Shown piece after piece: positions 1-64,000 of a DNA stretch of 64,000 nucleotides; positions within the stretch are counted from its first letter, which is position 1; each line of letters starts with the position of its first letter. Where the stretch lies: positions 186,001 to 250,000 of the forward strand of contig NZ_QGGX01000009.1 of the NCBI RefSeq assembly GCF_003148805.1. Reading direction: 5' to 3'. The stretch comes from Aminobacter sp. AP02. Lineage in GTDB: Bacteria; Pseudomonadota; Alphaproteobacteria; Rhizobiales; Rhizobiaceae. The notes under the pieces were generated by a model. It was not told where the DNA came from. It saw only the letters and a program-made list of their open reading frames with translations, and made no database searches. A program made the position numbers and the translations under genes.

Positions 1-75
1 GACATATCGCGGCTGACCGTGTGATTTTGACACCCATCACGCACCGCTGTCTCGTGCGCACCGGGAGGAACAGAC

Positions 76-2178
76 ATGTCAGACACGCGCTCCAGCTCGC
101 GCCTCGCCGATCTTTGGGACGACGCGAAAGCCGCTGCCATGAGCGAGCCGCAACGTCTGCTTTATCGCTCCAATCTTCTCGGTTCGGACAAGCGCATCAC
201 GAATTTTGGTGGCGGCAACACTTCGGCCAAGGTGATGGAAAAAGACCCGCTCACCGGCGGCATGGTCGAAGTTCTGTGGGTCAAGGGGTCGGGTGGCGAC
301 GTCGGCACGATCAAGCTCGACGGCTTCTCCACGCTCTACCAGGACAAGCTCAATGGCCTGAAGCAACTCTATCGCGGCGTCGAGTTCGAAGACGAGATGG
401 TCGGTTACCTGCCGCATTGCACCTTCAATCTCAATCCGCGCGCGGCCTCCATCGACACGCCGCTCCATGCCTATGTGCCCAAGAAGCATGTCGACCACAT
501 GCACCCCGACGCGATCATTGCGATTGCCGCTTCGAAAAACAGCCGGGAGCAGACCAAGGACATATTTGGCGGCGAGATCGGCTGGCTGCCGTGGAAGAAG
601 CCCGGCTACGAGTTGGGTCTGTGGCTGGAGAAGTTCTGCCAGGAAAACCCGGATGCCAGGGGCGTCGTGCTCGAAAGCCACGGCCTGTTTACCTGGGGCG
701 AGACGGCCAAGGACAGCTACGAGACCACCATCCGCATCATCAATCGGGCCATCGAATGGTTCGAGCAAAATACCGCCGGCAAGACGATCTTCGGCGGCTT
801 TGCCCGGCCAACGCTGTCAGCGCCAGAGCGCCGCGCCGTCGCTGCAAAGCTGATGCCGGCGATCCGCGGCCTGATCTCGGCGTCGGAGCCGAAGGTCGGC
901 CACTTCGACGACCAGGACGCGGTGCTGGAATTCGTCGGCTCGAAGGAACTCGAACATCTCGCGGCACTGGGAACCAGCTGCCCCGACCACTTCCTGCGCA
1001 CCAAGATCCGCCCGCTGGTCGTCGACTTCGATCCGGCCCGCCCCGACATCGACAAGACCCTCGCCGGCCTTGCCGACGCCGTGGAGGACTACCGCAAAGG
1101 CTACGCCGCCTACTACGAGCGCTGCAAGCGTGCCGACTCGCCTGCCATCCGCGACCCCAATGCGGTCGTCTACCTCGTCCCCGGCGTCGGCATGATCACT
1201 TTTGCCAAAGACAAGGCCACCGCGCGCATCTCGGGCGAGTTCTACGTCAACGCCATCAATGTCATGCGCGGCGCGTCCACGGTGTCGACCTATGTCGGCC
1301 TGCCCGAGCAGGAGGCATTCGACATCGAATACTGGCTGCTCGAAGAGGCAAAACTGCAGCGCATGCCCAAGCCGAAATCGCTTGCTGGCCGCATTGCGCT
1401 GGTCACCGGAGGTGCCGGCGGCATCGGCAAGGCAACGGCCGCGCGACTGCTGCGCGAAGGCGCCTGCGTGGTCCTAGCCGACATCGACCAGGTAGCCCTC
1501 GAAACTGCCGAACAGGAGCTGTCCAAAGCTTTCGGCAAGGACTTCGTGCGCCCTGTCCGCATCGACGTGACCAGCGAGGAACAGGTCATATCGGGCTTCA
1601 CGGATACGGCAATCGAGTTCGGCGGCATCGACATACTGGTGTCCAATGCCGGCCTTGCCTCGTCCGCGCCGATCGAGGAGACGACGCTCGCTTTGTGGAA
1701 CAAGAACATGGACATCCTGGCGACAGGCTATTTCCTTGTGTCGCGCGAGGCGTTCAAGCTGTTCCGCACCCAAAAGATCGGCGGCAACGTCGTTTTCGTC
1801 GCCTCCAAGAACGGCCTTGCCGCCTCGCCAAATGCCGCTGCCTATTGCACCGCGAAGGCTGCCGAAATCCATCTCGCCCGTTGCCTCGCATTGGAGGGTG
1901 CGAGCGAGCAGATCCGCGTCAACGTCGTCAATCCGGACGCCGTCCTGCGCGGCTCCAAGATATGGACCGGCGAATGGAAGGAACAGCGCGCCGCGGCCTA
2001 CAACATGTCGACCGACGAGCTCGAGGAACACTACCGTTCGCGCTCGATGCTGAAGCGCTCGGTGTTTCCCGAAGACATCGCCGAGGCGATCTACTTCTTC
2101 GCCTCCGACATGTCGGCCAAATCGACCGGCAACATCATCAATGTCGACGCTGGCAACGCGCAGAGTTTTACGCGGTAG
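76..2178 (+). CDS. rhaD: Bifunctional rhamnulose-1-phosphate aldolase / short-chain dehydrogenase
   Basis: This 700-residue protein joins two domains. Roughly residues 15-420 are a class II (zinc) aldolase fold; the GGGNTSAK segment near residue 47 and the HMHPDA segment are typical of the rhamnulose-1-phosphate aldolase branch. Residues from about 437 onward are a Rossmann short-chain dehydrogenase, with TGGAGGIG near 442 and the catalytic YxxxK (YCTAK) at 590-594. The family cleaves L-rhamnulose 1-phosphate to dihydroxyacetone phosphate and L-lactaldehyde; the fused dehydrogenase is thought to process the lactaldehyde. A strong GGGAGGA Shine-Dalgarno lies 7 nt before the ATG. rhaI follows 168 bp downstream on the same strand, which supports a rhamnose pathway role. 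The fusion is known from rhizobia and bacilli. The physiological redox direction of the second domain is not visible from sequence. Confidence 0.93.
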   Translation: MSDTRSSSRLADLWDDAKAAAMSEPQRLLYRSNLLGSDKRITNFGGGNTSAKVMEKDPLTGGMVEVLWVKGSGGDVGTIKLDGFSTLYQDKLNGLKQLYRGVEFEDEMVGYLPHCTFNLNPRAASIDTPLHAYVPKKHVDHMHPDAIIAIAASKNSREQTKDIFGGEIGWLPWKKPGYELGLWLEKFCQENPDARGVVLESHGLFTWGETAKDSYETTIRIINRAIEWFEQNTAGKTIFGGFARPTLSAPERRAVAAKLMPAIRGLISASEPKVGHFDDQDAVLEFVGSKELEHLAALGTSCPDHFLRTKIRPLVVDFDPARPDIDKTLAGLADAVEDYRKGYAAYYERCKRADSPAIRDPNAVVYLVPGVGMITFAKDKATARISGEFYVNAINVMRGASTVSTYVGLPEQEAFDIEYWLLEEAKLQRMPKPKSLAGRIALVTGGAGGIGKATAARLLREGACVVLADIDQVALETAEQELSKAFGKDFVRPVRIDVTSEEQVISGFTDTAIEFGGIDILVSNAGLASSAPIEETTLALWNKNMDILATGYFLVSREAFKLFRTQKIGGNVVFVASKNGLAASPNAAAYCTAKAAEIHLARCLALEGASEQIRVNVVNPDAVLRGSKIWTGEWKEQRAAAYNMSTDELEEHYRSRSMLKRSVFPEDIAEAIYFFASDMSAKSTGNIINVDAGNAQSFTR

Positions 2179-2193
2179 GACGGTTGACGAGAC

Positions 2194-2315
2194 GCTGCCC
2201 CTCATCCCCCTGCCGGGACCTTCTCCCCGTAGAAGGGGGCTGGCCACAACGGCACCGCTTGTCTCCTTCTCCCCGCTTGCGGGGAGAAGGTCCCGGCAGG
2301 GGGATGAGGGGCAGC
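2194..2315. repeat. RIME-like palindromic intergenic element with 35-bp perfect arms
   Basis: Bases 2194-2228 and 2281-2315 are perfect inverted copies of each other (35 bp). The 52-bp centre holds a second hairpin built from CTCCTTCTCCCC and GGGGAGAAGG. The CCTTCTCCCC/GGGGAGAAGG and CCCCTCATCC words are those of the rhizobial intergenic mosaic elements (RIME). The element fills most of the gap between rhaD and rhaI, so it would be transcribed as a very stable stem that could shape relative rhaD/rhaI expression. Related copies lie inside cobN. Confidence 0.85.
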
Positions 2316-2346
2316 GCAAGCCGAAAAAACTTGGGAGGAATTTGCA

Positions 2347-3639
2347 GTGACCGAACAGATCATAGCGGCCGAGATTGTCGCAAAAGACAACGCCGCGCGT
2401 GAAAGCAATCTCCGCCGCGACTACGACGCGCTGGGCGAGCAGCTCGAGCGGCGCGGCATCAAGATCGACGCCATCCGCGACAAGGTGCAGAATTTTGGTG
2501 TCGCCATCCCGTCCTGGGGTGTGGGCACCGGCGGCACGCGTTTTGCTCGGTTTCCGGGCACTGGCGAGCCGCGCGATATCTTCGACAAGATCGAGGATTG
2601 CGCCATCATCAACGAACTGACCAAGGCGACCCCCACCGTGTCGCTGCATATCCCCTGGGACAAGGCCGACGCCAACAGGCTGAAGCAGGCGGCGAGCCGC
2701 TTCGGTCTCGGCTTCGATGCCATGAACTCCAACACCTTCTCCGACGCCAGGGGCCAGGAGCGTTCCTACAAATACGGTTCACTGTCGCACGCCGACGCCG
2801 GCACCCGCCGGCAAGCGGTCGAGCACAATCTCGAATGCATCGAGATCGGCAAGACGATCGGCTCCAAGGCGCTGACGGTATGGATCGGCGACGGCTCGAA
2901 TTTCCCCGGCCAGGTCAATTTCGCCAAGGCCTTCGAGCGCTATCTTGATTCGATGCGCGAGATTTACGCAGCCTTGCCCGAGGACTGGCGGCTGTTTTCC
3001 GAGCACAAGATGTACGAGCCTGCCTTCTATTCGACTGTCGTGCAGGACTGGGGCACCAACTACATCATCGCTAAGGAGTTGGGGCCGAAGGCGTTCTGCC
3101 TCGTCGACCTCGGCCACCACGCGCCCAACGTCAACATCGAGATGATCGTCTCCCGGCTGATCCAGTTCAAAAAGCTCGGCGGCTTCCATTTCAACGATTC
3201 GAAATATGGCGACGACGACCTCGACGCCGGCTCGATCGACCCATATCGGCTCTTCCTCGTCTTCAATGAGTTGGTCGACGCCGAACTCAACCACGCCGAC
3301 GGCTTCAACCCTGCCCACATGCTCGACCAGAGCCACAACGTCACCGATCCGATCGAGAGCCTGATGCTGTCGGCGGTCGAAGTGCAGCGCGCCTATGCGA
3401 CGGCACTGCTGGTCGACCGGACGGCGCTGGAAGGTTTCCAGGAAACCAATGACGCGCTGATGGCGACCCAGACGCTGAAAACCGCCTACCGCACGGATGT
3501 CGAACCGATCCTTGCCATGGCGCGACTCAGATCAGGCGGCGCCATCGACCCCGTCGCCTCGTACCGCGCGGCGGGCTACCGCTCCAAGGTGGCCGCGGAG
3601 CGTCCGGCAGTGGTGGGCGGCAGCGGCGGCATAGTCTAA
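2347..3639 (+). CDS. rhaI: L-rhamnose isomerase, rhizobial RhaI type
   Basis: A 430-residue sugar isomerase of the xylose-isomerase-like TIM-barrel family, matching the RhaI type used by Pseudomonas stutzeri and rhizobia rather than the E. coli RhaA type. It would convert L-rhamnose to L-rhamnulose in the cytoplasm, one step before phosphorylation and RhaD cleavage. Recognisable segments are the N-terminal SWGVGTGGTRF, the VDLGHHAPN segment in the middle and the FHFNDSKYGDDDLD stretch, which carry the metal-binding acidic and histidine residues. A GGGAGGA Shine-Dalgarno (GGGAGGAATTTGCAGTG) precedes the GTG start. The stop codon overlaps the convergent phosphatase gene: TAA at 3637-3639 shares two bases with the opposite TAG. 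No kinase or transporter gene for rhamnose is in the window. Confidence 0.92.
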   Translation: MTEQIIAAEIVAKDNAARESNLRRDYDALGEQLERRGIKIDAIRDKVQNFGVAIPSWGVGTGGTRFARFPGTGEPRDIFDKIEDCAIINELTKATPTVSLHIPWDKADANRLKQAASRFGLGFDAMNSNTFSDARGQERSYKYGSLSHADAGTRRQAVEHNLECIEIGKTIGSKALTVWIGDGSNFPGQVNFAKAFERYLDSMREIYAALPEDWRLFSEHKMYEPAFYSTVVQDWGTNYIIAKELGPKAFCLVDLGHHAPNVNIEMIVSRLIQFKKLGGFHFNDSKYGDDDLDAGSIDPYRLFLVFNELVDAELNHADGFNPAHMLDQSHNVTDPIESLMLSAVEVQRAYATALLVDRTALEGFQETNDALMATQTLKTAYRTDVEPILAMARLRSGGAIDPVASYRAAGYRSKVAAERPAVVGGSGGIV

Positions 3640-4139
3640 AAGTCCAGTCCGAAGGGCACGCCTTCGAAGCAATCGGCACCGCGGCCGATTGCGGCAATGG
3701 CCGCCACCATGCGCCCGTCGCGGCCCAAAATCTGGTCGGCGACAGCGATCAGGCGCGGATTGGGCGTCGCCGATGGCGACAGCCGGCGCAGCGTAGCGGC
3801 AAGCTCGGCCTCGTCTCGCGTTGGCGAGAACGCCGCGGCGATGATGTAGGCCGAGGCCGTCGACCGGCTGACCCCGGCGTAGCAGTTGATCGCCAGCGGC
3901 CGCGACCGGTCCCAGCTGTTCGCGAAATCCAGGATACGGCGCACATGCGCCTCGCCAGGCAGCGTCATGCCGTCTTGCTCGGCAGAGATGTCGTGCATGT
4001 TCATCAAAAGGTGGTTTTCAGCGCGGATCGCATCCGGCCGCGTCATCTCGGTGCCTGTCGTCAGCAGCGAGATCAGCCGTTCGGCGCCCACACGTGCAAC
4101 CGTCTCGTCGACCTTGGAGAGCGGGCATACATAGATCAT
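3636..4139 (-). CDS. Tyrosine/dual-specificity phosphatase-like protein linked to cobalamin genes
   Basis: A 167-residue protein with the cysteine-phosphatase signature C-x5-R at residues 86-92 (CYAGVSR), followed by SRSTAS as in the protein tyrosine/dual-specificity phosphatase family. The start codon overlaps the stop codon of the upstream threonine-phosphate decarboxylase gene (ATGA type), so the two are translationally coupled. Rhizobial genomes often keep this pair. The substrate is unknown. Because the partner gene serves the nucleotide-loop branch of cobalamin synthesis, and no alpha-ribazole or adenosylcobalamin phosphate phosphatase gene is recognisable in the window, it is a candidate for that missing dephosphorylation. 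That is inference only; annotation pipelines usually call it a hypothetical or tyrosine phosphatase. Confidence 0.75.
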   Translation of the reverse strand: MIYVCPLSKVDETVARVGAERLISLLTTGTEMTRPDAIRAENHLLMNMHDISAEQDGMTLPGEAHVRRILDFANSWDRSRPLAINCYAGVSRSTASAYIIAAAFSPTRDEAELAATLRRLSPSATPNPRLIAVADQILGRDGRMVAAIAAIGRGADCFEGVPFGLDF

Positions 4140-5191
4140 CCGACCGCCCCCTTGGCTTGTTGCCGGTCCTGCGCCCAGTCACCCAAGGCAATGTCGAGCC
4201 GTCGCCACTCCAATTCGGTACCCGGCAAGCCGCAGCGCAGTTGCGTCGGACGGTCGGCAAACCTGCGTACCAATATCCCCTCGCGACCCAGAGCCTTGAA
4301 CAAGCCGGCGGCGTCAGGGATGTCGACGTGGCGGAACAGCGAGGTGCCGCCGGTTACGATCACGCCGACGCGTGCAAAAGCCTGGTCCAGCCGGTGCGCG
4401 GCATGAGCGAGCGTGATCCGCATCTCGCGCTGCCAGTCGCTGTCCGACAACGCCTTGATGCCATATTCGAGCGACGGCACCGCAACCGACCACGGCCCAA
4501 GCTCTTCCTCCAGCCGCCCCGCAATATCGGGGTGTGCCAGCGCAAAACCGAGCCGGATGCCGGCCAACCCATAGAACTTGCCAAAGGAACGCAGGACGAC
4601 AATGCCGCCCTGTTCGACATCGCCGGCGAGGCTCTGCGACTGAGGTCCAACATCCATGAACGCCTCATCGACCACCAGCAATCCGCCGCGCAAGCGCAGG
4701 CTGGCTGCCAGTTCGAGCAAATCGGATCGCTGCACCACTCGCCCGTCGGGATTGTTCGGATTGACCACCACGGCTAGGTCTGCGTCGAGGAGTTGTTCAA
4801 ACGAATGCGCCTCCACCACCTGATGACCGGCAATCGCGGCGGCGCGCGCGTGCTCCTGATAGGTCGGTCCGAGCACGAAGGCCCGACCGGGGCGAACCAG
4901 CGAAGCAATGCGCGGAAGAAGTATCTGCGTGCCCGGTGCAGGCACCACATTGGCCGCCGTCGGCGCGCCATAGGCGGTTGCGGCGATGGCTGCGAGGTCG
5001 CGTGCGCGGCCCGGCTCGGGCAGGCGCGACAAGGCTGTGGCAGGCAGCTCGAAAAGCGGATAGGAGTGCGGGTTGATCCCGGTCGACAAGTCGACGAACG
5101 GCTCGGGCGCTCCAGGAAACAGCGCCCTCGCCCGCTCCAGGCTGCCGCCGTGGTCGACCGTCCCAGTCCTTCGTCCATCAAGAAGCGTCAT
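4136..5191 (-). CDS. cobC: L-threonine-O-3-phosphate decarboxylase (cobC of Pseudomonas denitrificans nomenclature)
   Basis: A 351-residue fold-type I pyridoxal-phosphate enzyme of the aminotransferase class I/II family. The opening FVDLSTGINPHSYP and the central NPNNPDG are hallmarks of CobC/CobD decarboxylases, and the lysine of RSFGKFYGLAG is the likely Schiff-base residue. The reaction makes (R)-1-amino-2-propanol phosphate for the aminopropanol arm of cobalamin. The product is used by CbiB, whose gene starts divergently: the two ATG codons share the CATG at 5189-5192. An AGGAAGG Shine-Dalgarno lies about 13 nt upstream of the start, inside cbiB. The downstream phosphatase gene overlaps by 4 nt. 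In Salmonella nomenclature this enzyme is CobD, so symbols can mislead. Confidence 0.9.
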   Translation of the reverse strand: MTLLDGRRTGTVDHGGSLERARALFPGAPEPFVDLSTGINPHSYPLFELPATALSRLPEPGRARDLAAIAATAYGAPTAANVVPAPGTQILLPRIASLVRPGRAFVLGPTYQEHARAAAIAGHQVVEAHSFEQLLDADLAVVVNPNNPDGRVVQRSDLLELAASLRLRGGLLVVDEAFMDVGPQSQSLAGDVEQGGIVVLRSFGKFYGLAGIRLGFALAHPDIAGRLEEELGPWSVAVPSLEYGIKALSDSDWQREMRITLAHAAHRLDQAFARVGVIVTGGTSLFRHVDIPDAAGLFKALGREGILVRRFADRPTQLRCGLPGTELEWRRLDIALGDWAQDRQQAKGAVG

Positions 5192-6155
5192 GTTCGTTCC
5201 GCTAGCCTTCCTGTCGCTTCTGTTCGAACTCGGTCTCGGTTATCCGGACCGGCTGGTGCGTACCATCGGCCACCCGGTGATCTGGGTCGGAAAGCTGATA
5301 TCCTTTCTCGACACCACCCTCAACCGCGCCACCGATACCGACGCCAGACGGCGTATTTTGGGTGTGGTAGCGCTCGCGATCATCGTTTGCGTTCCGGCGA
5401 GTATCGCCCTTGCCATCGAGCGCCTTTTTGGTCTTGTCCCCTTCGGCATCCTTCTCACCGCGATCGCCGCCTCCAGCCTGGTCGCCCAGCGCAGCCTCGG
5501 CAGCCATGTGAAAGCGGTGGCAGACGCGCTCGAAGGCGGCGGCATAGCCGCAGGCCGCAAGGCGGTATCGCAAATCGTCGGTCGTGACCCCGAACGGCTC
5601 GACGAAGCCGGGGTCAGCCGCGCCGCCATCGAAAGCCTGGCCGAGAACTTCTCCGACGGCATCACCGCGCCTGCCTTCTGGCTTGCCGTCTTCGGCTTCG
5701 CCGGAGGTGCCGCCTACAAGGCTGCCAACACCGCCGATTCGATGATCGGCCACCGCACCAAGCGCCACGAGGCCTTCGGCTGGGCTGCCGCCCGGTTCGA
5801 CGACCTGATCAACCTGCCGGCATCGCGGCTGACCGCCCTGCTGATCGTGCTCGCCGCCTTTCTCGTGCCCGGCGCCGACCCGCACCGCGCGTGGCAGGCC
5901 GTCTGGCGCGACGCGAAAAAACACCGTTCGCCCAATGCCGGCTGGCCCGAAGCCGCGATGGCCGGCGCGCTCGGCCTCGCCCTTGCCGGTCCACGCGCTT
6001 ATGGCGGGGTGATGGTCGACGATGCCTTCATGGGCGATGGCGGCCGGCGCGAAGCGCACGCGCAGGATATCCGCGCCGCACTCAGGCTTTACTGGACCGC
6101 CGATGCGCTGATGGTCTGTGCAATGGGATTGATTGCCGTCATCCTCTGGCTTTAG
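5190..6155 (+). CDS. cbiB: Adenosylcobinamide-phosphate synthase (CbiB; cobD of P. denitrificans)
   Basis: A 321-residue polytopic inner-membrane protein of the CbiB/CobD family. It attaches aminopropanol phosphate to adenosylcobyric acid. The N-terminus MFVPLAFLSLLFE followed by GYPDRLVRTIGHPVIWVG is the classic family start. The internal ESLAENFSDGITAPAFW block and NTADSMIGH are the conserved active-site segments. I chose the ATG at 5190 because it gives this standard N-terminus; an upstream in-frame ATG at 5073 would add 39 residues that are the antisense of cobC. The start overlaps the divergent cobC start, so each gene's control region must lie inside the other's coding sequence. It ends 7 bp before the convergent cobO. 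Confidence 0.92.
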   Translation: MFVPLAFLSLLFELGLGYPDRLVRTIGHPVIWVGKLISFLDTTLNRATDTDARRRILGVVALAIIVCVPASIALAIERLFGLVPFGILLTAIAASSLVAQRSLGSHVKAVADALEGGGIAAGRKAVSQIVGRDPERLDEAGVSRAAIESLAENFSDGITAPAFWLAVFGFAGGAAYKAANTADSMIGHRTKRHEAFGWAAARFDDLINLPASRLTALLIVLAAFLVPGADPHRAWQAVWRDAKKHRSPNAGWPEAAMAGALGLALAGPRAYGGVMVDDAFMGDGGRREAHAQDIRAALRLYWTADALMVCAMGLIAVILWL

Positions 6156-6162
6156 CCGCCCG

Positions 6163-6780
6163 TCAGAACTCGATACCCTTCTGCGCCTTCACTCCCGATG
6201 CAAAATGGTGCTTCGTAGCCCCCATCTCGGTGACGAGGTCGGCCGCCTCGACCAGTGCCGGCTTGGCGTTGCGCCCGGTGACCACGACATGCAATCCCTC
6301 GCGCCGGCCCTTGAGCGCAGCAACGACGGCTTCGAGGTCGAGATAGTCGTAGCGTAGCGCGATGTTGAGCTCGTCGAGCACGACAAGCGCGATGCTGGGA
6401 TCGGCCATCAGCTCCTGAGCCTTGGCCCAGGCAGCCTCTGCAGCGGCGATGTCGCGCTTGATGTCTTGTGTCTCCCAGGTGAAGCCTTCTCCCATTGTGT
6501 GCCAGACGACGCGGTCGCCGAAAGCGGCAAACGCATCCTGCTCGCCCGAATGCCACGCACCCTTGATGAACTGCACCACGCCGACACGATGGCCGTAGCC
6601 GAGCATGCGCAGCGCCAACCCGAAGGCCGCGGTCGACTTGCCCTTGCCGGGGCCCGTATTGACGATCAGCAGGCCCTTTTCGACGATGGTCTTTTCCGCC
6701 ACCTCGGCGTCTTGCACTGCCTTGCGCTTCGCCATCTTGGCGCGATGGCGCTCGGCCTCGGTCTCGTTGATGTCCTTCAT
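6163..6780 (-). CDS. cobO: Cob(I)yrinic acid a,c-diamide adenosyltransferase (CobO/BtuR/CobA type)
   Basis: A 205-residue P-loop ATP:corrinoid adenosyltransferase. The Walker A is GPGKGKSTAAFG near residues 43-54, and the FIKGAW, GEGFTWETQD and VVLDELNIALRY segments are signatures of the BtuR/CobO/CobP family. It forms the Co-C bond to 5'-deoxyadenosine on Co(I) corrinoids. Its charged N-terminal 35 residues are the normal family extension. It is the last gene of the minus-strand cbtB-cbtA-cobU-cobO run, with 1 bp separating it from cobU, so it is likely under the upstream cobalamin riboswitch. Confidence 0.95.
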   Translation of the reverse strand: MKDINETEAERHRAKMAKRKAVQDAEVAEKTIVEKGLLIVNTGPGKGKSTAAFGLALRMLGYGHRVGVVQFIKGAWHSGEQDAFAAFGDRVVWHTMGEGFTWETQDIKRDIAAAEAAWAKAQELMADPSIALVVLDELNIALRYDYLDLEAVVAALKGRREGLHVVVTGRNAKPALVEAADLVTEMGATKHHFASGVKAQKGIEF

Positions 6781-6781
6781 C

Positions 6782-7291
6782 TCATTTCACTTTCATCGGC
6801 AAGCCGGCGACCATGAACAGCACCTCGTCAGCGCCGCCCGCTACCATTTGATTGAGCCTGCCGGCAGCGTCGCGGAAGCGACGCGCCAGCGCATTGTCGG
6901 GCACGATTCCAAGCCCGACCTCGTTGGCAACGACAAACCATGGGCCGCGCGGCCGCGACAGCACCTCGGCGAGCCGAGCGCTTTCAACCTCGACGTCATG
7001 ATCGGCCAGCAGATGATTGGTAAGCCAAAGCGTCAGGCAGTCGACCAGCACCGGCGCGCCATCAGGCAGGCTGGCGAGCACGCCCACCAGATCGAGCGGC
7101 GCGTCGAGCGTCCGCCAGCCCTCGCCGCGGCGGCCGCGATGGATCGAAATGCGCTCGCGCATCTCGTCGTCATAGGCCTGCGCCGTGGCGATATACGTCC
7201 ACGGCGCAGGAAACTGCGTGATGAGCCGCTCGGCATGCGCGCTCTTTCCAGAGCGCGCACCGCCAAGCAGAAATGTCAGTTTCTCAGGCAA
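6782..7291 (-). CDS. cobU: Bifunctional adenosylcobinamide kinase / guanylyltransferase (cobP)
   Basis: The CobU/CobP enzyme phosphorylates adenosylcobinamide and then transfers GMP to it. The Walker A GGARSGKS sits at residues 8-15 with the start chosen here, which is its normal place in the family. The YIATAQAYDDEM, HRGRR and VDCLTLWLTN segments are also diagnostic. The chosen start is a TTG at 7289-7291 (169 residues), overlapping the cbtA stop by 8 nt. An in-frame ATG at 7354 would add 21 residues that only mirror cbtA coding sequence and match nothing in the family, so I consider it less likely. Overlap with cbtA indicates translational coupling within the riboswitch-controlled operon. 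Confidence 0.9.
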   Translation of the reverse strand: MPEKLTFLLGGARSGKSAHAERLITQFPAPWTYIATAQAYDDEMRERISIHRGRRGEGWRTLDAPLDLVGVLASLPDGAPVLVDCLTLWLTNHLLADHDVEVESARLAEVLSRPRGPWFVVANEVGLGIVPDNALARRFRDAAGRLNQMVAGGADEVLFMVAGLPMKVK

Positions 7292-8039
7292 AGCTGCCGC
7301 GCAATGCGCCCTGCGAACCCATGAAACGCTGCCGCACCGCACCGGCGACAGCACCGAGCACCACCCAGAACACCAGATTGGTGATGGTCACGGCAACAAC
7401 GAAGCTGTGATGCAGATCGGCGGGGATCGGCGATTCGTGGCTTTCAGGCTGTGGCGCACCAATGATGTGTGGAGCAACAATCAGGGCAACGCCAAGGATG
7501 GCCAGCGGCAGCGACTGCTTGAAGGCGATGAGCGCCAATCCGGCCGCGGTTGCCACCACCGTCATCGTCCACCAGACTTGGCGCGCACCAAGATCGGCAG
7601 CCGGCATGGCAGGCAGTTCTGGCGGAAGCCCAAGGCCGGGAGCCAGGGTGAAGACTGCAAAACCGGCAAAACCCCAAAACACACCTTGACGCCAGTTGGC
7701 GATGCCTCCGGCGAATTCGGAAACGGCAACAAGGATCAGCGCGAAAGCAACGCCGCTGACGATGTTGGCCAGGGCCGAATAAGCGAAACGCTCGAAGCCA
7801 TCGGCGGGAGCCCAGGCCTCAGCCTCTTCGGCGGGAGCTACGGCTTGCGCCGCGGGCGCGGTGGTCTCAGCGCCAGCGGCCGGTGCCGCGGCGTGGTCAT
7901 GGCCGCCACCCGCATTCTCATAGGTCTCGGCCTTGAGGATCAGTGGGACGGTTGCGTAGGTTTGAAGCGCGGCAAGGATCACGCCAGCCAATAGGCCGCT
8001 GATCGCCGCGATGAACACGACGTTGCGAAACACAGACAT
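7284..8039 (-). CDS. cbtA: CbtA-family putative cobalt transporter subunit
   Basis: A 251-residue membrane protein with five or so predicted transmembrane segments. The N-terminal helix FRNVVFIAAISGLLAG is followed by an Ala/Glu/His-containing loop (HDHAA near residue 47), and the last helices contain NLVFWVVLGAVAGAV. CbtA was predicted from comparative genomics as a cobalt importer subunit acting with the small protein CbtB; both are usually behind B12 riboswitches, as here. The ATG at 8039 is preferred to an in-frame ATG at 8174 because the latter would read through the cbtB coding region. cbtB ends 16 bp upstream. The function as a cobalt permease is family knowledge, not proven by this sequence. 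Confidence 0.88.
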   Translation of the reverse strand: MSVFRNVVFIAAISGLLAGVILAALQTYATVPLILKAETYENAGGGHDHAAAPAAGAETTAPAAQAVAPAEEAEAWAPADGFERFAYSALANIVSGVAFALILVAVSEFAGGIANWRQGVFWGFAGFAVFTLAPGLGLPPELPAMPAADLGARQVWWTMTVVATAAGLALIAFKQSLPLAILGVALIVAPHIIGAPQPESHESPIPADLHHSFVVAVTITNLVFWVVLGAVAGAVRQRFMGSQGALRGSFA

Positions 8040-8055
8040 GGTTGGGGTGCTTTCG

Positions 8056-8232
8056 TTAGTGGCAGGGGAAAGCCATCGAGTGGCGATAGTCGTGGGCAGC
8101 GTTGTGCACCACGTCCATATGCGAGAACCCGAGGAAGCCAACAACGAAAAGTCCGAGCAGCGCCGCAAGCGCAAGTTGCAAGGTGCGCGACTGCGAGGAA
8201 ACGTCGGCGCCGATTGCAGAAATGGTATTCAT
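8056..8232 (-). CDS. cbtB: CbtB-family small cobalt transporter subunit
   Basis: A 58-residue single-span membrane protein. It begins MNTISAIGADVSS, has one hydrophobic segment (ALAALLGLFVVGFLGF, about residues 21-36) and ends in a histidine-rich tail, HMDVVHNAAHDYRHSM, with a final CH. The histidine tail next to the membrane is the CbtB hallmark and is the likely metal-binding part. A GAAAGGA Shine-Dalgarno at 8240-8246 lies 7 nt upstream of the ATG. This is the first gene after the cobalamin riboswitch and precedes cbtA. It is short enough to be missed by length-filtered gene calling. Confidence 0.9.
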   Translation of the reverse strand: MNTISAIGADVSSQSRTLQLALAALLGLFVVGFLGFSHMDVVHNAAHDYRHSMAFPCH

Positions 8233-8279
8233 CTTAAAATCCTTTCGCCCTCCACCCGAGGGCCCTTAGAAGTGTCCCT

Positions 8280-8453
8280 GTCGCCGGCAGGTCTCCTGGC
8301 TTGCGGATCGACACCCTTCCCCGCCTTCCCGAAGCAAGCTTCAGTGGCATTTGGGGAGAGCTAGCCGCATACAGTTGCGGGGGCAGCCACGGCTTCGGAC
8401 CTTCAACAGGCCCTTACCGCATTCCCTCTTGATTCCGTAACGGAACCGACGAC
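8280..8453 (-). promoter_or_regulatory. Cobalamin (adenosylcobalamin) riboswitch upstream of cbtB-cbtA-cobU-cobO
   Basis: Read on the minus strand, the region has every conserved B12-box element in order: AAGAGGGAATGCGGT, then GCCCCCGCAACTGT, GCCACTG, GGGAAGGCGG and finally AGCCAGGAGACCTGCC. The ends can pair as P1 (GTCGTCGGT with GCCGGCGAC). Downstream, a hairpin at 8247-8263 (GCCCTC/GAGGGC) directly abuts the cbtB Shine-Dalgarno at 8240-8246. This suggests control of translation initiation rather than transcription termination; no U-run is present. Confidence 0.96.
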
Positions 8454-8532
8454 GCCGTGACTATAGAAACAATTGCCTTGGGCGGCAAACCAAATTCCGA
8501 CGCCGGGCAGTGCGAATGCGGCGTTTTGGCGA

Positions 8533-9222
8533 TCAGCTCCGGGCCGCGATTCGTTCGGCCACCAGATGCTGCAGCCGCCACAGATGCCGGTCGTGGATGG
8601 CGCGCTGCTCAAGGTTCTTCACCACATTGTAGAGATAGTCGGCAGCAGAGCCCCAATGGCCGCAGGTTGTGGCCAGCCGCTCGACGACATCCTCCTCTCC
8701 GAGGGCGCCGGCATAGGCCCGGCCACCGCGATTGACGACGAAGGCGAGCGCTGTCAGCGGGCCGTCATCGGTGGCAAGGTTCAGCCAGCGCGGCTTGTAG
8801 GTCGAAGGTTTCAGCGTCATCTCGCGGCGGTAGAGCTTGTCGAGCTGCTCGCGCCTGTCGCCGTCCATGAGCCGGAGCGCCACGCCCTTGCATTGGCCGC
8901 CGCGATCCATGCCCATCATCAGTCCGGGTTGCTCTTTTGTTGCCCGCCAGCGGTTCATGCTGACGCAAAACGAGCGATGCCAGCCGCGAGCCAGCGCTAC
9001 CTTCTCTTCGGTGTGCTCGACCTCGGGCTTCCAGATCAGCGACCCATAGGCAAACAGCCATAGCGGCCCATGGCCAGGATGCGCACCAAGGGTTTCGTTA
9101 ATCATCGCCTCATAGTCGGCATCGTCGAGATGCATCGCATCGGGATCGGGGCCGGCATCTGCCACGTCGCGATAGCAGCGGGCCACCAATTCTTCGGTCA
9201 GCGACATCCTGCGTCCGGTCAT
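8533..9222 (-). CDS. Glutathione-specific gamma-glutamylcyclotransferase, ChaC family
   Basis: A 229-residue ChaC-type protein that would cleave glutathione to 5-oxoproline and Cys-Gly. The family signature YGSLIWKP lies near residue 58. The conserved WRATKEQPGLMMGMDRGGQC stretch follows, and then GVALRL. The DDVVERLATTCGHWGSAADYL segment near the C-terminus is also conserved. It probably starts at the ATG at 9222, with a second ATG 5 codons later (9207) as an alternative. It stands alone on the minus strand between the riboswitch leader and a divergent gene and has no evident tie to cobalamin genes. Confidence 0.88.
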   Translation of the reverse strand: MTGRRMSLTEELVARCYRDVADAGPDPDAMHLDDADYEAMINETLGAHPGHGPLWLFAYGSLIWKPEVEHTEEKVALARGWHRSFCVSMNRWRATKEQPGLMMGMDRGGQCKGVALRLMDGDRREQLDKLYRREMTLKPSTYKPRWLNLATDDGPLTALAFVVNRGGRAYAGALGEEDVVERLATTCGHWGSAADYLYNVVKNLEQRAIHDRHLWRLQHLVAERIAARS

Positions 9223-9338
9223 TCCCGCACCCTCAATTCCTTAACCCTGTGCACGACTGGCCGCACTGCTCTCTACCGCCCCGCTTCAACCATGATAGTG
9301 CTGCATGGGCGCTGCAACACCCGAAAACGCCAAAGCGA

Positions 9339-10343
9339 ATGGCCATGACGATGCATCCGAGCACTGAACAAATTCAAGCCCCTTCGCGACGCGTATCGGT
9401 CATCGACATCGCCCGAGGCGTCGCCCTCGTCGCCATGGCTATCTACCACTTCGCATGGGATCTCGAATTCTTCGGCTACGCCGATCCGGGCATGACCGCC
9501 TATGGCAACTGGAAGCTCTTCGCCCGCTGCATCGCCTCAAGCTTCCTCTTCCTCGTTGGCGTCAGCCTTGTGCTGGCGCATGCGAAGGGCATTCGCTGGC
9601 CTGGCTACTTCAGGCGGTTGGCCATGGTGTCGGCGGCAGCATTGGCAATCACGGTCGCCACCTGGTTCGCCATGCCCGGCACGTTCATCTTCTTCGGCAT
9701 CCTGCACCAGATAGCATTGGCCAGCGTACTCGGCCTCGCCTTCTTGCGCCTGCCGGCCCTGTTGACACTCGTCATCGCCGCTGCGGTCATCGCAGCACCC
9801 AACTATCTGCGCTCTGACGCCTTCAACCACCCGGCGCTTTTGTGGATCGGCCTGTCCACCTTCAATCCGCGTTCCAACGATTTTGTGCCGGTGTTTCCCT
9901 GGTTTGGGGCGGTACTGACCGGCATTGGTGTTGCAGGTCTCGCGCTCAAGGCCGGCCTGTTTGAAAAGCTGGCGCGCCTTCAGCCCGGCGCCTGGTCGCG
10001 GCCGCTTAGCTTCTTCGGCCGCCACAGCCTGGCCTTTTACCTCATCCACCAACCGGTCATGATTTCGTTGGTCTGGGCCTTTGCTCAGATATTCCCCGCC
10101 CCGGTCGAAACCCGCGAAGTTACCTTCCTCAAATCTTGCCAGCGCTCGTGCGAGCAAAGCCGCGACACGGATTTCTGCTCGCGCTACTGTGTGTGCATGC
10201 TCGACGAGTTGCAAAAGGATGATTCGTTCGACCGCCTCTATGCGGCCGACCAGAGCCCCGAACTCAAGGCACGTGTCGGGCAGACCGCCGCGATGTGCTC
10301 GGCCAATACCGACAACCAGACGATACCAGGAGGAGCGCAATGA
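9339..10343 (+). CDS. DUF1624 (HGSNAT-like) membrane protein with cysteine-rich C-terminal tail
   Basis: A 334-residue protein. The first 245 residues are a multi-span membrane domain of the DUF1624 / heparan-alpha-glucosaminide N-acetyltransferase-like family: RVSVIDIARGVALVAMAIYHFAWDL at the first helix and GRHSLAFYLIHQPVM near the last. The last 80 residues form a soluble tail with seven cysteines (KSCQRSC, FCSRYCVC, MCSAN). The ATG at 9339 is preferred; an upstream ATG at 9249 would add 30 unsupported residues. The downstream methyltransferase gene overlaps by 4 nt, so the two are coupled. The substrate is unknown; acyl transfer to a periplasmic sugar or lipid is a family-based guess. Confidence 0.8.
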   Translation: MAMTMHPSTEQIQAPSRRVSVIDIARGVALVAMAIYHFAWDLEFFGYADPGMTAYGNWKLFARCIASSFLFLVGVSLVLAHAKGIRWPGYFRRLAMVSAAALAITVATWFAMPGTFIFFGILHQIALASVLGLAFLRLPALLTLVIAAAVIAAPNYLRSDAFNHPALLWIGLSTFNPRSNDFVPVFPWFGAVLTGIGVAGLALKAGLFEKLARLQPGAWSRPLSFFGRHSLAFYLIHQPVMISLVWAFAQIFPAPVETREVTFLKSCQRSCEQSRDTDFCSRYCVCMLDELQKDDSFDRLYAADQSPELKARVGQTAAMCSANTDNQTIPGGAQ

Positions 10344-10819
10344 CTGATCTCAAGGCCGCCGCCCCCAGCAAGGTGCCGTGGCCGCCGATCGTCTATCTCC
10401 TGGCTATCGTGGCGGCTGCCGCACTCGGCATGCTCTACCCCTTGCCATGGATCACCGAGCCGCTGTCGGATCTGCTTTATGCAGCCGGCTGGCTGGCACT
10501 GGTCGGAGTCGTCGCGATCTACTACTCTGCCATGCAGACTTTGAAGCGCGCCAAGACCACGATCCGCCCTGACAGGCCGTCGGAACATCTGGTCACCTCT
10601 GGCGCGTTTTCCTTCACGCGCAACCCCATCTATTTCGCCAACACGGTTTTGATGATCGCTGTCGGGCTGATCACCGCCAATGTCTGGTTCATCTTCCTGG
10701 CGGTAATCGCGGCCTACGCCACGCAGAAGCTAGCCATCGTGCCGGAGGAAAAGCACCTGCAAGCCCGCTTCGGCAAGAAATACATCGATTACACGAAGAA
10801 GGTCCGTCGCTGGATCTGA
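10340..10819 (+). CDS. ICMT/PEMT-like membrane methyltransferase
   Basis: A 159-residue integral membrane protein of the isoprenylcysteine carboxyl methyltransferase / phospholipid methyltransferase superfamily. It has about four hydrophobic helices. The cofactor-binding signature appears as LVTSGAFSFTRNPIYFAN and, at the C-terminus, PEEKHLQARFGKKYIDYTKKVRRWI; both the RNPxY and the E-x-x-L-x-x-x-FG-x-x-Y motifs are typical. The start overlaps the stop of the DUF1624 gene (ATGA), with GGAGGAG upstream. The substrate cannot be told from sequence. Confidence 0.85.
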   Translation: MTDLKAAAPSKVPWPPIVYLLAIVAAAALGMLYPLPWITEPLSDLLYAAGWLALVGVVAIYYSAMQTLKRAKTTIRPDRPSEHLVTSGAFSFTRNPIYFANTVLMIAVGLITANVWFIFLAVIAAYATQKLAIVPEEKHLQARFGKKYIDYTKKVRRWI

Positions 10820-10826
10820 TCCGCGC

Positions 10827-11213
10827 TCAGGTGTTGACGCCGAGTTCGACCAACCGTTCGACACAGGATTCTTCGGCCTGGTCGAGTTCCGCCAGCGTCT
10901 CTTCGAGGTCGCGACGCTTCTGGCGCAGGTCCTCACGCTTTTCTTCGATACGCTTGATCATCAGCTTGAGTTGACCGACCTCGCCGGGCGGCTCGCGATA
11001 CATCTGGATGATCTCGCGGATCTCGTTGATCGAAAAGCCGAGCCGCTTGCCGCGCATGATCTGGCGAATGAGATGCCGGTCTGACGGTCGAAAAAGCCGG
11101 GTGCGTCCACGTCGAACAGGCTGCACCAGCCCTTCATCTTCGTAAAAGCGCAGCGTCCGCGTCGAGATATCGAATTCGCGGGTCAGTTCGGTAATCGAAT
11201 AGTATTCCCGCAT
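10827..11213 (-). CDS. MerR-family transcriptional regulator, LiuR-like
   Basis: A 128-residue regulator with an N-terminal winged helix-turn-helix (YSITELTREFDISTRTLRFYEDEGL) and a long C-terminal coiled coil (residues 78-120). It lacks the metal-binding cysteines of CueR/ZntR; its only cysteine (ESCVERL) is near the end. The DNA-binding half resembles the LiuR group that controls branched-chain amino acid/acyl-CoA degradation. A TTTACGT-type dyad lies 130 bp upstream at 11344-11360, consistent with autoregulation. No liu genes are nearby, so the target pathway is not visible here. Confidence 0.82.
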   Translation of the reverse strand: MREYYSITELTREFDISTRTLRFYEDEGLVQPVRRGRTRLFRPSDRHLIRQIMRGKRLGFSINEIREIIQMYREPPGEVGQLKLMIKRIEEKREDLRQKRRDLEETLAELDQAEESCVERLVELGVNT

Positions 11214-11343
11214 CGTCTCTCCACCCGGCGAGCGTCGCCGCGCCGCTTCCCATTCATGCCGCGCTAGCCGAGGCGAAACCGGGCGACGGATAACGCCGCG
11301 CAGCCAAAGACCATTGTCGATCTCGGCAAGAGGATCGCACGCG

Positions 11344-11360
11344 ACTTACGTAAAAGTCAA
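11344..11360 (-). promoter_or_regulatory. Candidate MerR/LiuR-type operator
   Basis: The minus strand reads TTGACTTTTACGTAAGT, an imperfect dyad (ACTT/AAGT flanking TTACGTAA) close to the TTGACGTTTACGT-type site I recall for LiuR regulators. It lies 131 bp upstream of the MerR gene start, in the 225-bp gap to mgtE, which otherwise shows nothing recognisable. The assignment rests on resemblance only. Confidence 0.35.
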
Positions 11361-11438
11361 TTGAACAACCCTAGTTGGCACCCATAGCCTTTTGGAGTGC
11401 GTAATGACCAGCAGTCCCGAATCGAAACGTCACTCGTG

Positions 11439-12863
11439 CTAACCACCGCCGAGATGAAGCCACCAGGTGGCAAGGCTGAGGAACGCCAGGAAGCCGATGA
11501 CATCGGTGATCATGGTCGTGAAAATCGACGACGATATCGCCGGATCGGCGCCGAATTTATCCAGCAGCAGCGGAATGAGAATGCCAGCCAGTGCAGCGGC
11601 AAGCATGTTCAGGACCATGGCGGCGGCAATGACGAAGCCGAGGTCCGGATTGTGGAACCATAGACCTGCGACAAGGCCAAGGATGGTCGCGATGATCGCG
11701 CCGTTGAGCAGGCCCACCATGACTTCACGGCGAATGACGCGACCGGCGTTGTAGATGTCGAGATCGCGGGTGGCGAGCGCGCGAACCGTGACCGTCATGG
11801 TCTGGGTGCCGGCATTGCCACCCAGCGAAGCAACGATCGGCATCAGCGCGGCCAGTGCCACCATCTCCTCGATGGTTGCGCCGAACTGGCTGATGACCGT
11901 TGCCGAAATGAAGGCAGTGCCGAGATTGACCAGAAGCCAGGGCACGCGCGAACGCGAGGTCGCCCTGACCGTATCTGACAGCTCTTCGTCGCCGACGCCG
12001 CCCATGCGCAAGAGGTCTTCTTCGGCTTCCTGCTGGATGACGTCGACCACGTCATCGATGGTCAGAACGCCGACGAGGCGCTCGTTCTCGTCGACGACGG
12101 CCGCGGACAAGAGGTCGTATTGCTCGAATTCGCGCGCAGCCTCTTCCTGGTCCATCGTCGCCGGGATGGCGTGGCGCGTCTCGTGCATCACCTCTTCGAT
12201 CTTGACCGCGCGCTTGGTGCGCAGGATCTGGTCGAGGTCGACCGCCCCCAGCAACTTGAAGCTCGGGTCGATGACAAAGACCTGGCTGAAACGGTCGGGC
12301 AGATCCTTGTCGTCGCGCAGGTAGTCGATGGTCTGGCCGACGGTCCAGAATGGCGGCACGGCGACGAACTCGGTCTGCATGCGCCGCCCGGCCGATTCTT
12401 CGGGATAGTCGAGCGAGCGGCGCAGCCTGATTCGCTCGGTGAACGGCAGCTGCGCCAGGATCTCGTTTTGGTCCTCGGCGTCGAGGTCTTCAAGAATGTA
12501 GACCGCGTCGTCGGAATCAAGTTCCTGCACGGCCTGCGCGATCTGCTCATTGGGAAGATTGTCGACGATGTCTAAGCGGATCGCCTCGTCGACCTCGGTC
12601 AACGCCGAAAAATCGAAGTCCGAGCCCATCAGCTCGACCAGCGCGAGCCGCTGCTCGGGAAGCAAGGCTTCCAACAGATCGCCGAGCTCGGATTGGTGCA
12701 GGCCGCTGACGTCGCGCTTCAGTGTGAGTGTGTCGCGGTCGGCGATTGCCGCCCCGATATGGGCAAGGAACGAGGCGAGAATGACCCCGTCCTCGCCATA
12801 GATTTCAGCGCGGACAGCGTCAGCGGCGTCGGCGCCGTGCATATGGTCGTTTCGGGCTTCCAT
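11439..12863 (-). CDS. mgtE: Magnesium transporter MgtE
   Basis: A 474-residue MgtE-type divalent cation channel. Residues 30-150 form the acidic MgtE N domain, with repeated LDSDDAVYILEDLDAEDQNEIL-like helices. Residues 155-275 carry two CBS domains, including DRFSQVFVIDP and LSAAVVDENERLVGVLTIDDVVDV. The C-terminal 170 residues are five membrane helices, with PIVASLGGNAGTQTMTV as the conserved pore segment. The domain order and length match the family. It probably imports Mg2+ and is gated by intracellular Mg2+ through the cytosolic domains. It is a single-gene unit; the 126 bp between it and the zntR-like gene show no leader structure that I could recognise. Confidence 0.95.
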   Translation of the reverse strand: MEARNDHMHGADAADAVRAEIYGEDGVILASFLAHIGAAIADRDTLTLKRDVSGLHQSELGDLLEALLPEQRLALVELMGSDFDFSALTEVDEAIRLDIVDNLPNEQIAQAVQELDSDDAVYILEDLDAEDQNEILAQLPFTERIRLRRSLDYPEESAGRRMQTEFVAVPPFWTVGQTIDYLRDDKDLPDRFSQVFVIDPSFKLLGAVDLDQILRTKRAVKIEEVMHETRHAIPATMDQEEAAREFEQYDLLSAAVVDENERLVGVLTIDDVVDVIQQEAEEDLLRMGGVGDEELSDTVRATSRSRVPWLLVNLGTAFISATVISQFGATIEEMVALAALMPIVASLGGNAGTQTMTVTVRALATRDLDIYNAGRVIRREVMVGLLNGAIIATILGLVAGLWFHNPDLGFVIAAAMVLNMLAAALAGILIPLLLDKFGADPAISSSIFTTMITDVIGFLAFLSLATWWLHLGGG

Positions 12864-12989
12864 CGGCGCTTCCCGTTTGCGGATTTCGGGATTCGAGGTG
12901 GGTTATCCCTAGCCCGCAACGGGCCGGAATATCAAATGAAATGCGGCCCGAAACGCCCGCGCGAGCCAGGCGGTTTTCCGCTGTTTCAA

Positions 12990-13412
12990 TCAGGCCACAT
13001 GCTCGCTTGCGCATTGCTTGTGATCGGCCAGTACCTCAATGATGCGGCAATCGCAGATCCGGCCATGCCCACATTCGTCGATCATGCGGGACAGCTCGCC
13101 ACGCAGCGCCTGAAGCCGCTCGATGCGCCGGTCAACTTCGCGCAAATGCGCCTTGGCAATGCTGTCGGCCTGATGGCAAGAGGCCTGCGGCTCCTGCGAC
13201 ATCGCCAGAAGTTCGCGGATGTGATCGACCTCAAAGCCCAATTCGCGCGCGTGGCGGATGAAGTTGAGCCGGTCGATTTCCGTCCTGCCGTAGCGGCGCT
13301 GGTTGCCCTCGGTGCGCGGCGGCGCAGCAATCAGGCCGATCTGTTCATAAAAGCGGATCGTCGGCACTTTCACGCCCGTTCGCCGCGCCAGTTCGCCAAT
13401 CGGCAGATTCAT
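12990..13412 (-). CDS. MerR-family heavy-metal-responsive regulator (ZntR/CadR-like)
   Basis: A 140-residue MerR-family regulator starting MNLPIGELARRTGVKVPTIR. The metal-site cysteines are Cys79 and Cys114, the same positions as the key ligands of E. coli ZntR, with further Cys120, Cys122 and Cys134 in the C-terminal loop (CGHGRICDC). This points to Zn/Cd/Pb sensing rather than copper. It is divergent from the P-type ATPase gene and faces the 19-bp-spacer promoter between them, the usual activator/target arrangement. The ATG at 13412 is preferred over an in-frame upstream ATG at 13454, because the latter would lie across the operator. Confidence 0.88.
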   Translation of the reverse strand: MNLPIGELARRTGVKVPTIRFYEQIGLIAAPPRTEGNQRRYGRTEIDRLNFIRHARELGFEVDHIRELLAMSQEPQASCHQADSIAKAHLREVDRRIERLQALRGELSRMIDECGHGRICDCRIIEVLADHKQCASEHVA

Positions 13413-13423
13413 CGAAAAACCTC

Positions 13424-13454
13424 TTGATCCTCTAGTGGCTAGAGATTCTAGCAT
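13424..13454 (+). promoter_or_regulatory. MerR-type promoter with perfect palindromic operator for zntA
   Basis: A -35 TTGATC (13424-13429) and a -10 TAGCAT (13449-13454) are separated by 19 bp, the over-long spacer characteristic of MerR-activated promoters. The spacer holds the perfect inverted repeat CTCTAG-TGG-CTAGAG at 13430-13444, the ZntR/CadR type. The arrangement explains metal-dependent activation of the efflux ATPase gene by the divergent regulator. Confidence 0.85.
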
Positions 13455-13483
13455 CGCTTTATATAGGATTGAAAGGACTGATC

Positions 13484-15793
13484 ATGAACGATGCCAACCC
13501 CGGCAAGACACGGTTCCGCGTTGGCGGCATGGATTGCGCGTCTTGCGCGACCAAGATCGAAAACGCCGTGAGCCGCCTGCCCGGCATCACCGAGGTCGGC
13601 ATCTCGGTTTCAGCCGGCACAATGACGGTTTCGCACCAAGGACCAGCGCCCTCCGCTGCCATCTCGAAGCAGGTGAAGGCGCTCGGCTACTCCGTTGCTG
13701 AACTGGGCGCGGCGCGAACCACGGAACCGAAGGTCCACGAGCACGGCCCAAACTGCAGCCACGATCATGCCGGCCACAAGCATGGCCACGACAAGCATTC
13801 TGGCCATGATCACGATCATGCCAAGCACGACCATTCGGGTCACGATCATGGCGAACATTCCGGACAAAGACATGGGGCACCGGCAGAAAATGCCGGAAGT
13901 GTCGGCCATGATCATTTCGACCTCGACGACGGCCCATGGTGGAAATCACGCAAGGCCAAGCTGACCATCGCTTGCGGCTCTGCCCTCATCGCCGCCTATG
14001 CTGTCGGCCAGTTTCTGCCGCAGCTCGGCCATTGGGCGTTCCTGGCGGCACTCGCGGTCGGGCTGGTGCCCGTTGCGCGCCGCGCCTATGCCGGTGCCGT
14101 CACCGGCACGCCGTTTTCGATCGAAACGCTGATGACCATCGCCGCTGTCGGAGCGGTGTTCATCGGCGCGACCGAAGAAGCGGCCATGGTGGTGCTGCTC
14201 TTCCTCATCGGCGAGCTGCTTGAAGGCGTGGCCGCGCGCCGCGCCCGCGCCAGCATCCGCGGCCTGGCCGACCTGGTGCCCAAGACGGCTCTGGTCGAGG
14301 AAGGCGGCGCTACCCGCGAAATGCCAGCCGATGCGCTTCAGGTCGGCGCGATCATGCTGGTCAGGCCCGGCGACCGTGTCGCCGCCGACGGCACCATCGT
14401 TGAAGGTTCGAGCACGCTCGACGAGGCTCCGGTGACAGGTGAGAGCGTGCCCAAGTCGAAAGCTGCGGGCGATGCGGTGTTTGCCGGCACGATCAACACA
14501 GATGCGGTGCTCAAGGTTCGCGTCACCTCGGCCGCCGCCGACAACACGATCGCGCGCGTCATCAAGCTGGTCGAGGAGGCCCAGGAGAGCAAGGCCCCGA
14601 CCGAGCGCTTCATCGATCGCTTCTCGCGCTACTACACGCCGATGGTGCTGGTCGTAGGTGCATTGGTGGCCATCTTGCCGCCGCTGTTCGCAGGTGGCTC
14701 GTGGGAGGAATGGATATACAAGGGCCTCGCCATCCTGTTGATCGGCTGCCCCTGTGCGCTGGTCATCTCGACACCTGCAGCAATAGCCGCCGGCCTATCC
14801 GCCGGTGCCCGCCGCGGACTGCTGCTGAAGGGCGGCGCAGTGCTCGAGGGCATGCGCCGGGTGACCACGGTTGCCCTCGACAAGACCGGCACTCTGACCG
14901 AAGGCAAGCCAAAGGTCACCGACATTGTCAGTGTCGACCGCCCTGCAACCAAGGTCCTGTCCCTCGCGGCGGCACTTGAAACTGGTTCGAGCCATCCGCT
15001 GGCGCTCGCGATCCTCGGCCGTGCCAAGGCGGACCGCGTGCCGGTTCCTCCCGCAAGCGCGGCCAAGGCCGTCGCCGGCAAGGGTGTTGCAGGCAATGTC
15101 GGCGGCGAGGACGTTTTCCTGGCGTCTCCAAGCGCCGCCGAGCAAATGGCTGGACTATCGGCCGACCTGAAGGACCAGATCGCCACCTTCAATGCGGACG
15201 GCAAGAGCGTGTCGGTACTGGTGGTCGACAACAAGGTCGCCGGCCTCCTCGCCATGCGCGACGAACCACGCGCGGATGCGATTGACGCCCTCGCCACCCT
15301 CAAGGCCGAAGGCATCGCCACAGTCATGCTGACCGGCGACAACGAAGCAACCGCCAAGGCCATAGGCAAAGGCCTGGGCATTGCCGTCCGCGCCGGCCTT
15401 CTGCCCGACGACAAGCAGCGAATCGTGCGCGAATTGCAGCAAAAGGGTCAGGTCGTTGCCAAGGTCGGCGATGGCATCAATGACGCCCCTGCCCTTGCCG
15501 CTGCCGATTTCGGTATCGCCATGGGCGGTGGCACCGATGTTGCGCTGGAAACCGCCGACGCCGCGATCCTGCACGGCCGCGTCAGCGACATTCCAGACAT
15601 GATCGCACTGTCGAAGAGCGTGATGGGCAACATCACCCAGAACATCACGATCGCGCTTGGGCTAAAGGCGGTCTTCCTGGTGACGACTATCATTGGCTTG
15701 ACCGGACTTTGGCCGGCAATTTTGGCCGACACCGGCGCCACGGTGCTGGTCACCGCCAACGCCATGCGACTGCTGGCCTGGCGCGGCCGCTGA
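13484..15793 (+). CDS. zntA: Zn/Cd/Pb-transporting P1B-type ATPase
   Basis: A 769-residue heavy-metal efflux ATPase. An N-terminal HMA domain carries GMDCASC (Cys18, Cys21). It is followed by an unusually histidine-rich linker (about residues 84-146) with many HDH and HGH repeats. The membrane domain has the CPC metal motif near residue 423, and the catalytic domain has DKTGTLTEG, SSHPLA and GDGINDAPALA. CPC with these features fits the P1B-2 (Zn2+/Cd2+/Pb2+) group. The ATG at 13484 follows a GAAAGGA Shine-Dalgarno by 6 nt; a TTG five codons upstream overlaps that site and is rejected. Expression should depend on the divergent MerR regulator. Confidence 0.95.
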   Translation: MNDANPGKTRFRVGGMDCASCATKIENAVSRLPGITEVGISVSAGTMTVSHQGPAPSAAISKQVKALGYSVAELGAARTTEPKVHEHGPNCSHDHAGHKHGHDKHSGHDHDHAKHDHSGHDHGEHSGQRHGAPAENAGSVGHDHFDLDDGPWWKSRKAKLTIACGSALIAAYAVGQFLPQLGHWAFLAALAVGLVPVARRAYAGAVTGTPFSIETLMTIAAVGAVFIGATEEAAMVVLLFLIGELLEGVAARRARASIRGLADLVPKTALVEEGGATREMPADALQVGAIMLVRPGDRVAADGTIVEGSSTLDEAPVTGESVPKSKAAGDAVFAGTINTDAVLKVRVTSAAADNTIARVIKLVEEAQESKAPTERFIDRFSRYYTPMVLVVGALVAILPPLFAGGSWEEWIYKGLAILLIGCPCALVISTPAAIAAGLSAGARRGLLLKGGAVLEGMRRVTTVALDKTGTLTEGKPKVTDIVSVDRPATKVLSLAAALETGSSHPLALAILGRAKADRVPVPPASAAKAVAGKGVAGNVGGEDVFLASPSAAEQMAGLSADLKDQIATFNADGKSVSVLVVDNKVAGLLAMRDEPRADAIDALATLKAEGIATVMLTGDNEATAKAIGKGLGIAVRAGLLPDDKQRIVRELQQKGQVVAKVGDGINDAPALAAADFGIAMGGGTDVALETADAAILHGRVSDIPDMIALSKSVMGNITQNITIALGLKAVFLVTTIIGLTGLWPAILADTGATVLVTANAMRLLAWRGR

Positions 15794-16123
15794 AAAAAAG
15801 TTCCTCTCCAGACCAGCCCGGGGCCGTTCGACGGCTCCGGGCCAACGCGTCGAGGCGCAAAGGCCGTCGCTCCGCCGGATCCAGGTGGATCCGAACGTGG
15901 AGGGCGCATACTGGCCCATGCAGCGCCGCAACCGGCTCGACGAGCAAGACAGACGCCCTGCGTGCCAATTCCCCTGGATCGAAAGCATAACGATCAACTG
16001 CAGCAAAGCTGCACAATCTTCTGTAATGTCTTGGTAAATACCGGTTGACCCCGGCGAGGCTCAAGCAATCTCAGCCTGACTGAAACAGCTTGTTCAGATG
16101 ATTGGTTGTCACCTGAAAAGTGA
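15794..16123. other. Gene-free stretch between zntA and tRNA-Leu
   Basis: About 330 bp with no convincing gene on either strand. The only structure seen is a GC-rich hairpin at 15816-15842 (stem of about 11 bp with a TTCG loop), 23 bp after the zntA stop. It has no T-run on either side, so it may only assist Rho-dependent termination. Confidence 0.5.
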
Positions 16124-16208
16124 TGGTGCGGTCGAGAAGACTCGAACTTCCACGGGTTGCCCCACAGCGACCTCAACGCTGCGCGTCTACCAATTCCGCC
16201 ACGACCGC
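16124..16208 (-). tRNA. tRNA-Leu (GAG)
   Basis: Read on the minus strand, the sequence folds as a class II tRNA. The acceptor stem is GCGGTCG/CGACCGC. The D arm contains AATTGGTAGACGC, and the anticodon stem is CAGCG/CGCTG with loop TTGAGGT (anticodon GAG). A variable arm follows, the T arm contains GTTCGAGTC, and the CCA end is encoded. The long variable arm and the GAG anticodon identify leucine. Confidence 0.97.
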
Positions 16209-16416
16209 ACTGTCACAGAGGGCCGGTCCGAACCGGCTCGCGGCATGTAGCAAATCGTTTCCGGGGAAACAAGCGCCCTGAGCAATATTCGTCCATCATT
16301 CTTGCATGCCCCAGGGGAAGTCCGGCCTTGCGGCGGCAATAGCCGGCTTTCAAAGCCCAGGGACTGGACCTTTCCGTGCCGAGCGGCCATATCAGGTCGA
16401 CGAACGGACCCCCAAA

Positions 16417-17157
16417 ATGACCGAACGCAGCCTGATCGCCACGTCGTTTCTCGCCCTTCCGGGCTCAACTCCGGTCGAATGGCGAATCGAACCCGGCCTG
16501 ACGCCCTATGATCAGGCCCTCGCCTTCATGGAATCACGCGCCGATTCGATTCGACAGGGCACAGCCGATGAGATGGTCTGGCTCGTCGAACACCCGCCGA
16601 TCTACACCGCCGGCACCAGTGCCCAGGAACAGGATCTGGTCGAGCCCGACCGTTTCCCGGTATTCAAGACGGGCCGCGGCGGCGAGTACACCTATCACGG
16701 CCCCGGCCAGCGCGTGGCTTATGTCATGCTCGACCTCAAGCGCAGGCGAGAGGACGTTCGCGCCTTCGTCGCCGCACTCGAAGCCTGGATTATCTCGGCG
16801 CTTGCCGCCTTCAACGTGAAGGGTGAACGCCGTGAAGACCGTGTCGGTGTATGGGTGGTACGTCCTGACCGCCCAGCCCTGCCCGATGGCTCGCCGGCGG
16901 AAGACAAGATCGCAGCCATCGGCATCCGCCTGCGCCGTTGGGTGAGCTTCCACGGCATCGCAATCAATGTGGAACCTGAGCTCGGACATTTCTCCGGTAT
17001 CGTTCCGTGCGGTGTCACCGACCACGGCGTGACCAGCCTCGTCGATCTCGGCCTGCCAGTGACGATGGGCGACGTCGATGTCGCGCTCAAGATCGCCTTT
17101 GAAGAGATATTTGGGCCCGCCGAAGTCGCTTCCGACTCAGTCAGGAAAACAGCCTGA
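16417..17157 (+). CDS. lipB: Octanoyltransferase LipB
   Basis: A 246-residue lipoyl(octanoyl)transferase that moves octanoate from acyl carrier protein to lipoate-dependent enzymes. Conserved blocks visible are [22 protein letters not shown], the lysine segment [18 protein letters not shown] and the catalytic cysteine in [12 protein letters not shown]. The ATG at 16417 is chosen; an upstream ATG at 16306 would add 37 residues with no family match. It has a short insertion ([17 protein letters not shown]) before the active-site lysine, seen in alphaproteobacterial members. It is transcribed away from tRNA-Leu and towards the microprotein gene on the opposite strand. Confidence 0.94.
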
Positions 17158-17310
17158 CGGCCTTGCCTGCTGGCTGACTACAGAAAGCACCGGAGGCCAT
17201 ATCCGGGCGGGTGCGTTCGCGACATCCATTCCTGCCAGGCATCGGGATGGCCCCGATACCTTCTGTCATTGGTTGGGAATCCAAGAGGATCGTCCCAACA
17301 AGCGCCCAAA

Positions 17311-17397
17311 TCAGAGTGCGCCGATCCACATCGCCATGGTGACGAGGAAGGTGCTCATGCAGACCATCGAAATGACATCCTGTACCAGTTCGGTCAT
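17311..17397 (-). CDS. Predicted SOS-controlled 28-residue membrane microprotein
   Basis: An 87-bp open frame encodes a 28-residue peptide with a polar N-terminus (MTELVQD) and then one continuous hydrophobic segment to the C-terminus (residues 8-28, ending MAMWIGAL). An AGGAG Shine-Dalgarno at 17404-17408 sits 6 nt before the ATG. Immediately upstream are three GTTC words in 11-bp register, that is two overlapping alphaproteobacterial LexA boxes, next to a TTGACA -35. A complete small transcription unit is therefore visible: promoter, operator, ribosome site and frame. No homologue can be named from sequence. By size, membrane topology and SOS control it recalls Caulobacter SidA, a 29-residue division inhibitor, but I see no basis to claim sequence homology. 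Confidence 0.62.
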   Translation of the reverse strand: MTELVQDVISMVCMSTFLVTMAMWIGAL

Positions 17398-17419
17398 TTG
17401 TTGCTCCTGTTTTTAATAT

Positions 17420-17445
17420 GTTCTCAATTTGTTCTAATTCTGTTC
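17420..17445 (-). promoter_or_regulatory. Tandem overlapping LexA (SOS) boxes
   Basis: The + strand carries GTTC at 17420, 17431 and 17442, each pair separated by exactly 7 bp, giving two overlapping GTTC-N7-GTTC boxes (GAAC-N7-GAAC on the minus strand). This is the SOS box of alphaproteobacteria. A minus-strand TTGACA (17454-17449) abuts it and the microprotein ATG lies 22 bp downstream, so bound LexA would cover the promoter. Confidence 0.8.
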
Positions 17446-17653
17446 GAATGTCAACGCGCACCATTGCATTCGGGCGCAGGCACCCGCCGTAAGCGATTCG
17501 ACAGTAAATGAACGGTTTATGCCCACGCGAAGGCGCCGCCACCCGTTAAGAAACAGGCACCGACGGCGCTGCGGTCAGATTGAGCTGGATCGTCTGTTCG
17601 CCTGGCCATAGCGGCGGACAGGCGTCGATTGTTGGATCGTATGTCGCACTGAT

Positions 17654-18340
17654 CTAGCGCAGCGGAATGATCTTGCCTTCGGAGAGCGTGACGCGGCGAT
17701 CCATGCGCGCCGCAAGTTCGTGATTATGGGTCGCGATCAACGCTGCCAGGCCGGACTGACGCACCAGAGCCGAGAGCGCGTCGAAGACATAGCCCGCCGT
17801 CACCGGGTCGAGATTGCCGGTTGGCTCGTCGGCGAGCAGGACCAGCGGCGCGTTGGCGACCGCGCGCGCGATCGCCACCCGCTGCTGTTCGCCGCCCGAA
17901 AGCTCCGACGGACGATGCTGGGCGCGCTTGCCGATCTTCATGTAGTCGAGCAGTTGTGCTGCGCGTTCGCTCGCCTGTGCCGGGCTAAGCCCCTTCACCA
18001 GCTGAGGCATCATCACATTCTCCAGCGCGGAGAATTCGGGCAGCAGGTGATGGAACTGGTAGACAAAACCGACGTCGTTGCGGCGGATAGCGGTACGCTC
18101 GTCGTCCGACAGCCGCCCGCAGGCGCGACCATTCAGGAAGACGTCACCTGCATCCGGGCGCTCGAGCAGCCCGGCCGTGTGCAGCAGCGTCGACTTGCCG
18201 GCGCCGGACGGTGCCACCAGCGCCACCATCTCGCCTGCCTTCAGCGCGAAATTGGCATCGTTGAGGATCGTCAGCTTGCGCGATCCCTGCTCATAATGGC
18301 GCTCGACCTTCTTGAGCTCGATAACGGTTTCGATGCCCAT
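17654..18340 (-). CDS. lolD: Lipoprotein-releasing ABC transporter ATP-binding protein LolD
   Basis: A 228-residue MacB/LolD-type ABC ATPase. The Walker A is APSGAGKST near residue 44, the signature is LSGGEQQR, the Walker B is [12 protein letters not shown], and the [12 protein letters not shown]-loop segment is typical of LolD. It would energise release of outer-membrane lipoproteins from the inner membrane. Its ATG overlaps the stop of the permease gene by one base (TAATG), so the two are coupled. Together with proS this forms the minus-strand operon proS-lolE-lolD. The 256 bp downstream of the microprotein start towards lolD hold no other gene. Confidence 0.94.
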
Positions 18341-19626
18341 TATTCGTACCTCAGCGCTTCGACCGGATCGAGCGTTGCCGCCCGCCAGGCCGGAAACAGG
18401 GTCGCCAGGAACGACAGCACCAGCGCCATCAGCACCACCGAGACGGTTTCGCTGACATCCATCTTCGCCGGCAGCTGGGAGAGGAAATAGAGCTCTGGAT
18501 TGAACAGCACGGTGCCTGAGAGCCAGGAAAAGAACTGCCTGATGCGTTCGACATTGAGACAGATCACGACGCCGAGCAGGACGCCGGCGATCGTGCCGGT
18601 CATGCCGATGGCAGCACCGGTCATCAGGAAGATGCGCATCACAGCGCCGCGCGTCGCCCCCATCGTGCGCAGGATGGCGATGTCGTGGCCCTTGTCCTTC
18701 ACCAGCATGATCAGGCCGGAAATGATGTTCAGCGCGGCCACCAGCACGATCAGCGTCAAGATCATGAACATGACGTTGCGCTCGACCTGAAGCGCGGAGA
18801 AGAAGGTCTGGTTGCGCTGGCGCCAGTCGGTCAGGAAAATCGGCCGTTGCGCCGCCTCCTCGACCTTGGTCTTCAGTGCGTCGACGTCGTCGGGATTGTC
18901 GACATAGATCTCGATCGAGCCGACCTTGCCTTCGGAGTTGAAATAAAGCTGCGCCTCGCTGAGCGGCATGAAGACGATGGACGTATCGTATTCGGACATG
19001 CCGACTTCGAAGATGCCGACAATCGGATAGGCTTTGACGCGAGGCGTCATGCCCATTGGCGTCACGTCGCCATCGGGTGAAACCAGCCGGACGGAATCAC
19101 CTAGCACCAGCCCCATGTTCTCGGCCATGCGCCTGCCGATGACCACGCCCTCGGAGCTGTCGAAACCGACGATCGAACCCTGCTTGATGTTGTTGGCGAC
19201 CAGAGTGACCTTGCCGAGGTCGCTGCCCCTGATACCGCGAACAAGCGCGCCGGCGCCTGCGCCGACGTTGCCTTGGGCCAGCACCTGGCCTTCGACAAGC
19301 GGGATCGCGTATTTGACGCCTGATACACCATTGATGCGGTCTGCGACCGCCGCGTAGTCCTCAAGCGGCGTGTCGATGGGCGTGACGATCAGATGGCCGT
19401 TGACGCCGAGAATGCGGGTTAGAAGCTCGGCACGAAAGCCGTTCATTACCGCCATCACCACAATCAGCGTGGCAACGCCCAGCATGATGCCGAGGAACGA
19501 GATCGAAGCGATGACGGAAATCACCGTCTCCTTGCGCTTCGAACGCAGGTAGCGCCACGCTACCATGCGTTCGAACACCGAAAAGGGCCCTGCGCCCGCC
19601 GGTTTCGCCGCCACCACTTGGTTCAT
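18340..19626 (-). CDS. lolE: Lipoprotein-releasing ABC transporter permease (LolC/LolE family)
   Basis: A 428-residue permease. One N-terminal membrane helix ([23 protein letters not shown]) is followed by a large periplasmic MacB-PCD domain (about residues 70-275) and three C-terminal FtsX-type helices. Only one permease gene is present in the operon; the complex may therefore be built on two copies of it, as in the LolF arrangement described for other bacteria, unless a second permease is encoded elsewhere. The start ATG at 19626 overlaps the proS stop by 4 nt. A longer in-frame extension to 19749 lies inside proS and is rejected. Confidence 0.9.
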
Positions 19627-20951
19627 GCCTTGGCGCCCAGTTTGGCCAGTGCCTGCGCGACCGGCAGCGTCTCGCGTTCGCCGGTCTTGCGGTTCTTGAT
19701 CTCGACCTCGCCGGCCGCCGCACCGCGCGGACCCACGATCACCTGCCATGGCAGGCCGATCAAGTCGGCGGTGGCGAATTTGCCACCGGCGCGCTGGTCG
19801 GTGTCGTCATACAGCACGTCCTTGCCGGCAGCTTCGAAGGCTTTGTAGAGCTCGTCGCAGACGCGGTCGCACTCGGCATCGCCGACCTTCATGTTGATCA
19901 GGCCGATGTCGAACGGCGCCACGCCTTCCGGCCAGATGATGCCGTTCTCGTCATGGCTTGCCTCGATGATCGCGGCGATCAGGCGGCTCGGGCCGATGCC
20001 GTAGGAGCCCATCGACACGAAATGTTCCTTGCCGTCGGGACCCATGACCTTGGCGCCCATCGGCTTGGAGTACTTCTCCCCGAAATGGAAGATGTGACCG
20101 ACCTCGATGCCGCGCGCCGACACCTTGTCGGCTTCCGGCACAGCTGCCCATGCGGCCTCGTCATGCATCTCTTCGGTCGCCGCGTAGGGCGTCGTCCACT
20201 TCTTGACGATGCCGTCGATCTCGCCATCATTGGCGAAATCGGTGTCGGCACCCGGCACCGGCAGGCCAAGATAATCGCGATGGCAAAACACCTGGCTTTC
20301 GCCGGTTTCGGCCAGGATGATGAATTCGTGGCTGAGGTCGCCGCCGATCGGGCCGGTGTCGGCACGCATAGGAATCGCCTGCAGGCCCATCCGCGTGAAG
20401 GTACGCAGATAAGAGACAAACATCCTGTTGTAGGCCGCCTTGGCCCCTTCGAAATCGAGATCGAAGGAGTAGGCGTCCTTCATCAGGAACTCGCGGGAGC
20501 GCATCACGCCGAAGCGCGGGCGCACCTCGTCGCGGAATTTCCACTGGATATGGTAGAGGTTGAGCGGCAGGTCCTTGTACGACTTGACGTAGGAGCGGAA
20601 GATTTCCGTGACCATCTCCTCGTTGGTCGGGCCAAACAGCATGTCGCGCTCGTGGCGATCCTTGATGCGCAGCATCTCCTTGCCGTAATCGTCGTAGCGA
20701 CCGCTTTCGCGCCACAGGTCGGCAGACTGGATGGTCGGCATCAGGATTTCGAGCGCCCCGGCCCGGTCCTGCTCCTCGCGCACGATGCGGCAGATCTTGT
20801 CGAGAACGCGCTTGCCCAGCGGCAACCACGAAAAACTGCCTGCAGCCTGCTGCCTGATCATGCCCGCACGCAGCATCAGCCGGTGGGAAATGATATCAGC
20901 CTCACGAGGATTTTCTTTGAGAATGGGCAGGAAATAGCGCGACAGACGCAT
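19623..20951 (-). CDS. proS: Prolyl-tRNA synthetase, short alphaproteobacterial type
   Basis: A 442-residue class II aminoacyl-tRNA synthetase starting [15 protein letters not shown]. Conserved segments are the [22 protein letters not shown] block, motif 2 ([28 protein letters not shown]-like) and motif 3 ([10 protein letters not shown]), followed by an anticodon-binding domain. At this length it lacks the insertion (editing) domain present in the approximately 570-residue E. coli type, which is normal for alphaproteobacteria; a free-standing editing protein would then be expected elsewhere. The alternative ATG at 20963 would add four residues. It leads the proS-lolE-lolD operon. Confidence 0.95.
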
Positions 20952-21191
20952 CGAATGTTCCATGAAAACGATGATGCCGGAATCGGCACGAGAAAGAGGC
21001 TTGCTTGAACGCGCTTCATAGCCATTTCAAGGCCGAATGGAAACCCGCGCATGCCGTTTCGACGCAGCGTCAGAATGCCCTGACTGGTTGACGGGCAGCA
21101 TCTGCCCGACAATTGTGCATTGCAGCACATGAATGCCCGTTCGGAAGCAAAATTCCGCGTGACATTTCATTTCCGGTTAGTCTAATGTGCC

Positions 21192-21345
21192 TCGATAACC
21201 GAGAGGGCGGAGAATAAATCCGCTCTCCTACGCGGTCAAAGTCTTGGGAGGATGCGATCTAGGCGCGATAACTCGCTGCCGCCGGTTACCGGAAAGCAGA
21301 TCGGACGCGTTTAAATTGCAAGGCCTTGTGCCTTGCATTTTTTTT
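21192..21345 (+). ncRNA. Candidate small RNA between proS and the DUF1467 gene (possibly alpha-r45 family)
   Basis: The 464-bp gap between two minus-strand genes contains a complete plus-strand transcription unit without a reading frame. A promoter (GTGACA at 21159-21164, 16-bp spacer, TCTAAT at 21181-21186) predicts a start near 21192. A strong intrinsic terminator (GCAAGGC/GCCTTGC stem, loop CTTGT, then eight T) ends it near 21345. The roughly 154-nt RNA could form a 5' hairpin (GAGAG..CGGA / TCCGCTCTC, 21201-21227) that partly contains the purine-binding CTCTCCT word. I recall that the Rhizobiales sRNA family alpha-r45 (Smr45C) lies next to proS; the identity is tentative. Confidence 0.6.
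21318..21345 (+). terminator. Intrinsic terminator of the candidate sRNA
   Basis: A perfect 7-bp stem GCAAGGC/GCCTTGC (21318-21324 and 21330-21336) with a 5-nt loop is followed by A and eight consecutive T. It works only for plus-strand transcription, although the flanking protein genes are both on the minus strand. Confidence 0.85.
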
Positions 21346-21415
21346 GGCCAAACAGCAGCTTATCGCGCTTCCCGAAGAAATGACCTTAGCGGCATTCCCT
21401 ACTCTCGGGAATGCG

Positions 21416-21685
21416 TCATTTGATCTCGGGAATGAACTGCGGGAAGTCGTCGAAGCTGTAGCCCAGCCCCTTTGTCACGGCATAGAACGAGCCGATCACG
21501 ACAGCTGTCACCAATGTCGTCCACAGCATGGCGCGCAGCATGTGCGGCCCGCGGGGTGCGCTTGCCTCGGTTCCCAGCGTAACATTTTGGTCTTCGTCCT
21601 GGGTCTTGACGCCAAAGGGCAGGATGGCAAACAGAGTCAGCCACCAGAAGACGAAATACATCGCGGCTAGCGAAATCCAGGTCAT
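21416..21685 (-). CDS. DUF1467 family small membrane protein
   Basis: An 89-residue protein with two membrane helices (ISLAAMYFVFWWLTLFAILPFGV and MLWTTLVTAVVIGSFYAVT) joined by a polar loop that contains VKTQDEDQNVTLGTEASAP. This is the DUF1467 pattern, a family conserved in Rhizobiales and of unknown function. The start overlaps the stop of mce by 4 nt, so it is coupled to the metabolic gene. The rnj-mce-DUF1467 order is widely kept in rhizobia as far as I recall. Confidence 0.85.
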   Translation of the reverse strand: MTWISLAAMYFVFWWLTLFAILPFGVKTQDEDQNVTLGTEASAPRGPHMLRAMLWTTLVTAVVIGSFYAVTKGLGYSFDDFPQFIPEIK

Positions 21686-22086
21686 GCCTGCTCCAATTCG
21701 ACCAGCGTTCCCTGGAAATCCTTGGGATGAAGGAACAGCACCGGCTTGCCATGCGCCCCGATCTTCGGATTGCCGTTACCCAGCACGCGGGCTCCCGATG
21801 CCTTGAGATGGTCACGCGCCGCGATGATGTCATCAACCTCGTAGCAGACATGATGCATGCCGCCCGACGGGCTCTTGGCCAGGAACGCCGCGATCGGCGA
21901 GCCCTCGCCCAAAGGTTCGAGCAACTCGATCTTGGTGTTGCCTACGTCGATGAACACCACCGTCACGCCATGCTCCGGCAGCGCCTGCGGCTCGGTCACC
22001 TTGGCGCCGAGCGTATCGCGGTAGACGGCGCTCGCCGCCGCCAGGTCTGGCACGGCGATGGCGACGTGATTGAGGCGTCCAAGCAT
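21682..22086 (-). CDS. mce: Methylmalonyl-CoA epimerase
   Basis: A 134-residue vicinal-oxygen-chelate (glyoxalase-like) protein. It opens with MLGRLNHVAIAVPDL, where the histidine is a metal ligand. LLEPLGEGSPIAAFLAK and GMHHVCYEVDDI follow, and it ends HPKDFQGTLVELEQA, which provides the catalytic/metal glutamate. This set is specific for methylmalonyl-CoA epimerase, which interconverts the R and S epimers ahead of the B12-dependent mutase. It lies 14 bp downstream of rnj and overlaps the DUF1467 gene. Confidence 0.93.
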   Translation of the reverse strand: MLGRLNHVAIAVPDLAAASAVYRDTLGAKVTEPQALPEHGVTVVFIDVGNTKIELLEPLGEGSPIAAFLAKSPSGGMHHVCYEVDDIIAARDHLKASGARVLGNGNPKIGAHGKPVLFLHPKDFQGTLVELEQA

Positions 22087-22100
22087 CTTCAGTCCTGCCC

Positions 22101-23771
22101 TCAGCGGGTGACGAACACGGTCACCAGCGGTTTCTTGCCCCAGGCTTCATTGGCTGCACCGCGCACTGCGCGCCGCACGGCTTCCTGAACCAGGTCGAGG
22201 TCTTTTCGGCGCGCACGGGGTATCGAGTCCACAGCGCCTATTGCCGCATCAAGCATCAGTTCCTCGAGCGCCTCGCCGCCAGCATCGACTTCGGCTACCC
22301 CAATCGCCACCAGATCCGGATCGCCGGACAGCTCGTACTTGTCATCAAGCACGACGTTGACCGCGACATGGCCGGCAAAAGACAGCTTGCGGCGGTCGCG
22401 AATGCCCATCGCCTCGTCGGACCCGATCAGCTTGCCGTCCTTGTAGACGCGGCCGAACGGCACCTGGTCGATGATCTCGGCAGCGCCGGGCCAGAGCCTG
22501 AGCATGTCGCCATCGCGGATCTGCGCCACTTCGGGAATGCCCGACATCGACATCAGCGAGCCTTGCCCGACAAGATGAGCAGCTTCGCCATGCACCGGTA
22601 CGCCAATGCGCGGCCGCACCCACTCATACATGCGCTTGAGTTCGCTGCGGCGCGGATGTCCGGAAACGTGTACGAGCGCGTCGCCGTCCTCGATGATCTT
22701 GATGCCCTGGTCGATGAGCTGGTTCTTGATCTCGAGGATCGCCTTTTCATTGCCGGGAATCGTGCGCGACGAAAACACCACCGTGTCGCCCGGCGACAGC
22801 GCAACCAACTTCATCTCGTCACGTGCAAGCTTGGCAAGTGCAGCGCGGGGTTCGCCCTGGCTGCCGGTGCAGATGACGACAAGATTTTCGCGCGGGATGT
22901 AGCCGTAGTCCTCTTCGGAAACGAATTCCGGCAGCCCGTCCATGTAACCGAGCTCGCTCGACACATCGATGACGCGCTTCAGCGAACGGCCCATGACCAG
23001 CACCTGGCGGCCTGCATCGCGCGCGGCCTCGGCAATGGAGCGGATGCGGCCGACATTGGACGAGAAGGTGGTAACCGCAACGCGGCCCTTGGCCTGCTCG
23101 ATCACTTCGCGCAGCCCTTGGCCGACCTGCTGCTCGGACGGCGAGTCGCCTTCGCGCAGGGCGTTGGTCGAATCGCAGATCAGCGCGAGGACGCCCTTGT
23201 CGCCGTAGGCGCGGAAGCGTGCTTCGTCGGTCATAGGACCAATCGCCGGCGCCGGATCGATCTTCCAGTCACCAGTGTGGATCACGGTTCCCGCAGGCGT
23301 GGTGATTGCCAGCGAAACCGGCTCGGGGATCGAATGGCTGACAGCGATCGCCTCGATCTCGAAGGGTCCTACCGAGAACTTCTCGCCGGCACGATAGACC
23401 GTGACCGGGATTTTCGGCGCGCCCTGCTCCGACTGCCGCTTGGCCTCAAGAAGCCCAGCCGCGAACGGCGTCATCCACACCGGCGCCTTGAGCTTCGGCC
23501 AGGTGTCGTGGAGAGCACCGTAGTGATCTTCATGCGCGTGCGTGATGATGATGCCGCGGAGGTTCTTCAGTTCTTCTTCGATGAAGCGGGTATCCGGCAG
23601 CACCAGGTCGACGCCGGGCAGCGCCGCATCGGGGAAAGTCACCCCGACGTCGATGATGATCCATTCGCGCGCATTCGCCGGACCGAAGCCATAGAGAGCG
23701 AAGTTCATGCCGATCTCGCCGACGCCGCCAAGCGGCACGAATACGAGCTCGGCGTTTTCCGCTTTCGCCAT
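22101..23771 (-). CDS. rnj: Ribonuclease J
   Basis: A 556-residue metallo-beta-lactamase/beta-CASP ribonuclease. The HAHEDHYGAL zinc motif lies near residue 80, DRTIPGNE-like SSRTIPGNEKAI is in the beta-CASP region, and VHVSGHPRRSELKRMYEWVRP is the conserved C-terminal histidine block. RNase J performs 5'-3' exonucleolytic and endonucleolytic RNA processing in alphaproteobacteria. The ATG at 23771 has GAAAGGA 8 nt upstream; an in-frame ATG at 23825 would add 18 arginine-rich residues within birA and is rejected. The gene follows birA on the same strand. Confidence 0.94.
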   Translation of the reverse strand: MAKAENAELVFVPLGGVGEIGMNFALYGFGPANAREWIIIDVGVTFPDAALPGVDLVLPDTRFIEEELKNLRGIIITHAHEDHYGALHDTWPKLKAPVWMTPFAAGLLEAKRQSEQGAPKIPVTVYRAGEKFSVGPFEIEAIAVSHSIPEPVSLAITTPAGTVIHTGDWKIDPAPAIGPMTDEARFRAYGDKGVLALICDSTNALREGDSPSEQQVGQGLREVIEQAKGRVAVTTFSSNVGRIRSIAEAARDAGRQVLVMGRSLKRVIDVSSELGYMDGLPEFVSEEDYGYIPRENLVVICTGSQGEPRAALAKLARDEMKLVALSPGDTVVFSSRTIPGNEKAILEIKNQLIDQGIKIIEDGDALVHVSGHPRRSELKRMYEWVRPRIGVPVHGEAAHLVGQGSLMSMSGIPEVAQIRDGDMLRLWPGAAEIIDQVPFGRVYKDGKLIGSDEAMGIRDRRKLSFAGHVAVNVVLDDKYELSGDPDLVAIGVAEVDAGGEALEELMLDAAIGAVDSIPRARRKDLDLVQEAVRRAVRGAANEAWGKKPLVTVFVTR

Positions 23772-23793
23772 ACCAGAAATCCTTTCAGGCCTG

Positions 23794-24621
23794 TCAGGCC
23801 GCGCCGGCCGAAGCGACCGCGCCAAAATGCACGTCGCCAGCGGCGATCTTTACCGTTTCACCTTTAGCTTCACGGATCACGAAGCGGCAATCCTCGTCGA
23901 TTGTCTCGAAGACGCCGCGCACCACACTTCCCTCTATCCGCACGGCGACTTCGCTGCCAAGGCCGGCGGCGCGCGCCAGCCAACGCTTGCGGATCCCCGC
24001 CAAACCTCGACCTTCGGCCCAAACGCGTTCGTTTTCGCTCCAGGCATCGGACAGTGCCAGAAACAAGGTCTCGGCATCGACGCCGGCCCCAAGGCTTGCG
24101 AGCGAAGTCGCTGGATACGGCACGTCGGTCGGATGTGCTACGACATTGACGCCAATGCCGATCGCAATGGCCAGTCGCCCTTGTCCGAGCAATGTCGACT
24201 CGAGCAGGATGCCGGCGAGCTTGGCACCCGATGCCAGGACGTCGTTTGGCCATTTCAGCTCGAAACGCTTGACGCCCTGCCCGCTGCCGCCGTCGACGCC
24301 AACTGAAAATCGTGCATTGGGCGCCACCGCATCCAACGCGTCGGCAAGCGCCAGGCCAGCCACAAATCCAAGCGTCGCGGCAAAGTGCAGATCGTGATCG
24401 AGAACCTTGAGCAAGGTCGCGGCAAGATTGCCTTCGGGCGTTGCCCAGGCGCGGCCACGACGGCCACGCCCGCTTTCCTGCTTCTTGGAAACGATCCAGA
24501 GCTTGCCCGGATCGCCTTGCATAGCCCGCTCCAGCGCCAAGGCGTTGGTCGACCCTACCGCGTCGTGAGCCTCCAGGCGGAAGCCCTCAACATTTGCGGT
24601 CGGTGCGAGTTGGAACCCCAT
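23794..24621 (-). CDS. birA: Biotin--[acetyl-CoA-carboxylase] ligase
   Basis: A 275-residue biotin protein ligase without the N-terminal DNA-binding domain, so it is not a repressor. Catalytic segments visible are the STNALALE near residue 23, the adenylate-binding SGRGRRGRAW near 50, and KWPNDVLASGAKLAGILLE in the middle, with a small C-terminal beta-barrel (VAVRIEGSVVRGVFETID). It biotinylates carboxylases such as acetyl-CoA carboxylase. It lies 4 bp downstream of nuoN and 22 bp upstream of rnj, and its linkage to the nuo operon is common in rhizobia. Confidence 0.93.
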   Translation of the reverse strand: MGFQLAPTANVEGFRLEAHDAVGSTNALALERAMQGDPGKLWIVSKKQESGRGRRGRAWATPEGNLAATLLKVLDHDLHFAATLGFVAGLALADALDAVAPNARFSVGVDGGSGQGVKRFELKWPNDVLASGAKLAGILLESTLLGQGRLAIAIGIGVNVVAHPTDVPYPATSLASLGAGVDAETLFLALSDAWSENERVWAEGRGLAGIRKRWLARAAGLGSEVAVRIEGSVVRGVFETIDEDCRFVIREAKGETVKIAAGDVHFGAVASAGAA

Positions 24622-24625
24622 ACCG

Positions 24626-26062
24626 TCAGAAGAATGTCTTGGCAGCAGCTTCCGCCATCTGCCCGACAGGACCGCCGATCAGCACGTAGAAAAGCACAAA
24701 CGCGCCAGACAGGCCGAGCACGAGGCGAAGTTCGCCCGCCATCGGCTGGAAGCCGCCGACCGGCTCATCGAACCACATGATCTTGATGATGCGCAGGTAG
24801 TAATAAGCGCCCACAACCGAAGCCAGCATGCCGATCACTGCAAGCGCGTAGAGGTTTGCATCGATGGCCGCGAGGAAGACGTACCACTTCCCCCAGAAGC
24901 CAGCCAGCGGCGGAATGCCGGCCAGCGAAAACATCAGGACGGTCAGGATGGTCGCCATCACAGGATTGGTCGAGGACAGTCCAGCAAGATCGCTGATCTG
25001 TTCGACATTGCCGTCCTTGCGGCGCATGGCCAAGATAAAGGCAAAGGTGCCGAGCGTCATCACAAGATAGATGAGCATGTAGATGACCACGCCACGCACG
25101 CCGGCTTCGCTGTTGGCCGCGAGGCCGACCAGAGCGTAGCCCATGTGGCCGATCGACGAATAGGCCATCAGGCGTTTGATGTTCTTCTGGCCGATTGCTG
25201 CAAACGAGCCGAGCAGCATCGAGGCGATGGAAATGAAGACGATAATCTGCTGCCAATCGGTGCCAATGGGCTCGAAGGCACCCATGGTGACGCGAACGAT
25301 CAAAGCCATCGCCGCCATCTTGGGGGCTGCGGCAAAGAACGCCGTCACCGGCGTCGGCGCACCTTCATAGACGTCGGGCGTCCACATGTGGAACGGCACC
25401 GCCGAGATCTTGAAGCACAGGCCGGCCAGCACGAAAACAAGGCCGAAGACCAGGCCGAGCTGACGCTCGCCGTCGCCGAGGGCGGCGGCAATGGCCTCAA
25501 ACGAAGTGTGCCCGGTATAGCCGTACACAAGACTGATGCCGTAGAGCAGCATGCCCGACGACAGCGCGCCGAGAACGAAGTACTTCAGGCCCGCTTCGGT
25601 CGAACGCACATTGTCGCGGTTGATCGCGGCGATGACATAGAGCGCAAGCGACTGCAGTTCGAGCCCGAGATACAGAGCCAGCATGTCGTTGGCCGAGATC
25701 ATCAGCAGCATGCCGAGCGTCGCCAGCATGACGAGCACGGGGAATTCGAACTTGTCGAACTTCTCGGCCTTGGCAAAACCGACCGACATGATCAGCGTCA
25801 CCACCGCGCCGAGCAGCGTCAGGACTTTCATGAACCGGGCGAACGGATCGGAAATGAAGGCGGTTCCGTAGCCGGTGCCGTTATGGCCGAACACCAGCAT
25901 CCAGGCGCCTGCCGCGATCAGCAGCGCGACGGCCAGGCCAGTCACGGTCGAGTTGGCGCGCTCACCGGAAAACACGCCGACCATCAGCAGCGCCAGCGCG
26001 CCGACGGCGATGATCAGCTCCGGCATGGAGAGCGAGAGGCTCGAAAGGAGTTCGGGCGTCAT
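24626..26062 (-). CDS. nuoN: NADH-quinone oxidoreductase subunit N
   Basis: A 478-residue membrane subunit of complex I and one of three antiporter-like proton-pumping subunits. It has about 14 helices; [27 protein letters not shown] and [22 protein letters not shown] are conserved NuoN segments, the latter with the essential lysine and histidine environment. The ATG at 26062 is chosen; a TTG three codons upstream is the alternative. It is the last nuo gene, 17 bp after nuoM, and is followed directly by birA. Confidence 0.96.
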
Positions 26063-26079
26063 GGTTCGCAAAACCCCTG

Positions 26080-27585
26080 TCAGTTCGCCGCCGCGGTCTG
26101 CGCGGCGTCGATCGATACGGTTACGTTGTTGATCAGCGCCTTGACCGATGCGGTCGTGACGTCGAACACCGGCGTCGGATAGACGCCATAGAAGATGACC
26201 AGGATGATCAGCGGATAGAGTACCACCTTCTCGCGGCCTGACAGGTCAAACAGACCCTTCAGACTTTCCTTGGTCAGCGCGCCAAACACCACGCGGCGGT
26301 AGAGCCACAGCGCGTAGGCAGCCGACAGGATCACGCCGGTGGCAGCGATCAACGCCACCCAGGTATTGACCTGGAAGATACCGAACAACGTCAGGAACTC
26401 GCCGATGAACCCGCTCGTGCCGGGCAGACCGACATTGGCCATGGTGAAGATCAGGAAGGCGACCGCATATTTCGGCATGTTGTTGACGAGGCCGCCATAG
26501 GCCGAGATCTCACGGGTATGCATGCGGTCGTAGACGACGCCGACGCACAGGAACAGCGCGCCCGAGATCAGGCCGTGGCTGAGCATCTGGAAGATCGCGC
26601 CCTGCACGCCGGTCTCGTTCATCGCGAAGATGCCCATGGTGACGTAACCCATGTGAGCGACCGACGAATAAGCGATCAGCTTCTTCATGTCGTCCTGCAT
26701 CAGCGCCACCAGCGAGGTATAGACGATGGCGATGACCGACAATGCAAAGACCATTGGCGCGAAGAACTCGGACGCCAGAGGGAACATCGGCAGCGAGAAG
26801 CGCAGGAAGCCGTAACCGCCCATCTTCAGCAGGATGCCTGCCAGGATGACCGAGCCTGCCGTCGGCGCCTCAACGTGCGCATCGGGCAGCCAGGTGTGCA
26901 CCGGCCACATCGGCATCTTCACCGCAAACGAGGCGAAGAAGGCCAGCCACAGCCAGGTCTGCATGTTGGCCGGGAAGTCATGCGCGAGCAGCGTCGGGAT
27001 ATCGGTCGTGCCGGCCTGCCAGAACATCGCCATGACAGCGAGCAGCATCAGCACCGAGCCGAGCAGCGTGAACAGGAAGAATTTGAAGCTGGCATAGACG
27101 CGGCGCTTGCCGCCCCAAACGCCGATGATGATGAACATCGGGATCAGCACGGCTTCGAAGAAGACGTAGAACAGCACGATGTCGAGGGCGCAGAAGACGC
27201 CGATCATCAACGTTTCCAGGACCAGGAACGCGATCATGTATTCCTTGACGCGCTTTTCCACCGACTCCCAGCTCGCGAGGATGCAAAGCGGCATCAGGAA
27301 GGTCGTCAGGATCACGAACAGCATCGAAATGCCGTCCACGCCCAGATGGTAGGAAATGCCAGAGTCGAGCCACGCTGCCTTTTCGACGAACTGGAAGCCA
27401 GCTTCCGTATTGTCGAAATAGATCCAGATCAGCAGCGACACCGCAAAGGTGAACACTGTCGTCAGCAACGCCACGTTACGAATATTGCGGCGCGCGGCTT
27501 CACCATCGTCCCTGATCAGAAGGATCAGGAACGCGCCGACCAGCGGCAAAAAGGTGACCAGCGATAGAATGGGAACGCCAGACAT
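26080..27585 (-). CDS. nuoM: NADH-quinone oxidoreductase subunit M
   Basis: A 501-residue antiporter-like membrane subunit of complex [47 protein letters not shown] and [18 protein letters not shown] are standard NuoM blocks carrying the key lysine, histidine and glutamate residues of the proton channel. The start codon overlaps the nuoL stop by one base. A longer frame to 27786 lies wholly inside nuoL and is rejected. Confidence 0.97.
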
Positions 27586-29573
27586 CAGAAGGAGCTCCCG
27601 AGCATCATCCAGGTAACGAGGGCCGCCACACCGATCAGCATGGCGAATGCGTAGTGGTAAAGGTAACCGGTCTGCAGCTTGACGACACGGTTGGTCACGT
27701 CGACGACGCGGGCGGAGATACCGTCGGCGCCAAAGCCGTCGATCAGCCAGCCATCGCCCTTCTTCCACAGGAAGCGACCGAGCCACTTGGCCGGGCGGAC
27801 GAACAAGAAGTCATACAACTCATCGAAGTACCACTTGTTGAGCAGGAAGGCGTAAAGCCCACGATGGCGCGAGGCCAGGATCTTCGGCATGTCGGGCGAG
27901 CGGATGTAGAAGAGATAGGCCATGGCGAAGCCACCGATCATCGCTGCGAACGGCGCGAGCTTCACCCACATCGGCACGCTGTGGAAGTCGTGCAGGATGT
28001 GGTTGGTGTCGAGCGTGAACAACGCGCCCTTCCAGAACTCGGTATAGGCTTCGCCGATGAACTGGTCGTGGAACATCACGCCCGCAAACAGCGCGCCGAC
28101 TGCCAGCACAAACAACGGAACCAGCATCACCGGCGGCGATTCATGCACATGGTGCATGACGTCGGCGGTAGCGCGCGGCTTGCCGTGGAAGGTCATGAAT
28201 ATCAGGCGCCACGAGTAGAAGCTGGTGAAGCAGGCGGCGATGACGAGCATCGCGAACGCAAAGCCTGCGACCGCATTGTGGCCGACAAACGCGCCTTCAA
28301 TGATGGCGTCCTTGGAGAAGAAGCCGGCCGTGCCGATGATCGTGGCCGGGATACCGACGCCGGTCAGCGCAAGCGTGCCGATGACCATCATCCAGTAAGT
28401 GGTCGGGATCAGCTTCCTGAGGCCGCCCATCTTGCGCATGTCCTGCTCATCGGAAACGGCGTGGATCACCGAACCCGAGCCCAGGAACAGCAGCGCCTTA
28501 AAGAAGGCATGCGTGAACAGATGGAAGATCGCAGCTGAATAGAAGCCCATGCCGAGCGCCACGAACATGTAGCCGAGCTGCGAGCAGGTCGAATAGGCGA
28601 TGACGCGCTTGATGTCGTTCTGGACCAGACCGACGGTGGCCGCGAAGAATGCGGTCAGGGCGCCGATGAAAGTCACCACGGTCAAGGCCGAGTGCGACAG
28701 TTCGAACACCGGCGACAGGCGGGCCAGCATGAACACGCCGGCGGTAACCATCGTCGCGGCATGGATCAGCGCCGACACAGGCGTCGGGCCTTCCATGGCG
28801 TCCGGCAACCAGGTGTGCAGCGGCACCTGTGCCGACTTGCCCATGGCGCCCATGAACAGCAGCAGGCAAACGACCGTCAGCGCGCTGTGCTTGTCAAGCG
28901 CGTAGCCGAGGAAGTTCAGAACGGTTTCGCCATGCTCGGCAGCACCTTCAGCCGGCAGATAGTTCGCTGCGCTGGCAAAGATCGTGCTGAATTCGACCGA
29001 GCCGAACAGGACAAACAAGCCGAAGATGCCCAGCAGGAAGCCAAAATCGCCGACACGATTGACGACGAAGGCCTTGATGGCGGCGGCATTGGCCGACGGC
29101 TTCTTGTACCAGAAGCCGATCAGCAGGTAGGACGCGAGACCCACACCTTCCCAGCCGAAGAACATCTGGACGAGATTGTCCGACGTCACCAGCATCAGCA
29201 TGGCAAAGGTGAACAGCGACAGGTAGGCGAAGAAGCGCGGCCGATGCGGATCGTGATGCATGTAGCCGATCGAGTAGATGTGGACGAGCGCCGACACCGT
29301 GTTGACCACGACCAGCATGACCACCGTCAGCGTGTCGATGCGCAGCGCCCAGTCGGCCTGCACCGGCCCGACATCGAGGAAGCGCAGAACCGGTACGGTA
29401 AAGGCCTCGACGTCACCGAAGCCAACCGTGATGAAGGCCACCCAGGACAGGACGGCGGAAACCACCAGCAGCCCCGAGGTGATGTATTCGGAAGCTTTCG
29501 CTCCGATCGAACGGCCGAACAGGCCGGCGATCAGGAAGCCGAGAAGCGGAAGGAAGACGATTAGCTGGTACAT
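27585..29573 (-). CDS. nuoL: NADH-quinone oxidoreductase subunit L
   Basis: A 662-residue subunit, the largest antiporter-like protein of complex I, with the long C-terminal lateral helix expected at about residues 520-600. Conserved regions include [75 protein letters not shown] and [20 protein letters not shown]. It lies 10 bp after nuoK and overlaps nuoM by one base. Confidence 0.97.
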
Positions 29574-29583
29574 TTTTGTCCCG

Positions 29584-29892
29584 TCAGCCCTTCATCATGT
29601 TCACGTCTTCGACCGCGATGGAGCCGCGGTTGCGGAAGAATACGACCAGAATGGCAAGCCCGATTGCCGCTTCAGCGGCGGCAACCGTAAGCACGAACAG
29701 CGCAAACACCTGCCCGACCAGGTCGCCGAGCTGGGCCGAGAACGCCACGAAATTGATATTGACCGCAAGAAGGATCAGTTCGACCGACATCAGGATGACG
29801 ATGACGTTCTTGCGGTTCAGGAAAATGCCGAACACGCCAAGCGTGAACATAACCGCCGATAGCGTGAGATAATGCGAAATGCCCACAACCAT
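29584..29892 (-). CDS. nuoK: NADH-quinone oxidoreductase subunit K
   Basis: A 102-residue membrane protein with three helices. The conserved glutamates of NuoK are visible in [18 protein letters not shown] and [17 protein letters not shown], both within helices and both required for proton translocation in the family. It is separated from nuoJ by 2 bp. Confidence 0.97.
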
Positions 29893-29894
29893 GG

Positions 29895-30515
29895 TCAGAT
29901 TCCCTTGCCCGTCTCGACCTTCTTGACCTCGATCGCGGTAGCCGGGGTGCGAGCAACCTGAGCAGGAATGCTCTGGCGCTTGACGTTCGGCTTGTGGCGC
30001 AGCGTCAGCACGATGGCGCCGATCATGGCGACCAACAACACGAGGCCGGCGATCTGGAAGAAGTAGATGTAGTTTGTATAGAGGATGTCGCCGAGGGCAG
30101 CCGTGTTGTGGCGCGTGGCGATATCAGGCGTAGGCTGGGCCACTGCTGAACCGAGCTTGGGTGCGAAGGCGTAGCCGCCCGTCACCACGATCAGCTCGGC
30201 GGCCAGGATCAGGCCGACCAATGCGCCGATTGGCGCATATTGCAACGCGCCCGACTTGAGCTCGGCAAAGTCGACGTCGAGCATCATGACGACGAACAGG
30301 AACAGCACCGCCACCGCGCCGACATAAACGACGAGCAGGATCATCGCCAGGAACTCGGCGCCGGTCAAAAGGAACAGACCCGCCGCGTTGAAGAACGTCA
30401 GGATCAGATAGAGCACCGAGTGAACCGGGTTGCGCGCCGAAATGACCATGAAGGCCGACGCCACCGCGATGAAGGCGAAGAGGTAGAAAAATACCGCTTC
30501 AAGTCCGTTGAGCAT
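29895..30515 (-). CDS. nuoJ: NADH-quinone oxidoreductase subunit J
   Basis: A 206-residue five-helix membrane subunit. [22 protein letters not shown] and [30 protein letters not shown] are the conserved NuoJ blocks, the latter forming the pi-bulge helix. The C-terminal polar tail (residues 175-206) is typical of alphaproteobacteria. The ATG at 30515 gives the normal N-terminus [15 protein letters not shown]; a frame start at 30572 adds 19 unsupported residues. The 130 bp upstream, between nuoI and nuoJ, show no gene or clear promoter. Confidence 0.96.
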
Positions 30516-30645
30516 GGGTTCCCCCGGTTTTCCTTTCGGGCAGTACGCATCTGCACGCCCTGCCCTGTTCACGTCCTTGCTCCGCCTCCGGTGCAGGTCG
30601 CGCGTTCCTTAGACGAGCCGACTTGGCCCGTCCATTGTTCAAGCC

Positions 30646-31137
30646 TCAGCGATAAGGCGAATCCATAGCGATGTTGCGCGCGATCTCGCGCTCCCACCGG
30701 TCGCCGTTCGCAAGCAGCTTGTCCTTGTCGTAGTACAGCTCCTCGCGCGTTTCCGTCGCGAATTCAAAATTCGGCCCCTCGACGATAGCGTCGACCGGGC
30801 AAGCCTCCTGGCAAAAGCCGCAATAGATGCACTTCACCATGTCGATGTCGTAGCGGACGGTACGGCGGGTTCCGTCGTTGCGGCGCGGGCCGGCCTCGAT
30901 GGTAATGGCCTGCGCCGGGCAGATCGCCTCGCACAACTTGCAGGCAATGCAGCGCTCCTCGCCGTTGGGATAGCGGCGAAGCGCATGTTCACCACGGAAG
31001 CGCGGGCTGACCGGGCCCTTTTCATGCGGATAGTTCAGCGTCGCCTTGGGCGCGAAGAACTGGCGCATGGAAAGGAAGAATGCGCCGACGAAGTCCTGCA
31101 AAAGCAGCGATTTGGCGGCTTGGGCGAGAGCGGACAT
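30646..31137 (-). CDS. nuoI: NADH-quinone oxidoreductase subunit I
   Basis: A 163-residue ferredoxin-type subunit carrying two [4Fe-4S] clusters (N6a and N6b) of complex I. The two cluster motifs are [12 protein letters not shown] and [12 protein letters not shown]. The N-terminal amphipathic region ([21 protein letters not shown]) attaches to the membrane arm. The start ATG at 31137 overlaps the nuoH stop by one base; a longer frame upstream runs inside nuoH and is rejected. Confidence 0.97.
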
Positions 31138-32180
31138 CAGGCGGCTCCGGTAAGCTTGAGTACGGCTGCGGTGATCACGACCATAGCCAGCGAGATCGGC
31201 AGGAACACCTTCCAGCCCAGGCGCATCAGCTGATCGTAGCGATAGCGCGGCACGAAGGACTTCACCATGGCGAACATGAAGAACACCATGCAGACCTTGA
31301 GCACGAACCAGATCACGCCGGGCACCCAGGTGAAGGGCGCGAAGTCGAACGGCGGCAGCCATCCACCGAGGAACAGGATGGTCGTCAGCGCGCACATCAG
31401 AACGATCGCGACGTATTCGCCGAGGAAAAACAGCAGGAACGGCGTCGACGAATATTCGATCATGTGACCGGCGACGAGTTCCGACTCGGCCTCGACCAGG
31501 TCGAAGGGCGGGCGGTTCGTCTCGGCCAGCGCCGAAATGAAGAAGATCACGAACATCGGGAACAGAACGAGCCAGTTCCAGTCGAGGAACGTATTGGGCA
31601 GGCCAAGGCGCGTGCCGATGCCGTCGCCCTGCGACAGCACGATGTCGGTCAGGTTCAGCGAGCCGACGGTGAGCAGCACGCAAACGATGACAAAGCCGAT
31701 CGAGACTTCGTAGGACACCATCTGCGCCGCCGAACGAAGTGCGCCCAGGAATGGATACTTCGAGTTCGAGGCCCAGCCGCCCATGATCACGCCATAGACC
31801 TCGAGCGAGGAGATGGCGAAGACGTAGAGGATGCCGACATTGACGTTGGCAATCGCCCAGCCTTCGCTGACCGGGATCACTGCCCAGGCAGCGATCGCCA
31901 GGACTGCAGACACGACCGGCGCGAGCAGGAACACGCCCTTGTTGGCGCCTGAGGGGATCACCGGTTCCTTGAAGACGAACTTCAAAAGATCGGCGAATGC
32001 CTGCAGCAGGCCCCAGGGACCGACGACGTTCGGGCCGCGGCGCAGCTGTACCGCCGCCCAGATCTTGCGGTCGGCATAAAGGATGTAGGCGACGAAGATC
32101 AGCAGAACGACGATCAGGACGACCGACTTCAGCAGTATGATCAACGCCGGCAGGACGTAGAAGGAGAAAAAGGTATCCAT
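31137..32180 (-). CDS. nuoH: NADH-quinone oxidoreductase subunit H
   Basis: A 347-residue membrane subunit that forms part of the quinone-binding site. [53 protein letters not shown] and [17 protein letters not shown] are hallmark NuoH segments with conserved acidic residues leading to the quinone cavity. The ATG at 32180 gives the usual short N-terminus; an upstream ATG at 32234 lies in nuoG. It is placed 8 bp after nuoG. Confidence 0.97.
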
Positions 32181-32188
32181 GACAGCCT

Positions 32189-34270
32189 TTACTCCGCCGC
32201 CTGCTTGAAGCCGTTTTTGGCCAGTGCCGAACACTCGGCCATCACCGCCGACGCACGTGCGATCGGATTGGTAAGATAGAAGTCCTTCACGACAGAGGTG
32301 AAGGCGCCCTTGTTCAGGCGGCCGCCGAGCTTGGCGACCTTGGCAATGTCGTCACTATTTCCGGCCTCGATCTCGTCGATGCGGGCCAGATGCGGATACT
32401 CCGCATAGAGCTTGCCGCGTAGCTGCGACAGGGAGTCAAAGGGCAGCTTGTGGCCGAGTACGTCGGACAGCGCCCTGAGGATCGCCCAGTCTTCCTTGGC
32501 CTCTCCCGGCGCGAAGCCGGCGCGGGTGGTCTGCTGCACCCGGCCTTCGGTGTTCACATATGTGCCCGACTTTTCGGTGTATGCGGCAGCTGGCAGGATG
32601 ACGTCAGCGCGGTGGGCGCCGGCATCGCCATGGGTGCCGATGTAGACGACAAACGCGTCTGCGGCCTTGGCCAGGTCGAGTTCGTCGGCACCGAGCAGGA
32701 ACAACACGTCGGTCTCGCCGAGCATGCCGGCAACGTTCTTGCCGCCCTCGCCCGGCACGAAGCCGACGTCGAGACCGCCAACGCGGGCGGCTGCGGTGTG
32801 AAGCACGGCAAAGCCGTTCCAGTCGGCACGGCTGGCATTGACCGCGGTCGCGAGCTTGGCAGCCTGGCCGAGCACGGCAGCACCATCGGCGCGCGCTATC
32901 GCGCCCTGGCCGACGATGATCAGCGGATGGGTTGCCTTCTTGAGTAGCGAGAAGAACTTGCCATTGCCTTCGGCCAGGTCCTTGAGGGTATCAGGGCCCG
33001 AGCCCAGCTGTTCGTAGTCGTAGCGCGTGTCGCCGATCTCGCCGATGACGGCGACCGGCACATTGGCACCGCGCCAATGCTTGCGGATACGGGCATTGAG
33101 CACCGAAGCCTCGAAGCGCGGATTGGCGCCGATGATGAGGATGGCATCCGCCTGCTCGATGCCTTCGATGGTCGAGTTGAAGATGTAGCTTGAGCGGCCG
33201 AGCGACGGATCGAGCGCAGCACCATCCTGGCGGCAGTCGATGTTGTTCGAGCCGAGAGAGGAGATCAGCTGCTTGAGCGCATACATTTCCTCGACGGTGG
33301 CGAGGTCGCCGGCAATTGCGCCGATGCGGTCAGCCGGTGCGCCCGAAACCGCGCCCTTGATTGCGGCAAAAGCTTCCGCCCAGGTTGCGGGTGCCAGCTT
33401 GCCGTCCTTGCGGACGTAGGGCCGGTCGAGGCGCTGCGTGCGCAGCCCATCCCAGATGAAACGGGTCTTGTCGGAGATCCACTCCTCGTTCACCTGCTCG
33501 TTGATGCGCGGCATGATGCGCATCACTTCGCGGCCGCGCGTGTCGACGCGGATCGCCGAACCGACAGCGTCCATCACGTCGATGGATTCGGTCTTGGTCA
33601 GCTCCCACGGACGCGCCTGGAAGGCATAGGGCTTGGAGGTCAGCGCGCCGACCGGGCACAGGTCGATGACGTTACCCTGAAGCTCCGAGGTCATTGCCTG
33701 CTCGAGATAGGTGGTGATCTCGGCGTCCTCGCCACGGCCGATCAGGCCAAGCTCTGAAATGCCGGCCACTTCGGTGGTGAAGCGGACGCAGCGCGTGCAG
33801 TGAATGCAGCGCGTCATGATCGTCTTGACCAGCGGACCGATGTTCTTGTCTTCGACCGCGCGCTTGTTTTCGTTGTAGCGCGAACCGTCGAGGCCGAAGG
33901 CCATCGCCTGGTCCTGCAGGTCGCATTCGCCGCCCTGATCGCAGATCGGGCAGTCGAGCGGGTGATTGATGAGCAGGAACTCCATCACGCCTTCGCGGGC
34001 CTTCTTGACCATCGGCGTGTTGGTGAAAATTTCCGGCGTTTCGCCGTTTGGGCCGGGGCGCAGATCGCGCACGCCCATGGCGCAGGACGCAGCCGGCTTG
34101 GGCGGTCCGCCCTTCACCTCGACCAGGCACATGCGGCAGTTGCCGGCGATCGACAGCCGCTCATGGAAGCAGAAGCGCGGCACTTCCGCGCCAGCCTCTT
34201 CCGCAGCCTGCAGCAGCGTATAGTGGTCGGGTACCGAAATCTCTTTCCCGTCGACCTTAAGCTTTGCCAT
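32189..34270 (-). CDS. nuoG: NADH-quinone oxidoreductase subunit G
   Basis: A 693-residue peripheral subunit of complex I. The N-terminal 2Fe-2S ferredoxin domain includes CRMCLVEV. The His/Cys region with [17 protein letters not shown] and the [10 protein letters not shown] 4Fe-4S motif follow, and a long molybdopterin-oxidoreductase-like domain (from about residue 215) is catalytically inactive in this family. It accepts electrons from NuoF/E and passes them to NuoI/B. It lies 78 bp after the HhH gene. Confidence 0.97.
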
Positions 34271-34348
34271 AGCGCCTCAAATCCCGCGGATGATCCGCAT
34301 TCCGTCCTGCAAGGGGCGCGGCCTGCGCTGCGCCCCGAAATCCAAAAT

Positions 34349-35044
34349 TCACTCGCCGGTCTTGCCGCCAGCCAGCGTTGCCGCCTGCCCGATCCAGTCG
34401 TCGCGACCGATCCGGCCCTTGAAGCCGAGATAGTCGTCGGCCCAGGCCACTTCCTGCTCCGTCCAGCCCGCAACCTGGCTGTAGGTCCAGATGCCGAGAC
34501 CATTCAGCACCTGCTCCAGCTTCGGCCCAATGCCGGCGATCGCCTTCAGATCGTCGGGCATTTCCGGCCGCTCGATCGATGCCGGCTGCCTGAAATCCTC
34601 GGGCTGAAGCCCCACCGGCGCTTCAGCCACGGCAACTTCGGCGGCCTGTTCGACCGCACCAGCAGCCGCCGGCCTTGCCTCGGCCTCCTCCAGCTTGCGC
34701 GCCAGGGTCTTCACCTCGGCGATCAGCGAAGCCGTGCTGGCCTCAGCCCTTTTAGCCGCAGTCGGCTTCGCCTGCGTAGCACCGCTAAAATCGCCGAAAT
34801 CAGGCGAAAGCAGCCGCTGCGCAGCTTCAGATGCACCGGTCACGGCCCCGATCCAGACGCCCATGGCGTGACTGGCGAGGCCGACACTCAGCGCCGAAGC
34901 AGCAGCGATTCCGGCGGCAGGATGCACCATCAGATTTGCCGTTCCGGCAAACTCCTTGGGCAGCATCGCCACGAAGTCCCTGTTCATCTGCTCCAAACGT
35001 TCCATCTCAGGCACTGCACTTTCGGGAATGGGAAATGTCGACAT
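34349..35044 (-). CDS. Helix-hairpin-helix protein encoded between nuoF and nuoG
   Basis: A 231-residue protein in the middle of the nuo operon. Residues 1-70 form a phasin-like helical segment with a hydrophobic stretch (MVHPAAGIAAASALSVGLASHAMGVW). Residues 85-150 are an Ala/Glu-rich linker with coiled-coil character. The C-terminal 65 residues (DDLKAIAGIGPKLEQVLNGLG onward) form a helix-hairpin-helix fold closely similar to the C-terminal extension of NuoE in this same operon (both contain GxGPK, AxW and GRIxRDDW). Rhizobial genomes often label it NADH dehydrogenase-related. Its start at 35044 follows a GGAG-type ribosome site. A role as an accessory complex I subunit is an inference from position and the shared domain. 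Confidence 0.75.
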   Translation of the reverse strand: MSTFPIPESAVPEMERLEQMNRDFVAMLPKEFAGTANLMVHPAAGIAAASALSVGLASHAMGVWIGAVTGASEAAQRLLSPDFGDFSGATQAKPTAAKRAEASTASLIAEVKTLARKLEEAEARPAAAGAVEQAAEVAVAEAPVGLQPEDFRQPASIERPEMPDDLKAIAGIGPKLEQVLNGLGIWTYSQVAGWTEQEVAWADDYLGFKGRIGRDDWIGQAATLAGGKTGE

Positions 35045-35130
35045 TGGTAGCTCCTTGTCGCCTTCGCCGTTCGCCTCTGCCTCGTCGTTTCCTATTTCGG
35101 ACCTTTGGCCCGCACTTTCTGATTTACTTC

Positions 35131-36438
35131 TTACTCGGCCGCCACAAGCACCGGCTCGGCGCGATGCGAGTTGCGTGAGAATTCGTCGATGCGCCGCTCG
35201 ATTTCCGGGCGGAAGTTGCGGATCAGGCCCTGGATCGGCCATGCGGCCGCATCGCCCAGTGCACAGATCGTGTGGCCTTCCACCTGCTTGGTGACATCGA
35301 GCAGCATGTCGATCTCGCGCTTGTGCGCTTCGCCACGCACCAGGCGCTCCATCACGCGCCACATCCAGCCGGTGCCTTCGCGGCATGGCGTGCACTGGCC
35401 GCAGCTCTCGTGCTTGAAGAAGTAGGAAAGCCGCGCAATCGCCTTCACGATGTCGGTCGACTTGTCCATGACGATCACGGCAGCCGTGCCGAAGGACGAC
35501 TTGCGCTCGCGCAGGCCGTCAAAATCCATCGGGCAATCGATGATGTCCTCGGCCTTGACGACCGGGCACGACGCACCGCCGGGGATGACAGCCAGAAGGT
35601 TGTCCCAGCCGCCGCGAATCCCACCGCCGTGCTTTTCGACCAGTTCGCGGAACGTAATCCCCATGGCCTCTTCGACCGTGCAGGGCGTGTTCACATGGCC
35701 GACCAGCATGAACAGCTTGGTGCCAACGTTGTTGGGACGGCCGATGCCGGAGAACCAGGCAGCGCCGCGGCGCAGGATGGTCGGCGCGACAGCGATCGAC
35801 TCGACGTTGTTGACCGTCGTCGGGCAGCCATAGAGGCCGACATTCGCCGGGAACGGAGGCTTGAGGCGCGGCTGGCCCTTCTTGCCCTCGAGGCTTTCGA
35901 GCAGCGCTGTTTCTTCGCCACAGATATAGGCGCCGGCGCCGTGATGGACGTAGATGTCGAAATCGTAGCCGTTCTTGTTGTTCTTGCCGATCAGCCTGGC
36001 CTCATAGGCCTCGTCGATGGCGCGCTGCAGCGCTTCGCGCTCGCGGATGAACTCACCGCGCACGTAGATATAGGCGGCAACCGCACCCATGGCGAAACCG
36101 GCGAGCAGGCAGCCCTCGACTAGCGTGTGCGGGTCATGGCGCAGGATATCGCGGTCCTTGCAGGTACCGGGCTCGGATTCGTCGGCGTTGACGACGAGAT
36201 AGGACGGACGGCCGTCAGGGTTGCTCTTGGGCATGAACGACCATTTGAGACCGGTCGGGAAGCCGGCGCCGCCACGGCCGCGCAGGCCCGAGGCCTTCAT
36301 CTCGTTGATGATCCACTCGCGGCCCTTCTCGATGATGCCGGCAGTGCCGTCCCAGGCGCCACGCGACATCGCCCCGGCCAGCGACTGATCGAAGCGGCCG
36401 TAGATGTTGGTGAAAATGCGGTCCTTGTCTTCAAGCAT
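35131..36438 (-). CDS. nuoF: NADH-quinone oxidoreductase subunit F
   Basis: A 435-residue flavoprotein subunit that oxidises NADH. The FMN/NADH sites appear as [16 protein letters not shown] and [19 protein letters not shown], and the N3 [4Fe-4S] cluster ligands as [10 protein letters not shown] plus the later cysteine in [10 protein letters not shown]. Its length matches the family. It lies 11 bp after nuoE and is followed 86 bp later by the HhH gene rather than directly by nuoG. Confidence 0.97.
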
Positions 36439-36449
36439 GTTCTTGCTCC

Positions 36450-37484
36450 TCAGACCGGCTTCTTGCCGAAGACGCGGATGTATTCGGCCTCACCGCCCTT
36501 GGCGAGCGCCTTGGCTTGCTTGACCCAGTCGTCACGTTCGATGCGACCATGAAAGCTCAGATAGCCGTCGACCCACTCGCGCTCAGCCTTCTTCCACGAC
36601 GCCACTTGGGCGAAGGTGAAGATGCCGAGTTCGTGCAACGTGCCTTCGATCTTGGGACCAACGCCCGAGATCAGCTTGAGGTCGTCGACAGCGGCCGGCT
36701 TGGCAATGCCTGCCGGACGGTTCTTGTCGTCGAGCGAAGGCTTTGCCGGCGCGTCGGCCTTGTCAGGCGCAGCCGCGACGTTCGGTGCTGCCGCAGCCGG
36801 CGCTGCCGCAGCCGCTTTCGCAGCCTTGGACGTGGCTTTGGCTTCCTTCTCGCGGGTGCTCTTGAGCACACCCTTCTCGTCCGTGAGCGAGGTGAACCCG
36901 GTCAGCGGTGCGGAAAAAACGCGGCCGGTCTGCGGGCCGGTCTTGACCTGGTCGCCCTTGCCCGCCTCGAACTGGTCGATGATCTCGGCCAGCCGTTCGG
37001 GGGTCAAATCCTCGTAGGTGTCCTTGAAGATCATGACCATCGGTGCGTTGACGCAGGCGCCAAGGCACTCGACCTCTTCCCAAGACAGCGTGCCCGCCTC
37101 GTTGGTGTGGAACTGGTCGTGATGTATCTTGGAGCGGCACACATCCATCAGTTCTTCCGAGCCACGCAGCATGCAGGGCGTGGTACCGCAAACCTGGATA
37201 TGGGCGCGTGTGCCAACCGGCTTGAGCTGGAACTGGGTGTAGAAAGTCGCCACTTCCAGCGCGCGGATATAGGGCATGCCGAGCATGTCGGCGACGTGCT
37301 CGATGGCAGCCTTCGTGACCCAACCATCCTGCTCCTGCGCGAGCATGAGCAGCGGAATGACGGCCGACTGTTCGCGGCCCTTGGGGTACTTGTTGATCCA
37401 GGTCTTGGCCTGCGCGGTCATCGCCTTGTTGAAGGCGAATGACGCTGGCTGGACGCTGGCTTCTGCGAGACGGCGGACTGACAT
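36450..37484 (-). CDS. nuoE: NADH-quinone oxidoreductase subunit E with C-terminal HhH extension
   Basis: A 344-residue protein. Residues 1-200 are the thioredoxin-like [2Fe-2S] NuoE core, with [16 protein letters not shown] and [12 protein letters not shown] supplying the four cluster cysteines. A low-complexity Ala/Lys linker (about 210-262) then leads to a helix-hairpin-helix domain ([21 protein letters not shown] onward). E. coli NuoE is only about 166 residues, so the second half is an extension seen in alphaproteobacteria. The same fold ends the protein encoded between nuoF and nuoG. The gene abuts nuoD with no gap. Confidence 0.95.
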
Positions 37485-38675
37485 TTAGCGGTCGACCTCA
37501 CCAAACACGATGTCGAGGGAGCCGAGAACGGCCGAGATATCCGCAAGCATGTGGCCGCGGCACAGGAAATCCATCGCCTGGAGATGGGCGAAGCCTGGCG
37601 CGCGCAGCTTGCAGCGGTATGGCTTGTTGGTGCCATCGGAGACGAGGAAGACGCCGAACTCGCCCTTGGGCGCTTCGACGGCTGCATAGACCTCGCCGGC
37701 CGGCACGCGGTAGCCTTCGGTGTAGAGCTTGAAGTGATGGATCAGCGATTCCATCGAACGCTTCATCGCCTGGCGCTTCGGCGGCACGACTTTGCCATCC
37801 ATGTTCGAGACAGGACCGACGCTTTCCTTGCCGAGCAGCAGATCGACGCACTGGCGCATGATCTTCGCCGACTGGCGCATCTCTTCCATGCGGATCAGGT
37901 AGCGGTCGTAGCAGTCGCCGTTCTTGCCGATCGGAATGTCGAATTCCATCTCCGAATAGCACTCGTAGGGCTGGCTCTTGCGCAGGTCCCAGGCAGCGCC
38001 CGAACCGCGCACCATCACGCCTGAAAAGCCCCATGCCCATGCATCGTCGAGCGAAACCACGCCGATGTCGACGTTGCGCTGCTTGAAGATGCGGTTGGGG
38101 GTGAGCAAATCGTCGAGATTCTTCACCGTCTGCAGGAACGGATCGATCCACTTGCCGATGTCTTCGACCAGCTTCTGCGGGATGTCCTGATGAACGCCGC
38201 CCGGCCGGAAATAGGCCGCGTGCATGCGCGCGCCGCAGGCCCGTTCATAGAACACCATCAGCTTTTCGCGCTCTTCGAAGCCCCACAGCGGCGGGGTCAG
38301 CGCGCCGACGTCCATCGCCTGCGTCGTGACATTGAGCAGGTGCGAAAGGATGCGGCCGATCTCGGAATAGAGCACGCGGATGATCTGGCCGCGCTTCGGC
38401 ACCTCGATGCCCAGCAGCCGCTCGACGGCCAGCGCGAAGGCGTGCTCCTGGTTCATCGGCGCGACGTAGTCGAGACGATCAAAATAAGGCACGGCCTGCA
38501 GATAGGTCTTCTGCTCGATCAGCTTTTCGGTGCCGCGATGCAGGAGGCCGATATGCGGATCGACACGATCGACGACTTCACCGTCGAGCTCGAGCACGAG
38601 GCGCAAGACGCCGTGCGCCGCCGGATGCTGCGGGCCGAAGTTGATGTTGAAATTGCGGACGGAGGTTTCAGCCAT
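37485..38675 (-). CDS. nuoD: NADH-quinone oxidoreductase subunit D
   Basis: A 396-residue 49-kDa-type subunit, separate from NuoC as usual in alphaproteobacteria. [19 protein letters not shown] at the N-terminus carries the quinone-site histidine, and [30 protein letters not shown] and [25 protein letters not shown]-like segments match the family (here [10 protein letters not shown]). It is related to the large subunit of nickel hydrogenases but lacks the nickel-binding cysteines. It lies 9 bp after nuoC. Confidence 0.97.
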
Positions 38676-38684
38676 TTCGGCGCC

Positions 38685-39290
38685 TCAATTCGTCTTGGCT
38701 TTTTCGTCGCCCGGCAGCACGTATTCGGTGCCTTCCCAGGGAGACAAAAAGTCGAAATTGCGGAATTCCTGCTTGAGCTCGACCGGCTCGTAGACGACGC
38801 GCTTCTGCTCGTCGTCGTAGCGAACTTCAACGAAGCCGGTGAGCGGGAAGTCCTTGCGCAGCGGATGGCCTTCGAAGCCGTAGTCGGTCAGCAAGCGGCG
38901 CAGGTCGGGATGGCCCGAAAACAGGATGCCGTACATGTCGTAGGCCTCACGCTCGAACCAGTCGGCACCGGGATACACCGACGTCACCGAGGGAACAGGC
39001 GTGTCCTCGTCGGTGCTGACCTTGACGCGGATGCGTAGGTTCTGGCGCGGCGACAGAAGATGGTAGACGACTTCGAAACGCTTGCGGCGCTGCGGATAGT
39101 CGACGCCGGCCGCATCGATGAACGACACGAACTGGCACTGCACGTCGCTGCGCAGGAAGGTCAGCACATCGACGATGTCGGCAGCCTTCACCGTCAGCGT
39201 CAGCTCGCCATAGGCAACGACGCTTTCTTCGATGTCCGCACCGAGCTTTTCCGCAATATAGGCGGCGAGGTCGTTCAGGGCTTCACTCAT
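38685..39290 (-). CDS. nuoC: NADH-quinone oxidoreductase subunit C
   Basis: A 201-residue 30-kDa-type subunit. The conserved block [39 protein letters not shown] is present near residues 115-150, which is diagnostic for NuoC. It assembles with NuoD and NuoB in the connecting fragment of complex I. It lies 6 bp after nuoB and 9 bp before nuoD. Confidence 0.97.
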
Positions 39291-39296
39291 TTGGGC

Positions 39297-39878
39297 TCAC
39301 CGCTCTATCGTGCCGGTGCGGCGGATCTTCTTCTGCAGCATCAGGATGCCGTAGAGCAGCGCTTCGGCGGTGGGAGGACAGCCGGGCACATAGATGTCTA
39401 CGGGCACGACGCGATCGCAGCCGCGCACCACCGAATAGGAATAGTGATAATAACCGCCGCCATTGGCGCACGAGCCCATCGAGATGACGTAGCGCGGCTC
39501 AGGCATCTGGTCGTAGACCTTGCGCAGAGCTGGCGCCATCTTGTTGGTCAGAGTGCCGGCAACGATCATCACGTCCGACTGACGCGGAGAGGCGCGCGGC
39601 GCGATGCCGAAACGCTCGGCGTCATAGCGCGGCATCGAGATGTGCATCATCTCGACGGCGCAGCATGCCAGACCGAAGGTCATCCACATCAGCGAACCGG
39701 TGCGCGCCCAGGTAATCAGCGCCTCGGAAGAGGTGACGATGAAACCCTTGTCGGAAAGCTCGCTATTCAGATCGCCAAAGAATGCGTCGTCAGAACCGAT
39801 GAGCTTGCCGGTGTTCGGATCGATGATGCCTTTCGGCCTCGGTGCGATCAGGGTGCCGGAGGCGTCGTTCAATCCCAT
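39297..39878 (-). CDS. nuoB: NADH-quinone oxidoreductase subunit B
   Basis: A 193-residue subunit carrying the terminal N2 [4Fe-4S] cluster. Cluster ligands are visible in [11 protein letters not shown] (adjacent cysteines), GSCANGGG and [14 protein letters not shown]. The start ATG at 39878 (MGLNDASG) overlaps the nuoA 3' end by 10 nt; an ATG seven codons earlier is possible. The N-terminal 40 residues are an alphaproteobacterial extension. Confidence 0.97.
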
Positions 39879-40234
39879 TCCAGCGCTCCCTTTTTCCACT
39901 CATAGACGAAGCCGATGGTCAAAACGGCCAGGAAGATCATCATTGACCAGAAGCCGAGCATACCAATCTCGCCGAAGGACACGGCCCACGGAAACAGGAA
40001 GGCGACCTCGAGGTCGAAGATGATGAACAGGATGGAGACCAGATAGAAGCGAATGTCGAACTTCATGCGGGCATCGTCGAACGAGTTGAAGCCGCACTCG
40101 TAGGCAGAAAGCTTCTCCGGGTCAGGATTGCGATAGGCGACAAGGAAAGGCGCTACGATAAGCGCGATGCCGACTAGAAGCGCCACACCGATGAAGATGA
40201 CGATGGGCAGATACGAACTCAAGAGAGCGTTCAT
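39869..40234 (-). CDS. nuoA: NADH-quinone oxidoreductase subunit A
   Basis: A 121-residue three-helix membrane subunit, the first gene of the nuo operon. [44 protein letters not shown] is the family signature, with the Cys of the quinone-site loop. It probably starts at the ATG at 40234. The long upstream leader is described in the following intergenic entry. Confidence 0.97.
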
Positions 40235-40576
40235 GCTGCGAATTCCGTTGGTGGCCTATCCACCAGATTTACAGCACGGGGTCCGTTTCCGGAAGCGCGA
40301 CGGATTCTCGTCGGCCCTGACGAAACGGTCGTGCTGCAATGCGGCGACGGTTAGCGCAGGAGGTCGGGCGAAGCAAGCCCAACCTTGTCCAAAAGGAGGC
40401 AAACCCCACCGCTGGATCAAAATCCTGCGCGTGTGGCTCCTATTTGATTTCCTTCGTCTTTTACTCCACTTTTATCTCCTGACAAGTCCGGAACCGCAGA
40501 CCTGCTAGCATTTGCAGCACCGATCGATTCTCGTACCCTTGCGTCACCCGATGACAGACTGCGATAGCTTGCCGCA
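40235..40576. other. Divergent intergenic region of nuoA and the ycaQ-like gene
   Basis: About 342 bp without a convincing gene. A possible nuo promoter on the minus strand is TTGTCA (40485-40480), 16-bp spacer, TAAAAG (40463-40458), which would give a leader of about 215 nt before nuoA. On the plus strand TTGCGT near 40534 with GATAGC about 18 bp later is a weak candidate for the ycaQ-like gene. A 113-codon open frame across this region has no coding character. Confidence 0.35.
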
Positions 40577-41803
40577 ATGAAGGAAAGAATCTCCCTCCCC
40601 ACCGCCCGCCGCATCGCGCTTGCGGCCCAGGGCTTCGCTGAGAAGCGCCCTGCAGGTGTGGTCACGCGACGTCACCTGCAGCGCGTACTGGATCGCCTCG
40701 GCCTGTTCCAGATCGACTCGGTGAGTACGGTGGTTCGTGCCCACTACATGCCGCTCTATTCGCGTCTCGGCCCCTACCCGATGGCGCTGCTCGACGACGC
40801 CATGCAGTCGCGCAAGCGCCTGCTTTTCGAATATTGGGCGCATGAAGCATCGCTGCTGCCACTGGAAACCTTTCCGCTGCTGCGCTGGCGCATGGCCCGA
40901 GCCGAGGAAGGTATGTATGGCGGGCTTGCCAAATTCGGTCGTGCGAACAGACCCTATATAGAAGAAATCTTTCGCCAGGTGGTCGACCGAGGCCCGATCG
41001 CGGCGTCGGACATAGAAGGCGCCAAGGGTTCTGGTGGCTGGTGGGGCTGGAGCCAGGAGAAGCATGCCTTCGAATGGCTGTTCTGGGCCGGCCGCATCAC
41101 CACCCACTCGCGCAGGGGATTCGAACGCCTCTACGACCTGCCCGAGCGCGTGCTCCCTGCCGAGATCTACAACCGTCCTGTCCCGCAAGCCGAGGACGCG
41201 CATCGCGACCTCCTGAGAATCTCCGCCCGTGCCCATGGCGTCGCGACCGCCATCTGCCTGCGCGACTACTTCCGACTGTCGCCGGCCGACCTGAAGGGCC
41301 GCCTCGAAGAACTCGTCGAGATGGGCGAACTGATTCCCGTTCGCGTCGAAGGCTGGGACAAGCAGGCTTACATGCATGCCCAGGCCCGCATTCCGCGCAG
41401 GGTCAGCGCCCGCGCCCTCCTCGCGCCATTCGATCCACTGGTCTTCGAGCGCAGCCGCGCCGAAAGCCTGTTCGGCTTCCGCTACCGAATCGAGATCTAT
41501 ACCCCGGCCGAAAAACGCCAGTATGGTTATTACGTCCTGCCGTTCCTGCTGGGCGAACGAATCGTCGCCCGCGTCGACCTCAAGGCTGACCGCCCCGCAG
41601 GTATCCTGCGCGTCCATGCAGCCTATGCCGAGCCATGCGCCCCGCCTGAAACGGCTGCCGAACTCCATGAAGAGCTGAAACAGATGCGCGACTGGCTCGG
41701 CCTCGAGCGCATCGAAGTCACCTCGGCCGGCGACCTGGGTCCGGCGCTGAGCGACATCGCGGGTCGCTCCCTCACGTTGACTCCACCCCTCGCAAAAGCC
41801 TAA
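40577..41803 (+). CDS. YcaQ/AlkX-like interstrand-crosslink DNA glycosylase
   Basis: A 408-residue winged-helix protein of the YcaQ (AlkX, HTH_42) family. The family's catalytic Q-x-D motif appears as LGLFQIDSVSTVVRAHYMPLY near residue 45, followed by YWAHEASLLP. The middle part has WWGWSQEKHAFEWLFWAGRI, and SARALLAPFDPLVFERSRAESLFGFRYRIEIYTPAEKRQYGYYVLPFLLG is the conserved C-terminal block. Members unhook DNA crosslinks caused by alkylating agents. The stop codon lies 8 bp before the P1 stem of the second cobalamin riboswitch, so the cob promoter is either inside this gene or shared with it. Confidence 0.88.
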   Translation: MKERISLPTARRIALAAQGFAEKRPAGVVTRRHLQRVLDRLGLFQIDSVSTVVRAHYMPLYSRLGPYPMALLDDAMQSRKRLLFEYWAHEASLLPLETFPLLRWRMARAEEGMYGGLAKFGRANRPYIEEIFRQVVDRGPIAASDIEGAKGSGGWWGWSQEKHAFEWLFWAGRITTHSRRGFERLYDLPERVLPAEIYNRPVPQAEDAHRDLLRISARAHGVATAICLRDYFRLSPADLKGRLEELVEMGELIPVRVEGWDKQAYMHAQARIPRRVSARALLAPFDPLVFERSRAESLFGFRYRIEIYTPAEKRQYGYYVLPFLLGERIVARVDLKADRPAGILRVHAAYAEPCAPPETAAELHEELKQMRDWLGLERIEVTSAGDLGPALSDIAGRSLTLTPPLAKA

Positions 41804-41811
41804 ATCGGCCC

Positions 41812-41990
41812 AGACGGTCTCCTCCCGGCAAGGGGAGGAGCTAAGAGGGAATGCGGTGCGGCGCTATTGGCGTCAAATCCGCGGCTGTCCCCGCAACTGT
41901 AAGCGACGAGCCAAGGCCGGTAACCACTGGGAGACCTCCCGGGAAGGCGGTGCGAAGGCGACGACTCGCGAGCCAGGAGACCTGCCGTCT
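41812..41990 (+). promoter_or_regulatory. Cobalamin (adenosylcobalamin) riboswitch of the main cob operon
   Basis: All conserved elements occur in order: P1 AGACGG (41812-41817) pairing with CCGTCT (41985-41990), AAGAGGGAATGCGGTGCGG, GTCCCCGCAACTGTAAGCG, CCACTGGG, GGGAAGGCGG and AGCCAGGAGACCTGCC. Downstream, a GCCTGG/CCAGGC hairpin (42008-42027) directly abuts an AAGGAG Shine-Dalgarno at 42028-42033. There is no U-run, so translational control is likely. It precedes the DUF1636 gene, cobW and cobN. Confidence 0.97.
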
Positions 41991-42041
41991 CAAACATTGA
42001 TCCGATCGCCTGGCGGGTGTCCCAGGCAAGGAGCCTGTATT

Positions 42042-42475
42042 TTGGAACTCGACGGCAATCTCTCGGTCGAAACTCTGGACGCATCCTGCGAAGGCGAGAA
42101 TTCGCCTGCAGCGCATGTGACCATCCTCGTCTGCTCATCGTGTCGTGATGAGACTGGTTCGGACGCGCATCCCCGCGCCGGCGCCAAACTCGCCGAATCG
42201 GCGCGCGCCGCAGGAGAGAACCACGGCATCACCGTCCGCAGCGTCGAATGCCTCGGCAATTGCAAGCGCAGGCTCAGTGCCGCGATCCTGCGCGACGGCT
42301 CCTGGAGCTACGTCTTCGGCGATCTCGCCATCACCTCGGGCGACGACCTCGTCACCGGCGCGAAACTATTCGCCACCTCGACCGACGGCCTCATCCCATG
42401 GCGCGGCCGTCCCGACAGCCTCAAGCGCGGCCTTGTCGCGCGCATCCCTCCCCTCGATCTCATCAAGGAAGACAA

Positions 42476-42479
<4 letters not shown>
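42042..42479 (+). CDS. DUF1636 family metal-binding protein of the cobalamin operon
   Basis: A 145-residue protein with two cysteine pairs, CSSC near residue 31 and CLGNC near residue 74, in the thioredoxin-like 2Fe-2S fold assigned to DUF1636. The gene has no usable ATG. A TTG at 42042 lies 8 nt after an AAGGAG Shine-Dalgarno at 42028-42033, which itself abuts the riboswitch hairpin; this decides the start. The stop overlaps the cobW ATG (ATGA). DUF1636 genes are typically found next to cobW and B12 riboswitches; a role in handling cobalt or a metal cluster is likely but unproven. Confidence 0.85.
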
Positions 42480-43513
<1,034 letters not shown>

Positions 43514-43527
43514 ACCGGACGGCCGGG

Positions 43528-46500
43528 ATGCACATCCTCACCACCACATCCGCCTCGCTCGACGACCTGATCGAGCCGGTCGACCTCAGGCAGAAGCCTG
43601 CGGATGTGGTGGCGCTGTCCTTCACCGACAGCGATTTGGCCGGCCTCGCCAATGCATGGAAGGCGGACGCGGAAAACCTCCCGTCGATGCGGCTCGCCAA
43701 TCTGCGCGACCTAAGGCACCCGATGTCGGTCGATCTCTGGGTCGACAGCGTGGCGGCCCACGCCAAGGTCATCCTCGTCCGCATCCTCGGCGGCCACGAC
43801 TGGTGGCGCTACGGCTGCGACCGGCTTGCGGCCATAGCGCGCGAAAAAGGCATCGCGCTTGCGCTGTTGCCAGGCGAAAGCCACGACTCGGACGCGCGAC
43901 TGATCCAAGGCTCGACCTTGCCGCGCGCCGAACTCGACGCGCTGCTCGGCTATTTCCGCGAAGGCGGCCCGGAGAATATGAAGGCGCTTGTCGCCCGCCT
44001 CGCCGGATTGGCTGGCGTCGGAAGCGACGCCGCCGCGCCGGTCACTGTGCCGAAGGCTGGTTTTTACGATTCGAAACAGGGCGTGATGACAGCCCCCTTC
44101 TCCCCGTTCACGGGGAGAAGGTCCCGGCAGGGGGATGAGGGGCAGCAGCCCACGCTCGACACCCTTGCGCAGCCCCTCATCCGCCCCTTCGGGGCACCTT
44201 CTCCCCGTGAACGGGGAGAAGGAGGCATCATCCCCATCATCTTCTACCGCTCGATGCTGCTCGCCGCCGACGTCGCGCCGATCGACGCCTTGGTCGAAGC
44301 GCTCCGCTCACAGGGCCTCCAGCCTGTCCCGATCTTCGTCTCCAGCCTCAAGGACAAGGATTCGCTCGCCTTCGTTGAGGCCGCCATCGCCGACCTCGCG
44401 CCCGCAGCCATCGTCACAGCGACCGCCTTCGCCGCAGGCGCCGAACCGGGGGCCGAGACACTGTTCGATCGCGCCGGCGTGCCCGTCTTCCAGGTCATCG
44501 TCGCAACCACCCGGCGCGAAGCCTGGGAAGGCAGCCTGCGTGGCCTGGCGCCCGCCGACCTCGCCATGCATGTGGTGATGCCCGAACTCGACGGCCGCAT
44601 CCTCGCCGGCGCCATCTCCTTCAAGACCGAATGCGAGGTCGACCCGGCGCTCGGCTTCCGCGCGTTTTCCAACCGCCCCGAGCCCGACCGCGTCGAGCAG
44701 GTCGCCCGTCGCATCTCAGCACATCTGCGGTTGCGCGAGACGCAGCCCGAAAAGCGCAAGCTCGCGATCCTCATCCCCGACTACCCCAGCGCGCCCGGCC
44801 GCACCGGCTACGCCGTTGGCCTCGACGTACCTAACAGCGTGCTCGCCATGCTGCACGACCTCAAGGACGCGGGCTACGACGTTGAATCGATTCCGCAATC
44901 GCCGCGGGAACTGCTCGACCTGATCGAGGCTGGCGGGCATGGGCTTTCGCTCTACGACTATGTCGTGATGGCCGCGGGCTTGCCGACAGAGGCACGCGAC
45001 GCTGTCGAGGCTGCTTGGGGAAAAGCAGAGCTCGAGGCAGAACAATGCCCCCCGTCGCGCCGCCCCTCATCCCCTGCCGGACCTTCTCCCCGTAACGACG
45101 GGGAGAAGGCTGACGGCCGCAACGCCGCGCTTAACAGCAGCAGCCGCAGCACCGTTTCCAATGACGACGGCCTCAACGCCGACGCCCCCCTCTCCCCGTC
45201 CTTACGGGGAGAGGGTAAGGGTGAGGGGCGGCTCGCCTTGCCAAGTGAGCAGCGCTTCGAAGAAGAACCACTCACCTTCCCCTTCCGCGCAGCGACCTTC
45301 GGCAACGTCACCGTCACGCTCGCCCCCGATCGTGGCCGCTCGGCCGACCGCCGCGCCGACTATCATGACCCGACCTTGCCACCGCGCCACGCCCTGCTTG
45401 CCTTCGGCCTGTGGCTGCAAAAATCCCTTGGTGTCCATGCGATCGTCCATGTCGGGGCGCATGGCACGCTCGAATGGCTGCCAGGCAAGGCTGTGGCGCT
45501 GAGCCGGACCTGCTTCCCCGAGATCGTCACCGGCTCCCTGCCGGTGGTCTATCCCTTCATCGTCTCCAACCCCGGCGAGGCCGCTCAGGCCAAGCGCCGC
45601 ATCGCGGCCATCACGCTTGGCCACCTGCCCCCGCCGCTCGCTCCGGCGGGCCTTGACGAACACCAGCAGAAGCTCGAGCGCCTCGTCGACGAATATGCCC
45701 AGGCCGACGGCCTCGACCGTCGCCGCCGAGACCGGCTGGCGAAGCTCATCGTCGAAACCGCCTCCCAGACCGGCCTCGCCGCCGAAGCTGGCGTCGCCCG
45801 CACCGACGCGCCCGACGAGGCGCTGCGCCGCATCGACGCCTGGCTCTGCGACCTCAAGGATTTCGCAATCAAGGACGGCCTGCACGTCTATGGCCGCAAT
45901 GAGGTGAACGAGCCGGACGCCACCCGCCGCGACAGCGCCGAAGCCGAGCGAAACAACCTCATTGCCGCGCTCGACGGCCGCCACGTCAAGGCCGGCCCCT
46001 CGGGCGCGCCGGCGCGCGGCCGCACCGATGTTCTGCCCACCGGGCGCAACCTGTTCACGTCTGACCCGCGCACAATGCCTACGCCGACTGCCTTCGATCT
46101 TGGCAAGGCAGCCAGCGATGAGATCATGCGCAGCTACCTGCAAAGCCACGGCGAATGGCCGCGCGCGCTGGTCATCGACCTCTGGGGCAGCGCATCGCTG
46201 CGCACCGGCGGCGAGGAAATCGCGCAAGGCCTGGCCCTGATGGGCTGCCGGCCGCAATGGGACGCCGCCACCGGCCGCGTCACCGGCATCGAGGTGCTTC
46301 CGCCGGCAGCGCTCGGCCGCCCGCGCGTCGATGTCACCTGGCGCATTTCGGGCCTGTTCCGCGACATGTTCCCGACCCAGATCGCGCTGATCGATGCGGC
46401 TGCCCGCGCTGTCGCCACCCGCGACGAGGACGACCACGACAACCCGCTCGCCGCGACCACCCGCGCCACAGGCAAGGTCGAGCCACGCATCTTCGGCTCC

Positions 46501-47202
46501 TCCCCCGGCACCTATGGCGCCGGCCCCGAGGACCTTCTCTCCAGCGGCGTCTGGCAAGCCCGCGAGGAACTGGGCCGCGCCTATCTCGACGCTGCGTCGC
46601 ATGCCTATGGCGGCACCGACGGCGAAGGGTTTTCGGCGCCCGGCGCCTTTGCCGGCCGCATCGCCGAGGCCGACCTTCTGGTCCACACCGGCGACGACCC
46701 CGGCCGCGACATCCTCGAAGGCTCCGCCGACGTCGCCTTCATCGGCGGCTTTTCGGCTGCGGTCGCCGCACTCGGCAGCAACGCCGACGTCATCGTGCTC
46801 GACACCTCGGACCCGCACAAGCCGCGCCCGCGCTCGGTCACAGAAGCCGTCGGCCGCGTCGTCAGGGCGCGCGCCACCAACGCCCGCTTCATCGCAGGCC
46901 AGATGCGCCACGGCCCGCGCGGCGCTTCCGAATTCGCCGAGACGGTCGACCGGCTGATCGGCTTCGCCGAGACCACCAACGCCATTCCGGGCGCGTTGAT
47001 CGAGGCCGTGCACGACGCCTATGTCGGCAATGAGTCGGTGCGCGACTTCATGCTGCGCGAGAACCCGGCGGCGGCGAAGTTCATCGCCGAGCGCTTCGCC
47101 ACGGCGCGCCGGCGCAGCCTGTGGCACCCGCTGCGCAACTCCATAGACGACGACCTCGCCGCCCTCATCGCCGAGGCCGAAGCGCGCGAGGTGGCGGCAT
47201 GA
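43528..47202 (+). CDS. cobN: Cobaltochelatase subunit CobN carrying palindromic-element insertions
   Basis: A 1224-residue large subunit of the ATP-dependent aerobic cobaltochelatase, which inserts Co2+ into hydrogenobyrinic acid a,c-diamide together with CobS and CobT (not in the window). Family blocks are plain: LPKAGFY-like VPKAGFYD, IIFYRSMLLAADVAPIDAL, HVGAHGTLEWLPGKAVALS, KPGPSGAPARGR-like KAGPSGAPARGRTDVLPTGRN and SSPGTYGAGPEDLL. Two stretches do not fit the family: residues about 190-232 and about 508-570. Both are encoded by RIME-like palindromes (44096-44222; 45059-45109 with 45186-45228) that keep the frame open. They lie at domain boundaries, so the protein may tolerate them. The gene follows cobW by 14 bp, and cobG overlaps its stop. 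Confidence 0.94.
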   Translation: MHILTTTSASLDDLIEPVDLRQKPADVVALSFTDSDLAGLANAWKADAENLPSMRLANLRDLRHPMSVDLWVDSVAAHAKVILVRILGGHDWWRYGCDRLAAIAREKGIALALLPGESHDSDARLIQGSTLPRAELDALLGYFREGGPENMKALVARLAGLAGVGSDAAAPVTVPKAGFYDSKQGVMTAPFSPFTGRRSRQGDEGQQPTLDTLAQPLIRPFGAPSPRERGEGGIIPIIFYRSMLLAADVAPIDALVEALRSQGLQPVPIFVSSLKDKDSLAFVEAAIADLAPAAIVTATAFAAGAEPGAETLFDRAGVPVFQVIVATTRREAWEGSLRGLAPADLAMHVVMPELDGRILAGAISFKTECEVDPALGFRAFSNRPEPDRVEQVARRISAHLRLRETQPEKRKLAILIPDYPSAPGRTGYAVGLDVPNSVLAMLHDLKDAGYDVESIPQSPRELLDLIEAGGHGLSLYDYVVMAAGLPTEARDAVEAAWGKAELEAEQCPPSRRPSSPAGPSPRNDGEKADGRNAALNSSSRSTVSNDDGLNADAPLSPSLRGEGKGEGRLALPSEQRFEEEPLTFPFRAATFGNVTVTLAPDRGRSADRRADYHDPTLPPRHALLAFGLWLQKSLGVHAIVHVGAHGTLEWLPGKAVALSRTCFPEIVTGSLPVVYPFIVSNPGEAAQAKRRIAAITLGHLPPPLAPAGLDEHQQKLERLVDEYAQADGLDRRRRDRLAKLIVETASQTGLAAEAGVARTDAPDEALRRIDAWLCDLKDFAIKDGLHVYGRNEVNEPDATRRDSAEAERNNLIAALDGRHVKAGPSGAPARGRTDVLPTGRNLFTSDPRTMPTPTAFDLGKAASDEIMRSYLQSHGEWPRALVIDLWGSASLRTGGEEIAQGLALMGCRPQWDAATGRVTGIEVLPPAALGRPRVDVTWRISGLFRDMFPTQIALIDAAARAVATRDEDDHDNPLAATTRATGKVEPRIFGSSPGTYGAGPEDLLSSGVWQAREELGRAYLDAASHAYGGTDGEGFSAPGAFAGRIAEADLLVHTGDDPGRDILEGSADVAFIGGFSAAVAALGSNADVIVLDTSDPHKPRPRSVTEAVGRVVRARATNARFIAGQMRHGPRGASEFAETVDRLIGFAETTNAIPGALIEAVHDAYVGNESVRDFMLRENPAAAKFIAERFATARRRSLWHPLRNSIDDDLAALIAEAEAREVAA
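44096..44222. repeat. RIME-like palindromic element inside cobN (first)
   Basis: The outer arms CCTTCTCCCCGTTCACGGGG... (44096-44121) and its exact inverse (44197-44222) are perfect 26-bp inverted repeats, each itself a hairpin. The inner parts (GGGGATGAGGGGC and GCCCCTCATCC) also pair imperfectly. The same words form the element between rhaD and rhaI. It is translated in frame as a Ser/Arg/Gly/Pro-rich segment of CobN. Confidence 0.88.
45059..45109. repeat. RIME-like half-element inside cobN (second)
   Basis: The words CCCCTCATCCCC, TGCCGGACC and the hairpin CCTTCTCCCCG-TAACGA-CGGGGAGAAGG (45082-45109) match the left half of the element upstream of rhaI. It starts the second foreign stretch of CobN, near residue 511, directly after the conserved EAAWG segment. 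Confidence 0.82.
45186..45228. repeat. Palindromic repeat inside cobN (third, distinct subtype)
   Basis: A hairpin CCCTCTCCCCG-TCCTTA-CGGGGAGAGGG followed by TAAGGGTGAGGGG. The arm words differ slightly from the two RIME-like copies (CTCTCCCC rather than CTTCTCCCC, GGGTGAGGGG rather than GGATGAGGGG), so it is a separate repeat subtype. It ends the second foreign stretch of CobN before the conserved FPFRAATFGNVTV. Confidence 0.75.
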
Positions 47203-48503
47203 CCAGCTTCTCCCGTCGCGGCGCCTGCCCGGCGCTATCGGCCCCGATGCAGACTGGCGACGGCCTGCTCGTTCGGATCAATCCGCTCGCTGGTGAACTT
47301 TCGTCCAGGACTTTGATCGAACTCGCGGAATCCGCCGCGCGTCATGGCAACGGCATCGTCGAGGTAACCGCGCGGGGCAGCATCCAGATCAGGGGACTTA
47401 CGGAGGACAGCGCATGTCTGTTGGCCGGGGAGGTCGATACGCTCGGCATCGCCGTTCGCACGGGCGTGCCCGTCGACACCAGCCCGCTCGGCGGCATCGA
47501 TCCGGCTGAAGTAGCCGACCCCGCTCCTCTCGCAGCAGCCATCCGCGCCGGTATTGAAGACGCTGGCCTTGCGTCGCGTCTTGGCCCCAAGGTTTCAATT
47601 GTCGTCGACGGTCGCGGCCAGATCGGGCTCGCCGCTATCATGGGCGATGTCAGGCTGGTGGCGGCCGACGCCACGCGCTGGCGCATATCCGTTGGTGGCG
47701 ACGAGGCGGCGGCAACTTTCATCGGAGAGCATGACGGCGTGGCCGCGTGCGCTGTCGCGCTGGACACGCTTCGCGCCGTAGCCACAATGGGCCGAGAAGG
47801 CCGGGGCCGCGACCTCGGGCTGCCGCAGAGCGCAGATGAATCAAAACCTGAACCGCTCCCGACAACCGGCTCATCTCCCATCGGAATCCTCCCCCTGGCC
47901 GACGACCGAATCGTCCTCGGCGTCGGCCTGCCCTTCGGCAGCATCGACGCCCAAACGCTTATTGCCTTCTGTACGGTCGCGACCGAACTCGGCGCCACCG
48001 GCATCCGCCCCGCTCCCGGCCGAACCCTCCTGGTCATGGGCCTTGCATCCGCTTCCGCAGACACCCTCACCGCCACCGCCACATCCCTCGGCCTCGTCAC
48101 CTCGCCCGCTGACGCCCGCATCCGCATCGCCGCCTGCCCCGGCGCGCCGGCCTGCGCGTCGGGCATGATCGCCGCGCGCGACGTCGCTGCCGACATTGCG
48201 GCAGAGCTCGGTGAAAGCCTCGACCCGACGCTGTCGCTCCATGTCTCCGGCTGCGCCAAGGGCTGCGCCCACCCCGGCCCGGCAACCGTCACCATCGTCG
48301 GTGACGAAAAAGGCGCGGCATTTGTCGTCGGCGGAACGGCGAAGGGCCTTCCGGCCGCCTACACCGCGGGATATGAAGCCGCGCGCGGCATGGGCCGCCT
48401 CACGAAATTGCTCGCCCAGGAGCGCAAGCCGGACGAAGATGCCGCCGCTTGCCTCGCAAGGCTGGGCGCAAAGCGCCTCGCGCAAGCTCTGGCACAGGAA
48501 TGA
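47199..48503 (+). CDS. cobG: Precorrin-3B synthase CobG
   Basis: A 434-residue protein of the nitrite/sulfite reductase ferredoxin-like family that converts precorrin-3A to precorrin-3B using oxygen. N-terminal RRGACPALSAPMQTGDGLLVRI is typical, as are the cluster cysteines CPGAPAC (about residues 315-321) and SGCAKGCAHPGPA near residue 352, which bind the [4Fe-4S] centre. Its presence marks the oxygen-dependent pathway. The ATG at 47199 overlaps the cobN stop by 4 nt; an upstream ATG at 47121 lies inside cobN. The middle part (about 200-270) is less conserved. Confidence 0.92.
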   Translation: MTSFSRRGACPALSAPMQTGDGLLVRINPLAGELSSRTLIELAESAARHGNGIVEVTARGSIQIRGLTEDSACLLAGEVDTLGIAVRTGVPVDTSPLGGIDPAEVADPAPLAAAIRAGIEDAGLASRLGPKVSIVVDGRGQIGLAAIMGDVRLVAADATRWRISVGGDEAAATFIGEHDGVAACAVALDTLRAVATMGREGRGRDLGLPQSADESKPEPLPTTGSSPIGILPLADDRIVLGVGLPFGSIDAQTLIAFCTVATELGATGIRPAPGRTLLVMGLASASADTLTATATSLGLVTSPADARIRIAACPGAPACASGMIAARDVAADIAAELGESLDPTLSLHVSGCAKGCAHPGPATVTIVGDEKGAAFVVGGTAKGLPAAYTAGYEAARGMGRLTKLLAQERKPDEDAAACLARLGAKRLAQALAQE

Positions 48504-48505
48504 AC

Positions 48506-49138
48506 ATGGCCGCCTACGACTACATCCATGATGGCACGGCCATCTACGAACGCTCCTTCGCCATCATCCGCGCCGAGGCCGATCTCGCGCGCTTCTCGGA
48601 CGATGAAGCCGACGTCGCGGTGCGCATGATCCATGCCTGCGGCCTGGTCGACGCGGCCGAGCATTTTGTCTTCTCCGAAAACTTCGTCTCCGCCGCGAGG
48701 ACAGCGCTCCAATCCGGCGCGCCGATCTTCTGCGACGCCGAGATGGTGGCGCGCGGCGTCACCCGCGCCCGCCTGCCCGCTGACAACGAGGTGATCTGCA
48801 CGCTGCGCGACGAGCGAACCGCCGACATCGCCAAGGCGATCGGCAACACCCGCTCCGCCGCCGCGATCGATCTCTGGATGGACAGGCTAGCGGGCTCGGT
48901 CGTCGCCATCGGCAATGCGCCGACGGCCCTGTTCTATCTGCTCGAAAAGCTGCGCGACGGCGCACCCAAGCCGGCCGCGATCATCGGCATGCCGGTCGGC
49001 TTTGTCGGTGCAGCCGAATCCAAGGATGCGCTGGCCGAGAACTCCTATGGTGTACCCTACGCCATCGTGCGCGGCCGCCTCGGCGGCAGCGCCATGACGG
49101 CAGCCGCCCTCAATTCGCTGGCGAGGCCCGGCGTATGA
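48506..49138 (+). CDS. cobH: Precorrin-8X methylmutase CobH
   Basis: A 210-residue methylmutase that moves the C11 methyl to C12, giving hydrogenobyrinic acid. Conserved segments are the YERSFAIIRAEADLARF stretch, RMIHACGLVDAAEHFVFS with the catalytic histidine, IFCDAEMVARGVTRARLP and GNAPTALFYLLE. Two ATGs compete: 48500, which overlaps the cobG stop by 4 nt, and 48506, which has AGGA at the correct 6-nt distance; I prefer 48506. cobI overlaps the stop. Confidence 0.94.
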   Translation: MAAYDYIHDGTAIYERSFAIIRAEADLARFSDDEADVAVRMIHACGLVDAAEHFVFSENFVSAARTALQSGAPIFCDAEMVARGVTRARLPADNEVICTLRDERTADIAKAIGNTRSAAAIDLWMDRLAGSVVAIGNAPTALFYLLEKLRDGAPKPAAIIGMPVGFVGAAESKDALAENSYGVPYAIVRGRLGGSAMTAAALNSLARPGV

Positions 49139-49887
49139 GTGCGGCTGCTACAAAGGGTCGCCTCATCGGCGTCGGAACCGGCCCCGGCGACCCCGAACTG
49201 ATGACGGTCAAGGCCGTGCGTGCGCTGGCCGAAGCCGACGTGATCGCGCATTTTTCCAAGCGCGGCGCCAACGGCAACGCCCGCACCATCACCGAGGCGC
49301 ATTTCCGCGACGACGTGATCGAGCTGCCGCTGGTCTATCCGGTTACGGTCGAGATCGACAAGGATCACGACGACTACCGCTCGGCGATCATCGGCTTCTA
49401 TGAGGAATCGGCGCAGGCCGTCGCCGCCCATCTCGATCAGGGCCGCACCGTCGCCATCCTGTCCGAAGGCGACCCGCTGTTTTATGGCTCCTACATGCAC
49501 TTGCATGTACGCCTGTCGCATCTCTACCCGACCGAGGTCATTCCCGGCGTCACCGCCATGTCCGGCTGCTGGTCGCAGACAAGCGTGCCGATCGTGCAAG
49601 GCGACGACGTGCTGTCGGTGCTTCCTGGCACCATGAGCGAGTTCGAACTCACCCGCCGCCTCGCCGACACCGACGCCGCCGTCATCATGAAGGTCGGCCG
49701 CAACCTGCCCAAGATCCGCAAGGCGCTGGAGGCGACGGGGAAGCTTGGCCGCGCGCTCTATGTCGAACGCGGTACCATGCCGAACACCCAACACATGCGG
49801 CTCGTAGACAAGACAGACGACAAGGCACCCTATTTCGCCATCGTGCTGGTGCCTGGCTGGGCCGGCAGGCCGGGAGCGGACCAGTGA
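49135..49887 (+). CDS. cobI: Precorrin-2 C20-methyltransferase CobI
   Basis: A 250-residue SAM-dependent tetrapyrrole methylase. GVGTGPGDPELMTVKAVRAL is the N-terminal signature, LSEGDPLFYGSYMHLHVRL is the SAM-binding loop, and PGVTAMSGCWSQ is specific for the CobI/CbiL C20 group. It makes precorrin-3A. The start overlaps cobH by 4 nt, and its stop overlaps the GTG start of cobJ. Confidence 0.95.
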   Translation: MSAAATKGRLIGVGTGPGDPELMTVKAVRALAEADVIAHFSKRGANGNARTITEAHFRDDVIELPLVYPVTVEIDKDHDDYRSAIIGFYEESAQAVAAHLDQGRTVAILSEGDPLFYGSYMHLHVRLSHLYPTEVIPGVTAMSGCWSQTSVPIVQGDDVLSVLPGTMSEFELTRRLADTDAAVIMKVGRNLPKIRKALEATGKLGRALYVERGTMPNTQHMRLVDKTDDKAPYFAIVLVPGWAGRPGADQ

Positions 49888-50648
49888 GCGGCCGCCTCGT
49901 CGTCATCGGCCTCGGCCCCGGCAATCCGGACCAGATCACGCCCGAGGCCAGCCGCGCTATCGCCGAGGCGAGCCATTTCTATGGCTACAAACCCTATCTC
50001 GACCGCCTCGAGCTGCGCGCCGACCAGACCCGCGTCGCCTCCGACAATCGCGAGGAAATCTCGCGCTCCAATGCAGCACTTGAGATGGCGGCGAGCGGCC
50101 ACAGCGTTGCAGTGGTTTCGGGCGGCGACCCCGGCGTCTTCGCCATGGCCGCGGCCGTCTGCGAAGCCATCGAGGCAGGCCCCAAGGAATGGCGCGACAT
50201 CGACCTCGCAGTCGTTCCCGGCGTAACCGCCATGTTGGCCGTCGCTGCCCGCACCGGCGCGCCGCTCGGCCACGATTTTTGTGCCATCAACCTGTCGGAC
50301 AATCTGAAGCCGTGGGATCTGGTCGAGCGTCGCCTGGTCGCCGTCGCCCAGGCTGGCTTCGTCATCTCGCTCTACAATCCGATCAGCAAGGCCCGCCCCT
50401 GGCAGCTCGGTAGCGCGCTCGAGACGCTGCGCGCCCATCTGCCTGCGACGACCCCCGTCATCTTCGGCCGCGCCGCCGGCCGGCCCGACGAACGCATCGA
50501 GATTGTCACGCTTGGCGAAGCAGTTCCGGAAAAAGCCGACATGGCGACCTGCGTCGTCATCGGCTCGCCGGAAACGCGCCTGATCGAACGCTCCGGCAAG
50601 CCCCCGCTGGTCTACACGCCGCGCTTTTCGGCCGGGGTGGCGAAATGA
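49884..50648 (+). CDS. cobJ: Precorrin-3B C17-methyltransferase CobJ
   Basis: A 254-residue tetrapyrrole methylase that contracts the ring to give precorrin-4. VIGLGPGNPDQITPEASRAI, YGYKPYLDRL, SGGDPGVFAMAAAV and CAINLSDNLKPWD are the CobJ/CbiH signatures. It uses a GTG start (49884) that overlaps the cobI stop as GTGA. Its 3' end overlaps the convergent cobK by 37 bp. The next same-strand gene, cobL, begins 732 bp later, beyond cobK. Confidence 0.95.
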   Translation: MSGRLVVIGLGPGNPDQITPEASRAIAEASHFYGYKPYLDRLELRADQTRVASDNREEISRSNAALEMAASGHSVAVVSGGDPGVFAMAAAVCEAIEAGPKEWRDIDLAVVPGVTAMLAVAARTGAPLGHDFCAINLSDNLKPWDLVERRLVAVAQAGFVISLYNPISKARPWQLGSALETLRAHLPATTPVIFGRAAGRPDERIEIVTLGEAVPEKADMATCVVIGSPETRLIERSGKPPLVYTPRFSAGVAK

Positions 50649-51379
50649 TCGACCATTTCGGCCATGGCGGACACGCTCGGAGCCGACGGCACGTCGGGCA
50701 ACTGTGGCCGGCGAAACAGGATAACCTCGATGCCGAGTTGCCGCGCCGCCGCGATCTTGCCGTACGTCGCCTGCCCGCCGCTGTTCTTGGCAACGATGAC
50801 GTCGATCCTTTGCGCTTCGAGCAGCGCCCGCTCGTCGGCTTCGGCAAACGGCCCACGCGCAAGGATATAGGTGGCGTCGGGCACTCCGAGCGGCGGGGTG
50901 ATCGGATCGACGCTGCGAATGACATAGGCATGCTGGGGCGCCGTCTCGAAAGCAGCCACCTCCTGCCGGCCGAGCGCCAGGAACACGCGGCGCGGCTTAT
51001 GGCCCAGCGCGGCAACCGCTTGATCGCCGTCGTCCAGCAGCGTCCAGCGGTCTCCCTCGACCGGCTCCCAGCCGGGACGACGCAGGGCGAGGATCGGCAC
51101 ACCGGAAATGCGCGCCGCCTCCGCCGCGTTGGCCGAGATGCGCGCCGCATAAGGATGCGTGGCGTCGATCATGAGGTCGGACTTGTGCTCGGCCAGCCAT
51201 TCGGCCAGCCCCCGCGCGCCGCCGAACCCGCCCACGCGCACCGGCACCGGCTGCGCGACCGGATTTTCGGTGCGCCCGGCCAGCGACAGCGTGATGTCGA
51301 GGTCGCCGCGCGCGGCAAGCCGGGCCGCCAGCTGCCGCGCTTCGGTGGTGCCGCCCAAAATCAGGATACGGTGGGTCAT
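50612..51379 (-). CDS. cobK: Precorrin-6A reductase CobK
   Basis: A 255-residue NADPH-dependent precorrin-6A reductase on the strand opposite to the surrounding operon. ILILGGTTEARQLAARL at the N-terminus, IDATHPYAARISANAAEA and VFLALGRQEV are typical, and NSGGQATYGKIAAARQLGI near the end is the CobK signature. Its start codon (51377-51379, or one codon earlier at 51382) touches the divergent cobL start, and its last 37 bp overlap cobJ. The gene is thus transcribed wholly antisense to the putative cobJ-cobL readthrough RNA. Confidence 0.94.
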   Translation of the reverse strand: MTHRILILGGTTEARQLAARLAARGDLDITLSLAGRTENPVAQPVPVRVGGFGGARGLAEWLAEHKSDLMIDATHPYAARISANAAEAARISGVPILALRRPGWEPVEGDRWTLLDDGDQAVAALGHKPRRVFLALGRQEVAAFETAPQHAYVIRSVDPITPPLGVPDATYILARGPFAEADERALLEAQRIDVIVAKNSGGQATYGKIAAARQLGIEVILFRRPQLPDVPSAPSVSAMAEMVDHFATPAEKRGV

Positions 51380-51380
51380 C

Positions 51381-52613
51381 ATGCCTGCTGAGTTCAACGC
51401 ACCGACGAAAAAATGGCTGACCGTCGTCGGCATCGGCGAGGACGGTGTAGCGGGTCTCGGCGACGAGGCCAAGCAAGCGATTTCAGCCGCAAGCCATGTC
51501 TTCGGCGGCAAGCGCCACCTGACGCTTGCGACCGGATTGATACGCGGCGAGGCACGGCCATGGCCGGTGCCCTTCGATGCCGGAATGCGCGACGTCGTTG
51601 CGCTGTACGGCAAGAACGTATGCGTGCTGGCATCAGGTGATCCCTTCCTACACGGCGTCGGCGCCACCTTGGCCCGCGCCGTCCCGTCGACCGAAATGCG
51701 CGTCCTGCCAGCCCCGTCCGCCTTTTCGCTGGCGGCATCCCGGCTCGGCTGGGCGCTGCAGGATATCGAGACGATCTCGCTGCACGGCCACGCCATCGAC
51801 CTGATCCGCCCGCTTCTGCATCAGGGCGCGCGCATCATTGCCCTCACCTCCGACGAGAAAGCGCCAGTCCAGATTGCCAGGCTGCTCGCGGAAAGCGGCT
51901 TCGGCCAATCGCGCGTGACGGTGCTGGAAGCGCTCGGTGGTGAAAACGAGCTTATCCGCACGACGGTCGCCGCCTCATTCGACCTCGAAAACATCAATCC
52001 GCTCAACGTGCTGGCGCTTGAGCTTGAATCAACCCCGCAGGCGCGCATCTTACCATTGGCCTCCGGCCTGCCCGACGAATTGTTCGAGCATGACGGCCAG
52101 ATCACCAAGCGCGAGATCCGCGCAGTCACGCTGTCCACCCTCGCCCCGCGCCGTGGCGAGTTGCTGTGGGACATCGGCGCCGGCTCCGGCTCGATCTCCA
52201 TCGAATGGATGCTCTGCCACACGTCCCTACGCGCCATCGCCATCGAGGCGAATGCCGAACGCGCCGAGCGCATCGAGCGCAACGCCAGCGGCTGCGGCGT
52301 GCCGGGCTTGCGGATTGTCAAAGGTGCAGCGCCCGAGGCACTCGCCGAGCTCCCCACGCCCGACGTGATCTTCATCGGCGGCGGCGGATCGGAAACAGGC
52401 GTCTTCGATGCCGCAATTGCAGCCCTTCTGCCCGGCGGCCGGCTTGTCGCCAATGCCGTCACGCTCGAAATGGAAGCCCTGCTGTTTGCGCGCCATGCCG
52501 CGCTCGGCGGCGACCTTCTCCGTCTTCAAGTCTCCCGCGCCGCCCCTGTTGGCTCGATGACCGGCTGGCGGCCGGCGATGCCGGTCACGCAATGGAGCTG
52601 GGTAAAGCCATGA
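51381..52613 (+). CDS. cobL: Precorrin-6Y C5,15-methyltransferase (decarboxylating) CobL
   Basis: A 410-residue fusion of a CbiE-type methylase (residues 1-210; [40 protein letters not shown]) with a CbiT-type decarboxylating methylase (residues 235-410; [27 protein letters not shown]). This two-domain form is normal for the aerobic pathway. The ATG at 51381 lies within the CATCATG shared with cobK. The stop overlaps the cobE ATG. Confidence 0.94.
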
Positions 52614-52996
52614 TGGTCGCAGGCATTGGCTGCCGCAAAGGCGCAGCACACGAAGACATCTTGTCCGCAATCGAAACCGCTCTAGAAGCTCACGGCCTCG
52701 TGGTCACGGCGCTGACGGCGCTGGCAACGGCAAGCCTGAAACACGACGAGCCCGGCATACTCGCAGCCGCCCGCCGCCTCGACCTGCCGCTGCTAGTCAT
52801 CGACGACGCGGCGCTGTCGGCCGTCGCTGGCCGCACGCTCAGCCATTCCCAAGCCTCGCAGAAAGCCACCGGCACGCCGTCCGTCTCCGAGGCGTCTGCC
52901 CTCGCCGCCGCAGGCACCGACGCCACTCTGCTCGGTCCGCGCACGATTGTCGGCCCCGCCACTTGCGCCATCGCCACCTCTGGAGCCACAGCTTGA
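52610..52996 (+). CDS. cobE: CobE / CbiG C-terminal-domain protein
   Basis: A 128-residue protein of the CobE/GbiG C-terminal family, with [20 protein letters not shown] at the start and [22 protein letters not shown] in the middle. In the aerobic pathway CobE is required in vivo but its exact chemistry is uncertain; in the CbiG protein the same domain accompanies ring opening. The ATG at 52610 overlaps the cobL stop by 4 nt; an ATG 18 nt upstream is possible. The TTG start of cobM overlaps the stop. Confidence 0.88.
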
Positions 52997-53757
52997 CCGT
53001 TCATTTCATTGGCGCCGGCCCGGGCGCGGCAGACCTCATCACCCTGCGCGGCAGCCGCCTGCTCGGTGCATGCCCGGTCTGCCTCTATGCCGGCTCCATC
53101 GTCTCGCCGGAGCTTTTGACCTATTGCCCCAGCGATGCCCGGCTGGTCGACACCGCCCCCATGTCGCTCGACGAGATCGAGGCCGAGTATGTCGCGGCTC
53201 ACAACGCCGGCCACGACGTCGCCCGCCTGCATTCGGGCGATCTATCGGTGTGGAGCGCGGTCGCCGAGCAGATCCGCCGGCTAGAGAAGCACGGCATACC
53301 CTACACGCTCACCCCCGGGGTGCCATCCTTCGCCGCTGCCGCGGCAGCGCTGAAGCGCGAGCTGACAATCCCGGAAGTCGCCCAGAGTTTGGTGCTCACC
53401 CGAACCTCCGGCCGCGCCTCGAAGATGCCGCCCGGCGAAACCCTCGCCGGATTCGGCCGCACGGGTGCGACGCTCGCGGTGCATCTGTCGATCCACGCCA
53501 TCGACCAGGTCGTGGCGGAGCTTGTACCGCATTACGGCCCGGAGTGCCCCGTCGCCGTCGTCTTCCGCGCCTCCTGGCCGGATGAGCGCATCGTCAGGGG
53601 GACGCTGGAGACAATTGCGGCCGAACTGGCGAAGGACCCGATCGAGCGCACCGCCATCATCTTCGTCGGCCAGTCGCTGGCTTCAGAGGATTTCCGCGAA
53701 AGCTCGCTCTACGACGCCTATTATCAGCGCCGCTTCAGGGGACGCGACGGGTTATGA
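52993..53757 (+). CDS. cobM: Precorrin-4 C11-methyltransferase CobM
   Basis: A 254-residue tetrapyrrole methylase that makes precorrin-5. [50 protein letters not shown] and [13 protein letters not shown] are the CobM/CbiF signatures. It starts at TTG (52993-52995), overlapping the cobE stop as TTGA; an upstream frame start at 52963 reads cobE in another frame. The 3' end overlaps convergent cbiD by 34 bp. Confidence 0.94.
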
Positions 53758-54839
53758 GACGGCGCGAAGGGCGCATGCCCCCTCAATTCGCCCTCGCGGT
53801 TGAAGACAAGTATCTCGACCGCGATGTCGGGATTGTCGAACACGGCAGCCGCCGTGCGCCAGGCAGCGCTTGCGACAGCATCGCCGATGGCGATACCGGC
53901 CTTGTTGGCCTCTATGAAGGCCTCGGCCACCGTGTTGGCTCCCTTGATGCGGACCTGGAGCTCGGCATCGGCGCCGGCCTCGACGGCAACCGCAGCCAAG
54001 CCGTCGAGATCGGCCGAGCCACGGCTCGAATGCAGGTCGAGCAGCCCCTGCGCAAGCTTGGTCATCTTGGCGACGCCGCCGGCTATCGTCACCTTCGGCA
54101 CCGGATGGGCACGGATGTATTTGAGCATGCCACCGACGAAGTCGCCCATGTCGATCAGTTGCACCTCGTGCAGGCCATGGAATTTTTGGACCGCCATCTC
54201 GGAGGCGTTGCCGGTCGAGCCCGCGACATGATCGAAACCCATGGCGCGCGAAACGTCTATGCCGCGATGGATAGAATGAATCCAGGCCGAGCAGGAATAG
54301 GGAATGACGATGCCGGTCGTTCCAAGGATCGAGATGCCGCCGAGGATGCCCAGGCGCGGGTTCAGCGTCTTGAGCGCCATGTCCTCGCCGCCGGCGACGG
54401 AAATCTCGACCTCGACATCGGCGCCCTCGCCCAGCACCTCGGCGACGACACCCGCGATCATCTTGCGCGGCACCGGGTTGATCGAGGCTTCGCCCGGCGG
54501 GATAGGCAGACCCGGTCGCGTCACGGTGCCGACGCCCTTGCCCGCCCGGAACACCACGCCGCAGCCGGCCGTGCCCGGCCGCACCGTGCTCATCACAAGC
54601 GCGCCATGCGTCACGTCGGGATCGTCGCCGGCGTCCTTGACGATGCCGGCCATCGCCCAGTCGTCGCCGCGCTCGTGTCTCGCCAAGGCGAAGGCCACGT
54701 TCTGACCGCCCGGCAGCACGATCTCCACCGGGTCGGGAAACTGCCCCATATTCAAAGCCACGCACGCCGCCTTCGTGGCAGCGGTAGCGCAGGCACCTGT
54801 TGTCCAGCCGCGCTTGAGCGGACGATCTTCTTCATTCAT
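53724..54839 (-). CDS. cbiD: Cobalt-precorrin-5B C1-methyltransferase CbiD family, on the opposite strand
   Basis: A 371-residue CbiD protein with the family blocks [39 protein letters not shown]-like [18 protein letters not shown] and [15 protein letters not shown]. CbiD performs the C1 methylation in the anaerobic pathway; in several alphaproteobacteria it replaces CobF in the aerobic one, and no cobF is in the window. The ATG at 54839 is preferred; GTG at 54890 would add 17 residues. The gene lies antisense within the cob operon, overlapping cobM by 34 bp and starting 54 bp from the divergent cobA. Confidence 0.93.
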
Positions 54840-54892
54840 GACGCGATCTATAGGCTGGCCGGGCCGGCGCGTCATCGCCGAAAGCGACACGC

Positions 54893-55678
54893 ATGAGCCT
54901 CGAAAATGCCATCTCGCGTCTGAACTACAGGCAGCACCAGCTAGAACCCGGCCATATCTGGCTGGCCGGCGCCGGCCCCGGCGATCCCGGACTGCTGACG
55001 CTCGACGTCTTGTCGGCGCTCGCCCAGGCCGACGCGCTGGTACATGACGCCCTGGTGTCGCCCGAAATCGTCGCGGTCGCCGAACAGGCCGAAAAATTCT
55101 TCGTCGGCAAACGGGGCGGCAGGTTGTCGATCCCGCAGGGCGACATCAACGCACTGCTGGTCAGGCTGGCACGCGAAGGCCGCAAGGTCGTGCGGCTCAA
55201 GGGTGGCCATCCCTTCGTCTTCGGCCGGGGTGCCGAGGAAGCACTGGTGCTGACCCGCGAAAACATCCCCTGGCGCGTACTGTCGGGCGTAACCTCCGCC
55301 TTCGGCGGCCTGTCTTCGGCGGGCATCCCGGCCACCATGCGCGGTGTCAACGGCGCGATCATTCTCGCCACCGGCTTTGCCGCCGTCAGTGACGACCGCC
55401 CCGATTGGGCAGCGCTTGCCCGCACCGGCCAACCCATCGTCATCTATATGGGCCTGACACACATGGCCGAGACCGTGGCCGAGCTGATGGCGGGCGGCCT
55501 GTCGGCGGATACGCCCTCCGCTTTCGTCGAGAACGCCTCGATGCCCGAGGAGCGTACGGTCACCGCCACGCTGGGCACGCTGATCGCCACCGCCGAGCGC
55601 GAAAAAGTGGTCTCGCCATCGCTCATCGTCGTCGGCGGCATCGTTTCGCTGCGCGCCGAACTTGTGGGGCAGAAGTGA
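54893..55678 (+). CDS. cobA: Uroporphyrinogen-III C-methyltransferase CobA
   Basis: A 261-residue SUMT that makes precorrin-2 with two SAM. LAGAGPGDPGLLTLDVLSAL, RLKGGHPFVFGRGAEEA, SGVTSAFGGLSSAGIPATMRG and IVIYMGLTHMAETVAELM are all typical. It is monofunctional: there is no fused CysG dehydrogenase or HemD. It is the first plus-strand gene after cbiD, 1135 bp from cobM. The stop overlaps the GTG start of cobB. Confidence 0.95.
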   Translation: MSLENAISRLNYRQHQLEPGHIWLAGAGPGDPGLLTLDVLSALAQADALVHDALVSPEIVAVAEQAEKFFVGKRGGRLSIPQGDINALLVRLAREGRKVVRLKGGHPFVFGRGAEEALVLTRENIPWRVLSGVTSAFGGLSSAGIPATMRGVNGAIILATGFAAVSDDRPDWAALARTGQPIVIYMGLTHMAETVAELMAGGLSADTPSAFVENASMPEERTVTATLGTLIATAEREKVVSPSLIVVGGIVSLRAELVGQK

Positions 55679-56988
55679 CCGCGCGCGGCCTCATCATCGG
55701 CGCTCCGCGTTCCGGCTCGGGCAAGACCAGCGTCACCATCGGGCTTTTGCGCGCCCTTGCCCGTCGCGGCCTGCGCGTTCGCGGCGCGAAATCCGGCCCC
55801 GACTACATCGATCCCGGCTTCCACAAGGCGGCGACGGGCCTTCCCGGCGTCAATCTCGACAGCTGGGCGATGCCACCGTCGCTGCTCAACGGGCTCGCCG
55901 CCGAGGCGGCTTCCGATACCGATATCGTCATAGTCGAAAGCGCCATGGGCCTGTTCGACGGCATTCCCGCGCCGCACGGCCGCTCGGGTGCTGCCGCCGA
56001 TCTCGCCCGGCTCTACGGCCTGCCGGTGCTGCTGGTGCTCGACGTGTCCGGCCAATCGCAGACGGCTGCCGCCATCGCCAAGGGTTTCGCCACTTACGAT
56101 CCGGAGGTGCGCATCGCGGGCGTCGTGCTCAACCGCCTCGGCAGCGAACGCCACCGCAAGCTTGCCGGCGACGCCATCGAAGCACTTGGCCTGCCCGTCG
56201 TCGGCGCTATCCTGCGCGATCCCACGCTGTCGATCCCCGAGCGCCATCTCGGCCTCGTCCAGGCGGAAGAGCATGCCGACCTGTTCGCCCATATCGACAA
56301 GCTCGCCGACATGGTCGAGCGCTCTCTCAACATCGACGCCATCGTCGCGCTGGCGACGCCGCTGGCGCCAAGCGCCGGCGACCAAGCTTTCGCCCTGCCA
56401 CCACCTGGCCAGCGCATCGCGCTCGCCCAGGATGCCGCTTTCACCTTCCTTTACCCCCATGTAGCCGCCCATTGGCGCGCCATGGGGGCGGAACTTGTGC
56501 CGTTCTCGCCGCTCGCCGACCAGGCGCCCGATGCTTCCTGCGACGTCTGCTGGCTATCAGGCGGCTATCCGGAACTGCACGCCGGCCGCCTCGCAGCTGC
56601 TTCGAACTTCCTGTCGGGCACGCGCCGTTTCGCCGAAACCAAGCCCGTCCATGGCGAATGCGGCGGCTTCATGGTGCTCGGCCGCTCCATCGAGGATGCC
56701 GACGGCGTCACCCACGACATGCTCGGCCTGCTCGGCCACGCCACCAGCTTCGCCAAGCGCAAGATGAACCTCGGATACCGTCAGGCGACACTCTCTGCAC
56801 CCTGTCCGCTCGGCAACACTGGCAGCGTCATTCGCGGCCACGAGTTCCACTATGCCCAAACGGTTGTTACAGGCGACGACAGCCCGCTTGGCGAACTGGC
56901 CGACGGCCAGGGCAGTCCGCTCGGCGGCTTCGGCGGCCGGCGCGGCCATGTCACGGGCACCTTCTTCCACGCGATCGCGCGAGGCTGA
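55675..56988 (+). CDS. cobB: Hydrogenobyrinic acid a,c-diamide synthase CobB
   Basis: A 437-residue CobB/CbiA glutamine amidotransferase. The N-terminal P-loop domain has GAPRSGSGKTSVTIGLLRAL and KSGPDYIDPGFH; the C-terminal class I-like amidotransferase domain has WLSGGYPELHAGRLA and GECGGFMVLGRSIEDADG, where the cysteine is catalytic, and a final GHEFHY. It amidates the a and c side chains. It uses a GTG start at 55675 overlapping cobA (GTGA); the frame open upstream belongs to the shadow of cobA. Confidence 0.94.
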   Translation: MTARGLIIGAPRSGSGKTSVTIGLLRALARRGLRVRGAKSGPDYIDPGFHKAATGLPGVNLDSWAMPPSLLNGLAAEAASDTDIVIVESAMGLFDGIPAPHGRSGAAADLARLYGLPVLLVLDVSGQSQTAAAIAKGFATYDPEVRIAGVVLNRLGSERHRKLAGDAIEALGLPVVGAILRDPTLSIPERHLGLVQAEEHADLFAHIDKLADMVERSLNIDAIVALATPLAPSAGDQAFALPPPGQRIALAQDAAFTFLYPHVAAHWRAMGAELVPFSPLADQAPDASCDVCWLSGGYPELHAGRLAAASNFLSGTRRFAETKPVHGECGGFMVLGRSIEDADGVTHDMLGLLGHATSFAKRKMNLGYRQATLSAPCPLGNTGSVIRGHEFHYAQTVVTGDDSPLGELADGQGSPLGGFGGRRGHVTGTFFHAIARG

Positions 56989-56989
56989 G

Positions 56990-57748
56990 ATGGTCAGGCC
57001 GGCAACGCTCTTAGACGACATCCGCATCGGCCTCGTCTTCTTCACGCGCCTGCCGCTGCCGCATTTCGAGGTCAGGGACCGCTCGCTCGCCGACGCCATC
57101 TGGACCGCGCCTCTGGTCGGCCTCGTCGTCGCATTTGTCGTCTGGCTGGCCTTTGCAGCCGGACATGCCCTCGGCCTCGCCGAAGGGCCGGCGGCCGCCC
57201 TGGCGATCGCCGCTGCCATGCTGGTTACCGGCTGCCTGCACGAGGACGGCCTGTCCGACACGGCCGACGGCTTCGGCGGCGGGCGCACGCGCGAGCGCAA
57301 GCTCGAAATCATGCGTGACAGCCATATCGGCAGCTATGGCGCGGCGGCGCTTATGCTTTCCATCCTGGCGCGCTGGAGCGCGATTGCCGAAATCGAAGAT
57401 CCGGCTCCCGTATTCGCCGCCCTCGTCGCCGCCCATGTCGGCTCGCGCGCGTTGATTCCCGCCTTCATGCATCACATGCCGCAGGCGCGCATCGACGGGC
57501 TTGCCGCCGGCGTCGGCACGGTCGCCGACGGGGCCGTGATCGCCGCTCTTGTCATCGGCGCCTTCGGCCTGCTTTTCCTCGGGCTCAAGGGCGCAATCGT
57601 CGCAGCCCTGTGCCTCACCATCCTCTTCCTCGCCTTCCGAAAGCTCTGCCTCGCCCAGATCGGCGGCCAGAGCGGCGACACCATCGGCGCCCTGCAGCAA
57701 CTGGCTGAGATCGCCTTGCTTTTCACCGCATCCGCCGTTCTGGCTTGA
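56990..57748 (+). CDS. cobS: Adenosylcobinamide-GDP ribazoletransferase (CobS; cobV of P. denitrificans)
   Basis: A 252-residue polytopic membrane protein that joins alpha-ribazole to adenosylcobinamide-GDP. LLDDIRIGLVFFTRLPLP is the family start, and the acidic motif CLHEDGLSDTADGFGGGRTRERKLEIMRDSHIGSYG around residue 85 is the active-site loop. The ATG at 56990 follows the cobB stop by one base. This is distinct from the chelatase subunit also called CobS. Confidence 0.93.
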   Translation: MVRPATLLDDIRIGLVFFTRLPLPHFEVRDRSLADAIWTAPLVGLVVAFVVWLAFAAGHALGLAEGPAAALAIAAAMLVTGCLHEDGLSDTADGFGGGRTRERKLEIMRDSHIGSYGAAALMLSILARWSAIAEIEDPAPVFAALVAAHVGSRALIPAFMHHMPQARIDGLAAGVGTVADGAVIAALVIGAFGLLFLGLKGAIVAALCLTILFLAFRKLCLAQIGGQSGDTIGALQQLAEIALLFTASAVLA

Positions 57749-57772
57749 TTCAGTCTTGGAGTATTTGCAGCC

Positions 57773-58783
57773 ATGGCATTCAAATCGCTTGATCAATTGC
57801 GTGCAGCCTGCCTCGACCTTCCAGCCGGCAGCGATGCTGCCGCCGATGCCGTCGCCCGCCGCCAGGACACGCTGACCAAACCGCGCGGCAGCCTCGGCAA
57901 GCTCGAATCCATCGCCGCCTGGCTGGCGCGCTGGCAGGACCGCGACATGCCAAAGCTGGATCGCGTGAAGGTCATCGTCTTTGCCGGCAATCATGGTGTG
58001 ACCGCGCAAGGCGTATCGGCCTATCCTTCCGAGGTGACTGTGCAAATGGTCGCGAACTTCGCCGGCGGGGGCGCTGCCATCAACCAGCTCGCCCGCCTTG
58101 CCGGCGCAGAGCTTTCGGTGATCCCGCTCGACCTCAACCACCCCACCGGCGACTTCACCCAGACTGTCGCGATGAGCGAGTCGGAGTTCCTCGCCGCCGT
58201 CTCCACTGGATATGAAGCAGTTGACGAGGATCTCGACCTCATCTGCTTCGGCGAAATGGGCATCGGCAACACCACGCCGGCCGCAGCAATCGCCGCGGCC
58301 CTGTTCGGCGGCACCGGCCGGGACTGGGCCGGACGTGGCACAGGCGTCGATGACAGTGGCCTGTCGCGCAAGTTCGCCGCGATCGATGCTGGCCTCGCCC
58401 GCCATGCGGCAACGCTTGCCGACCCGCTCGCCGTCGCCGCCAATCTCGGCGGCCGCGAGCTCGCCGCCATCCTCGGCGCCACGCTCGCCGCGCGCCATCA
58501 TGGTATTCCGGTCCTGCTCGACGGCTTTGTCGTCACCGCGGCGGCAGCACCTCTGGCAAAACTCCACCCGCAGGGCCTTGCGCACACACTGTCCGCGCAC
58601 GTATCCGCCGAGGCCGGCCATCGCCAGCTGCTGGAGACACTTCAGCTTTCGCCACTGCTCGACATAGGCATGCGACTGGGCGAAGGTTCGGGTGCATGTC
58701 TCGCCGTCAACCTCGTGCGTTCGGCGCTGGAGTGCCACGCCAGGATGGCCAGTTTTGCGGAAGCCGGTGTCACCGACAAATAG
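57773..58783 (+). CDS. cobT: Nicotinate-nucleotide--dimethylbenzimidazole phosphoribosyltransferase (CobT; cobU of P. denitrificans)
   Basis: A 336-residue enzyme that makes alpha-ribazole phosphate from dimethylbenzimidazole. RRQDTLTKPRGSLGKLESIA, FAGNHGVTAQGVSAYPSEVTVQMV, FGEMGIGNTTPAAAI and the catalytic glutamate in RLGEGSGACLAV at the end are family hallmarks. It is the last gene of the cob operon. No terminator is evident in the 192 bp before sbp. Confidence 0.95.
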   Translation: MAFKSLDQLRAACLDLPAGSDAAADAVARRQDTLTKPRGSLGKLESIAAWLARWQDRDMPKLDRVKVIVFAGNHGVTAQGVSAYPSEVTVQMVANFAGGGAAINQLARLAGAELSVIPLDLNHPTGDFTQTVAMSESEFLAAVSTGYEAVDEDLDLICFGEMGIGNTTPAAAIAAALFGGTGRDWAGRGTGVDDSGLSRKFAAIDAGLARHAATLADPLAVAANLGGRELAAILGATLAARHHGIPVLLDGFVVTAAAAPLAKLHPQGLAHTLSAHVSAEAGHRQLLETLQLSPLLDIGMRLGEGSGACLAVNLVRSALECHARMASFAEAGVTDK

Positions 58784-58975
58784 TCGCGAATTCCCGACGC
58801 TTAAACAAAATTACTGGCGTAGTGGAAAACCATTTCTTCCATTATGCCATCAAAGAGAAGAAAATTTCCCATCTCTCGATAGAGGCAGGCGGCGTCTGCC
58901 TCCTCCGTGCGCGTGCTCCCGACTATCTTGCGGCTCACTTTAGCCATTTGCCGCTTGTCTCAGGAGAATGCCCCC

Positions 58976-59962
58976 ATGAAACGTTTCCTTCTCGTCGGCG
59001 CTGCTGTCGCTGCGGTCCTCGCCGGCCCACTGCAGGCATCCGCCGCAGACAAGCTGCTCAACGCTTCCTATGACGTCGCACGCGAACTGTTTGCCGCCGA
59101 AAACGCTGCCTTCATCGCCAAGAATGCTGGCGTCACCGTCGACCAGTCACATGCCGGCACCTCCAAGCAGGCACGCGCCATCGTCGAGGGACTGGAAGCT
59201 GACGTCGTCACCTTTAACCAGGTCACCGACATTGAGTTCCTGGTGAAGAACGGCTTCGTATCAGACGACTGGAAGAAGGATTTCGCCAATCAGGCTTCGC
59301 CCTTCTATTCGCTGCCGTCCTTCCTCGTACGCGCCGGCAATCCCAAGGGCATCAAGGACTGGTCCGACCTGGTCCGCGATGACGTCAAGGTGGTGTTCCC
59401 GAACCCGAAGACCTCGGGTAATGCCCGCTACACCTATCTCGCTGCCACCGCCTACGCCAAGGAAGCCTTCAAGGGCGACGAGGCCAAGGTAAAGGAGTTC
59501 GTGACGAAGCTGTTCGACAACGTACCGGTGTTCGACACCGGCGGCCGCGCCGCCACCACCACCTTCGTCGAGCGCAACATCGGCGACGTCCTGATCACCT
59601 TCGAGGCCGAGACCCGCTCGATCGCCAAGGAATACGGCTCCGACAAGGTCGAGAGCGTCATCCCCTCGGTCAGCCTGCTAGCCGAATTCCCCGTCGCCAT
59701 AGTCGACAAGGTCGTCGACAAGCGCGGCTCGCGCGACCTCGCGAAATCCTATCTCGACTTCCTCTACACGCCGGAGGGCCAAAAGATCGCCGCCCAGCAT
59801 GGCAACCGCGTTCATGACGCAACGGTTGCCGCCGAGTTCAAGGACCAGTTCCCCGAGGTTCGCCTCGTCACCGTGGAGGATGTCTTCGGCGGCTGGGACA
59901 AGGTCCAGAAGGAACATTTTGGTTCAGGCGGCCTGCTTGAAGAGATTTACGGCGAGCGTTGA
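58976..59962 (+). CDS. sbp: Sulfate ABC transporter substrate-binding protein
   Basis: A 328-residue periplasmic binding protein of the sulfate/thiosulfate family. A Sec signal peptide (MKRFLLVGAAVAAVLAGPLQASAAD, cleavage likely after ASA, residue 22-23) precedes LLNASYDVARELF, ADVVTFNQVTDIEFL, FPNPKTSGNARYTYLAA and DVLITFEAE, which are Sbp/CysP signatures. It starts with an ATG preceded by AGGAG. It heads the cysT-cysW-cysA cluster, with a hairpin that may attenuate transcription into cysT. Confidence 0.93.
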   Translation: MKRFLLVGAAVAAVLAGPLQASAADKLLNASYDVARELFAAENAAFIAKNAGVTVDQSHAGTSKQARAIVEGLEADVVTFNQVTDIEFLVKNGFVSDDWKKDFANQASPFYSLPSFLVRAGNPKGIKDWSDLVRDDVKVVFPNPKTSGNARYTYLAATAYAKEAFKGDEAKVKEFVTKLFDNVPVFDTGGRAATTTFVERNIGDVLITFEAETRSIAKEYGSDKVESVIPSVSLLAEFPVAIVDKVVDKRGSRDLAKSYLDFLYTPEGQKIAAQHGNRVHDATVAAEFKDQFPEVRLVTVEDVFGGWDKVQKEHFGSGGLLEEIYGER

Positions 59963-59994
59963 CCATAGGTCATCATTGCTGTTGAGAATGGGAG

Positions 59995-60020
59995 AGCCGG
60001 CCAACGCCGGCTTTCTCGTT
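59995..60020 (+). terminator. Intrinsic hairpin between sbp and cysT (attenuator)
   Basis: A perfect 7-bp GC-rich stem AGCCGGC/GCCGGCT (59995-60001 and 60006-60012) with a CAAC loop, followed by TTTCTCGTT. It lies in the 81-bp gap after the binding-protein gene. Partial termination here would give more binding protein than permease, as in many ABC importer operons. Confidence 0.5.
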
Positions 60021-60043
60021 GAAATTCGAAGGAAGGCTTATCA

Positions 60044-60865
60044 GTGGCGCGCCGCATCCTGCCGGGGTTTCCCCTGGCGCTGGGGATAACCCTCGTCTAC
60101 GTCTCGATCATCGTCGTACTGCCGCTCGGCGCGCTGGTCTTCAAGGCGGCCAGCCTCGGCTTCGAGGATTACTGGCGCATCGTTTCGTCGCCGCGCGCCG
60201 TCGCCAGTTACCGTGTGACGGCACTTTCGGCGCTCGGCGCCACCGCATTCAACCTGGTCTTCGGCATGGCGCTAGCTTGGGTGCTGGTGCGCTACCGCTT
60301 TCCCGGCCGGCGCTTCGTCGACGCGCTGGTAGACCTGCCCTTCGCCTTACCAACGGCAGTTGCCGGCATAGCGCTGACGACCTTGTTCGCTGAAAACGGC
60401 TGGTTCGGCTCGGTGCTGGCCGAGATCTGCGTCAAGGTCGCCTACACCCCGCTCGGCATCATGGTAGCCATGGCGTTCACCAGCCTGCCCTTCATCGTCC
60501 GCACGGTACAGCCGGTGCTGGAAGACCTCGACCCCGCACTTGAGGAAGCCGCCCAAACACTCGGCGGCAGCGACCGCTCGATCTTTCTGCGGGTCATCCT
60601 GCCGCTGTTGGCGCCCGCCTTGCTCGCCGGCCTGTCCTTGTCCTTCGCCCGTAGCCTCGGCGAGTTCGGTGCCATCATCTTCATCGCCGGCAACCAGCCG
60701 ATGTCGACCGAGATCACGGCGCTGCTCGCGTTTATCCGCCTCGAGGAATACGACTACCAGGCGGCAGCGGCCATCGCCTCCGTGCTGCTGATAACTGCGT
60801 TCCTGATGCTTGCCGTCACAAACATCCTGCAGGCCCGCGCCCTGCGCTACACGGCGAGGGGCTGA
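60044..60865 (+). CDS. cysT: Sulfate ABC transporter permease CysT (CysU)
   Basis: A 273-residue permease with six helices of the CysT/CysU type. VDLPFALPTAVAGIALTTLF and the cytoplasmic EAA loop, EEAAQTLGGSDRSIFLRVILPLLAPALLAG, couple to the ATPase, and FARSLGEFGAIIFIAGN is family-specific. It starts at GTG (60044) with GGAAGG about 8 nt upstream. cysW begins one base after its stop. Confidence 0.94.
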   Translation: MARRILPGFPLALGITLVYVSIIVVLPLGALVFKAASLGFEDYWRIVSSPRAVASYRVTALSALGATAFNLVFGMALAWVLVRYRFPGRRFVDALVDLPFALPTAVAGIALTTLFAENGWFGSVLAEICVKVAYTPLGIMVAMAFTSLPFIVRTVQPVLEDLDPALEEAAQTLGGSDRSIFLRVILPLLAPALLAGLSLSFARSLGEFGAIIFIAGNQPMSTEITALLAFIRLEEYDYQAAAAIASVLLITAFLMLAVTNILQARALRYTARG

Positions 60866-60866
60866 G

Positions 60867-61775
60867 ATGAACGTTCCCACCAGGAACCGCCCGCCCCGCG
60901 TAGGCGATGCGCCCGCCTTCCGCCGCGCCCTCATCGGCATCGTCCTGACGTTTGTGGCGATCGTCATCATCGCCCCCCTGGCCGTCATCGGCTACCAGGC
61001 CTTCTCGCAAGGCTTTGCCGTCTACGCCGCAGCGATCTCCCATCCCGACACGCTGCATGCCATCGGGCTGACCGTCGTCACAGCACTGATCGCGGTTCCG
61101 ATCAACACCGCCTTCGGCGTCGCCGCCGCCTGGGCCATAACCAAATTTGATTTTTGGGGCCGCCGCTTCCTGCTGGTCGTCATCGAAATCCCGTTCTCGA
61201 TCTCGCCCATCGTCGCCGGCGTCGCCTATCTCTTCGTCTACGGCCTGCAGGGTCTGTTCGGCCCGGCACTGGAACAGGCCGACGTCAAGATCCTGTTCGC
61301 TCTGCCCGGCATCGTGCTCGCCTCGATGTTCGTCACCGCACCCTTCGTCGCCCGCGAACTGATCCCGCTGATGCAGGCACAGGGGCGCGATCTCGAAGAG
61401 GCAGCGACATCGCTCGGCGCCTCGGGTTGGCGCACCTTCTTCTCGGTCACGCTGCCCAACATCCGCTGGGCGCTGCTCTATGGCGTAGTGCTGTGCAATG
61501 CGCGTGTCATGGGCGAGTTTGGCGCCGTCTCTGTCGTGTCGGGTAACATCCGCGGCCAGACCAACACACTGCCGCTGCACATCGAGCTGCTCTACCACGA
61601 CTACCAGACGGCGGGCGCTTTCGCCGCCGCCTCGATCCTGGCACTGCTCGCCGTCGTCACGCTTATCGCCAAGGTGCTGCTCGAGCGCCAGGGCGCCGGC
61701 CGCGCCCGCCGCCGCCCCGCACTTGCAGCCCCCGTGGCCGCCCCCAAAACCGCTTCCGCAGAGATTTCGTCATGA
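60867..61775 (+). CDS. cysW: Sulfate ABC transporter permease CysW
   Basis: A 302-residue permease, partner of CysT. The characteristic [44 protein letters not shown] and [30 protein letters not shown] blocks are present, along with [23 protein letters not shown]. The ATG at 60867 is the normal start. The last 30 residues are an Ala/Arg-rich tail. The cysA ATG overlaps the stop by 4 nt. Confidence 0.94.
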
Positions 61776-62794
61776 AAATCCGCCTCGACAACGTCGTGAA
61801 GACCTTCGAGACCTTCCGCGCCGTCCACGGCGTCTCGCTCGAAATCGAAAGCGGCGAGCTTGTCGCCCTGCTCGGCCCCTCCGGCTCCGGCAAGACCACC
61901 ATCCTGCGCATGGTCGCCGGCCTCGAATATGCCGATGCCGGCCACATCTATTTCGGCGACGAGGACGCGACCGACATTCCGGTGCGCGACCGTGGCGTCG
62001 GTTTCGTGTTCCAGCACTACGCCCTGTTTCCGCACATGACGGTCGCAGAAAACATCGCCTTCGGCATGAAGGTGTCAAAGGTTCGCCGCGACAAGACGGC
62101 CATCGATGCGCGCGTCACCGAACTCTTGCGCCTCGTCCAGCTCGAGGGCCTGGCTGAGCGTTTCCCCGGCCAGATCTCCGGCGGCCAGCGCCAGCGCGTC
62201 GCCCTTGCCCGCGCTCTCGCCGTCGATCCGAAGGTGCTCTTGCTCGACGAACCCTTCGGCGCACTCGACGCCAATGTGCGCCGCGACCTGCGCCGCTGGC
62301 TGCGCGAAATCCACCAGGAGCTCGGCATCACCACGCTGTTCGTAACCCACGACCAGGAAGAAGCGCTCGACCTTGCCGACCGCGTCGTCATTCTCGACAA
62401 GGGCCAGATCGTCCAGCAAGGCACGCCGGAAGAGGTCTGCCGCAATCCGGCTTCCGCCTTCGTCATGAATTTTTTGGGCGACACCAACCGCTTCACGGCG
62501 GCGGTTTCCGACGGCGTCGCGCGCCTCGGCGAGGCACGCATCCCTGCCCCCGGTTTTGACGACGGCCCGGTCGAAATCTTCCTGCGCCCCAGCGATCTCG
62601 GCTGGAGCAGCAGCGGCGCTGGCATCCCCGCAACCGTCGCCCGCGTCATCGATCGACCCGCCGGACGGCGCATTCTGGCGCTGACCACGACGGGCGAAGC
62701 CGTCGAACTCGACGTCGCGCCGGAAACCCAGGTCAGCGCCCGCGAACAAGGCATCATCACCATCGAGCGCGCCAGGGTTTACGCGACCGGCTGA
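61772..62794 (+). CDS. cysA: Sulfate/thiosulfate ABC transporter ATP-binding protein CysA
   Basis: A 340-residue ATPase. The Walker A is GPSGSGKTT (residues 34-42), the signature is ISGGQRQR, the Walker B is [23 protein letters not shown], and the C-terminal TOBE-like regulatory domain has EIFLRPSDL. Residues after about 230 match CysA rather than other importers. It is coupled to cysW by a 4-nt overlap and ends the sulfate cluster; 172 bp follow before the Rrf2 gene. Confidence 0.94.
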
Positions 62795-62966
62795 TTCGCC
62801 GTCAAAACCGCGAAACTTACGGAAAATCAACGCGTTTCGGCTTGTATATCAAGTCTGTGGAATTTATCTCTGGTGAAGGCCGGAATGCGATGGGGACGAG
62901 TCGTTATCCCAGGCAAGCAACCTCACGCTGCGACAGGCAGCCGGAAGCCGATGACACACGTTCACC

Positions 62967-63416
62967 ATGCTGACTAAAAAAGGCAAATACGGCCTCAAGG
63001 CCCTCGTTCACCTATCCCAACTGCCCGCTGGCCAGCTCGCCTTCGTCGGCGACATCGCGACCGCCAACAAGATTCCAAAGAAGTTCCTCGACGCGATCCT
63101 CGGCGAGCTCCGCAATGCCGGTTTCGTTCAGAGCCGCAAGGGCAAGGATGGCGGCTACCGCCTCGCCAAGCCGGCCTCAGAGATCAAGATCGGCCATGTC
63201 GTGCGCGTGCTCGACGGCCCGCTGGCGCCCATTCCTTGCGCCAGCCGGACCCAGTACCAGCCTTGCGACGACTGCGACGAGGCCACCTGCCAGATCCGGC
63301 ACATGATGCTCGAAGTCCGCCAGGCCATCGCCGGCGTGCTCGACAACCGCAGCCTCGCGCAGGTGCGCGACGCCGCCAATGACGACATCCTGGCAGACGC
63401 CCTGCACCACGCCTGA
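62967..63416 (+). CDS. Rrf2-family transcriptional regulator
   Basis: A 149-residue regulator with the Rrf2 winged helix (MLTKKGKYGLKALVHLSQL and IPKKFLDAILGELRNAGFVQSRKG). It has four cysteines, C91, C100, C103 and C108, in the loop where IscR, RirA and NsrR bind an Fe-S cluster, but with different spacing. It follows the sulfate transporter genes on the same strand, and may control sulfur uptake in the way CymR-type Rrf2 proteins do; this is an inference from position. There is no clear operator in the upstream 172 bp. Confidence 0.87.
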   Translation: MLTKKGKYGLKALVHLSQLPAGQLAFVGDIATANKIPKKFLDAILGELRNAGFVQSRKGKDGGYRLAKPASEIKIGHVVRVLDGPLAPIPCASRTQYQPCDDCDEATCQIRHMMLEVRQAIAGVLDNRSLAQVRDAANDDILADALHHA

Positions 63417-63419
63417 GCG

Positions 63420-64000
63420 TCAGACAACCCGGCGCAACACCACTGGACGCTTGCGAGAATGTGCCTGCGTCGGTTCGTGCCGGCGAAATGCCTTGCGCAG
63501 CAGCGGTATGATCTGGTGCCCGAAGGCTTCGACCGCATCCGCATCTTCAAGTCCGTAAATGATGAAATCGCTGACGCCGAGCTCGACGAAACCGGCGAGT
63601 ACGGAAACGGCGTGCTCTGGCTCGCCGGCAAGCTGCCACGGCTGTGCTCCACCCTCGCCGACATGAACGGGCAGCGAGAAGCGGATGCGCTGGGCCCGAC
63701 CGAATGGCTCGGCCGCAACCCTCACGCGCTCGATCAGCCGCAGCGTGTCGTCAAAACCGCCAACCGGGAGTTCGAAGCAGTCCGCGTGACGGCCCACGAT
63801 CTTCAGCGCACTGCCGGACAATCCACCCAGTTGCAGCGGGATGGCAGCACCCTCAGCCGCTTTCATCGGCACGAAGCCGCCATGGATGCGGTAGAATAAG
63901 CCCTCATGGTCGAAGGGCTGGGTATTGCTCCACAGCCGCTTGAGCAGCATCAGATACTCGTCCGTGCGCCCGAGCGTGGCGACGAGGCCGCTGTCGTCAT
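63420..64000 (-). CDS. LLM-class flavin-dependent oxidoreductase (3' part, runs off the window)
   Basis: Only the C-terminal 192 residues are present and the frame is still open at the last base. The segment GRTDEYLMLLKRLWSNTQPFDHEGLFYRI, then PLQLGGLSGSALKIVGRHADCFELP, matches the C-terminal half of the luciferase-like/alkanesulfonate monooxygenase (SsuD) group. Placement next to sulfate uptake genes suggests organosulfur use, but the specific substrate cannot be assigned. It converges with the Rrf2 gene, with a 3-bp gap between the stop codons. Confidence 0.8.
   Translation of the reverse strand, partial: DDSGLVATLGRTDEYLMLLKRLWSNTQPFDHEGLFYRIHGGFVPMKAAEGAAIPLQLGGLSGSALKIVGRHADCFELPVGGFDDTLRLIERVRVAAEPFGRAQRIRFSLPVHVGEGGAQPWQLAGEPEHAVSVLAGFVELGVSDFIIYGLEDADAVEAFGHQIIPLLRKAFRRHEPTQAHSRKRPVVLRRVV

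Follow-up and report, generated by a model that had tools for sequence, protein, structure and literature searches.

A microprotein gene of 28 codons, lying on the minus strand of the 64,000-nucleotide stretch of DNA analysed here (the window), is, judged from its sequence, a divergent homologue of the Caulobacter division inhibitor SidA that falls outside the family named after it. The explanation that we favour, and consider likely, is that this homologue, most likely an orthologue, would block division at FtsW under the control of LexA. The gene, its promoter elements and its neighbours are listed below; the names lolD (17654..18340) and lolC/E (18340..19749) are our presumption from gene family and context.

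17311..17397, minus strand: 28-codon SidA-like microprotein gene, product MTELVQDVISMVCMSTFLVTMAMWIGAL (ORF reading, pN/pS, fixed length, profile match to SidA)
17404..17408, minus strand: AGGAG, Shine-Dalgarno-like, 6 nt ahead of the ATG (read directly)
17420..17434, minus strand: LexA-type box 2, sharing its middle GAAC with box 1 (motif read; both boxes exact in 10/10 genomes of the genus)
17431..17445, minus strand: LexA-type box 1, GAAC-N7-GAAC, closest to the -35 element (motif read)
17449..17454, minus strand: TTGACA, likely -35 element (read directly)
17654..18340, minus strand: lolD-like gene for an ABC ATPase, directly upstream of the microprotein gene (Pfam ABC_tran)
18340..19749, minus strand: lolC/E-like permease gene (Pfam MacB_PCD and FtsX)
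16306..17157, plus strand: lipB-like gene, convergent (Pfam LplA-B_cat)

The first-pass annotation of this DNA had described an 87-bp minus-strand frame with AGGAG 6 nt upstream, encoding 28 residues, and reading 17397–17311 shows this to be exact: the ATG occupies 17397–17395 and the stop codon ends at 17311. The peptide had also been called hydrophobic from residue 8 onward, and indeed it has no D, E, K or R beyond that residue, while its 19-residue KD value rises to 1.88; in length and hydropathy (hydropathy being all that this comparison uses) it resembles SidA, which has about 29 residues and one membrane helix. None of the 91 related 28-residue peptides has a D, E, K or R beyond residue 8. 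The window holds 199 ORFs of 24–35 aa that start with ATG (nested starts counted), five of which contain a 19-residue stretch with KD of at least 1.6, and a Shine-Dalgarno-like word is also present in one of these five. Chance is excluded by conservation across related loci. These number 95, with 10 from a search of the genus and 85 from a search of the family (three genomes occur in both sets, and the partial matches L011 and L012 of the genus search were left out). The first-pass annotation had proposed looking in relatives for a conserved start, length and synonymous-site bias, and all are present. Specifically, pN/pS is 0.155 within the genus as opposed to 1.22 in frame +1 (45 same-genus pairs), and 0.429 as opposed to 0.93 over 86 distinct loci. 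An ATG followed by exactly 28 codons is found in 89 of the 95 loci; counted from the aligned first residue, 91 loci encode 28 residues, the 89 with ATG among them, and L039 and L064 have GTT and TTG at the aligned start with an ATG slightly upstream. In the genus, all 10 genomes searched have both the 28 codons and two exact boxes. Together, pN/pS and the fixed length rule out a chance ORF; the window ORF is a real gene.

Elements upstream of the gene recur in most relatives as well. A GGAG, AGGA or GAGG word occupies the Shine-Dalgarno position in 90/95 loci. On the plus strand, GTTC-N7-GTTC occurs at 17420–17434 and at 17431–17445, giving the three words in 11-bp register, the two overlapping boxes and the adjacent TTGACA that had been claimed at first sight and that motif reading confirms. 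A single GTTC-N7-GTTC is unremarkable in the window (2 seen, 1.84 expected), and the triple word with one mismatch allowed has 2 matches as opposed to 0.21 expected. The 5.6-Mb genome contains one exact copy of the triple, but also one copy of the pattern written in reverse, and by itself the triple is therefore no proof. Conservation of the LexA boxes across relatives, likewise proposed as a check, is extensive: 85/95 loci have an exact box no more than 75 nt from the start. Among the 91 distinct loci with a full 75 nt upstream, 82 have the box, and mononucleotide shuffles give a mean of 0.3 and a maximum of 2 over 300 rounds; a spacer of 7 is found in these 82 loci and any other spacer from 3 to 13 in 0–5. 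In 43 of the 82 box-bearing loci, TTGAC starts 9 nt ahead of the first box. As for the ten loci outside this pattern, the upstream DNA of L056 stops at a contig end, the boxes of L021 and L059 contain one mismatch, the exact box of L097 is farther up, and L081 and L090 have no box within 200 nt even with one mismatch; L073, L085, L088 and L091 have no exact box, and these loci lie elsewhere. The window genome contains a LexA-type gene. With two exact and conserved boxes the promoter is predicted to be LexA-controlled, and DNA damage very probably switches the microprotein gene on.

The position of the gene is also shared among relatives. A similar lolD-like gene sits beside many related loci by tblastn, with a LolD-type ABC signature upstream in 66/95 and dnaE downstream in 18/95 (the flanks span 1.5–3 kb, some less). 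Among divergent loci that we inspected, the downstream gene opens with the DnaE PHP motif in 9/10, and the part of L104 examined did not show the motif. The window genome has its dnaE at the start of a different contig (G000:C13:395), and lipB occupies the side on which dnaE lies in many relatives; the lolD-sidA-dnaE arrangement is broken here, and the ORF and boxes remain. We also used dnaE as an anchor across the class, where its start was found in 137/143 genomes, and read the DNA upstream of it in 90 of these, 30 as returned by the search and 60 fetched with larger genomes preferred. An exact same-strand box lies within about 1.2 kb of dnaE in 17/90, and in 15 of these cases a short hydrophobic ORF follows the box; at L218, a 29-aa ORF was missed by the hydropathy filter. 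Within 530 nt of dnaE on the same strand, a spacer of 7 occurs in 16/90 and other spacers in 0–3. In the opposite orientation the counts are 8 for a spacer of 7 and 7 for a spacer of 8, so part of the boxes upstream of dnaE may be due to chance or belong to other genes; a short hydrophobic ORF follows three of these eight opposite-orientation boxes, and two of the three were already in the count.

What occupies this slot in Caulobacter? Using as a pointer the MipZ of PDB 2xj4, a structure that we take to be from Caulobacter, we arrived at class family f115, in which the dnaE start was found in 55/60 genomes. Of 30 loci returned, 21 have an exact box and an ORF of 29–31 aa, which is 29 aa long in 19. 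A scan of named genomes gave 20 loci (15 Caulobacter, three Caulobacteraceae or Caulobacterales, one Brevundimonas and one Proteobacteria), and in all 20 the ORF has 29 codons. The dnaE motif follows 50–148 nt beyond the ORF in 19 of them, the remaining locus ending at a contig edge, and an ABC signature is present upstream in 4/20 of these Caulobacterales loci. An exact box lies within 90 nt in just 11/20, so the exact-box test is conservative. The Caulobacter slot ORF scores 59.7 bits against NF033228 over all 29 positions (cut-off 35), and this model matches 19/19 Caulobacteraceae members at E<=10, with the score known for the first alone. By its sequence, the 29-residue ORF in the Caulobacter dnaE slot is SidA. 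Published locus numbers agree with this: dnaE is CC1926 and recN is CC1983 (PMC1839093), recN is ccna_02062 (PMC12700426) and sidA is CCNA_02004 (PMC11034885). Provided that the two numbering systems stay at least as far apart here, sidA lies within about a gene of dnaE.

The named family does not extend to the window gene. NF033228, an NCBIfam equivalog with a cut-off of 35 bits, does not match the window ORF at E<=1, its cut-off is passed in 0/199 same-family genomes, and it matches 0/27 members of profile A2 at E<=10. Its matches at E<=1 in 83/199 same-family genomes were set aside as noise, 7/14 control genomes matching too; one of them (G204:C21) falls on a family locus. We also compared profiles, namely A2, which contains no Caulobacteraceae rows, and the SidA profile A4. 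The two align in register from their first residues, over 20 columns, and, with natural rows only, score 28.8 (probability 93%, E 2.9e-7), while the best of 200 column shuffles scores 14.5. Profile A1 scores 24.2 against A4, with a best shuffle of 15.0; in an earlier profile run the shuffle maxima were 18.8 and 17.9. The E-values of hhalign are rough for one pair, and we relied on the shuffles. Sequences from other orders bridge the two groups: 16 boxed microproteins from outside both the order and Caulobacteraceae, taken as unaltered ORFs and with no picking by sequence, score 27.9 against SidA (shuffles up to 19.3) and 35.1 against A2 (up to 18.8). Profile scores above those of shuffles support a common ancestry with SidA by sequence. 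The match between A2 and SidA covers about the first 20 residues, and the FVWM of SidA is absent from the window ORF. The first-pass annotation had likened the peptide to SidA as a functional analogue in Rhizobiales; the likeness holds, and it goes beyond analogy to homology, because the slot is the same in relatives (lolD, and in many of them dnaE), length and register are nearly identical, the profile match stands above shuffles and there are bridging sequences in other orders. Given the profile match, the slot shared through relatives and the predicted LexA control, the window gene is probably an orthologue of Caulobacter sidA.

To what extent is the gene present in its family? A single-sequence search matches 80/199 same-family genomes (E<=0.01) and profile A2 matches 179/199 (E<=0.05), ten of these 179 matches being weaker than 1e-3; the profile reaches 169/186 good-quality genomes and 100/109 genera of the family, and genomes no larger than 2 Mb account for 8 of its 20 misses. 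Class-wide, this profile at the same threshold matches 21/385 genomes, so that the background is at most about 5%. These class-wide matches are mostly chance: 4 of the 18 loci examined have an exact box just upstream (L125, L126, L127 and L139, with L125 and L127 in the window's own order). Within the family, boxes were read at the 95 related loci. In the order, profile A1 matches 58/297 genomes at a loose cut of E<=0.1. Among loci L103–L124 (n=22), 17 have an exact box just upstream and 16 a LolD match in the fetched stretch. The divergent members in A2 have 26–37 residues; across A2 as a whole, F17 is invariant and D7 is present in at least 90%. A named carrier is Sinorhizobium sp. K101, with MADFVRDLAAFASMSLFIVSISVIALGL and three GAAC words in register. 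A tblastn search of plasmid and phage collections with peptides of 28–32 aa returned no match; this is uninformative, as the plasmid-collection record of Sinorhizobium sp. K101 is itself a member with the triple box. The two "plasmid" records L294 and L295 (PLSDB NZ_CP069303.1 and NZ_CP104131.1) measure 4.6 and 3.5 Mb and contain chromosomal genes of the lipB or lolD type, which suggests chromosomes or chromids that were deposited under the wrong label. In class family f61 (L147, L149, L126) the peptides, of about 44–47 residues, have a longer, basic N-terminus ahead of a conserved W-F-(Q/K)-D-I-A-A-L core, and are still found behind a box and upstream of dnaE. Neither a Pfam nor an NCBIfam model recognises the microprotein, which leaves an annotation gap at a gene that is near-universal in the family.

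Some copies have a different setting. L085 and L091 (each with the matched ORF near 3.0–3.1 kb) and L088 encode second SidA-like peptides of 32–33 residues beginning MRDL..D.., with neither an exact nor a one-mismatch LexA box within 200 nt. At L085 and L091, a gene for a phage-type exonuclease VIII (phrog_412) lies within about 1.1 kb downstream. Bacteriophage lambda Kil is a phage-borne division inhibitor, and these three peptides could be prophage-borne inhibitors of a similar kind. L073 encodes a boxless 28-residue SidA-like peptide on the minus strand near 3035–3120, with a DUF5131/phrog_2045 gene close by, as well as a gene weakly resembling a phage repressor; its genome (G017) also has a lolD/lipB copy, L039.

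How might the window gene act? Under the explanation that we favour, LexA would keep the gene silent until DNA damage, when RecA-stimulated cleavage of LexA would derepress it. The peptide would then insert into the inner membrane and form one helix there; its short N-terminus, in which residue 7 is a conserved D/E, would remain outside the hydrophobic part. This helix would bind FtsW, and perhaps FtsN, and hold the assembled FtsW/FtsI/FtsN complex inactive, such that septation would pause until repair ends. The model is SidA, which is described as an inner-membrane protein of 29 residues with FtsW as an interaction partner; it and DidA are believed to hold FtsW/FtsI/FtsN in an inactive state while leaving divisome assembly undisturbed (PMC4211646). 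Filamentation of a lexA mutant is due to sidA and is cured by removing it (PMC12700426). As a homologue of SidA, the window peptide should act likewise.

There are two main rivals. In one, the gene is a SidA homologue whose target has changed, and it would still halt division during the SOS response, but via another divisome or envelope protein, for example FtsN, FtsI or one of the polar-growth factors of Hyphomicrobiales. The second half of its helix is strongly unlike that of SidA, lacking FVWM, with the match ending near residue 20, and SidA itself also touches FtsN while DidA acts through FtsN (PMC4211646); nothing specific speaks against this idea, which we regard as unlikely. Less likely still is an SOS-induced peptide of the TisB/DinQ type, which would insert into the inner membrane, lower the membrane potential and slow growth without binding the divisome. 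A peptide of this kind would also suit the SOS boxes, the length and the bare helix, and DinQ is a toxic peptide with a single transmembrane segment under SOS regulation (PMC3567139), but the profile homology and the slot shared with SidA argue otherwise, and no NCBIfam or Pfam toxin model reached its cut-off for the window ORF. We rejected as very improbable a leader peptide of an SOS-controlled dnaE transcript, of which the translation and not the product would matter: the ORF does lie between box and dnaE in many relatives, but the window genome has dnaE elsewhere and has kept the ORF and boxes, conservation is much stronger in the amino-acid sequence than in the DNA, and the Caulobacter product SidA is the active part (PMC4211646).

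The homology with SidA has wider implications. SidA is much older and wider than the named family, and the checkpoint looks like an ancient feature of Alphaproteobacteria and not a Caulobacter speciality. We tentatively suggest, with somewhat less than even confidence, that SidA is an ancestral alphaproteobacterial SOS checkpoint in the lolD-dnaE gap, that most Hyphomicrobiales retain it in a form whose sequence has drifted out of reach of family models, and that prophages captured it without LexA control, for Kil-like use. The literature searched contained no description of what stops rhizobia dividing upon DNA damage, and the openly licensed papers searched contained none of the gene. The microprotein offers one conserved and easily testable candidate for this division stop in most genera of the family. 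In addition, its natural variation, from about 26 to 47 residues across orders, could be used to map the silencing of FtsW by a bare transmembrane helix.

Several known systems resemble this gene to different degrees. DinQ and TisB of Escherichia coli are, like the window peptide, SOS-controlled single transmembrane peptides. They act on the membrane itself. YneA, SosA and DivS/ChiZ are SOS-induced membrane division inhibitors of Gram-positive bacteria. They have the same kind of job, that of a small SOS membrane protein stopping septation, but are different, larger proteins, likened here by description alone. The genes yneA, divS and chiZ are unrelated (PMC4211646), and YneA is reported to interact with FtsW (PMC13396833). 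SEP6 of Sinorhizobium meliloti is, like the window peptide, shorter than 30 aa, with a predicted transmembrane helix and conservation in Hyphomicrobiales, and is found mainly in the P100 fraction (PMC10117765). As a lead, SEP6 may be the counterpart of the window gene, already seen translated and membrane-associated (PMC10117765), in a paper whose main text does not contain the words SidA, SOS or lolD. The closest system is SidA of Caulobacter crescentus (CCNA_02004; NF033228 div_inhib_SidA). The two differ at residues 6–7, which are QD in the window ORF and RE in SidA, and in that the window gene adjoins lipB whereas SidA adjoins dnaE. Both are one-helix microproteins of 28–29 residues behind GAAC-N7-GAAC boxes, with their N-terminal halves in the same register, and SidA shares with the family of the window gene the slot upstream of dnaE, beside lolD elsewhere.
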